Assembly (NCBI RefSeq): GCF_013036045.1
Contig: NZ_WTPX01000037.1
Coordinates: 1-35,638, forward strand
Direction: 5' to 3'
DNA from: Alienimonas chondri
GTDB lineage: Bacteria > Planctomycetota > Planctomycetia > Planctomycetales > Planctomycetaceae
Length of the DNA: 35,638 bases
Shown one piece after another: positions 1 through 35,638 of the stretch. The position numbers were made by a program, and so were the translations under genes. Within the stretch, counting starts at the first letter, position 1. Each line of letters begins with the position of its first letter. Below the pieces are notes generated by a model. It saw only the letters and a program-made list of their open reading frames with translations, was not told where the DNA came from and searched no databases.

Positions 1-1110
1 GCAGTGCTCGCTTGGACGCTTGTTGCGGTGGGCGGGTGGGCGGCGTGGGAGCATCGGCTCGCGGCGCCGGCCGCTCCGCACCGCGAACTGAATACGGTCG
101 ACGACGACGCGGATAAGTGGCCCGAGGCGGCGGTCGAATACGAAGTCGATCGGTTGAGCGAAGCGATCGAACGTCGCCCGGACGACGTGGAGGCGCGGTT
201 CACGCTGGCGCGGTTGCTGATGAGACGCTACCGCGACGAAACGCTCGAGGCTCTGAGGGCCGAGCCGGCCACTGCCGGGATGTCTGAGCAGGCCCTCGAA
301 CGCATCGCCGACCCCGGATTCGGAGCGTTCGCGGCGATCGGTCCCGATCAAACGGCCCGACTCTCAGCGATCCGAGCCGATCCCCGTGTTCAGCGATCCC
401 TGGCTCCGGCGTTCGAACAACTGTCTGCCGCGCGGGCCGACTGTCCCTTCTTGCCACGGCTAGATTACCACCTTGCGAGAATCGCATGGGCGGCGCCCGG
501 CGAAGATCCGACGGGCCGTCGGTTTCTGTCGGCGTTGCACCGGAATTTTCCGGCGGACGTGGACGTTCAGGCGGCCGCCGCCGACCGTGCCGAGCGACTT
601 GGACTCCACGAAATTGCCGACGAATGCTGGCGGTCCGTACTCGCGCTGGACGCGGACCGAGCCGCCGTCGTCGCGTCTACCCTGTCGACGGGCAAGATCC
701 CAGACGTTGCGGAACGAGCCCGCTTCCTCACGCTGCTCCCCTCAAGCCCGGCCGCACACTCGGCGGCTGCGGAGGCGGTCGCGACCAAGTTCCCGACGTT
801 GGCCGTAGAACTCGCCGAGAAGACGCTCGCCGGCGACGCCGCTCCGCGCGATCGAGCCTTCGCCCTCCGACTGACGAACGACTCGGCGGGGGCGGTCGAG
901 GCGATGCGGAGCCACTTGGCGGCGGCGCCGCGCGACGTCGCGGCCCGGCGAACATTCATCGGTTGGCTCCTCGAGGACGAGAGGCTCGACGCTGCGTCCG
1001 AGCAACTCGCGATCCTGTCCGCGGTCGCCCCGGATGATCCTTTGACGGACCGGTTGCTTGACCGTCTTGCGCAGGCACGACGGTCGGCGTCGACCGACGG
1101 CGTGCGATGA
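1..1110 (+). CDS. TPR-like membrane-anchored protein, probably 5'-truncated by the window edge
   Basis: The reading frame is open from the first base, and the first possible start is a GTG at position 4, so the true start may lie outside the window. About 368 residues are visible. The N-terminus is a short hydrophobic stretch (LAWTLVAVGGWAAWEH) that could be a signal anchor. The rest is Ala/Arg/Glu-rich helical sequence with TPR-like pieces, such as AIERRPDDVEARFTLARLLM near residue 55 and an ADECWRSVLALDADRA unit near residue 205. I see no catalytic motif. It lies 243 bases upstream of the Wzc-type kinase on the same strand, so a scaffold role in polysaccharide assembly is possible, but that rests on position alone. 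The stop is TGA at 1108-1110. Confidence 0.7.
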   Translation, partial: AVLAWTLVAVGGWAAWEHRLAAPAAPHRELNTVDDDADKWPEAAVEYEVDRLSEAIERRPDDVEARFTLARLLMRRYRDETLEALRAEPATAGMSEQALERIADPGFGAFAAIGPDQTARLSAIRADPRVQRSLAPAFEQLSAARADCPFLPRLDYHLARIAWAAPGEDPTGRRFLSALHRNFPADVDVQAAAADRAERLGLHEIADECWRSVLALDADRAAVVASTLSTGKIPDVAERARFLTLLPSSPAAHSAAAEAVATKFPTLAVELAEKTLAGDAAPRDRAFALRLTNDSAGAVEAMRSHLAAAPRDVAARRTFIGWLLEDERLDAASEQLAILSAVAPDDPLTDRLLDRLAQARRSASTDGVR

Positions 1111-1353
1111 CGGCCGGTCGCGTTGCTTTTCGGCAGCATCGCCATCCTGGAGGTATGAATACGGAAACCTTCCCGGCGGAGCCTCCGCAATCGTGGTTTC
1201 TCCATCCCGGCGGCAGACAGCGTCTTGTTGAAGCGGCACGCCCCCCCGTACAGTGAGCCGGCTCCCGTCCGCACGAAGAATTGACCGTGCGTGCACCGAT
1301 GCTCGCGGCGTGATCGCCGTCCCCATGTCTCTTGCTCCGCCCCGAGGTCGTTT

Positions 1354-3717
1354 GTGTCTCGTTCCGCCGAATATCCCCTGTCCAATGGATACGGTAGTCG
1401 CTTGCCGGACTCTCGGGGCTTCGGCGGGGAGTCTTTCGGCGCCGGCCCTCCGGCTTACTCGACCGGTGCGCAGAACGCCCCGGCCGGTCCTCCGATCGGC
1501 CGGTTGCTACGTCGAAAGTGGTACCTACTCGTGCTAGGGCTGGCCGCCGGATTGGGCGGCGGCTACTACCACTTCACGAAGCAGGAACCGGTCTATCGAT
1601 CGACCGCCGAAGTCACGGTCTCCTACCGCGAAGCGAGTCTTCCGGTTGAGAACGATCTCAACGGCCGGCCGCAGTCGCCGCAAAACGTACTCGGCGACTA
1701 TCTCCACCGGATCCAGACTCCTCCGCTGATCCAGCGGGCCGTTGAAGAACACGATCTGGCCGACCTGCCCCGGTTTCGCGGCGGCGGTTCGCCGGTCGGG
1801 ACGATCTTGGGAGGTCTGAGCGGTCGGCAGATCGAGGGGACGCGGGTTCTCCAGCTTGGGTATGTCGGCAAGAGTCCCGAAGAGACAAAAGCTGTGCTGG
1901 ACGCCGTGGTGGCGACGTTCATCGACAGCGTGAAGGAGGACGAGCAGTCCGTTTCTCAAGAGGCCGTTGAACTTATCACGAAAGCGAACGATCAGGTCCG
2001 CGGCGAATTAGAATCGGCGGAAGCCGCTTATCGCGAGTTCCAACGCACCTCGCCGCTGACCCGCGGCGAAGACGGTTCTCCAGTGAACCCCTACGCTGCG
2101 GATCTCCTGCAGATCGACGCCCACGAGGACGAACTACGCTTGCAGCTGACCACGTTGACGGCGGAAATCGACGCAATTCGCAAGGCATTGGCCGAAGGGG
2201 GACGCCGGGAGGCGTTAGCCCAGATGGCGGCGATCTCGCGACAAAACGAGTCCGACGGCGAATCGTCTCCGGCGGCCACGCAGTTATCGTTTGAAGAAAA
2301 GCACTTGGATTTGTTACTCGAGTTAGAGGAGGCGCGGGAGCGGTTCGGCGAGAACTATCCGGAGCGGAAGCGGTTGGAGAACCGTTACGCGGCCGTCAGG
2401 AAACTAATGGCTGAGCGCGCCGGACTCACCGGCTCGGAGGAATCTGCGAAATCGTTCTTAGACCTTTTCGTAGATGCCCGCCAGGAGAAGGCCGAGGTGC
2501 TCAAGGCTCAGATCGCCATGCTGAACGAGGAGTACGCTTCCACGGAAAAGGAAGCGGAAGCCCTTCGCGATGCGGAACTGACCGAGCGGGAACTCCGGGA
2601 TCAATTGGCTCGGCACGCGGCGATGCACACGGCATTGGTGGATAAGATCTCCCAGTTGGACCTGACGAAGGATGCGGAACGGGTTCGCGTGGCTTCCTTG
2701 GTGCCGGCGACGCTCGGCGCTCTGACTCCGGTGGAATTGATCCGCAGCCTGTCGATGGGCGGCGTGATGGGACTTGCGGTCGCGTTCGGATTGGCCTACC
2801 TGTTGGAACAGGGCGATCGCAGCTTCAAGGGGCCCGAAGAATTGCGGGCGGAATTCGGTCTCCCGCTGCTCGGCCATGTCCCGGTGATCCCCGCGAAGAC
2901 CCTCCGGCGCACGAAGCAGACCGGGAAGCTCGACCCGTCTCTCCTCACGATTCACCGTCCGCAAAGCCGGCTCGCCGAATCGTTCCATGCCGTCCGGGCG
3001 GGATTGGCGTTCGCCGCTCGGTCCGGGGTCAAAGTCATCCAGGTCACGAGCGGCGACCCGGGCGACGGGAAGAGCACGCTTGCCGCGAACTTGGCCGTCT
3101 CCTTGGGCCGTAGTGGGAAATCGACCGTGTTGGTCGACGTCGATCTCCGCCGCCCCCGCGTCGCCGGTCTGTTCGGTCTGCCGAAGGAAGGGGTCTCTGT
3201 GACGGACGTGATTGAGAACCCGGACAAGCTGAGCGACGCGGTGGTGGAGAGCGGCGTGCCCGGCCTCTCGCTGCTTCCCTGTCTCCGCAAAGCGGACCAC
3301 CCGGCGGAACTACTCTCCTCGCAAGCGTTTGAGGACTTTGTGGAGGTGCTTCGGCACAAGTTCGATTTTGTGGTCCTGGACAGCCCTCCCGTTTTGGCCG
3401 TCTCGGATCCCGCCGCGATCGCCCCGTCCGCTGACGGCGTGGTGCTGGTCACTCGGCTCTCGAAACGGACCCGCCGGAAGGTCCAGGAGAGTCTGGACAC
3501 GCTGGATCGGGCCGGGGCGAATCTGCTTGGCCTGGTGGTCAACGCTGTCGACTCCAGCGGCGAATACGTTCGCGAAGTCGAGAGCGGCTATTACGGCGGC
3601 TACGGCTATGGGTACGGTCGAACGAAGGGCAGTTATTACTCCAATGAAAAGGCGGCCCCGCCCGTACTCGAAGAGCCGGCGTCGGTTTCCGGAAAGGCTC
3701 CCGTCAACGGCCATTAA
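1354..3717 (+). CDS. Wzz/Wzc-type polysaccharide chain-length regulator and tyrosine autokinase (BY-kinase)
   Basis: This is an inner-membrane co-polymerase with a fused cytoplasmic tyrosine kinase, which controls export and chain length of exopolysaccharide or capsule. In the 787-aa numbering, the first membrane segment is near residues 53-72 (WYLLVLGLAAGLGGG). A long coiled-coil periplasmic Wzz/GNVR region follows, then a second membrane segment near 465-485 (GGVMGLAVAFGLAYLL). The kinase has Walker A GDPGDGKST at 567-575, Walker A' VLVDVDLRRPR and Walker B FVVLDSPPVLAVSD. The C-terminal tail is a tyrosine cluster (SGYYGGYGYGYG, then SYY), the usual autophosphorylation tail. I chose the GTG at 1354 because a GAGG precedes it by six bases. 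An in-frame GTG at 1291 would add 21 Arg/Ser-rich residues with no such site. Family assignment is secure; the exact polymer is unknown. Confidence 0.92.
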   Translation: MSRSAEYPLSNGYGSRLPDSRGFGGESFGAGPPAYSTGAQNAPAGPPIGRLLRRKWYLLVLGLAAGLGGGYYHFTKQEPVYRSTAEVTVSYREASLPVENDLNGRPQSPQNVLGDYLHRIQTPPLIQRAVEEHDLADLPRFRGGGSPVGTILGGLSGRQIEGTRVLQLGYVGKSPEETKAVLDAVVATFIDSVKEDEQSVSQEAVELITKANDQVRGELESAEAAYREFQRTSPLTRGEDGSPVNPYAADLLQIDAHEDELRLQLTTLTAEIDAIRKALAEGGRREALAQMAAISRQNESDGESSPAATQLSFEEKHLDLLLELEEARERFGENYPERKRLENRYAAVRKLMAERAGLTGSEESAKSFLDLFVDARQEKAEVLKAQIAMLNEEYASTEKEAEALRDAELTERELRDQLARHAAMHTALVDKISQLDLTKDAERVRVASLVPATLGALTPVELIRSLSMGGVMGLAVAFGLAYLLEQGDRSFKGPEELRAEFGLPLLGHVPVIPAKTLRRTKQTGKLDPSLLTIHRPQSRLAESFHAVRAGLAFAARSGVKVIQVTSGDPGDGKSTLAANLAVSLGRSGKSTVLVDVDLRRPRVAGLFGLPKEGVSVTDVIENPDKLSDAVVESGVPGLSLLPCLRKADHPAELLSSQAFEDFVEVLRHKFDFVVLDSPPVLAVSDPAAIAPSADGVVLVTRLSKRTRRKVQESLDTLDRAGANLLGLVVNAVDSSGEYVREVESGYYGGYGYGYGRTKGSYYSNEKAAPPVLEEPASVSGKAPVNGH

Positions 3718-4258
3718 GCGACAATCTGAGCTCTCTCATCGGCTGAGCCTGAGCTGTGACGGCGGGAGTGCGTAACTCGCGTGAACCACGGCATGGGGTA
3801 GCGGGCGGGGCGACGGCTGAGCGCCGTCCTCCGACCCCGCTCACGGGGGGAGCCGGTGCAATCGTCTGCGGAAGATCTGTGGGAGGGCGTATCGGCCGCC
3901 GGCGACGCCGGCGACGGTCGGCTGCCGCCTTATTCGGTTCTTATCGGTGCGTCGGCACGACACGACGTTCGCGGGGCCTTAAGATGCCATGCGAGGCGTT
4001 CTACGGGTCAAGTCGAGCAATAAACGCCTCTCACCCGCGTCAGATTCTACTAAGAAGCGTCTGATGTCGGTTCTACCGGAGGACGGTACCTGTGGCGTCT
4101 GTCAAAGGTTGATCCCGCAGGGCTTCTGTGTGCTTCTTTATCGGATTGCTTCGCAGCGATAAGGGGCGGGGCAGGCCACAGGCAGAGATCCGTTCTTTGA
4201 CGGATGAGACTGGTTAAGATTCGGAGCCGTTCTTCGCTCCGCTTGCCGAGCCTTGCTG
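3718..4258. other. 541-base gap without a gene, rich in inverted repeats
   Basis: No convincing coding frame is present; the open frames here are Arg-rich shadows. There is a nested GC-rich hairpin at 3800-3841 (outer arms AGCGGG/CCCGCT, inner arms GACGGC/GCCGTC). The second half, 3993-4205, carries the cluster of inverted repeats described in the next entry. The stretch from about 4040 to 4220 is visibly less GC-rich than the flanking genes. No tRNA or known RNA family could be recognised by eye. The gap presumably holds the end of the kinase transcript and the promoter and leader of the DUF1592 gene. Confidence 0.6.
3993..4205 (+). promoter_or_regulatory. Candidate structured leader RNA or regulatory element ahead of the DUF1592 operon
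   Basis: Six inverted repeats follow each other. (A) GAGGCGTT 3993-4000 with AACGCCTC 4023-4030. (B) TCAGA-TTCT 4040-4048 with AGAA 4053-4056 and TCTGA 4060-4064, a 4-base loop and a 3-base bulge. (C) TACCG-GAGGA-CGGTA 4074-4088. (D) CCTGTGGC 4089-4096 with GCCACAGG 4175-4182, a long-range closing stem. (E) Inside D, CTTTATCG 4136-4143 with CGATAAGG 4157-4164, capped by TGC-TTC-GCA. (F) ATCCGT 4188-4193 with ACGGAT 4200-4205. The last ends 53 bases before the ATG at 4259. Short hairpins are common in GC-rich DNA, so function is inferred. No riboswitch consensus was recognised and the strand is assumed from the downstream gene. Confidence 0.35.
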
Positions 4259-6907
4259 ATGTCGTTTCCCTTTTCGCCTCCGGTGGAACTGCAGCTTGCC
4301 GCGTCGCTGGTTGCGGCGGCGTTGCTCGCCGGGCCGGCTCATGCGGGGCAGGAGGCGACGGCGGACGAACGCATCACCCAGTTCGTGGCGACGCACTGCC
4401 TGGACTGTCACTCCGCCGGGGCCGCGGAGGGGGGATTCGCGCTTGATTCGCTTTCGGCCGACCTGACCGACGCGGTCGCGGCCGCAGCGTGGGCGAAGGC
4501 GCTCGGACGCATCGAGCGAGGCGAGATGCCGCCCGAAGAGTACGGCACGCTGCCGAAGGGCGAGAGCGCCGCCGCGACCGCCTCGCTGCGGGAGAGTCTC
4601 GTGGCTGCGGAGCGTCTCTCCCGGGCGAAGCAGGGAAGAGCCGAACTGCGGCGACTCAGCCGGGAGGAATACGCCAACTCGCTCAAGGAGATCCTCGGGC
4701 TGCCGCACCTGGATCTCGCCGACATGCTGCCGCCGGACGGCGTGCAGGACGGGTTCGCCAAGAGCGCCGGGGCGCTCGATTTTTCGCACGTCACCGTCAG
4801 TCGCTATCTGGACGTCGCCGACTTCGCTCTCCGCGAAGCCCTCGCCGACGATCCGAACCCGCGTCGTCCGACTGTCATGCGGGCGACGATGAACAGCTTG
4901 GAGGGCGCCGCCGACGTGCAGACGTTGAAGACTCAGTTGAAACAGACGATGGGGATCCCGCTGGTCGGCACGGAGATCGACCCGACGCTGACGGTCTCCA
5001 ACGGCGATTTCGCCACCCGCGACCCCGGCGTTCTCGAAGACCCGGCGCCGAAGTTCGACGGCGTCGCCACGTTCATGCACTCCCGGGCGAACCACAACAC
5101 CGTGGTGAAACCGTTCCGCGTGCCGCAGGACGGGGAGTACGTCTTTCGCGTTCGCGGGTGGTCGCTGCGGAACGACCACGGCACGCTCAAACCGACCGAC
5201 GAAGGCGGCGTCGTCGCCTTCTATACGCCGACCGGGCGTCTGCTGGGACGCTGCGATCTGCCTCCGAACGAACCCGGGGTGGGCGAGTGTCGGGCGTGGC
5301 TGAGGAAGGACGAACCGATCGAATACCTCGCGGTCTCGCCGCCCTCGGCGTGGATCAAGGGGAAGCTGACGGACGGGGTGCGGCGCTACGAGACGTTCGA
5401 TTCCGTCGGCGTCGCGATCCAATGGCTCGAACTGGAAGGCCCGCTGCCGCCGGAGGGGAGCGATGCGCAGGTCGCCTCGTGGCCGCCGGAGAGTCATCAG
5501 CGCCTCATGGGCGAGTTGCCGTTGGAACGGATCGAAGCCGACCCGAACGCCGATCGCCGCCGCGGTCGACGGGCGCCGCCGGCAGTCGACCCGGATTCGG
5601 GACTCCCTTATCACGTGGTCAGCGCCGATCCGCAGGGGGACGCTGATCGCCTGTTGAAAGCCTTCGCCGAGCGCGCCCTCCGCCGCCCGGCGACCAAGGC
5701 GGACCTCGCCGTTCCTCGGGCACAGATTCAAGCCCGGCTGGCCGACGATCAGCCGTTCGTCGAGGCGATGCTGGCGGGCTATCGGGCGCTGCTGACCGGC
5801 CCGGCGTTCCTGCTGCGATTGGAGGAACCGGGATCGTTGGACGGCTACGCGGTCGCCTCCCGACTGGCGATGTTCCTCTGGGACGGCCCGCCGGATGCGG
5901 AACTGGAAGCCGCCGCGGCCTCGGGCGAATTGCTGACCGACGCCGGGCTGCGTCGCCAGACGGAGCGGTTATTGAACGACCCGCGGTCCGAGCGGTTCGT
6001 CGCCCGGTTCCTGAATCGCTGGCTCGATCTGGAGGATATCCGCCTGACGGAGCCGGACGAAAATCTGTACCCGGAGGCAACCGCCTTTCTGACGGAGTCG
6101 ATGGTCGAGGAAACCCGGGCGTTCTTCGCCGCGATGCTGCGGGAGGATCTGTCGGCCAGCCATGTGTACGACTCCGACTTCCTGATGGTCAATCAGCCGT
6201 TGGCGGAGTTATATGGAATCGACGGGGTGACCGGGTCGGATCTGCGTCGCGTCGCGATCCCCGCGGAACACCCACGTGGCGGGCTGCTGACGCAGGCGTC
6301 TCTCCTGAAGGTGACGGCAAACGGCACGACCACCAGCCCGGTGGTGCGGGGCGTATTCGTGATGGATCGCCTGCTGGGCGATCCGCCGCCGCCGCCCCCG
6401 CCGTCGGTGCCGGCGATCGAACCGGACATCTCCGGGGCGACCACGATCCGCGAACTGCTGAACGCCCACCGGGGCGACCCGGCCTGCGCGGGCTGTCACC
6501 GAAAGATCGACCCGCCGGGCTTCGCTCTCGAAAGCTTCGACGTGATGGGCGGTTACCGCGATCATTACCGCATCCTGGCGGACGGCCCGCCGGGCAAACG
6601 GGAGCGGAAACCGGATGGTCGGCCGATTGGCTACGAGGTCGGCCCGCCGGTCGAATCGTTCGGCGATCTGCCCGGCGCCGGCGCGTTTGAGGACGTGAAC
6701 GGGTTCCGCGATCGGCTGCGGGGCATGGACCGGCAGATCGCCGCGAACCTGTTGCGTCGGCTGACCGTTTACGCCACCGGCGCCCCGGTCTCGTTCGCCG
6801 ACGAAGCGGAGTTCGAAGCGATGCTGGATCGCCTCGAACCCGGCGGGTTCGGGGTCCGATCGATGGTGCATGCTCTCGTGCAGAGCCGCATGTTCCGCGA
6901 GAAATAA
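4259..6907 (+). CDS. DUF1592-family planctomycete CxxCH protein (DUF1587/1595/1592/1588/1585)
   Basis: An 882-aa exported protein. A signal peptide ends near AHA (residues 1-30). The first heme-type motif CLDCH is at 47-51. A DUF1587-like segment follows (ELRRLSREEYANSLKEILGL, about 125-145). Next comes a beta-rich middle region (PFRVPQDGEYVFRVRG), then DUF1595 (RLLKAFAERALRRPATKADL), DUF1592 (from GYRALLTGPAFLLRLEE), and DUF1588 with the family's poly-proline stretch and a second motif CAGCH at 743-747. A DUF1585 tail ends the protein. This architecture is characteristic of planctomycetes and relatives. The biochemical role is not established; cytochrome-like electron transfer is inferred from the CxxCH motifs. 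I chose ATG 4259 over an in-frame TTG two codons earlier. The DUF1552 gene follows after 57 bases, the usual partner. Confidence 0.93.
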   Translation: MSFPFSPPVELQLAASLVAAALLAGPAHAGQEATADERITQFVATHCLDCHSAGAAEGGFALDSLSADLTDAVAAAAWAKALGRIERGEMPPEEYGTLPKGESAAATASLRESLVAAERLSRAKQGRAELRRLSREEYANSLKEILGLPHLDLADMLPPDGVQDGFAKSAGALDFSHVTVSRYLDVADFALREALADDPNPRRPTVMRATMNSLEGAADVQTLKTQLKQTMGIPLVGTEIDPTLTVSNGDFATRDPGVLEDPAPKFDGVATFMHSRANHNTVVKPFRVPQDGEYVFRVRGWSLRNDHGTLKPTDEGGVVAFYTPTGRLLGRCDLPPNEPGVGECRAWLRKDEPIEYLAVSPPSAWIKGKLTDGVRRYETFDSVGVAIQWLELEGPLPPEGSDAQVASWPPESHQRLMGELPLERIEADPNADRRRGRRAPPAVDPDSGLPYHVVSADPQGDADRLLKAFAERALRRPATKADLAVPRAQIQARLADDQPFVEAMLAGYRALLTGPAFLLRLEEPGSLDGYAVASRLAMFLWDGPPDAELEAAAASGELLTDAGLRRQTERLLNDPRSERFVARFLNRWLDLEDIRLTEPDENLYPEATAFLTESMVEETRAFFAAMLREDLSASHVYDSDFLMVNQPLAELYGIDGVTGSDLRRVAIPAEHPRGGLLTQASLLKVTANGTTTSPVVRGVFVMDRLLGDPPPPPPPSVPAIEPDISGATTIRELLNAHRGDPACAGCHRKIDPPGFALESFDVMGGYRDHYRILADGPPGKRERKPDGRPIGYEVGPPVESFGDLPGAGAFEDVNGFRDRLRGMDRQIAANLLRRLTVYATGAPVSFADEAEFEAMLDRLEPGGFGVRSMVHALVQSRMFREK

Positions 6908-6964
6908 CGCCGCCGGCCGTTCGCTATCATAGTCCTTCCGCCGTCCCCTCGCCCGTCGATCGCT

Positions 6965-8248
6965 ATGTCCCGCGTTCTACCCCGTCGTACCGTCCTTCGC
7001 GGCGCGGGGGCGGCGCTCGCGCTGCCGCTGCTGGACGCGATGCGACCCGCGATCGCCAAGGCGCGGGGCGACGAATCACGGGCGACGCCGCGGCGGATGG
7101 TCGCGATCAACGTGGATCTCGGCTTTATGCCGGAGGCGTTCTTTCCGGAAGAGGCCGGACGCGGCTACAAGCTCTCGCCGTATCTCCAGCCGTTGGCGAA
7201 GCACCGCGAGGACTTCACGGTCTTCAGCGGCCTGAGCCACCCGGAAGTCGTCGGCGGGCATCAGACGGACCAGTGCTTCCTCACCGGCGCCCCGCATCCC
7301 CGCGGCGCCGGCTTTCGCAACCGAATCTCGCTGGATCAATACGCCGCCCAGCACGTGGGCCATACGACCCGGTTTCCGACGCTCAGCCTCCGCGTCGGCC
7401 CGTCCAATAAAACGCTCTCCTATACCGCCGACGGCGTGGCGATCCCCTCGGAGGTCGTGCCCTCGCGGGTGTATCGGCAGTTGTTCGTGAACGGCACGCC
7501 GGATCAGGTGCGATCGCAGGTGCGGCGGTTGCGGGAAGGGCGGAGCCTGATGGACTCCTTTGAGGGCGAGATCGGCGGACTAAAACGGCAGGTCGGGGGG
7601 GCGGACCGCGACCGATTGGACCAATACCTGACGGCCGTCCGCGATGTGGAGCGTCGTCTGCACGCCAGCGAACAGTGGGAGGCCCGCCCGAAGCCGGAGG
7701 TGGACGCCCCGCCGCCGAAGGACGACCTCGATCCCACGGCGCTCGTGACCCGCACGCGGACGATGTACGACCTCGCCCGGCTGGCGTTCGAGACGGATTC
7801 CACCCGGCTCATCACGATCTTCGTCACCCAGCAGTTCAACCCGAAAGTCGATCTGCCGGGCGTCGAGTTGCCCCATCACGCCCTCACCCACCAGAGCCAG
7901 CAGCGGGACTCCCGCACGCAATTGCAGGCGATCGAGACGGCCCAAATGGCCGAGTTGGCCCGCTTGGTCGACGGATTATCCTCGGTGAGCGAAGACGGGG
8001 AGCGATTGCTGGACCGCACGATGGTGTTGCAGGGGTCGAACCTCGGCCACGCGAACCGGCACGACAATACGAACCTGCCGATGCTGTTGGCCGGCGGCGG
8101 CTTCCGGCACGGGGGACATCTGACGTTCGACCGAAAGAACAACCGCCCGCTGTGCGATCTCTACGTCAGCATGTTGCAGCGGATGGGCGTGGAGACCGAC
8201 CGCTTCAGCTCCGGCTCCGCGACGCTGCCGGGGCTGGACATGAGCTGA
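6965..8248 (+). CDS. DUF1552 secreted protein, partner of the DUF1592 gene
   Basis: A 427-aa protein of the DUF1552 family. The N-terminus (LPRRTVLRGAGAALALPLLD) has an Arg-Arg pair followed by a hydrophobic stretch, which resembles a twin-arginine signal. Family landmarks include MVAINVDLGFMPEAFFPEE, FTVFSGLSHPEVVGGHQTDQ and the late MVLQGSNLGHANRHDNTNLP. Length is normal for the family. DUF1552 genes nearly always sit directly behind DUF1592-type genes in planctomycetes, as here (57-base gap, same strand), so the two are presumably co-transcribed and exported together. Their molecular function is unknown; distant likeness to DUF1501/alkaline-phosphatase-like secreted proteins has been noted for such families. 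The start ATG at 6965 is the only one that gives a full signal peptide. Confidence 0.92.
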   Translation: MSRVLPRRTVLRGAGAALALPLLDAMRPAIAKARGDESRATPRRMVAINVDLGFMPEAFFPEEAGRGYKLSPYLQPLAKHREDFTVFSGLSHPEVVGGHQTDQCFLTGAPHPRGAGFRNRISLDQYAAQHVGHTTRFPTLSLRVGPSNKTLSYTADGVAIPSEVVPSRVYRQLFVNGTPDQVRSQVRRLREGRSLMDSFEGEIGGLKRQVGGADRDRLDQYLTAVRDVERRLHASEQWEARPKPEVDAPPPKDDLDPTALVTRTRTMYDLARLAFETDSTRLITIFVTQQFNPKVDLPGVELPHHALTHQSQQRDSRTQLQAIETAQMAELARLVDGLSSVSEDGERLLDRTMVLQGSNLGHANRHDNTNLPMLLAGGGFRHGGHLTFDRKNNRPLCDLYVSMLQRMGVETDRFSSGSATLPGLDMS

Positions 8249-8265
8249 CGAGCGGGCGCCGCTCG
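8249..8265. terminator. Perfect hairpin between convergent genes, possible bidirectional terminator
   Basis: CGAGCGG (8249-8255) pairs perfectly with CCGCTCG (8259-8265) around a 3-base GCG loop. It starts right after the DUF1552 stop codon and lies just outside the kinase stop codon. A 10-base palindrome, CGATTAATCG (8266-8275), follows and overlaps the kinase stop. There is no clear T-tract on either strand, so the terminator call is tentative. Confidence 0.4.
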
Positions 8266-8268
8266 CGA

Positions 8269-10974
8269 TTAATCGTCAAGGACGGACTTCAGGAGTCGTT
8301 CCGTCTGTCCGTACGTCGCTTCCAGTTCGACCAGCAGGGCTTCGAGATCGTCCGTCAGGCCGACCCGGGCGTCGAGTTCCACCCGGCGGGCGGCGTCGCT
8401 GGTGCGATCGAAGCCGAAGAGATTCATCGACCCTTTCAAACGATGGGCGGCGATCTCCACCGCATCGGCGTCGCGCCGTTCCGCGGACGATCGCACCTGC
8501 TTTAAGCACTTCGGGCCGTCGTCCAGCAGAATCGTCGTCAGGCTCCGCAGTTGCTCCAGATCGCCGTCGAATCGATCGAGGAGTTCTTCGACCGAGACGC
8601 CGACCGCCTCGGCGTTCGCGCCGTCCTCGGCGCCGGCGGCCGGGGCCGCGGTCTCGTCCTCGGCGATCTGATCGTCGATAGAGGGCGCTTCCGAGGGGAC
8701 GGGGGGCAGGGCGGCGTCGGGGACGGCGGCCAGCACCGCGGTCCGGAGTTCCTCCGCTTTGACCGGCTTCGGCAGGTGCCCGTCGGCGCCGGCGGCGAGG
8801 CATTCGTCGCGGTCGCGATCCATCGCGAAGGCGGAGTGGACAAGGATCGACCCCTCGTAGCCCGATCCCCGCAACTGCCGGATCGCGGAGAGGCCGTCCA
8901 GCTCCGGCATGCTCATATCCATCACGATCAGGTCGAAGGTGCGGTCGCGGCAGGCTTCGACCGCCCGCAGGCCGTTCTCCGCCAGCGTCACGTCGTGCCC
9001 CTCGCCCCGCAGCACGGCCAAGGCGTATTTCTGATTGACGGGGTTGTCCTCGGCCAGCAGAATTTCCAGCGGGCGAACGCGGACGTTCGCCGTTTGTCGG
9101 TGCGGTGCGAGGGGTTGCAACGGCCCCTCGTGCGGGCCGACGACGATATAGAAAGAGAACGTGCTGCCGCGGCCGGGTTCGCTGCGAACCGTCAGGTCGC
9201 CGCCCATGAGGCGGACCAGCCGCGAGCAAATGGACAGCCCCAGCCCGGTCCCGCCATAGCGCCGGGTCGTGGAGCCGTCCGCTTGGGCGAACGGTTCGAA
9301 GATGCGTCGCTGAGCCTCCGCCGCGATGCCGATGCCGGTGTCCTTGACCGCCACCCGCAGCCAGGTTTTGCCGTCGGCCACGGCGGTCCGCGCCGCGCGT
9401 TCCACCCGAATGGAAACGCCGCCCTCGGCCGTGAACTTCACCGCATTCCCGATCAGATTGACCAGCACCTGCCGCAAGCGATCGCCGTCGCCCAGCGCCG
9501 CCTCCGGCACGTCGTCGGCGATCTCCGCCGTCAGCGACAGACCTTTCTTCTCGGCGCCCGATCGCAGCAGCTTGACGACCTGTTCGACGCAGGTCCGCGG
9601 AGCGAACGGAACCTCGAACAGGTCCAGCTTGCCCGCTTCGATCTTGGAGAAGTCGAGCAAATCATTGATGAGCGTCAGCAGCCCGGCGGCGCTTTCCTTC
9701 GCGGTCTCTAACAGATCCCGTTGATGGTCGGTGAGGTCCGTCTCCATCATTAAGTCCATCATTCCGGAGACGCCGTTGAGCGGCGTGCGGATCTCATGGC
9801 TGATCGTGGCGAGGAAGGCGCTTTTCGCCCGGTCGGCTTCTTCGGCCGCCAGGCAGGCCGTTTCGAGCTTCTCCTCGGCCGCTTTTAATTCCGTGATGTC
9901 GGTGCTCACGCAGATCAGCCCCCGCACGTCGCCTTCCGCGTCGAGCACCGGCAGTTTATCCGTCCGCAGCCAGCGCCGGTCGGCTCCCGGCTCGTCGATC
10001 GCTTCGACGACTCCGATGACGGGGCGTCGCGTTTGCAGCACCTGGCGCTCGTCGTCGAGAAATTCCGCCGGTTCCCCCGGCGCCGCGTCGCTGCCGGCGC
10101 GTTCGCAAGACGCCTTCCGCTCGACCGACTCGTCGGGGCGAGGGGGCGTCTCCGCCGCGGCGCGATTTCTCCGCAGCACGCGATTATTCATATCTTTATA
10201 CCAGATCCTCGCCGGGATCGTGTCCAGGATCCCCTGCGTCTCCTGACGGGAGTCGATCAGTTCCCGCATCTGGCGTTGGACGAGGTTCGCCGTCGGCCAC
10301 AGCGACAGCCCGGTGACGGCGGCGAGGCTCAGGAAACAGGCGGCCAGACTGAGCGAAGCGCCGCGGTGCGAAGTATCCGCACGGCTCGCCGCCCGCTCCA
10401 CGAATCGATCTATCAGAACGATATAGCGTTGCGACCGAGCGCGCAGTTCCATCGCCTTCCCCCGCACGTCGCGGGCTTGCTCGTCGGTTTTTGCGAGCGA
10501 CGGCTCGGTCGAGGCGAGAAACGCTTCGACCGATGCCTCAAACCGCTCGAATCCGCCCGTCAGTTCGTCGGAGAGCCCGTCCGATGCGCGGTTCGTCGCG
10601 GAGCGTTCGAACCAGACGGTCAGAACGTCGCGATGCTCCTCCTCGAATCGGCCCGACAGTTCCGCCATCCTCCTCCGTTCCGTCTCCCGCTGGGCGCCGT
10701 CGGGGAGGCCGGTAATCGCGAAGGCGGTCGCGGTGAGGCTTTGGGACAGCATCCGCGGTCGGCCGGTCCGATGAATCAGATCGGCGTCGCCCCGCAGCGA
10801 GTCCAGAGACCGGGTCGCGACCTCGTACAGCGCCAAGGAGCAAACGCCCAGCAGGCAGACGGCGACGATGTGTCGGCGTCGAACCATTCGACAAACGCGG
10901 TTCAACTGGGCTTCCGAACGATCCGAGGGCGCCAGTTCGTCGGGAGGCAAGGAGCGAGGGAGTCGGCGGAACAT
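8269..10974 (-). CDS. Hybrid sensor histidine kinase with PilJ-like sensor, PAS, REC and HPt domains
   Basis: A membrane phosphorelay protein of 901 aa from the ATG at 10974; a GTG at 11001 would add 9 residues. Order: first membrane helix ([19 protein letters not shown], about 35-53); a periplasmic PilJ/NarX-type helical sensor recognised by [17 protein letters not shown]; second membrane helix ([19 protein letters not shown]); a PAS domain ([19 protein letters not shown]); HisKA with phospho-accepting His393 in [10 protein letters not shown]; HATPase (N box [24 protein letters not shown]); a receiver with Asp686 in [11 protein letters not shown]; and an HPt domain with His844 in [13 protein letters not shown]. 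All relay residues are present, so a His-Asp-His relay to a separate output regulator is expected. A divergently transcribed receiver/ATPase gene begins 311 bases away and is a candidate partner. The stimulus is unknown. Confidence 0.93.
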
Positions 10975-11285
10975 GAGGGCGTTTCGGACGACGGGCTGCA
11001 CGCGATGCCGACGGTCCCCGGTGCGGGGGCGGAACGTCAGGATCGAACGGACCGTCGCCCTGTATATCGCCCACGCGGCGGCGCGGCGCCGCGACGAATT
11101 TCTCCTCGGTCGCCGGGGCGCCGATGCTCGGTCTACTGGGATGGATGGTCCGAGCGAAACGCCGGCGGCCGGTCCGATCGGTCCGAAAATAAAAGCGAAC
11201 CCGACCGCGGCGGGATCTGCGAGCTAGGCTCGTCGACTGGGCGATTCGGCGCCCGATCGTTCCCTTCGTCGACCCGACATCTCGT
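10975..11285. promoter_or_regulatory. Divergent intergenic region between sensor kinase and receiver-ATPase genes
   Basis: These 311 bases hold no convincing gene. They must contain the promoters of both divergent genes, but I could not pick -35/-10 boxes with confidence. An A-rich run GAAAATAAAAG lies near 11187, next to a repeat of the word CGGTCCGA with CCGATCGG symmetry. TCGTCGAC occurs twice (near 11230 and 11267), just ahead of the receiver-ATPase start. Confidence 0.35.
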
Positions 11286-12284
11286 ATGCCGCTGATCTTG
11301 ATCGTTGACGATAATCCGCTGGAGCGGGCTCACGCGAAACACCTGCTTGAGAAGGCCGGGGAGTGGCGGACGGTCGAAGCGGAAGACGGCGCCGCAGCGT
11401 TGCGATCGTTGGCCGAGGAACCGGTCGATCTGATCCTGACCGATCTGAAGATGCCGGGAATGAACGGCCTGGAATTGATCGACGCCGTTCAAGAGCGATG
11501 GGAAGCCCTCCCGACGGTGCTGATGACCGCCGAGGGCAGCGAAGAGATCGCCTGCGAGGCGTTGCGACTGGGCGCCTCGAACTACGTCGCGAAGCGCCGT
11601 CTGGCGGCGGAGCTGCCGGACATCTGTCGTTCGCTGCTGGAGATGAGCCGGCAGTTGCGCTCGCGGGATGAATTAATGAACTTCGTGGCCGTCCAGCGGG
11701 TCGAATATTCGATTCCGTCGGACCGCCGTACGGCGTCGGACCTCGCCCGGTTTCTGCAAGACCATGCGTCCCACCTCGCCGGGCTGACCGCCGCCGACCG
11801 CACCCGACTCGGCGTGGCGCTGGAGGAAGCGGTGTTGAACGCCGTGATCCACGGCAACCTGGAGGTCTCCTCCGAACTGCGGGAGCGGGGCGACGACTCG
11901 TTCGATCGACAGATCGAGGAACGTCGCACGCAACAGCCGTATGCGGATCGTCGCGTCACGGTCTCGCTGGACTATTCCTCGACGGAATTGGTCTTTGAGA
12001 TCTGCGACGAGGGGCCGGGGTTCGACGTTTCGTCGCTGCCGGACCCGACCGATCCCGAGAACCTTTTGAAAGCCAGCGGCCGCGGGATCATGCTGATGCG
12101 GGCCTTCATGGATCGCGTCGAGTACAGCGATCGGGGCAATCGCGTGGTCTTGAAGAGAAGCCTCGCCCGGCCGAATCCCTCCCTGACGCAGCGAGACGCC
12201 GCGGAGGGCGATCGCCCGCCTTCGGATCGGACGCAGGCGGATCGGGCCTCGGCAGATCAGGCGCAGCCGTCATTGAGCGTCTGA
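11286..12284 (+). CDS. Response regulator receiver fused to an RsbW/SpoIIAB-like ATPase domain
   Basis: 332 aa, cytoplasmic. Residues 1-115 are a CheY-like receiver: acidic pair VDD at 7-9, phospho-acceptor Asp53 in LILTDLKMPGMNG, Thr81 in VLMTAEG and Lys103. Residues about 145-292 form a HATPase_c_2 domain of the anti-sigma kinase type: N box VALEEAVLNAVIHGNLE (178-193), G1 box CDEGPGFD (240-247) and G2 box SGRGIMLMRAFMDRV. The C-terminal 40 residues are low-complexity Asp/Arg/Ala. This fusion suggests that phosphorylation of the receiver controls a serine-kinase or anti-sigma activity, so a two-component signal would feed a partner-switching pathway. That is inference from architecture. The hybrid kinase transcribed divergently beside it is the obvious candidate input. 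No anti-anti-sigma or PP2C gene lies in the window. Confidence 0.9.
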   Translation: MPLILIVDDNPLERAHAKHLLEKAGEWRTVEAEDGAAALRSLAEEPVDLILTDLKMPGMNGLELIDAVQERWEALPTVLMTAEGSEEIACEALRLGASNYVAKRRLAAELPDICRSLLEMSRQLRSRDELMNFVAVQRVEYSIPSDRRTASDLARFLQDHASHLAGLTAADRTRLGVALEEAVLNAVIHGNLEVSSELRERGDDSFDRQIEERRTQQPYADRRVTVSLDYSSTELVFEICDEGPGFDVSSLPDPTDPENLLKASGRGIMLMRAFMDRVEYSDRGNRVVLKRSLARPNPSLTQRDAAEGDRPPSDRTQADRASADQAQPSLSV

Positions 12285-12324
12285 ATCGTCGCAGAGCGCT
12301 TCGGGCCGCTCACCGCGGCCGCGG

Positions 12325-15276
12325 TTAGCGACCGGCGTTCGCGCTGGTCGGAGGCGTCGATTCCAGGTAGCGGAACAGGTCGCGGACCTCCTCGTCTTTC
12401 ATCTCGTCCAGCAATCGATCCGGCATTAACGAGGCGCCGGTGATCTCCAGCGCGGCGACGTCGGCGCGGCGGAGCGTGCGGACGGAGCCGCGGACGTCCT
12501 TCAGTTCGACCGTCTCGTCGTTCTGGCGAACCAGCAGACCGGTCAGGACGGAGCCGTCGTTCAGGAGCGCCACGGCGGTTTCGTAACCCTCGCGGATCTC
12601 CGCGGACGGGGCGACGATCGCGAGCAGCATCTGATCGCGCTGCGACCGTTGGTAAGCCGTCAGGTCCGGGCCGATCTCCCGGCCCTCGCCGTGCAATTGG
12701 TGGCAGTCGGCGCAATGCTTTTTATAGACGGCGGCGCCGCGGACGGCGTCCCCCCGGCCGCCGATCGTCAGTCGGCGTGAATAGAAGGCGAGCTTCTTCT
12801 CCGTCGCCGCCGGGTCGATCGGGGCGGGGGGCCAAACTTCGTTCAGTCGGGCACGCAGCGCCTCGTCCGGATGCAGTCGCATCCGGTTGACGGTGAGGGC
12901 GGAGACGGCTTTCGCATCGAGATCCCCGGCGTCGATCGCGTCCAGCAACGCCGCCGTCCACGTCGGCCGCGAGGCGAGCAGGTCGATCGCCGCCGACCGT
13001 CCTTCCTCGTCGAACGTCGGTAGGGCCGGCAACAGCCGGGAAGCGATCTCCGGGGAGCCGAACCCGCCCAGCGCCGCGAACAACCGCGTCCGCAGGCTGC
13101 GGGAGGCGTCGGGAGCGGCGGCGAGGTCTAACAGCGGGACGAGGAAGGTCTCATCGCGAAGGTCCACGATCGCGGCGAGCGCCGCGTCCCGATCCGCGGT
13201 CGAGATCGGTTTCGCGATCGCGGCGATCGCCTCGCCCGGTTCGATCAGTCCGAGCCGCAACCGTAGGGCGAGCGGTGCGCTCGCCCCGGCCTCGCGCACC
13301 AGAGCGTCCGCCCGGTCCCCGAACGACCGCGTCGGCGACCCGTTTGCCGCTTCCGTCATCGCGACGAACAGCGGGCCGCGGTCGGAGGTCTCCGCTTTCA
13401 GCAGATCGGCGACGACCGACTGACCGAACGCCGTCCGCTGCGCCGTGGCCCAGCGCAGGATTCTCGACGCCAACGTCTCCCGAAACAGCGGCCCCTCCCG
13501 ATCGAGCGCCGCGAGCGTCGCGGCCGGATCGCCGGTCGAAAGCTGATGCTCGACCGCCCACCACAACGCGAGCGGGAAATAGGGATCGTCCTGGAAGTCG
13601 TCACGACGGCTCAACGCCGCGACGATCGGCAGCGCCTCCTCGGATGCCAGACGCCGCGATCGCCCCGCCAACGCCACCAGCAAGCCGGCGTCCGTCTCCG
13701 ACTCGGCGAGCACGGCCAGCGGCGCCGTCAGATCGGTCATGGCGACGGCGAGGCGTCGCACCGAGGGGGCGTCGTGATTCAACGCGACGCGATCAAGCGC
13801 CCGCTGACGATCGGGTTCCGCGACGGATCGGGCGGCTGCATAAGCGTCGAACGCGGTCGACGCGTCGCCTTGGATTAGGGCCTCGAGGTCGTCCGTCAAC
13901 TCGGTCGCGTTTCGCTGCCGGATCAGCCGCACCGCCGTGCGTCGCACGGCGCGGTTCGGCGACCGCAGGCGTTCGACGAGCTGCTCCGTGGCGAAGTCCG
14001 GCGCCGGGGCGGGCGTCCATCCCTTCGGCTGCACGCGGTAGATTCGCCCGGTGGAGGGTTCGATCGCTCCCTCGTGGTTGAGGTAGTGACTGACGACGGA
14101 GTCCGCCCAGTCGGCGAGCAGCAGCGTGCCGTCGAACGCCTGTTCGAGGTCCACCGGGCGGAAGTCGTCGCCCTCGGACCAGATGGGGCGGGAGATGTCC
14201 TCGGTGCGGAACGTCGACCCCGTCGCGGTCAGCTGCGTCAGGGCCAGGTTGTGGTGCAGCACGTCGATCGCGACCAGATTCCCGTGGAACCGCGGCGGCA
14301 GGGCGTCCGCCTCGTAACGGACGAAGTGGTGCGTGAACCGCTCGACGTTCGGGTGCGGGATCGCGGGGAAGTAGCCGTAGGCGTGCGGGTTGCTGAGGTC
14401 CCCGTGCTTGCCGAAGTTCTTCTGGTAATAGCCGCCGTCGACGAAGTGGAACCCCCGCGTATTCCCCCCGTTGTGGCCGCTGAAGACGTTCCCGTCGGCG
14501 TCGATTTCCAATCCGAAGGTGTTCCCGCCGCCCTCCGCGAAGATCTCGAAGCCGTGATCCGGGTGATAGCGCCAGACGAGTTGCCCGGCGCGGCGAACCG
14601 GTTCGGCGTCGGGATCGACCAGCGGCGCCCGCACCGCGATTGAGCAGGTGCTGCCGTTGCCGCCGTAGAGCCATCCGTCCGGTCCCCACGTCAGCGAGTT
14701 GGCGATCGCGTGGGTGTCCTCATGGCCGAAGCCGGTCAGGTGCACCTCGGGCGGGCCGTCCGGCACGTCGTCGTGATCGGCGTCGGGATAGAACAGCAGG
14801 TGCGGGGGGGAGAGGACCCACACGCCGTCGGCGTCGAAGGCGATCGAGGTCGTCAGGTTCAGCCCCTCCACGAACGTGCGATGGGCTTCGTACACGCCGT
14901 CGCCGTCGGTGTCCGTGTGAATGCTGATGCGGTCCTTGCCGCGGAACGGCGAGTCCGCCGCGTAGGGCGGCGGGGGGATCTCGCGGTCGTAGCGCACCCG
15001 CCAGTATTCGTCGCGTTCCAACTCGGTCAGCCCCGCCGGGTCGGGATACTGCCGGTATTCCACGACCCACAATCGGCCTCTCTCATCAAGCTTCACCTCG
15101 ATCGGCTGAGCGATCTCCGGGTCCGCCAGCACGAGGGCGACCTCCAGGTCCTCGTCGCACCGCAGCGGCTCCGCGGCGGGCAGAACCGAAGCCAGCAGGA
15201 ACGCGGCGACCGCCGCGAGGCCGCCGCGGAAGGGAACGATGCGCGACGGTGCGGAGCCAGCGAACGGAAACGTCAT
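12325..15276 (-). CDS. PVC-type heme-binding CxxCH protein with N-terminal propeller and HEAT-like repeats
   Basis: 983 aa, exported (hydrophobic signal GGLAAVAAFLLASVLPAAE near 18-36). The N-terminal 400 residues form the 'membrane-bound dehydrogenase' propeller domain typical of Planctomycetes/Verrucomicrobia (Piru_Ver type): VALVLADPEIAQPIEVKLDE, GRLWVVEYRQYPDP, DGDGVYEAHRTFVEGL and GPDGWLYGGNGST. Residues about 430-830 are Ala/Leu/Arg/Asp helical repeats (HEAT-like). The C-terminus is a cytochrome c module with CADCH at 855-859, followed by EIGPDLT and the IVAPSAEIREGYET stretch typical of this family. A role in periplasmic redox chemistry, perhaps sugar oxidation, is commonly suggested but not proved. 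The start ATG lies one base after the stop of the upstream ADP-ribosylglycohydrolase gene, and an AAAAGG sits before it, so the two are probably translationally coupled. Confidence 0.92.
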   Translation of the reverse strand: MTFPFAGSAPSRIVPFRGGLAAVAAFLLASVLPAAEPLRCDEDLEVALVLADPEIAQPIEVKLDERGRLWVVEYRQYPDPAGLTELERDEYWRVRYDREIPPPPYAADSPFRGKDRISIHTDTDGDGVYEAHRTFVEGLNLTTSIAFDADGVWVLSPPHLLFYPDADHDDVPDGPPEVHLTGFGHEDTHAIANSLTWGPDGWLYGGNGSTCSIAVRAPLVDPDAEPVRRAGQLVWRYHPDHGFEIFAEGGGNTFGLEIDADGNVFSGHNGGNTRGFHFVDGGYYQKNFGKHGDLSNPHAYGYFPAIPHPNVERFTHHFVRYEADALPPRFHGNLVAIDVLHHNLALTQLTATGSTFRTEDISRPIWSEGDDFRPVDLEQAFDGTLLLADWADSVVSHYLNHEGAIEPSTGRIYRVQPKGWTPAPAPDFATEQLVERLRSPNRAVRRTAVRLIRQRNATELTDDLEALIQGDASTAFDAYAAARSVAEPDRQRALDRVALNHDAPSVRRLAVAMTDLTAPLAVLAESETDAGLLVALAGRSRRLASEEALPIVAALSRRDDFQDDPYFPLALWWAVEHQLSTGDPAATLAALDREGPLFRETLASRILRWATAQRTAFGQSVVADLLKAETSDRGPLFVAMTEAANGSPTRSFGDRADALVREAGASAPLALRLRLGLIEPGEAIAAIAKPISTADRDAALAAIVDLRDETFLVPLLDLAAAPDASRSLRTRLFAALGGFGSPEIASRLLPALPTFDEEGRSAAIDLLASRPTWTAALLDAIDAGDLDAKAVSALTVNRMRLHPDEALRARLNEVWPPAPIDPAATEKKLAFYSRRLTIGGRGDAVRGAAVYKKHCADCHQLHGEGREIGPDLTAYQRSQRDQMLLAIVAPSAEIREGYETAVALLNDGSVLTGLLVRQNDETVELKDVRGSVRTLRRADVAALEITGASLMPDRLLDEMKDEEVRDLFRYLESTPPTSANAGR

Positions 15277-15277
15277 G

Positions 15278-16231
15278 TCAGCCTTTTGTAGCGGCGGGGG
15301 AGGGAGAAGCGGGGCCGGCGATCCGCAGGCGATCGGCGAGGACGGCGATCTCGTCGCCCAGCGTGATGCGCTCCCGCCACGCCGCCGGGATACCCGATTC
15401 GCCGTAATAGGCGCCGGCGACCTGCCCGCAGATCGCGGCGGTCGTATCCGCGTCCCGGCCGAGGTTCGCCGCCTTCAGGATCGCGGCTTCATACGAGTCG
15501 GTTTGATGAAAGCACCACAGCGCCGCTTCCAGGCTCTCGACCACATAGCCGCTGCCTTGGATCTGGTCCTCGGCCTTCTCGAAATAGCAGCCGGCGGCGA
15601 TCTGTCGAATCGCGGGGGCGGCGACCACGTCCGGCGCATCGGCGAGCACGTCCTGTTTGGACGCCCCCGCCAGCGCCCGGCAGAGGATCAGCCCCAGCAG
15701 ACGGCAGGCGTCAACGCACTCCTCCGCCCCGTGCGTGGTGCGACTGCTTTCGCCGGCGGCTCGCACGGCGGCGGCTTCGTCCGGGAAGAACCACATCGGA
15801 ACCGGCGCCAGCCGCATGATCGACCCGTTGCCGGCTGAGTCCCAAGCCGTCGAACCGGCCGCGGGGTCGCCGGTGTTCTGATACCGCAGCAGCGCATCGC
15901 CGACCGTATTGCCGATGTCGAAGCAACGTCCGTTGCTGGACCGTTCGCCCTGTTCGCTCCAGCGGAGGTAGCGGTCGAGTTGATCCTTCGGGTCCATGCC
16001 GCCGCAGGCCAGCAGGCTGTCGGCCAGGCAGAGGGCCATGGAGGTGTCGTCGGTCCACTGTCCCGGTTCGAGGCCGAACGGCCCGCCGCCGGTCATGTCC
16101 GTGACGGGCTCGAAGCTGCCGCGCGGCTTGAATTCGACCGTCGTGCCCACCGCATCGCCGACCGCCAACCCGAGCAAACAGCCGCGAAACCGATCCGCGG
16201 CGGCATTCTGGGGAGCGGAACTGTCGGGCAT
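15278..16231 (-). CDS. ADP-ribosylglycohydrolase (DraG/ARH-like) family protein
   Basis: 317 aa, cytoplasmic, no signal peptide. The family opens with FRGCLLGLAVGDAVGTTVEF (15-34). The di-metal sites are visible: TDDT at 60-63 (WTDDTSMALCLADSL) and GRDADTTAAICGQVAGAYYG near 258-277. These Asp/Thr residues bind two Mg2+ or Mn2+ ions in DraG-like hydrolases, which remove ADP-ribose from proteins or small molecules. The substrate cannot be told from the sequence. The start ATG 16231 has GAAGG upstream; longer forms add only Arg-rich shadow sequence. The TGA stop is followed after one base by the ATG of the PVC heme protein, so these form an operon of unexpected composition. Confidence 0.9.
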   Translation of the reverse strand: MPDSSAPQNAAADRFRGCLLGLAVGDAVGTTVEFKPRGSFEPVTDMTGGGPFGLEPGQWTDDTSMALCLADSLLACGGMDPKDQLDRYLRWSEQGERSSNGRCFDIGNTVGDALLRYQNTGDPAAGSTAWDSAGNGSIMRLAPVPMWFFPDEAAAVRAAGESSRTTHGAEECVDACRLLGLILCRALAGASKQDVLADAPDVVAAPAIRQIAAGCYFEKAEDQIQGSGYVVESLEAALWCFHQTDSYEAAILKAANLGRDADTTAAICGQVAGAYYGESGIPAAWRERITLGDEIAVLADRLRIAGPASPSPAATKG

Positions 16232-16247
16232 CGCCGGGCGCCTTCGC

Positions 16248-16267
16248 GGATCGGGACGCCCCGATCC
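16248..16267. promoter_or_regulatory. Inverted repeat upstream of the ADP-ribosylglycohydrolase start
   Basis: GGATCGGG and CCCGATCC, separated by ACGC, form a perfect 8-base stem that ends 17 bases before the ATG at 16231 (minus strand). It could be an operator or a leader hairpin that limits translation. A few such repeats are expected by chance in a window of this size and composition, so function is unproved. Confidence 0.25.
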
Positions 16268-16329
16268 TACAGCTTCGCCCCGCCGTCGCCGCTCGTTGAC
16301 GGATCGCGACGACCGATCCCGGGACGGCG

Positions 16330-16632
16330 TTACCGACGGAAGCCGCACCCCGCCCGTGCATCGCGAGGCAGGCCGCAGACGACAGGCCGTTCGGTCCGCA
16401 GAACGACGACCCTCGCGGGGGCCGTCGCGTGGGCGGGCGCCGCGACGGGGGCGTCTGGGAGACGATCCGCCGATCGAGTCATCGGCGGAGAAACGACGGT
16501 CGCGTTCGGCGCAGAGACCGCCGGTGCGGGGCTGTCTGCAAAGGCGCCCGCCTGCCAGGCGATGACGACGACCAGCGCCGCGGCGATCCACGGCAAGTCG
16601 GGGTGGCGAAACGAACGGCGGGCAGCGGACAT
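16330..16632 (-). CDS. Possible small membrane-anchored protein, 100 aa, unrecognised
   Basis: I do not recognise this protein. From the ATG at 16632 it starts with a short basic segment, then a good membrane helix (PWIAAALVVVIAWQAGAFA), then an Ala/Pro/Val-rich tail ending with two cysteines (VVCGLPRDARAGCGFRR). The helix and charge pattern look more protein-like than the Arg-rich shadow frames around it. It lies 98 bases upstream of the ADP-ribosylglycohydrolase gene on the same strand. No Shine-Dalgarno is visible, and the frame could extend upstream to 16746. The rest of the 628-base gap (16232-16859) shows no other gene and must hold the promoters for this strand and for the sulfatase. 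Confidence 0.4.
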   Translation of the reverse strand: MSAARRSFRHPDLPWIAAALVVVIAWQAGAFADSPAPAVSAPNATVVSPPMTRSADRLPDAPVAAPAHATAPARVVVLRTERPVVCGLPRDARAGCGFRR

Positions 16633-16859
16633 CGAAAGGGCCGAGACGGGACCGGGGACGTTAGCGATACGTCGTCGCGTGCCGACTGCTTCTCCCAAAC
16701 TCGCCGATCCGACGCGATCGGCGGAGCGTTCGCCGCCCCGAGGCAACGCCTGCCGTGGATCCGATCGGCGGACGGCCGACGCGGGGGGGCCGGTCGGCTA
16801 TCGTCGGGGACGTGCCGGCGGAGCGACTCGTGCGCTCCGGCTTTCGCTCCCGCAGTTTC

Positions 16860-18383
16860 ATGAACGGTCTGCCGATGCTCGCCCCGAGGACTTGCCTGTT
16901 TCTGCTCGCGCTGGTCGCCGCGGCGCCGTCGACGAAGTCGCTGGCCGCCGATCGGCCGAACGTCGTGTTCATCCTGACGGACGATCAGCGGGCCGATGCC
17001 CTGAGCTGCATGGGGCATCCGCACCTGAAAACGCCGCGGATCGATCAGCTCGCCGCGGAGGGGGCGCTGTTCAAGAACCACTTCTGCACGACCTCGCTCT
17101 GTTCGCCGAGCCGGGCGTCGATCCTCGGCGGGCTGTACGCCCACGCCCACGGGGTCGTCAATAACTTCACCGACTATCCCCGCGACCTGCCCACGTTCCC
17201 GCGGCGACTGCAGGAGGAAGGCTACGCCACCGCCTATATCGGCAAGTGGCACATGGGCGAGGACGACGATAGCCGGCGCCCGGGATTCGATCGGTTCACC
17301 ACCCACCGCGGGCAGGGGCAGTACTTCGATACGGAGTTCCGCACGAACGACGGTCCTCGCGAAGTCGTACCGGGCTATTACACGAACGTCGTCACCGATA
17401 TGGCGATCGACTGGATGAGCGAACTAAAGGAGGACGAGGCGACCGCCGAAAAGCCGTTCCTGCTGATGGTCGGGCATAAGGCGCCGCATAGCTTCTACTT
17501 CCCGGAGCGGAAATACGAAGGCGTCTTTGAGAACGTCCGCGTGCCCTATCCGCAGACGGCGTTCCAGCTCGGCGACAAACCGGAGTGGATCACGCAGCGG
17601 TTGAACACCTGGCACGGGATCTACGGCCCGCTGTTCGACTGGCGAAAGGAATTCCCGGACGACTCCGCCGCCGCGATGCTCGATTTCGAGAACATGGTGC
17701 GGGCCTACTGGGGGACGATCCTGTCCGTCGATGACTCCGTCGGTCGCATTTACGACCACCTCACCCGGACCGGGGAGTTGGACAATACGTTGTTCATCTT
17801 CACCAGCGACAACGGTCTGCTGGAGGGGGAGCACGGGATGGTCGATAAACGCACCGCCCACGAGCCGTCGATCCGTATCCCGCTGGTCGTCCGCTATCCG
17901 AACGCGGTCTCGCCGAAGTACCCCAAGACGATCGACGCCCAGACGCTGACGCTCGATTTCGCCCCCTCCATCTTGGAGATCTGCGGGGCGAAGCCGTTGG
18001 AGAACGTGCAGGGGCGCAGCTGGAAGACGTTGCTCGAAGAGGGCGACCCGGAGTGGCGCACGAGTTGGTTCTATGAATACAACTACGAGGTGCAGTTCCC
18101 CTACACGCCGAACGTGCGGGCGCTGCGGACCGACGACTGGAAATATATTCGCTATCCGCACGGCGACGGCTCGCCGGACCGCCACATGGCGGAGCTCTAC
18201 GACCTCAAGGCCGACCCCGGCGAGACGACGAACCTGATCGCCCGGCCGGACCTCGCTCCGCTGGTGGCGAAGCTACGAGCCGAATTGGACCGCCGCATCG
18301 CGGAGGCCCGGCCGGACGGCAAGGACGAGATGCCGGTCGATCAGGGCATCAAGGGCGAGTTGCCGGAGGAATCGATCCGCTGA
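16860..18383 (+). CDS. Secreted type I (formylglycine) sulfatase
   Basis: 507 aa from the ATG at 16860; an ATG five codons later (16875) is equally possible. A signal peptide ([18 protein letters not shown]) precedes the alkaline-phosphatase-like fold. Asp41-Asp42 in [14 protein letters not shown] begin the Ca2+ site. Cys81 lies in the CSPSR motif, the residue converted to formylglycine by a sulfatase-modifying enzyme. GKWHMG and [13 protein letters not shown] carry the other active-site Lys, His, Asp and Asn. The C-terminus ends with the usual [15 protein letters not shown] block. It should remove sulfate esters from a polysaccharide or other sulfated substrate in the periplasm. Substrate class cannot be read from the sequence; planctomycetes carry many such paralogues. 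No modifying enzyme lies in the window. Confidence 0.93.
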
Positions 18384-18400
18384 CGGCAGCGGTTCATTTT
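18377..18400 (+). terminator. Possible intrinsic terminator of the sulfatase gene
   Basis: CCGCT (18377-18381) pairs with AGCGG (18388-18392) around a 6-base loop, followed by TTCATTTT. The stem overlaps the sulfatase stop codon, and the T-rich tail overlaps the stop of the convergent VWA gene. The stem is short, so confidence is moderate to low. Confidence 0.4.
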
Positions 18401-19044
18401 CCCTCCGCCTCGGCGCGCTCCTCGTCCGTCATGGCATTTGCGGCGGCCATCATGGCGGGGGAGGCTCCGCCGGTCATGGCCTTCCGCAGGCGGACGAACT
18501 TTCTTGAGGTCGCCGACAGGGCCGCGTCGATACTGCCGAACGCGGCGCCGGAGGAGGCGTCAAATCCCATCTGCGCTCCCTGTGCGAACACCTCCGGCCC
18601 GGCGCCAAGGAAGGTGAATTGCCAGCTGTACGTGTTCTTCTGCTCCTCCACCATCTGTTTGACGCGGTCGCCGGAGTAGTCGTGGCTGCTGTTCTCCCCG
18701 CCGTCGGTGACGACGCAGAACAGCACGGCGCCGGGCCGTTCCTGCTCCGGGATCTTGGCGAGCTTCCGCCCGACCTCATCGATCGTGCGGCCGACCGCGT
18801 CCAGCAGCGCCGTCATCCCGCGCGGCTCCAGCGCGAACTGATCCGGAACCTCCCGCAGGTCGACGCGGTCGTGGACCAGGTCGTATTGATCGTCGAACGT
18901 GACGTAGGTGAAGCGGGCTTCGCCGTCCTGCGCTTTCTGGTCGGCGACGAAATGGGCCAGTCCGCCCTCGGCCTCGGTTTTCATGGACTGCATCGACCCG
19001 CTGCGGTCGAGGACGACGACGATCTCCGTGAGGTTGGCGTTCAT
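18394..19044 (-). CDS. Cytoplasmic von Willebrand factor A (VWA) domain protein
   Basis: 216 aa. The metal-ion-dependent adhesion site is intact: DRSGSM near residues 13-18, a Thr in the RGMTALLDAVG loop, and an Asp in FCVVTDGGENSS. There is no signal peptide or membrane helix, so it acts in the cytoplasm. The C-terminus is an Ala/Met-rich helical tail (GGASPAMMAAANAMTDEERA). The start ATG 19044 has a good AAGGAG six bases upstream, one of the clearest ribosome sites in the window. Stand-alone VWA proteins of this size usually act with AAA ATPases or stress systems, but none lies nearby, so the role is unknown. It is convergent with the sulfatase and divergent from the glutamine amidotransferase. 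Confidence 0.88.
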   Translation of the reverse strand: MNANLTEIVVVLDRSGSMQSMKTEAEGGLAHFVADQKAQDGEARFTYVTFDDQYDLVHDRVDLREVPDQFALEPRGMTALLDAVGRTIDEVGRKLAKIPEQERPGAVLFCVVTDGGENSSHDYSGDRVKQMVEEQKNTYSWQFTFLGAGPEVFAQGAQMGFDASSGAAFGSIDAALSATSRKFVRLRKAMTGGASPAMMAAANAMTDEERAEAEGK

Positions 19045-19081
19045 CGACGCTCCTTGAGGCGAGGGCTGGTGAGTCGAACCG

Positions 19082-19132
19082 GATGAACCGGGGGGCGTTA
19101 GGGTAACGCGGCGCAGGCGCGGTCGGTTCATC
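19082..19132. promoter_or_regulatory. Nested inverted repeats in the VWA-pabA divergent region
   Basis: GATGAACCG (19082-19090) is the exact reverse complement of CGGTTCATC (19124-19132). Between them GCGTTA-GGG-TAACGC (19095-19109) forms a second perfect stem-loop. The element sits in the 201-base divergent region, about 38 bases from the VWA start and 114 from the pabA/trpG start. It could be an operator or an attenuator-like structure. Each repeat alone could be chance; the nesting makes it worth noting. Confidence 0.35.
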
Positions 19133-19245
19133 TCTTTCGGGCCCGGACACGCGGGGACTGCCCGCCGTTCGCGGCTAACATGGGGGCGATCGTCTCGCCC
19201 GTCCGCCCGCAGGGGGGGCTGACGCCCGCCCGCTTGCTGACCGCC

Positions 19246-19848
19246 ATGCTGTTCGTCCTCGACAACTACGACTCGTTCACCTTCAACCTCGTGCAGCGGT
19301 TCGGGGAGATCGACCCGTCGCTGGACGTCGTCGTGGAGCGGAACGACGCCGTCACCCTGGGGGACGTCGAACGCTTAAAACCGGAGCGGATCGTCGTGTC
19401 GCCCGGCCCGTGCACGCCCTCGGAGGCCGGGCTGAGCAAAGCGATCATCGAACGGTTCGGCCCGACCGTTCCGATCCTCGGCGTTTGCTTAGGCCATCAG
19501 AGCCTCGCGGAGGTCTACGGCGGCACGGTCGGCCGGGCCAAGCGATTGATGCACGGCAAGGTCAGCGACGTCCATCACACCGGCCGCGGCGTGTTCGCCG
19601 GCCTGCCGGACCCGTTCACCGCCACCCGCTATCACAGCCTCGACGTGCCGGAAGATTCTCTGCCGAGCTGCCTCGAAGTGACCGCCTGGGTCGACAGCGA
19701 GGAGTACGGCCGCGAGATCATGGGGCTGCAGCACACGGCGTACCCCGTCCACGGCGTGCAGTTCCACCCGGAGAGCTTTCTGACCGAGGCGGGCGTCGAG
19801 TTGTTGAAGAACTTTTTAGAACTGCCGGCGGCGGAGTGGAGTTCGTAG
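19246..19848 (+). CDS. pabA/trpG: Glutamine amidotransferase subunit of anthranilate / aminodeoxychorismate synthase
   Basis: 200 aa, class I glutamine amidotransferase. It releases ammonia from glutamine for the chorismate-using partner (TrpE for tryptophan or PabB for folate). The start [20 protein letters not shown] is the canonical N-terminus. The oxyanion motif is [13 protein letters not shown], and the nucleophile Cys81 is in [15 protein letters not shown]. His174 and Glu176 in [10 protein letters not shown] complete the triad. Sequence alone does not separate TrpG from PabA, and no trpE, trpD or pabB gene is adjacent, so it stands alone here. The last two codons, including the TAG stop, fall inside the palindromic REPIN-like element that follows. 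Confidence 0.92.
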
Positions 19849-19919
19849 TGGCAGGCTTCAGCCTGCCCTGTGAGGCATCGATCCGTGCACGGGGCGCCCT
19901 GAAGGACGCCACTACGAAC
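19841..19919. repeat. REPIN-like palindromic repeat: two inverted 23-base units with 12-base identical ends
   Basis: GTTCGTAGTGGC (19841-19852) is exactly reverse-complementary to 19908-19919. Each arm contains a 23-base unit that begins GTAGTGGC, carries a central CTTCAG and forms its own hairpin. Unit 1 is at 19845-19867 (8-bp stem GGCAGGCT/AGCCTGCC, 2-base loop). Unit 2 is on the minus strand at 19915-19893 (stem GGCGTCC/GGGCGCC with one G-T pair, loop TTCA). Two inverted hairpin units split by a 25-base spacer is the architecture of a REPIN, a non-autonomous element mobilised by RAYT (IS200-like) transposases. No such transposase is in the window. The ends supply the TAG stop codons of both flanking convergent genes. 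Confidence 0.7.
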
Positions 19920-21756
19920 CTTGCCCTTCGACCCACCTCTCGACCCGCTCTTCCAACACGTCCAGCGGGACGGCGCCGGCGTCGAGGACGAAGTCGTGGA
20001 ACGCCTTCACGTCGAAGTCGTCGCCCAGTTCGGCCTCGGCGTAGTCTCGCAGTTCGTTAATCCTCAATTCGCCCGTCTTATAGGCCAGCGCCTGCCCGGG
20101 CCAAGCGATGTAGCGGTCGACTTCGTTGACCACGTCCAATCGCGTCTTCGGGGCGTTGGCGAGGAAGAAGTCGATCGCTTCGTCGCGGGTCCATTGCTTG
20201 TGGTGCATGCCGGTGTCGACCACCAGCCGCACGGCCCGCCACATCTCGTAGGTGAGCTGGCCGAAGCGGGCGTACGGGTCGTCGTAGACGCCCAGTTCGT
20301 CGCCCAACTGTTCGCTATACAGCGCCCACCCCTCGATGAACGCCGTATAGCCGCCGTACTTGCGGAAGGCGGGCACGCCTTCCAACTCGATGCTGCGCGC
20401 GATCTGCAAATGGTGGCCGGGGACCGCTTCGTGCAGGCTCAGGGCGGCCATCTCCCACTTCGGGCGACTCTCCGGTTTATAGAGGTTCACGTAGAACGTG
20501 CCGGGGCGGGTGAAGTCGGCGCTGGGTTCGCGGTAGTAAGCGGTCGAGGTGTCCGGGGCGATGTGGGCCGGGATCGCCTGCACGTCGTAGGGCGTGCGGG
20601 GAAGCTTGCCGAACAGTTTGGGCAGCTCCGGATCGACGGTGCGAATCAGCTTGCGATAGCCGTCCAACAACTCCGCGGCGCTGCCATAGTAGAACTTCGG
20701 ATCCGTCCGCAGGTGATTGAAGAACGCCTGCAGATCGCCCTCGAAGCCGACTTCGTCTTTGATTTTGAGCATCTCCCCACGGATGCGTTCGACCTCCGCG
20801 AGGCCGACGGCGTGGATCTCGTCCGGCGTGGCGTCGGTGGTGGTGAACTTCCGGCAGAAGTGCTCGTAGCACCGCGGCCCGGCCCAGAATCGCACGGTGC
20901 CGTCCGGGCCTTTTTCATCGGGAAACCGGATCTCCGGCCACTGCCAGCACCCCACCTGTTCGTAGCAGGCCGGCAGGTAGACGGATTCAAAGAACGCCAG
21001 CATCCTTTCGTACGCCGGGACGACGTTTTGAGCGATGCCGATCTTCGCCGCGGCCCGGAGCTTCGCGGCGTTCGCCTCGTCGATCCCGGGCATGTCGCGG
21101 AAGGGCTTATAGAACAGGCTCTCCGCCGGATTTTCCACGATCTGCCCGCGGATCTGCCGGGGCAGGCGGTTCATCACGACCCGCGGATGCATCCGCCCGG
21201 TGCGGACGCCCTCCGCCAGCAGGGCCAGCGTCGCGTCCATCTTGTCGCCGAAAGAATTGATCCGCGTCAGCCAGTCATCGTAATGCTTGACCGTCTCGAA
21301 CGGCAGGCCGTCGACGATATGGCTCATATCCTGAATCCCCTCCCGGGCGGAGATCGGCAGCAGGTGCCAGCCGGTGTTCCACTCGTCGATCTGCACCTGC
21401 AGGTCGCGACGGAACAGGGTGAGGTTCAGCGCCTGCGTCTCGTCCAACTGCGCCCCGTATCGAGCGTCGAGTCGGGCGGCCTCCTCGGCGAACTCGACCC
21501 GGTCGGCGTGGCGGCGAGCCAGGGCGGAGAGCGAATCGTCGTTCCAACGATCGTCATGCCCCGGCAGGCCGAGGTAGCTGGCCGTCTCCGGGTGGTTCTC
21601 CAGCGTCCAGGCCCAATGTTCGTCCAAGAGCATGTCCACCAGCACGCTCGGCGGCGGTCCGGCGGCGGGCGAGGCGGTCGCGGGGGCGAGCGCGGGTTCG
21701 TTCGCCGGGGCGAGGGCCAACAGAACGGCGAACAGCGGCGTAGCAGTCAACGACAT
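19912..21756 (-). CDS. DUF885-family secreted protein, putative zinc metallopeptidase
   Basis: 614 aa from the ATG at 21756, which gives a clean signal peptide (MSLTATPLFAVLLALA). Upstream starts would add an Arg-rich stretch. The DUF885 family hallmark is ALSLHEAVPGHHLQIARSI, with His442, Glu443, His448 and His449 as the likely metal site, followed by YTAFIEGWALYSEQLG, whose Glu is a probable third ligand. The C-terminal half (YIAWPGQALAYKTGELRI) is also typical. Length matches the family. Activity is inferred to be peptide hydrolysis in the periplasm; members are mostly uncharacterised. The last sense codon and the TAG stop lie in the REPIN-like element. It is divergent from the ABC transporter genes. 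Confidence 0.9.
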   Translation of the reverse strand: MSLTATPLFAVLLALAPANEPALAPATASPAAGPPPSVLVDMLLDEHWAWTLENHPETASYLGLPGHDDRWNDDSLSALARRHADRVEFAEEAARLDARYGAQLDETQALNLTLFRRDLQVQIDEWNTGWHLLPISAREGIQDMSHIVDGLPFETVKHYDDWLTRINSFGDKMDATLALLAEGVRTGRMHPRVVMNRLPRQIRGQIVENPAESLFYKPFRDMPGIDEANAAKLRAAAKIGIAQNVVPAYERMLAFFESVYLPACYEQVGCWQWPEIRFPDEKGPDGTVRFWAGPRCYEHFCRKFTTTDATPDEIHAVGLAEVERIRGEMLKIKDEVGFEGDLQAFFNHLRTDPKFYYGSAAELLDGYRKLIRTVDPELPKLFGKLPRTPYDVQAIPAHIAPDTSTAYYREPSADFTRPGTFYVNLYKPESRPKWEMAALSLHEAVPGHHLQIARSIELEGVPAFRKYGGYTAFIEGWALYSEQLGDELGVYDDPYARFGQLTYEMWRAVRLVVDTGMHHKQWTRDEAIDFFLANAPKTRLDVVNEVDRYIAWPGQALAYKTGELRINELRDYAEAELGDDFDVKAFHDFVLDAGAVPLDVLEERVERWVEGQGS

Positions 21757-21869
21757 CCGAGAGTTGTCTCGATCGATCGGGGCGGGTGCGGCGCGAGCCG
21801 CCGCCATGCTACCGTCCCGCCGACGCACCGTCTTTGACCAACACCCCACTCAAACCGCCCCCGCTATCC

Positions 21870-22601
21870 GTGACGTTGTCGGTCGATGAGGTGACGAAGT
21901 CCTACCCGGACCCCGCCGGCGGGCCGCCGGTGCGGATTCTGGACGTGCCTCGCTTCACGCTGGCGAAGGGCGAACAGGCCGTGCTGCTGGGCGCCAGCGG
22001 CGGCGGCAAGACCACGCTGCTGAACGTGATCGCCGGCCTCACCACACCGGATTCCGGCCGGGTGGAAATCGGCGGCGTGAACCTCACGGCGCTGTCGGAA
22101 GCCGCCCGGGATCGCTTTAGGGCGCAGCGGATCGGCTACGTTTTCCAAACCTTCCATCTGCTCTCCGCGTTCACGGCGCTGGAGAACGTGCTGCTCGGCA
22201 TGAGCTTCACCGGCGCCGGTTCTGCGGGACGCGGGGCGGACCGAGCGAAGGCCGCGGCGCTGCTCGATCGCGTGGGGCTGTCGCATCGCTCCGGCAATAA
22301 GCCGTCGCAGTTGTCGGTGGGCGAACGGCAGCGGGTCGCCGTCGCCCGGGCCCTAGCCAGTGAGCCGATGCTGATGCTGGCCGACGAACCGACCGCCAAC
22401 GTGGACCTCGCCCACCGCGATGCGATCCTCGATCTGATCCGCCAGACCTGCGAGGAACGACAGGTCGCCCTGCTGTTGGTCACCCACGACCGCGACGCCG
22501 CGGGGAGGTTCGGCCGCGTCGAGGAACTCTCGGCCATCAATCGCGTCGTCTCCGAGGTGGAAGGGGCGGGGCGGACGGCGGAAACGCCTGCCGCCGTGTA
22601 A
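21870..22601 (+). CDS. ABC transporter ATP-binding protein (MacB/LolD-like)
   Basis: 243 aa. It is the cytoplasmic ATPase of a MacB/FtsX-type transporter: Walker A GASGGGKTT, Q-loop YVFQTFHLLSAFTALENV, signature LSVGERQRVAVARAL, Walker B MLMLADEPTANVD and H-loop LLVTHD. The Q-loop form FQTFHLL is typical of the LolD/MacB/FtsE branch, which drives mechanotransmission rather than classical transport through the membrane. The GTG at 21870 (VTLSVDEVTKSY) is chosen because the sequence conserved in this family begins there. No Shine-Dalgarno is evident. The permease gene follows after 56 bases, so the two form an operon. Confidence 0.92.
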   Translation: MTLSVDEVTKSYPDPAGGPPVRILDVPRFTLAKGEQAVLLGASGGGKTTLLNVIAGLTTPDSGRVEIGGVNLTALSEAARDRFRAQRIGYVFQTFHLLSAFTALENVLLGMSFTGAGSAGRGADRAKAAALLDRVGLSHRSGNKPSQLSVGERQRVAVARALASEPMLMLADEPTANVDLAHRDAILDLIRQTCEERQVALLLVTHDRDAAGRFGRVEELSAINRVVSEVEGAGRTAETPAAV

Positions 22602-22657
22602 ATCGCCCCCGCTTCAAACGTCCTTCCGCCCTCGTCCTTCGCCCCGCTGCCTCCGAT

Positions 22658-23989
22658 ATGTCGCCGTTCGCCATCGCTCTGAAGAGCGTCAAAAATCGCG
22701 CGCTAGTCACGGGGCTGACGGCGCTGTCGGTCGCGCTGGGCACGATGCTGGTCGTCGCGGTGCTGAGCACCGCCGCGGTCGTCGATAAGTCGCTCTCCAA
22801 ACCGGCGACGCCGTTTGATCTGATCCTCGGACCGAAGGGCAGCGACCTGCAATTGGTCCTGACCACGCTGTACCGGATGCCGGCGCCGATGGAGCCGCTG
22901 CCGTACCCGTATTATCAACAACTGCAGGAACACCCGCGGGTCGCCGAGGCCGTCCCGATCGCCTTCGGCGACACCACGCAGGAGGGGGGCTTCCCGATCG
23001 TCGCCACGATCGGCAGGTTCTTCAAAGCAGGACTGAATCGAAACGAACCGTTTCGGTTCGCCCCCGGCAGCGGCAGCCGCGGGTTCGGCGGTGAGAGCGG
23101 GTTCGAGGCGATCATCGGCTCGGAGGTCGCCCGTCTGAACCAATGGGACGTGGGCGACAGTTTTAAATTGGTCCACGGCGGGGCGGACGATCCGAACGCC
23201 CACGTGCATGACGAATTATTCGAGATTGTCGGCGTTTTATCGCCCACCGGCACCGCGAACGACCGCACGGCGTTCGTGCAGTTGAACGGGTTCTATGCAG
23301 TCGCCGGGCACGACAAACCGCTGGAGGAAGGCGTGAATCGCTGGCGGGCGTTGCGGGGTCTGCCAGAGCTGGAGGGCGAAGCGCTCAAGCAGGCCGTCCG
23401 CGAGGCGAACGTGCCCGGCGTCGGCGGCACGCCGGACCTACAGAAGGAGGTTTCCGCGATCTTCGTCGATGTGAAGGGGGACCGGGAGGCGAATATGGGC
23501 GTGATCCTGTTCGCTTCGGAGATCAACGAGGGCTTCCAGGCCGCCGCGGTGAACCCCGCCGGCCCGGTGTCTCGCCTGCGGGAGACCTTCCTCGCCCCCG
23601 CCCAGGCCGTGTTGGTCGCCCTGAGCGTGCTGGTGGTGATCGTCGCCGGGGTGGGGATCTTTGTGAGTCTCTATACAACCCTGTCCGATCGGATGACCGA
23701 AGTCGCCGTGCTGCGGGCGCTGGGCGCGCAGCGAACGACCGTGTTCGCGGTCGTCTTGTTGGAGGCGCTCGTCGTCACGTTCCTGGGCGGCGTGGCGGGC
23801 TTCTTCCTCGGTCACGCCCTGACGTTCGCGGTGCTCCCGTTCCTCCCGGCCGGGCTGGTCATCGACCCCTGGGCGGTGCGGTGGGAAGAACTGCTGCTGA
23901 TCCCCGGTCTCGCCCTGCTCGCCGCCTTCGCCGGCCTGCTGCCCGCGACCCGGGCCTACGGGGCCGACGTGGCGAAGTATCTGAACTGA
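22658..23989 (+). CDS. ABC transporter permease, FtsX/MacB family
   Basis: 443 aa with four membrane helices in the MacB/LolC/E arrangement. One is near residues 15-42 (ALSVALGTMLVVAVLSTAAVV), followed by a large periplasmic domain (about 45-310). Three more are near 317-345 (VLVALSVLVVIVAGVGIFVSLY), 365-395 (VVLLEALVVTFLGGVAGFFLG) and 412-435. The cytoplasmic loop RMTEVAVLRALGAQRTTVF is the coupling motif seen in FtsX-type permeases. With the ATPase it would form a 2+2 complex that extracts or moves a lipid, lipoprotein or other substrate at the periplasmic face. No periplasmic adaptor or outer-membrane partner lies beside it, so the substrate is open. Confidence 0.92.
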   Translation: MSPFAIALKSVKNRALVTGLTALSVALGTMLVVAVLSTAAVVDKSLSKPATPFDLILGPKGSDLQLVLTTLYRMPAPMEPLPYPYYQQLQEHPRVAEAVPIAFGDTTQEGGFPIVATIGRFFKAGLNRNEPFRFAPGSGSRGFGGESGFEAIIGSEVARLNQWDVGDSFKLVHGGADDPNAHVHDELFEIVGVLSPTGTANDRTAFVQLNGFYAVAGHDKPLEEGVNRWRALRGLPELEGEALKQAVREANVPGVGGTPDLQKEVSAIFVDVKGDREANMGVILFASEINEGFQAAAVNPAGPVSRLRETFLAPAQAVLVALSVLVVIVAGVGIFVSLYTTLSDRMTEVAVLRALGAQRTTVFAVVLLEALVVTFLGGVAGFFLGHALTFAVLPFLPAGLVIDPWAVRWEELLLIPGLALLAAFAGLLPATRAYGADVAKYLN

Positions 23990-24004
23990 CGCCGCCGCGG
24001 CCGT

Positions 24005-24910
24005 TTACTCCGCCAACGTCGTTACCGCGCCGTCTGAAAGTCGTATCGCAAAGAGCGTCTTGGCCCGCGGATCGGCGACGATCAGCCGCGGCGGGTCGGT
24101 CGAGCGGTCGAGGCACACCCCCGTCGGTCCGACCAGCGGCTCCCCCGCGGCGAATTTCTTTGGTTGCGTCAGCCGCCCGTCGGCCGTGGACGAGAGTTTC
24201 CAAACGCATGCGGCGGCGTTGTCCGCGATGTACAGCGCTCGGTCCGGCCCGAACGCCGCGCCCTGCGGGTTCCGGAACGGTCGTCCCGTCACCGCCGTCG
24301 CCACGGTCCACGACCCATCCTCCGCCGGGGCGAGGCGTCGCACGGCGTCGTTCTCCGACGTGACCGCCAGCAGGCTGCCGTCCGCGACGAGACACAACCC
24401 CCGGACGCCGGGCAACGCCGCGATCGGCGTCGGTCCGCCGCCGGGGGCAATGCGATAGATCCGCTGCGATTCGAGGTCCGCCGCGAAGACCGTCCCGTCG
24501 TTCCCGGCCGCGAGGGCGGACGGCACGCCGAGGCGGCCGGGGACGTCGCCCGCCGGCGCCAGCGGTTCAGCCGTCGGTTCATCGGTCGTCGGATCGAGCC
24601 GATAGATCGCCCGCGTCGCCGAGTCTCCGACCAACACGGCCCCCTCCGTAAACGCCTTGGAGGGCGCCGCGACCGCCACGCACCGCGGAGCGTTCAGCGG
24701 CGTGCGAAAGACGCGGCCGCCGGTCTTGAAGATCGTCGGCCGATCCTCCCCTGTCTTCAGTCGCCAGACGCCGGGGAGGCGCCGATCGACAACGTAGATG
24801 GTTCCGTCGTCGCCCGTCGCACAGGCGAGCGGATACTTGAACGAGTCGCCTTCAACGGTCGCCCCCCGCGGGGCGAAGGATGCGGCGAGCAGCAGGAGCG
24901 CTGGCATCAT
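24005..24910 (-). CDS. Secreted NHL/SMP-30-like beta-propeller protein
   Basis: 301 aa from the ATG at 24910. The signal peptide is MMPALLLLAASFAPRGA. Five to six blades of about 45 residues follow a G.DGTIYVVD or PDRALYIAD pattern: ACATGDDGTIYVVDRRLPGV, LAAGNDGTVFAADLESQRIY and GAAFGPDRALYIADNAAACV. This is the NHL/gluconolactonase-like propeller class; no catalytic metal ligands can be assigned with confidence. It is likely a binding or sensor protein in the periplasm. It follows the 273-aa gene by 22 bases on the same strand and is probably the last gene of the three-gene unit that begins at 29440. Confidence 0.85.
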   Translation of the reverse strand: MMPALLLLAASFAPRGATVEGDSFKYPLACATGDDGTIYVVDRRLPGVWRLKTGEDRPTIFKTGGRVFRTPLNAPRCVAVAAPSKAFTEGAVLVGDSATRAIYRLDPTTDEPTAEPLAPAGDVPGRLGVPSALAAGNDGTVFAADLESQRIYRIAPGGGPTPIAALPGVRGLCLVADGSLLAVTSENDAVRRLAPAEDGSWTVATAVTGRPFRNPQGAAFGPDRALYIADNAAACVWKLSSTADGRLTQPKKFAAGEPLVGPTGVCLDRSTDPPRLIVADPRAKTLFAIRLSDGAVTTLAE

Positions 24911-24932
24911 GCGATCGGGGGGTAGGCGACGT

Positions 24933-25754
24933 TCAGGCCGGCACGGCATCCGGGAAGTTCGTGTCGTCCGGCGAGCCGGGCAGTCCCGTGAGCCAAAGCA
25001 GAACCAGCAGATCTCGCCACCAGGTCGCCGCCGGATCGAAGGCCGGCAGCCCCGCCGCGACCGCCGCGGCGTGCCGTGCGGCGAGCGCGTCGTCCTCTGA
25101 AGCAGCCAGTACGTCCGTGTTCTTGAAGCGACGCCAGCGGAACTGATCCCGACCCTCCCGATAAGATCGGACCATCTCCAAGAACCACGCCGAGCGGACG
25201 GCGTCCCCGGCAGCGCCCACCGGCCGTTCTGCGGCGAGGTTATAAAGGAACGCCAAGGCGGCGGGGCGGTAGTCCGAAAGTTGAGCCATCGTTGCCAGCG
25301 TGTCGAGGACCGCTTGGCGATGATGCACGAGGTCGCAGTAACGCAACCGCCAACCTTTCGCCCGGCAGCCGTCCCGGTCCCAATGTTGAATACGGAATTT
25401 CGCCGTCCAATCGCTCAAACAGGCGTCGAGCGTGTCCCGGACCTTCTCCGCCAGACCGTCCCGCCGAAGCTCAAGCCACGTAAATTTGAGGAATAGTGAG
25501 ATCGGGCTGACTAGTTCTAACGCCGCATCCCCGCCTGCGCGGAGCCGACCGAGAGCAAGCGGCAGGAAGTAGACGGCCTCCTCGTATCTCGCCAGATCGA
25601 CCACGTCGAGCAGCCGATGAAAATGCGCCTCCTCATAATCGTCGTCCGCAATCGCCAGCAGCCCCTCGGCATATCCGCCGGGACGCATGGAGTTGTAGGG
25701 GTCCGCGAACGTCGTTGGCCGCGGGTACGGGACTGCGAAGGCCGGCTCGGTCAT
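24933..25754 (-). CDS. Unrecognised 273-aa protein translationally coupled to the FG-GAP gene
   Basis: I do not recognise a family. The protein has no signal peptide or clear membrane helix and looks cytoplasmic and mainly helical. It is rich in aromatic residues, Arg and Asp: NSMRPGGYAEGLLAIADDDY near the start, EEAHFHRLLDVVDLARYEEA, IQHWDRDGCRAKGWRLRYCD in the middle, and WWRDLLVLLWLTGLPG near the end. Its ATG overlaps the stop of the upstream 1229-aa gene in an ATGA, so translation is probably coupled. The real-gene call rests on codon pattern, clean start and tight spacing on both sides. A cytoplasmic helper for the exported FG-GAP protein is a guess from position only. Confidence 0.75.
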   Translation of the reverse strand: MTEPAFAVPYPRPTTFADPYNSMRPGGYAEGLLAIADDDYEEAHFHRLLDVVDLARYEEAVYFLPLALGRLRAGGDAALELVSPISLFLKFTWLELRRDGLAEKVRDTLDACLSDWTAKFRIQHWDRDGCRAKGWRLRYCDLVHHRQAVLDTLATMAQLSDYRPAALAFLYNLAAERPVGAAGDAVRSAWFLEMVRSYREGRDQFRWRRFKNTDVLAASEDDALAARHAAAVAAGLPAFDPAATWWRDLLVLLWLTGLPGSPDDTNFPDAVPA

Positions 25755-28700
25755 CGCTCTCCCCCAGCCGCATTCCGCATCGCCCGCCAGAAGCCGCGGG
25801 CGTCGGCCGGGCGGGTTTGATATTCATCGAGATACGCCCGCAGCTCGGGGGTGTCCGGGAACGGCTCGTCGGCCGCGGGCGGGTAGCGGGTCATGCCGGA
25901 GTGCGGCAGCGGCAGCACGCCCTGGCCGTGGACCGTGTGCAGGTTCGCGTCTTTGTCGTAGCCGATCGAACTGATCACGAAGTCCCGCGTCCACCCCTCA
26001 CGCAGCGGCGGGACCGTAAACTTCAACGCCATCTCGTCCCCGCTGGCGAGGATCGCTTGGCGGTCGTCGGCGTCGATCAATAACTCGCGCACGTCGCCGT
26101 ATCGGGTGAACGGTCCGGCCATCGGCGGCCACAGCGGGTCGCGGCTGACGGTCTGATAGTCGAATTGATCCGGCCCGTGCCCGCTCTCCGGCCAACTGCG
26201 TGCGGAGAAGCCGCGGTATCGCAGCTCCGCGGAGACCAACTCCGCCGGCGTCTCGCGGGTCTCGACGCCGCCGGGCACGCACCACGCGGCGCGATCCCAA
26301 TAGAGCTCCTGCGTCCCGCTGATCCGCACCCGGCGGGGGGCGGTAGGGAAGTTCGGTAGCGGCAGGGCGATCGTCTTCGTCTTCCCACCGGGGAACCCGG
26401 CGTTCGGCAGCATCGTCGTCCAGCCGTCCGCCGTCTCCATCGACAACGTCGGCGGCCGCGGCCCGCCCGCCTCGGGGTTCTGCGACAGAGCGACGTTGAT
26501 CCCCGTATCCGTGGGGAACACCCATCCGGTTAGTAATAGCACGGCGCCGCTCCGCGGCGCCCCGGCGAGGTCTAACTCCAGCGTCCACGGCTCCGTAAAC
26601 CCCTGCGTCCGCTTCACATCGAACGGTTTGAGGTAATCCTCGTCCCTCGCTCGCACCGTCTTCAACACGTCTTTCCAATCGCCTTCGCCGGATCGCACCC
26701 GGGCCGCGGCGGGCGCGTGCAGGGCCTCCGTCGCATAAAGATGCGGTTCGACCAGTTCCGGCGGACCGACTTTTTCGTTAGTAAAGATGTATGTGTCAGG
26801 CGGGTGATCGACGCAGGTCAGTTCCAGCCGGTCAAAATACTCCGCCTCCCACAGCTCGCAGCAGACGCGGAGTTCATAGAACCCGTCTTTGGATTGCAGA
26901 GCCTCGCCGTCGATTTTGACGTGCTCCCAGGCCCGGGTCGGGGCGAACACGCCCTCGGCCAGTTGGAGGCCGATCGGCGCCGCCCAGCAGAGGTCCGTGG
27001 CGAACGCGAATCGCACGCCGTTCCATGTATAAAGATACGGACAGGAGCCGCCGAGTTTTTGCGGGTGGCAGATCGCCCCGCTGGTCGGGTCGCGGATCAC
27101 CTCCGGGATGCCGTTGGTCCAGAGCACGCGTAACGCCTCGCCGGCGGGAACCTCCCCCTCCGCGGCGTCCGAACGCGGCCCGAGGCCGAAGTGCGTGACG
27201 GCGTCCCGCACGACCGCCGGTTGATAGATCGGCCCGCGACGCAGCTCCAACAGGCTGCCCAAGCCGCGGTGATTACAGCGCTTCGGATCGGTGCCGTCTT
27301 TGTCGAACTCCGCCAGCAGGGCAATTTGCAGCGAGGCGTTCGCCTCCCCGCCGCGATTTTCCCAGAGGACGAGTCGATTCTCGGAAAGCAGGACGAAATC
27401 GAGATCCCCGTCCCCGTCCAGATCGCGGGGCAGGGCGTCGCTGATCGAATCGGACAACGCGGGCAGGCGATCGGACACGTCCTCCCACCCGCCGGCGACG
27501 CTCCGCAGCAACCAGACCCCGTCCGGCCCCCAGGCGAGCAGGTCGACGCGGCCGTCGTTGTCGTGATCGACAGCCCGCAGCCGGGCGGCGGGGATCTTCG
27601 CAATGGTCCGCGGCTCGCCCCATTGCATTCGGCCCGGGGCGGGCGTGGTTGAGGTCTGCAGTCGCACGCGGCCCCCGTCCGCGACGGCGAGATCCCAACT
27701 CGCGTTGCCGTCCGCGTCGAGTAGTTCGAAACCGATTGGATCATCGCTCCCGCCGTTCGCTCGAAACTCCCCGTGCCGCAGGTTCTCCCACACGCTGACG
27801 GGGGCCGCCTCGCCCGCCGTGCCCAACAGCAGATCGAGGTCGACGTCGCGATCGAGATCCACCGCGAGCACGTCCGAGATCGCACTCGCACCGACCGGCC
27901 CGAGGTCCGAGCGATCGGTGCGTTCTTCAAAGGTGACGTTCCCGCGATTGAACCACAGTGCCGGCCCCGCGGCGGAAAGAACGACGAGATCGAGATCCCC
28001 TTCCTGATCGAGGTCCGCCGCGACGACCTTCGTCACGACCCGCAGCTCGTTCAGCGGCTCCTGCTCCAGGAAGGGAACGAGAGTGCGGGCGCCGTCGGGC
28101 AGTAGGCGGTTCTCCAGCGCCAGCACGCCGTTTGGCCCCCATACCACGAGGTCCGGGTCAGCGGTGTGGCAGGCGACCGCAGCGCCGGCCCGCCCCGCAG
28201 CGGCCTGCGGGGCGGCGTCGCTGTCGAGATCGAGGTCCGCGGCGATCAGGCCCGTGTACGCGACCGGGCTCGTGTATTGGTCGGCGGGGAGGTCGTATCG
28301 AACCGTCTCAACCCACGGTCCGCCGTCGTTTCGAGAATGAACCGACACCGCGTCGTCGGTCAGCACGATCAGCTCCTCACGCCCCAGCAGGTCGAAGTTC
28401 GTCGCCGCAACGGCGCGGACGCCCTCGATCGCCGGGGCTGCGAGCGGTCCGTCGAAGGGGGCGTATTGAACCGCAATCCCCGTCGCGTCCGGCGTGCGGG
28501 ACAGGCCGACGGCGTCGTAGAACCGCGGCGGCAGATCCGGGACGACGAAGTCGAGCGCCGTGCGTTGCACCGCGAGCCGATCGGAGCGCACGATCTCTTC
28601 GCTTCGCAGCAGGTTGAACAGCAGCGCCGCGGATCGCTGAGCCGCGGGCCAATCGCCGTCCTTCGCGGCGGACTCGCCGGCGTCGACCAGCGGCAGAATC

Positions 28701-29440
28701 TCCCCGTTCTGCCGCAGGGCAAACCCGTCGGCATAGGGGGTGAGGCGTTCGCGGAGGGCGGCGAACGCTTCAATCGCCCCGGCTTTCTCCTCCTGAACGA
28801 ACCATGTGATATACCGCAGCAGGATCCATGTGTTTTCCGGGGCGCCTTGATAGGCCATATTGATCGAGGCTTCAGCCACGACCGGATCTCGGTCTTTGTT
28901 CAGCTCGTACCACGCCAAGTGGGCCCAGGGGACGCTCTTGTCGTTAGTCAGCGCCCGACCGATGAGTTGGGCGAAGGCGTTCGTCTCAAGGTTCCGATCG
29001 CCCTTCGCAGCCGCCCATCGGCTCACCAAGAACCACGGGTCGGGATCGTCCGGGGCGGCGTCGATTGCCGCCTGCACCGCCTCTTCGGCTCTCGCGATCC
29101 ACGCCCCCCGCTCCTCCGCCGGCAGGGCGTGGCCGGATTCGGGATCGATCGCCAGCACGGCGCCGACCGCCCGGTTGCGGATCGCCGCCGTGCGCACGCC
29201 GAGGTCGTCCGGCAGCGGCTGGTCGATCAGTTCGGTCAACACCGGGTCCGCCGCGACCGGATCGCCGGCTTCCAGCGCGGCGACCGCTTCGTTGTGAAGC
29301 CGCACCAATTCGGCGCCCCTCGCGGGGGAAGGGACCACCGGCCGATCCCACCACCACGCGGCGAGCCCCACCCCGAGGGCCAGGAACAGCAACCCCGCCA
29401 GCGGCAGGACGAACGAACGGCGGCGTTTGGAGTCGGTCAC
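25751..29440 (-). CDS. Large TPR / FG-GAP (VCBS) / ASPIC-UnbV protein with a C-terminal Cys-containing domain
   Basis: 1229 aa from a GTG at 29440. One N-terminal membrane anchor (FVLPLAGLLFLALGVGLAAW). Residues about 40-320 are helical TPR-like repeats. About 345-715 is an FG-GAP propeller with Ca-binding type loops: DLDQEGDLDLVVLS, DLDRDVDLDLLLG, DHDNDGRVDLLAW and DLDGDGDLDFVLLSE. An ASPIC/UnbV segment follows near 720-775 (RCNHRGLGSLLELRRG, LRVLWTNGIPEVI). After it comes a conserved extra domain beginning ICHPQKLGGSCPYLYTWNG near residue 790, known from other planctomycete FG-GAP proteins, then a beta-rich tail. The protein is likely anchored in the membrane with its propeller in the periplasm. 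Ligand and function are unknown. It begins 78 bases from a divergent ASPIC lipoprotein gene. Confidence 0.88.
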   Translation of the reverse strand: MTDSKRRRSFVLPLAGLLFLALGVGLAAWWWDRPVVPSPARGAELVRLHNEAVAALEAGDPVAADPVLTELIDQPLPDDLGVRTAAIRNRAVGAVLAIDPESGHALPAEERGAWIARAEEAVQAAIDAAPDDPDPWFLVSRWAAAKGDRNLETNAFAQLIGRALTNDKSVPWAHLAWYELNKDRDPVVAEASINMAYQGAPENTWILLRYITWFVQEEKAGAIEAFAALRERLTPYADGFALRQNGEILPLVDAGESAAKDGDWPAAQRSAALLFNLLRSEEIVRSDRLAVQRTALDFVVPDLPPRFYDAVGLSRTPDATGIAVQYAPFDGPLAAPAIEGVRAVAATNFDLLGREELIVLTDDAVSVHSRNDGGPWVETVRYDLPADQYTSPVAYTGLIAADLDLDSDAAPQAAAGRAGAAVACHTADPDLVVWGPNGVLALENRLLPDGARTLVPFLEQEPLNELRVVTKVVAADLDQEGDLDLVVLSAAGPALWFNRGNVTFEERTDRSDLGPVGASAISDVLAVDLDRDVDLDLLLGTAGEAAPVSVWENLRHGEFRANGGSDDPIGFELLDADGNASWDLAVADGGRVRLQTSTTPAPGRMQWGEPRTIAKIPAARLRAVDHDNDGRVDLLAWGPDGVWLLRSVAGGWEDVSDRLPALSDSISDALPRDLDGDGDLDFVLLSENRLVLWENRGGEANASLQIALLAEFDKDGTDPKRCNHRGLGSLLELRRGPIYQPAVVRDAVTHFGLGPRSDAAEGEVPAGEALRVLWTNGIPEVIRDPTSGAICHPQKLGGSCPYLYTWNGVRFAFATDLCWAAPIGLQLAEGVFAPTRAWEHVKIDGEALQSKDGFYELRVCCELWEAEYFDRLELTCVDHPPDTYIFTNEKVGPPELVEPHLYATEALHAPAAARVRSGEGDWKDVLKTVRARDEDYLKPFDVKRTQGFTEPWTLELDLAGAPRSGAVLLLTGWVFPTDTGINVALSQNPEAGGPRPPTLSMETADGWTTMLPNAGFPGGKTKTIALPLPNFPTAPRRVRISGTQELYWDRAAWCVPGGVETRETPAELVSAELRYRGFSARSWPESGHGPDQFDYQTVSRDPLWPPMAGPFTRYGDVRELLIDADDRQAILASGDEMALKFTVPPLREGWTRDFVISSIGYDKDANLHTVHGQGVLPLPHSGMTRYPPAADEPFPDTPELRAYLDEYQTRPADARGFWRAMRNAAGGER

Positions 29441-29518
29441 CGCCGCACGGTGCCGGATCGGCTGCGGACTGTCTATCCGGCGCTGTCTATTCCGCGGCCC
29501 GCGAACGAAGATGACGCG
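29441..29518. promoter_or_regulatory. Short divergent promoter region between two FG-GAP/ASPIC genes, with a direct repeat
   Basis: Only 78 bases separate the starts of two divergent, related-architecture genes, so their promoters must overlap. The word CTGTCTAT occurs twice in the same orientation (29469-29476 and 29483-29490, 14 bases apart), each followed by a CCG. That spacing could suit a regulator dimer. No clear -35/-10 boxes were identified. Confidence 0.35.
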
Positions 29519-31381
29519 GTGCAGCGATCGCGTCTCCCCCCGCCGCTTCTCCTTCTGACGCTGGCGTTATGCCTCCCGGGGTGCGGCGAGCGGGCGACGC
29601 AGCGACCGGTCCCCGCCGTCGAAACGCCTCGCCCGGTCCCCCCGTCCGATACGCAGCCTGGCTCGCCGGCGTTTGCGGACGTGACGAGCGACGTCGGCCT
29701 GTCCTTCACCCGCTTCGACGGTCGCCTGCCGGACGGGAACGGCCGGATCGCGGGCGGGCGACGGATGCATGAATGGACCGGCGGCGGCGTGGTCGCGTTC
29801 GATTACGACCTCGACGGCCGCCCCGATCTACTGTTCACGCAAGGCTGCGAGTGGTCCGCAGAGGGCGTCCCGCCCAGCAGCGAACCGGACCCCGCGGCCG
29901 AGCGACGGGGGCGTCTATTTCGCAACGTGGACGGCGAACGCTTCGAAGACGTTACGGACGCTTCGGGACTGGCCCTCACAGGCTACGGGCAGGGGATCGC
30001 CGCGGGCGATTATAATGCCGACGGGTTCCCGGATCTGTTCGTCTGCAACGTCGGGGCGAACCGCCTGTGGAGAAACGAGGGCGACGGAACGTTCGCCGAC
30101 GTGACGGAGGAAGCCGGCTTCACCCCGCACCCGGACGGCACGGACTGGACCGTCTCCGCGGCGATCGCGGACCTCAACGCCGACGGGCTGCCGGACATTT
30201 ATGAGGCGAACTACCTCACCGGCCGGGACGTTTATACGAAGATCTGCCGCACCGGCGACGACCCGCCGCGGACGTGCAGCCCGAACGGCTTCCCCGCCGC
30301 CGCGGATCGCGTCTGGTTGAATCTGGGCACCGGGCGGTTCGCGGAGGTCGCCGACCTCGCCGATCTCCCGGCGCCTGGTCCGGGATTGGGTGTGCTGGTC
30401 ACCGACCTCGACGGCCGGCCGGGCAACGAGGTCTACGTCGCCAACGATCAGCGGCCCAACCATCTGCTGAGGCGAACGAACGCCGGCCCCGGCGGCACGC
30501 CGCGATTCCGGGACGTGGGCGCCGCCAGCGGCGCCGCGACGTCCGGGGAGGGCGAGAGCGAAGCCGGCATGGGGATCGCCTCCGCCGACCTCAATGCCGA
30601 CGGCCGCCCGGACCTGTTCGTCACGAACTTCGAGGGCGAATCGAACACGCTCTATCGCTCCTCGGACGACAGCGGCCCTCTGATCTATGAGGACGCGACA
30701 CGCCAAACCGGGTTATTTGAACCAAGCTACGAAACGCTCGGCTTCGGGACGGCGTTCCTCGATATGGACGCCGACGGCGACGAGGATCTCATCTACGTCA
30801 ACGGTCATATCGACGACTTCACGCACCGCGGCTCCCCCTTGTTTATGCGGCCGGCGATGCTGGAGAACGTCGGCGGACGGTTCGAGCCGATACCGTCCCA
30901 CGTGGCGGGCTCGTTCTTCGCCGCCCCGGCGCTCGGCCGCGGTCTGGCGCGGGTGGACTGGAACGGCGACGGACGGGACGAAGTCGTCGCGACCCATCTC
31001 AACGGCCCCGCGGTCCTGCTGCGAAACGTATCGACCGAGGGCGAAACCGTCTCCCTGCGACTGGTCGGCACGACCGACAACCGCGACGCCGTCGGCGCCG
31101 CCGTCACCGTGACCGCTCCGACTGCCGACGGCGTGCCCAGCGGCCCCCGCACCAAATGGATCACCGCCGGGGACGGCTACATGAGCGGCGACGAGAAGCA
31201 GCTGTCGTTCGGCCTCGGAGCGACGCCGCCGGGTGCGATGCTCGACGTCGTCGTCCGCTGGCCGGGCGGGGCGACGGAGCAGTTCAAAGGCATGACCGCC
31301 GACGGGCGGTTCCTGCTGGTTCAGGGAGCGGGAACCGGCAACGTACTGCTCGGCCATTTAAGTTCCGACCCGGGCAACTGA
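29519..31381 (+). CDS. FG-GAP / ASPIC-UnbV (CRTAC1-like) lipoprotein
   Basis: 620 aa from the GTG at 29519. The N-terminus is a lipoprotein signal (LLLLTLALCLPGCGE) with lipobox Cys near residue 19. Six to seven FG-GAP units follow: FDYDLDGRPDLLFTQG, GDYNADGFPDLFVCNVG, ADLNADGLPDIYEANY, ADLNADGRPDLFVTNFEG, LDMDADGDEDLIYVNG and VDWNGDGRDEVVATHLNG. The ASPIC/UnbV domain closes the protein (LVGTTDNRDAVGAAVTV, then KQLSFGLGATPPGAMLDVVV). Such proteins bind Ca2+ through the DxDxDG loops; their ligands are generally unknown. The last 61 bases overlap the end of a convergent secreted-protein gene. The final part of this gene is duplicated about 776 bases downstream. Confidence 0.9.
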   Translation: MQRSRLPPPLLLLTLALCLPGCGERATQRPVPAVETPRPVPPSDTQPGSPAFADVTSDVGLSFTRFDGRLPDGNGRIAGGRRMHEWTGGGVVAFDYDLDGRPDLLFTQGCEWSAEGVPPSSEPDPAAERRGRLFRNVDGERFEDVTDASGLALTGYGQGIAAGDYNADGFPDLFVCNVGANRLWRNEGDGTFADVTEEAGFTPHPDGTDWTVSAAIADLNADGLPDIYEANYLTGRDVYTKICRTGDDPPRTCSPNGFPAAADRVWLNLGTGRFAEVADLADLPAPGPGLGVLVTDLDGRPGNEVYVANDQRPNHLLRRTNAGPGGTPRFRDVGAASGAATSGEGESEAGMGIASADLNADGRPDLFVTNFEGESNTLYRSSDDSGPLIYEDATRQTGLFEPSYETLGFGTAFLDMDADGDEDLIYVNGHIDDFTHRGSPLFMRPAMLENVGGRFEPIPSHVAGSFFAAPALGRGLARVDWNGDGRDEVVATHLNGPAVLLRNVSTEGETVSLRLVGTTDNRDAVGAAVTVTAPTADGVPSGPRTKWITAGDGYMSGDEKQLSFGLGATPPGAMLDVVVRWPGGATEQFKGMTADGRFLLVQGAGTGNVLLGHLSSDPGN

Positions 31382-31908
31382 TGCGGCGTGGGTTCGGCAA
31401 GCGCCGTGAACAAAACAATACGTTCGTCGATCGCAGTTCCAGATTCATCTTCGCTGCTGGTCCTGCTTCCGCCGCACACGATTGGTTTGCCGAACTCGTC
31501 GATGCTCAGGAAGGTTTCGAGCACGTCCATGTCGTAGATCGGCCTTGTTTCGCCGTTGGGACCGGAGGGTACGGACCCGTTGAGCGTGACGTCATAATAT
31601 CGCAACTGGAAGGAATATTTGGACTCGCCGAAGCGGCTGCGCGTCGTTTCGACCGTGCCGGAGAAGGAACGCGTGCGGTCGTCGTCGACGACCTGCGCTT
31701 GGAACGTCCCGTCCGGGGCGACGGTCGCTTCGATCGATTCTTTCAAGACGACCTCCGGCCCGCCGTCCTTGGAGGAGGTCTCGGTCACCTCCACCCGCAC
31801 GGCGCCCGGGAGCGTCGCGGCGGCGGGAAGGGCGTCGTCAAACGCCGCGGCGGTCAGCAGCAGAGCGAGGGGCAGCATCGCGGGGTACGTCCATTGCAAG
31901 GGGAATAA
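31165..31908. repeat. Tandem duplication, copy 1
   Basis: This unit holds the last part of the FG-GAP/ASPIC lipoprotein gene and the whole convergent 185-aa secreted-protein gene. It is repeated at 31941-32684 with a nearly constant offset of 776 bases: 31183 matches 31959, the minus-gene stop 31321 matches 32097, and its ATG 31878 matches 32654. The plus-strand stops differ by a 3-base indel. Long identical runs remain at both ends, for example GTCGTTCGGCCTCGGAGCGA and CTGGTTCAGGGAGCGGGAAC; the middle has diverged. The left boundary is fuzzy because similarity fades near 31165. Confidence 0.88.
31321..31878 (-). CDS. Small secreted protein, duplicated family, copy 1
   Basis: 185 aa from the ATG at 31878; a TTG at 31899 would add seven residues. 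The signal peptide is MLPLALLLTAAAF. The mature part is beta-rich, with TLPGAVRVEVTETSS, the ESIEATVAPDGTFQAQVVDD block, RTRSFSGTVETTRS and YSFQLRYYDVTLNGSVPSG, and a Pro-rich end (LAEPTPHQLPG, then PVPAP). I do not recognise a family. A paralogue of the same length lies at 32097-32654, alike at both ends and in the ESIE and DRTR-FSGTVE blocks and diverged in the middle. The 3' end overlaps the convergent lipoprotein gene by 61 bases, and the conserved C-terminus is encoded opposite the ASPIC C-terminus. Probably periplasmic or exported; function unknown. Confidence 0.72.
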   Translation of the reverse strand: MLPLALLLTAAAFDDALPAAATLPGAVRVEVTETSSKDGGPEVVLKESIEATVAPDGTFQAQVVDDDRTRSFSGTVETTRSRFGESKYSFQLRYYDVTLNGSVPSGPNGETRPIYDMDVLETFLSIDEFGKPIVCGGSRTSSEDESGTAIDERIVLFTALAEPTPHQLPGSELKWPSSTLPVPAP

Positions 31909-31940
31909 ATATCAGGCGGCCGCTCAACCGTGGCGGGAGT

Positions 31941-32154
31941 CGCCGGCGATCACGCCTTGAGCGGCGACGAAAAGCGGTTGTCGTTCGGCCTCGGAGCGAC
32001 GCCGCGGGGAACGATGCTCGATGTCGTCGTCCGCTGGCCGAACGGGACGACGGAGCGGTTCGCGGGCATCACAGCGGGCGGCCGATTCCTGCTGGTTCAG
32101 GGAGCGGGAACCGGCTCCGCGTCCGGCCCTTCGAGCATGGGCCCCGGTATTTGA
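31941..32154 (+). pseudogene. Orphan C-terminal fragment of the FG-GAP/ASPIC lipoprotein gene
   Basis: The frame reads LSGDEKRLSFGLGATPRGTM, then LDVVVRWPNGTTERF and GGRFLLVQGAGTG, and aligns with the last 70 or so residues of the 620-aa lipoprotein. It lacks the signal peptide, all FG-GAP units and most of the ASPIC domain. An in-frame GTG at 31930 gives at most 74 aa with no signal, so a working product is unlikely. The frame is nevertheless still open to a stop at 32152-32154, and changes look conservative. Part of this may reflect constraint from the antisense secreted-protein gene, which it overlaps by 58 bases. Confidence 0.82.
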
Positions 32155-32654
32155 TGAGGCGTCGGTTCGGCCAGCAGCGTCACGGAGACGACGCTTTTGG
32201 TCGAGACGGTTCCCGTGTCGGTGTCGTCCCGCCTCGTCAGCCCCCTTCCGCAGGGCGTCGGCTCGCCGAAACTGACCGCGTAGAGTGAAGTATTCAGGCT
32301 GTGCACGTCGTAACTCGGCTGCTTTTCGACGACCAATCTCGACGGCTCGGATCCTCTGATCGTCGCGTCGCGGTAGCGGAATCGAATCAGATACCGGGCC
32401 GGGCCGATGGGGGCGCGGGCCGGCTCCACCGTGCCGGAGAAGGTCCGCGTCCGGTCTCCGTCGACGATCCGCGTTTGAAACGATCCGGCAGCGGCGACGG
32501 TCGTTTCGATCGACTCGTTGGAGACGACCCCGGGGCCGCCGTTCACGGTGACGGTGTTCGTTACCTCCAGCCGCACGGCGCCCGGGAGCGTCGCGGCGCC
32601 GGGAAGGGCGTCGTCAAACGCCGTGGCGGTCAGCAGCAGTGCGAGGGGCAGCAT
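32097..32654 (-). CDS. Small secreted protein, duplicated family, copy 2
   Basis: 185 aa with signal peptide MLPLALLLTATAF. It is a paralogue of the protein at 31321-31878. Shared blocks are DDALP-AATLPGAVR, ESIE-TVA, DRTR-FSGTVE, FGEPTPCG (FGKPIVCG in copy 1) and LAEPTPHQ-PG with PVPAP at the end. The middle has changed strongly, by rough count to about half identity overall, with in-frame indels only, so both copies look functional rather than decayed. One cysteine is shared (CG near residue 140). It starts 33 bases after the Gfo/Idh stop on the same strand, so it may ride on that transcript, whereas copy 1 does not. Family and function are not recognised. Confidence 0.72.
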   Translation of the reverse strand: MLPLALLLTATAFDDALPGAATLPGAVRLEVTNTVTVNGGPGVVSNESIETTVAAAGSFQTRIVDGDRTRTFSGTVEPARAPIGPARYLIRFRYRDATIRGSEPSRLVVEKQPSYDVHSLNTSLYAVSFGEPTPCGRGLTRRDDTDTGTVSTKSVVSVTLLAEPTPHQIPGPMLEGPDAEPVPAP

Positions 32655-32687
32655 CGCGGGGCAGGTCCGTTGTAGGGAGAATGGGTG

Positions 32688-33722
32688 TTAAACCGTCACC
32701 CAGGCGTCGTGGGCGTCGCTGGCGCGCAGGGCTTCGATGACCCGCAGGTTGGCGACGGCGTCGGTCAGCGGGGTGGGGACGGGGGTGTCGTTCAGCACCG
32801 CGGCGCCGAACGCCTCCGCCTGGAGCGTGTATTGATCGGCGATCGGGACTTCTTCCCGCAGCGGCTCGCCGTATTCGCCCGAACTGCCGGATTGCGTCCA
32901 GATCACGCAGGGCTTGTCCGGCGGGGCGTTGAAGGGGATCTCCAGTTCGACCCGGCCCTTCGTCCCGAAGGCGTTGACCCGCTGGTACGGCACGAGTTGC
33001 GTCGAACAGGTGAACGTCGACGTGCCGCGGCCGCCCGGCCCGTCAAACTGGAGGACGCCGTCGGCGGTGCGATCGGTGCCGTAGTCCGGGTCCGTTTCGA
33101 TGCGGCCCAGCACGCGGTCCGGCTCCGCGCCGAACAGCCAGCGGGAGAGGGAGATTTGATAGCAGCCGATATCCATCAACGCCCCGCCGCCCTTCGCGGG
33201 ATTGTTGCGGATGTCGTCGGGGTTTCGATTGAAATAGCTGAAGTAGGACTGGATCGACTTCAATTCGCCGACCGCGCCGCCGTCGATCAGTTGTTTGAAC
33301 TGAATCCATTGCGGATGCAGGCGATACATGAACGCCTCCATGACCTTTAACTCGGGCCGCTGCGCGGCGGCATCGACGAGGGTTTGAGCCTCCGCCGCGG
33401 ACAGCGCCAACGGCTTCTCGCAGAGGACGTGCTTGCCGGCGTCCAACGCCTTCAACGCCCAGGGGACGTGGGCGTCGTTGGGCAGGGGAATGTAAACCGC
33501 GTCGACGTTCTCGTCGGCCAGCAGCGCGTCGTAGCTGCCGTGGTGACGGGGGATGCCGAGATCCGCGGCGGCTTTCTCGGCGGCTTCGGGCCGACGACTG
33601 GCGATCGCGACGACCTCCGCATTCGAGGCCCGCTGCGTCCCGGGGATCACCTTATTCACCGCGATGCGGGCGGCGCCGAGGACTCCCCAGCGGACTTTGG
33701 CAGCGGACGGATCGAGCGACAT
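32688..33722 (-). CDS. Gfo/Idh/MocA-family NAD(P)-dependent oxidoreductase
   Basis: 344 aa, cytoplasmic. The N-terminal Rossmann fold carries the nucleotide-binding GVLGAARIA near 13-21. The family motif CEKPLALSAAEA has catalytic-region Lys103. The C-terminal alpha/beta domain has GGGALMDIGCYQISLSRWLFG, where Asp and the tyrosine region contribute to the substrate site. The sequence most resembles the sugar or dihydrodiol/xylose dehydrogenase branch (LHPQWIQFKQLIDGGAVGEL). It would oxidise or reduce a sugar or similar polyol; the substrate cannot be fixed. It sits downstream of the ilvB terminator, so it needs its own promoter in the short stretch before 33722, where a 10-base palindrome CGAACGTTCG lies at 33728-33737. 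Confidence 0.92.
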   Translation of the reverse strand: MSLDPSAAKVRWGVLGAARIAVNKVIPGTQRASNAEVVAIASRRPEAAEKAAADLGIPRHHGSYDALLADENVDAVYIPLPNDAHVPWALKALDAGKHVLCEKPLALSAAEAQTLVDAAAQRPELKVMEAFMYRLHPQWIQFKQLIDGGAVGELKSIQSYFSYFNRNPDDIRNNPAKGGGALMDIGCYQISLSRWLFGAEPDRVLGRIETDPDYGTDRTADGVLQFDGPGGRGTSTFTCSTQLVPYQRVNAFGTKGRVELEIPFNAPPDKPCVIWTQSGSSGEYGEPLREEVPIADQYTLQAEAFGAAVLNDTPVPTPLTDAVANLRVIEALRASDAHDAWVTV

Positions 33723-33750
33723 GAAGACGAACGTTCGAGGTGATTATCAG

Positions 33751-33795
33751 AAGAAAAAACGCCGGCCCGGCCCCGCGGGGGAGCCGAACCGGCGT
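33751..33795 (-). terminator. Strong rho-independent terminator of the acetolactate synthase gene
   Basis: On the minus strand, ACGCCGG (33795-33789) pairs with CCGGCGT (33765-33759). The pairing continues inward through CGGC/GCCG and CC/GG with three G-T pairs, giving a stem of about 16 pairs. It is followed by TTTTTTCTTCT. It starts 16 bases after the ilvB stop codon. This is the clearest intrinsic terminator in the window. Confidence 0.88.
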
Positions 33796-33810
33796 GAGGG
33801 ATCCATCGAA

Positions 33811-35634
33811 CTACTTGGTGATCATATCCCGGGCGGTGCCGCCGGCGGGGATCATCGGCAGAACGTGTTCCTGATACGGGCAGATCACGTCCAGCAGATA
33901 CGGCCCCTTCGCTTCGATCATCTTATCGAGGGCGGCGGGCAGTTCGCTTTTCTTGCGGACCTGAGCCGCTTCGACGCCGAAGCCGCGGGCGATCTGCACG
34001 AAGTTGGGATAGGTCTCGCCCTGCGTGTCGCCGGTGCCCTCGCCGAACCACTCCGGGTTGTCGATCGGGCCGAGGTAGGTGTGGGCGCGACGGCCGCTCA
34101 TGAAGCGGTCTTCCCACTGCACGACCATGCCGAGGTGCTGGTTGTTCAGCAGCAGAATTTTCACCGGCAGCTTCTCGCAGGTGAGCGTCGCCAGTTCCTG
34201 CACGTTCATCAGGAAGCTGCCGTCGCCGTCGATATCAATGACGAGTTCGTCCGGCAGTTCCGCGGCCACGCCCATCGCGGCGGGCAGGCCAAAGCCCATG
34301 GTGCCCAGGCCCGAACTGCTGAGCCAGTGCCGCGGCTTGGCGAACTTAAAGAATTGGGCGCTCCACATCTGGTGCTGTCCCACGCCGACGGCGACGTAAG
34401 GGTTCAGCGCCTTGGTCCGCTCGTAGAGCGTCTTGATGGCGTGCTGCTGGAGGATCGCTTCGGTGTCGCCGCCGGGGCCGGTCTCGGCGTAGGTCAGCGG
34501 ATGCTCCCGCTTCCACTCCGCGATCTGTTCCCGCCACGCGGCGATGTCCGGGGCGTCGGCGGCGTCGAAGGCCGCGTTGAGGGCTTCGAGCGTCTTGCCG
34601 AGGTCCGCGTGGACCGGGATATGGGCCTCTTTATTCTTGTGGATCTCCGCCGGGTCGATGTCCACGTGGACGATCTTGCCGTGGCGGGCGAATTCCTCCA
34701 GCTTGCCGGTCACGCGATCGTCGAATCGCACGCCGAAGGCCAGCAGCAGGTCAGCCTCCGCGACGGCGTAGTTCGCCGGAACGGTCCCGTGCATGCCCAG
34801 CATATGCAGGGACTGCTCGTGGTCGCCGGGGAAGCTGCCGATGCCCATGACCGTGGTGGTCACGGGGATGCCGGTCTTCAGGGCGAAGCTGGTCAGCGCG
34901 TCGCTGGAGCCGCCCGTCACGCAGCCGCCGCCGACGTAGATCACCGGCTTCTTGCTGCGTTTGATCGCAGCGAGAATCTGCTTGATCTGGGCCGGCTTGG
35001 GGTCGTTGACGACCGGGTTGTAGCCGGGCAAATCGAGCGCCGGATCGTGATCGACCTCCTCGGCGGGCAGTGTGGCGAGCTGCACGTCCTTCGGGAAGTC
35101 GATCAGCACCGGGCCGGGGCGGCCGGTGCGGGCGATGAAGAACGCTTCCTTGACGACGCGGGCCACGTCCCGCACGTCGGTCAGCATGTACGTGTGCTTG
35201 GTGATCGCCCGGGAGATCTCCACCATGGGCGTCTCTTGGAAGGCGTCGCTGCCGATCACGGCCTGCGGCACCTGCCCGGTGATCGCCACCATCGGGACGC
35301 TGTCCAGCTTGGCGTCGGCCAGCGCGGTGACGAGGTTCGTCGCCCCGGGGCCGCTGGTCGCCATGCAGACGCCGACTTCCCCCGTCACCCGAGAGACGCC
35401 CTGCGCCGCGAATCCGCCGCCCTGCTCATGCCGGGGCAGAATCGTGCGGAGTTCATCTTGGGCCGCCAGCAGCGCCTGGTGCAGCGGCATGCTGGCGCCG
35501 CCGGGGTAGGCGAAGACGTTCTTGACGCCCTGCGCAACCAGCCCCGCGACCAGCACTTCCGCCCCGTTAAGGGTCTTTTTAGCGTCGGAGACCTCGGCGC
35601 CGGCGGCGGGCGCGGCGGGGGCGGCGGTGGACAC
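33811..35634 (-). CDS. ilvB: Acetolactate synthase, large (catalytic) subunit
   Basis: 607 aa from the GTG at 35634; only four bases precede it, so the start could lie beyond the window. It is a thiamine-diphosphate enzyme of branched-chain amino acid synthesis that joins pyruvate with pyruvate or 2-oxobutyrate. The N-terminal TPP domain has catalytic Glu70 in [14 protein letters not shown], after [17 protein letters not shown]. The middle domain is of the FAD-binding kind ([14 protein letters not shown]). The C-terminal TPP domain has the metal/TPP motif [10 protein letters not shown] through [17 protein letters not shown]. Length is slightly above the usual because of an Ala/Pro-rich N-terminal tail. 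No regulatory subunit gene (ilvN) follows; a terminator does. Confidence 0.95.
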
Positions 35635-35638
35635 GGAC

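Follow-up and report, generated by a model that had tools for sequence, protein, structure and literature searches.

A tandem duplication of a small gene with a predicted secretin-core-like product in Alienimonas chondri

The window examined herein (the entire 35,638-nucleotide stretch of DNA that was analyzed) carries two abutting, head-to-tail units of 776 bases, each of which holds one whole minus-strand gene for a 185-aa protein plus the 3′ ends of both neighboring genes (Table 1). The reading we favor, and consider reasonably probable, is that an illegitimate tandem duplication, after the split from the only other member of the genus compared (G003), copied a small gene whose probably exported product is predicted to have a secretin-core fold, that both copies have stayed intact, and that their 5′ ends have probably been homogenized by local exchange. 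The event would have left the order ASPIC gene, copy 1, oxidoreductase relic and orphan ASPIC tail, copy 2, oxidoreductase gene. This order is read directly from the sequence, and its timing is based on one outgroup, G003. The duplication itself is ordinary, as tandem duplications of small genes by illegitimate recombination generally are. The protein family is new to the curated libraries searched (Pfam and NCBIfam).

Table 1. Features of the duplicated locus, by position in the window.
Feature	Position	Strand	Evidence or content
FG-GAP/ASPIC lipoprotein gene	29519..31381	+	Pfam PF13517, PF01839, PF07593; G003 orthologue 80% identical
Duplicated unit 1, 776 bp	31182..31957	.	ASPIC-gene tail, copy 1, oxidoreductase-gene relic; offset-776 identity
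Putative mini-secretin copy 1, 185 aa + stop	31321..31878	-	ORF; family profile E 4.1e-63 (copy 1 included in profile); AlphaFold model, eight strands
Near-identical tract, candidate gene-conversion tract	31795..31885 (partner 32571-32661)	-	copy 1 start plus its first 28 codons
Interval of 218 nt, copy 2 stop to copy 1 start	31879..32096	-	orphan ASPIC tail, oxidoreductase relic, copy-1 leader
GFO/IDH/MocA 3′-end relic	31912..31957	-	QGVIAGDSRHG*AAA* vs EALRASDAHDAWVTV*
Duplicated unit 2, 776 bp	31958..32733	.	orphan ASPIC tail, copy 2, true oxidoreductase 3′ end; offset-776 identity
Orphan ASPIC tail	31958..32154	+	open to stop; PF07593 34.3 bits, profile 21-64 of 68; codon comparison
Putative mini-secretin copy 2, 185 aa + stop	32097..32654	-	ORF; 56% identical to copy 1; AlphaFold model
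Intact GFO/IDH/MocA oxidoreductase gene	32688..33722	-	PF01408, PF22725, PF02894; 33 nt upstream of copy 2

The repeat units and their edges

A preliminary description of this locus had proposed a tandem duplication at an offset of about 776 bases, and the similarity at that offset is extensive. Global alignment of 31165-31930 with 31941-32706 gives 558 identical columns of 752 and a score of 656, compared to a maximum of 66 among the 279 random window pairs that served as a control. Likewise, a repeat finder reports two repeat families with a spacing of exactly 776 (300 nt at 76% identity and 175 nt at 85%). The 558 of 752 columns correspond to approximately 74% identity between the units. 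The limits originally given for the unit (31165 and 31908/32684) need to be moved. On the right, similarity runs to about 31957/32733, where 32 of 53 positions are identical, a level matched by none of 35,373 other offsets. On the left, the edge lies near 31182, since only 23 of 53 positions are identical across 31129-31181 and 751 of 35,373 random offsets equal that value. Because the similarity on the right continues into the GFO/IDH gene, the units abut and the breakpoints lie within both neighboring genes. The breakpoint previously placed in the ASPIC gene is thus retained, and a second one, in the oxidoreductase gene, is added. Each unit takes in 46 nt from the end of the GFO/IDH/MocA gene, in addition to approximately 200 nt of FG-GAP/ASPIC sequence. 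Ordinary tandem duplications are also head-to-tail repeats with both breakpoints in neighbor genes, and there is no essential difference between them and this locus, which is unusual only in its convergent overlap and in an orphan tail that has not decayed.

Each of the two minus-strand ORFs is uninterrupted from its ATG to its stop codon, and their proteins align with one-codon indels only, in agreement with the initial claim that the two copies keep a start, a stop, and a length of exactly 185 aa. The signal peptide that had also been assigned is a more qualified case. There is a plausible hydrophobic stretch, but no Lys or Arg precedes it in either window copy or in the G003 protein, whereas such a residue is present in 10 of 10 distant members of the family alignment (A2). 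This alignment comprises 13 of 25 family rows, with larger proteins, fragments, other tandem copies, rows with stops, and the intact members G024 and G033 left out. A protein search of the organism’s own genome (97% complete, 355 contigs) returned copies 1 and 2 plus one weak match (E 0.6).

The FG-GAP/ASPIC gene has a GTG start and an LPGC lipobox, as read from the sequence, and its 3′ end shares 61 nt with copy 1. The best match to the ASPIC protein under a genus name lies on an uncultured Schlesneria contig, at 43%. The orphan ASPIC tail overlaps copy 2 by 58 nt, and a GTG at 31930 can open its frame. This tail carries the PF07593 motif above the Pfam cut-off, yet it covers only part of that profile and lacks FG-GAP repeats. 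It is not a whole ASPIC domain behind FG-GAP repeats in the Pfam search, and the copied plus-strand segment is only the C-terminal end of its gene, as first reported.

The GFO/IDH/MocA end in unit 1 is a decayed relic. Decay of the orphan ASPIC tail was considered and is not seen: it has 20 mismatches in 139 positions, compared to 17 in 46 for the relic (Fisher p 0.0023), and its dN/dS is 0.38 over 43-51 codons. Selective retention is no more evident: the changes polarized to the orphan branch (five synonymous and five non-synonymous) are not clearly different from the neutral expectation of 71% non-synonymous, and the orphan frame stays free of stops in 54-76% of neutral simulations with 20 or 9 substitutions.

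Two alternative explanations draw on this state of preservation. If the tail were an expressed small protein that begins at GTG 31930 and is maintained by selection, then its 74-codon open frame, the ASPIC motif above the cut-off, and the low dN/dS would all be expected. However, the start would sit inside the decayed relic, no leader is apparent ahead of the tail, and the neutral simulations usually keep the frame open anyway, which makes this explanation highly improbable. The second alternative is that unit 2 arrived by unequal recombination with DNA from a diverged strain, such that the differences between copies are strain differences and only the 5′ end was homogenized later. The absence of visible decay in the tail fits this scenario, as does the similar relation of copy-copy dN to copy-G003 dN for the tail (0.106/0.161) and for the gene (0.351/0.559). 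Against it stand the small number of codons in the tail and branch changes that do not depart clearly from neutrality, and conversion with the intact ASPIC tail as donor would preserve the same likeness. We regard an origin in another strain as rather unlikely.

Age of the duplication and divergence of the copies

In G003 the gene is present only once, within the same convergent overlap, flanked by ASPIC/FG-GAP and GFO/IDH neighbors, and the duplication is therefore probably lineage-specific. Values of dS for the ASPIC tail are 0.26-0.33 between copies, compared to 0.43-0.47 and 0.64-0.74 to G003. At the amino acid level, copy 1 and copy 2 agree against G003 at 47 sites, whereas copy 1 agrees with G003 at 25 and copy 2 with G003 at 11.

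It might be argued instead that the duplication predates the species split, that G003 lost one unit, and that the young appearance of the tails and 5′ ends is due to gene conversion. In the middle of the gene, dS between the copies is 1.2-1.4 (columns 81-140), comparable to the 0.7-2.0 between copy 1 and G003. Moreover, within alignment columns 121-150, the sites that copy 1 shares with G003 outnumber those it shares with copy 2 (10 versus 5). However, across the full gene each copy agrees most often with the other, tail dS is lower than in the species pair, and no second ASPIC tail was found by ASPIC protein search in the G003 locus (3456 bases), although the same search detects the orphan in the window. 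Thus, we consider an older duplication quite unlikely and retain a duplication after the split.

Between copies 1 and 2, dN/dS is 0.58 overall and 0.50 beyond codon 30, and dS exceeds dN in 99.8% of 1000 bootstraps. Of the changes assigned to branches, 68 fall on copy 2 and 41 on copy 1, with 47 ambiguous. These values suggest that both intact copies are under weak purifying selection and that copy 2 evolves faster. We looked for positive selection in the middle of the gene and found no sign of it, and orthologue pairs also change rapidly. When dN is compared among reciprocal neighbors, the family member ranks highest in three of four species pairs and third of eight in the fourth; three of these four pairs are single-copy for the gene. 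In the full reciprocal comparison of the G031/G024 pair, two other ORFs exceed the family member. A claim of diversification for a hypervariable-looking paralogue pair first requires a comparison with pairs of orthologues, and here the family’s ordinary speed would largely account for the divergent middle.

Part of the contrast with the middle comes from the first 30 codons, which look homogenized. In this region, dS between copies is only 0.036, and 21 of 22 four-fold sites are identical, versus 30 of 55 downstream (Fisher p 0.0004). The best near-identical segment at a mismatch penalty of 8 (31795-31885) is reached by 0 of 5000 permutations, as is the segment obtained at a penalty of 5 (31787-31885), whereas a penalty of 3 extends it to 31652-31885 (p 0.0038). 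We conclude that local exchange, by gene conversion, probably homogenized the first 30 codons. However, part of the pattern may be constraint, because two of three further pairs of orthologues also have a low 5′ dS (0.29 of 0.75 in one, 0.24 of 0.64 in another; the third is 0.58 of 0.58). The diversification after duplication that had been read from the concentration of divergence in the middle of the gene is mostly normal evolution of a fast family.

A predicted secretin-core-like fold

Secretins are the subunits from which large secretion channels of the outer membrane are built. AlphaFold predicts eight strands for each copy, with pLDDT values of 76 and 80 overall and 70-93 per ten-residue block over residues 21-160. 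Three of five models for copy 1 are poor (mean pLDDT 44-52), whereas all five for copy 2 score 77-80. VIA-align places secretins or secretin-containing machines at ranks 1-26 for copy 1 (Z 12.7-8.3; first other entry Z 6.3) and at ranks 1-28 for copy 2 (Z 13.3-8.4; first other entry Z 6.5), with rmsd values of 3.4-6.9 Å; for some of these entries (e.g., 7ah9, 6q14, 6q15, and 8co1) the secretin chain is assigned from the title. The eight predicted strands align in order, over 125-151 residues, with the secretin C domain (PF00263) of proteins such as GspD, PilQ, InvG, and phage pIV. As described in PMC8563730, a secretin subunit contributes four outer and four inner strands, which is the same number predicted for the window proteins.

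Weak sequence-profile links point in the same direction. Alignment of the family with seven secretins by hhalign (alignment A3, 7 of 10 secretin loci, with the partial L068, L069, and L071 left out) gives E 1.3e-4 and a probability of 54%, in linear order. Searching with the family profile also picks up, from a different family of the phylum, a protein of 536 aa (E 2.9e-4) that is itself a true secretin (PF00263 E 1.1e-42). Four domain-carrying proteins have sub-threshold Pfam Secretin matches (E 2.8e-5, 0.014, 0.039, and 0.051) located in a common stretch of the profile (approximately 52-131 of 169), among them a hydrolase fusion at 24.2 bits versus the 27.5 cut-off. Pfam Secretin touches 2 of 13 family members weakly (15.4 and 13.6 bits, best E 0.014), and neither window protein matches it at E≤1. 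A PDB sequence search with the family profile returned seven matches up to E 10 (best E 0.2), none of them a secretin, and the link therefore rests on the predicted fold and the weak profiles.

These proteins could instead be monomeric outer-membrane barrels of the OmpX/Ail type, or have a generic beta fold (e.g., Ig-like), unrelated to secretins. Eight strands would suit a barrel, and Foldseek, which yields E values of only 1.5e-3 and 2.4e-3, TM-scores of about 0.3-0.5, and rmsd above 10 Å, lists Ail, OmpX, and NspA among its matches, with the monomeric barrel Ail ranked ninth for copy 1 and third for copy 2. In addition, the NUP210 Ig-like domain is a better match than Pfam Secretin for one member of the family, although it stays below its cut-off (E 1.5e-4; 22.1 bits versus 27). 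However, Ail and OmpX reach Z 4.5-6.3 compared to 8.3-13.3 for secretins with both models, and the independent sequence-profile links lead to secretins. An unrelated fold is thus unlikely, and we infer descent from secretins.

On the predicted models, the family is secretin-core-like rather than a canonical secretin because it lacks N-domains and the amphipathic insertion-loop motif. Members of 157-192 aa, about half the length of the PF00263 domain, have room for one domain past the leader. No STN or Secretin_N domain appears among the Pfam matches of the 13 members at E≤1, whereas both are matched in a true secretin (L059). The loop motif [GSN].[IL]P..[GS].[LAF][FWL] occurs in 0 of 13 members; all seven secretin domains taken from G000, G003, and G412 contain it. 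This control is not independent because the motif was drawn from those domains and relaxed once a stricter version had failed to detect 2 of 5 distinct entries. Judging from length, the gates and long loops would also be absent. A parallel is the mitochondrial GspD of some protists, described in PMC8134430 as the secretin C-domain part alone, without N0-N3 and S domains. That protein, according to the same source, still has the amphipathic helical loop and is able to insert into liposomes, whereas the present family is bacterial and lacks the loop motif.

Distribution of the family and possible mode of action

A family profile search found matches in 20 of 170 genomes of the same taxonomic family. 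Neither window protein reaches any Pfam or NCBIfam cut-off, and no curated model in these libraries covers the family above cut-off, consistent with its earlier characterization as an unrecognized small family. Among the papers listed on planctomycete secretins and on truncated, stand-alone, orphan, or minimal secretins, mostly available without subscription, none describes such a family. An ASPIC gene was considered as a general partner, but among 19 loci (flanks of ≤1.5 kb) only the window and G003 have one. No conserved neighborhood outside the genus was found in 10 regions, the G003 locus, and part of the window; neighbors are shared only between close species pairs, apart from two isolated inter-genus protein matches.

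We speculate that the product, a small and probably exported protein with a predicted eight-strand secretin-subunit core but neither N-domains nor an insertion loop, would reside in the periplasm or on the face of the outer membrane and act there as a secretin-like beta subunit that does not insert. It might form a soluble ring or serve as a partner or plug for one of the full-length secretins of the cell, in which case the second copy would supply a second, diverging subunit. A broader proposal, which we offer only tentatively, is that an exported, fast-evolving secretin-core derivative without N-domains, gates, and insertion loop, probably of Planctomycetaceae, forms a ring on a secretion machine, as a soluble or accessory component, and that here it became two-subunit by tandem duplication, with its C-terminal tail overprinted antisense to the ASPIC gene. 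The family suggests that a small protein can consist of a secretin core on its own, minus the membrane-insertion parts. If so, then it would be a simple subject for learning what the secretin beta-sheet does by itself.

The duplicated unit and its edges

The preliminary description had proposed a tandem duplication at an offset of about 776 bases, and the observation of a tandem repeat is sound. A direct repeat with a spacing of 776 is borne out in the window by a repeat search, by identity at this offset and by alignment, in which 558 of 752 columns are identical and the score is 656, whereas 279 random pairs score no higher than 66. At the right edge, 31905-31957 and 32681-32733 agree at 32 of 53 positions, a fit that not one of the 35,373 other offsets equals. 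Because the repeat contains a relic of the oxidoreductase (GFO/IDH/MocA) gene's end, the copied piece comprises a complete gene together with the 3′ ends of the two genes beside it. The single breakpoint originally placed in the ASPIC partner gene thus gives way to two, the second within the oxidoreductase gene. Since the junction has diverged, each can be placed only to within several bases. The sequence history of the duplication is ordinary.

Features of the duplication and fast-evolving small ORFs near family loci (L numbers, loci in compared genomes)
Feature	Coordinates	Strand	Remark
Duplicated unit 1	31182-31957		abuts unit 2
Duplicated unit 2	31958-32733		abuts unit 1
Relic of GFO/IDH/MocA gene end	31912-31957	minus	in frame, premature stop
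Orphan ASPIC tail	31958-32154	plus	in unit 2
Fast small ORFs	L090 14924-15451 and L091 14270-14839		
Fast small ORFs	L092 761-1213 and 9093-9575, with L093 12882-13448 and 6403-7077		

The orphan ASPIC tail shows no visible decay and has kept its sequence clearly better than the oxidoreductase relic of the same repeat. Outside the overlap it carries 20 mismatches in 139 positions, versus 17 in 46 for the relic (Fisher p 0.0023), and its dN/dS is 0.38. The polarized changes (five synonymous and five other on the orphan branch, one and five on the in-gene branch) are too few to prove selection. The conservation could come from gene conversion with the intact ASPIC gene, or from an origin in another strain.

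Divergence of the two copies and their relatives

Both minus-strand genes are intact, as first described, with complete frames of 185 aa whose products are 56% identical and align with one-codon indels only. The dN/dS for this pair, now computed, is 0.58 (dS 0.61, dN 0.35), and dS is the larger of the two in 99.8% of 1000 bootstraps. With G003, the other genome of the genus among those compared, as outgroup, 68 changes fall on the copy 2 branch and 41 on that of copy 1 (simple chi-square ~0.01 by our own arithmetic), while 47 are ambiguous. Between the copies, dS is highly uneven along the gene, rising from 0.036 over codons 1-30 to 0.42-0.48 in columns 31-80 and to 1.0-1.4 beyond. Against G003, these first 30 codons give a dS of 0.69-0.76 plus a ten-residue gap, so strong constraint is unlikely there and ~31795-31885 is better read as a candidate conversion tract. 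Caution is advisable, since start-of-gene dS is also lowered, less extremely, in two of three other orthologue pairs.

Rates of dN were compared with all reciprocal neighbors for three species pairs outside the genus, and with only three neighbors for window/G003. Among 12 genes in G025/G026 the family member ranks first for dN (0.25; next 0.145), as it does among 6 in G141/G143 (0.19; next 0.08); in G031/G024 it comes third of 8 (0.146, after two other ORFs at 0.38 and 0.34, the remainder being at most 0.08). For window/G003, the two copies give 0.56 and 0.80 versus at most 0.20 in the neighbors. Family dN/dS is 0.25-0.33 in the three outside pairs and 0.45-0.65 in window/G003. Members of the family habitually differ widely from one another, and because other species pairs also diverge fast, the special post-duplication diversification suggested earlier is not needed. 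Small ORFs near family loci in close species pairs have dN/dS values of 0.88, 0.82 and 0.57, two of them evolving faster than this "mini-secretin" family.

Within the genome from which the window comes, a search returned the two copies, one match at E 0.6 and nothing more. In G003 the gene is single (169 aa, L016 6899-7408). It converges on the ASPIC orthologue with a 37-nt overlap, and past that orthologue lies the same FG-GAP-repeat gene; a GFO/IDH gene lies on the opposite side. In the window, this large FG-GAP-repeat gene (25751-29440; 72% identity to its G003 counterpart) is divergent to the ASPIC gene. Between the oxidoreductase and mini-secretin genes, G003 carries an extra gene of ~270 aa without a Pfam match (L016 ~6000-6815), which is missing at the corresponding place in the window and has a 34% homologue on another contig of the window's genome.

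With a six-member profile, 20 of the 170 genomes of the same family give matches, including both of this genus; in two of the 20 the match contains stops, and in three it sits within a larger frame. In a phylum sample of 392 genomes, eight match: seven of the same family and one true secretin. Tandem copies occur in another genus in G029 (two, L096 7432-8752, 60/153 residues identical) and probably in G115, likewise another genus (three profile matches close together, L099 264-1177).

Most distant family members stop soon past the last strand, while the window and G003 proteins are ~20 residues longer. Over its last ~19 codons, copy 1 overlaps the ASPIC gene in antisense (61 nt). Among ten distant members of a 13-member alignment, only the one from G029 has such an extension, without an adjoining ASPIC gene. 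The extension has low confidence in both AlphaFold models, as would be expected of a tail acquired by reading into a neighboring gene.

A predicted secretin-like core

AlphaFold was run for copy 1 on a 6-row alignment (two of five models good) and for copy 2 on a 12-row alignment (five of five). The models of the two copies agree on eight strands spanning residues 26-161; confidence is low over residues 1-20 and again beyond about residue 165. When the 1000 best Foldseek chains were re-ranked by VIA-align, one row per entry, secretin entries took ranks 1-26 for copy 1 (Z 12.7-8.3; next entry 6.3) and 1-28 for copy 2 (Z 13.3-8.4; next 6.5). Foldseek itself gives weaker support (E 1.5e-3 and 2.4e-3, TM ~0.3-0.5, rmsd >10 A).

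Sequence comparisons agree faintly with a secretin-like fold. The family matches secretins by hhalign (E 1.3e-4, probability 54%), its profile recovers a true secretin of the phylum at 2.9e-4, and four sub-threshold Pfam Secretin matches fall in one shared part of the Secretin profile, the best being a hydrolase fusion (2.8e-5). Counting against the link, a PDB sequence search with the family profile had no secretin among its matches. Neither window protein matches Pfam at E<=1; in NCBIfam, copy 1 has no match and copy 2 a single meaningless one (E 0.15). None of the 13 family members has a match at a cut-off among the matches listed. The fusion, a 506-aa ORF (L041, G166), is an alpha/beta hydrolase-like protein with the family's domain at its C-terminus, and its Peptidase_S9 score (E 2.7e-4) is, like its Secretin score, under cut-off.

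Two observations count toward a generic fold unrelated to secretins. One family member matches the NUP210 Ig-like domain (1.5e-4, also under cut-off), which counts against the secretin link, and the barrel Ail stands at Foldseek rank 9 for copy 1 and rank 3 for copy 2. These lend a little weight to a generic fold, which we still consider unlikely, and take a little from the main explanation. That explanation, a tandem duplication of a gene for a probably exported protein with a predicted secretin-core fold, we regard as reasonably probable.

According to one published account, secretins need an amphipathic loop for insertion (PMC8134430). A motif search found this loop motif missing in 13 of 13 family members; all seven control secretins were positive, but the motif was drawn from those same secretins. 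In the models of both copies, a link of two or three residues connects the last two strands, whereas in secretins these strands flank the amphipathic loop, judging by secretin structures and by motif order in the compared secretins. Given the missing motif and short link, we call the family secretin-core-like, as a prediction, and do not file it as secretin; its working mode is something we infer. The protein is of more interest than the duplication: its secretin-core-like family evolves fast, is probably exported and has been doubled at this locus.
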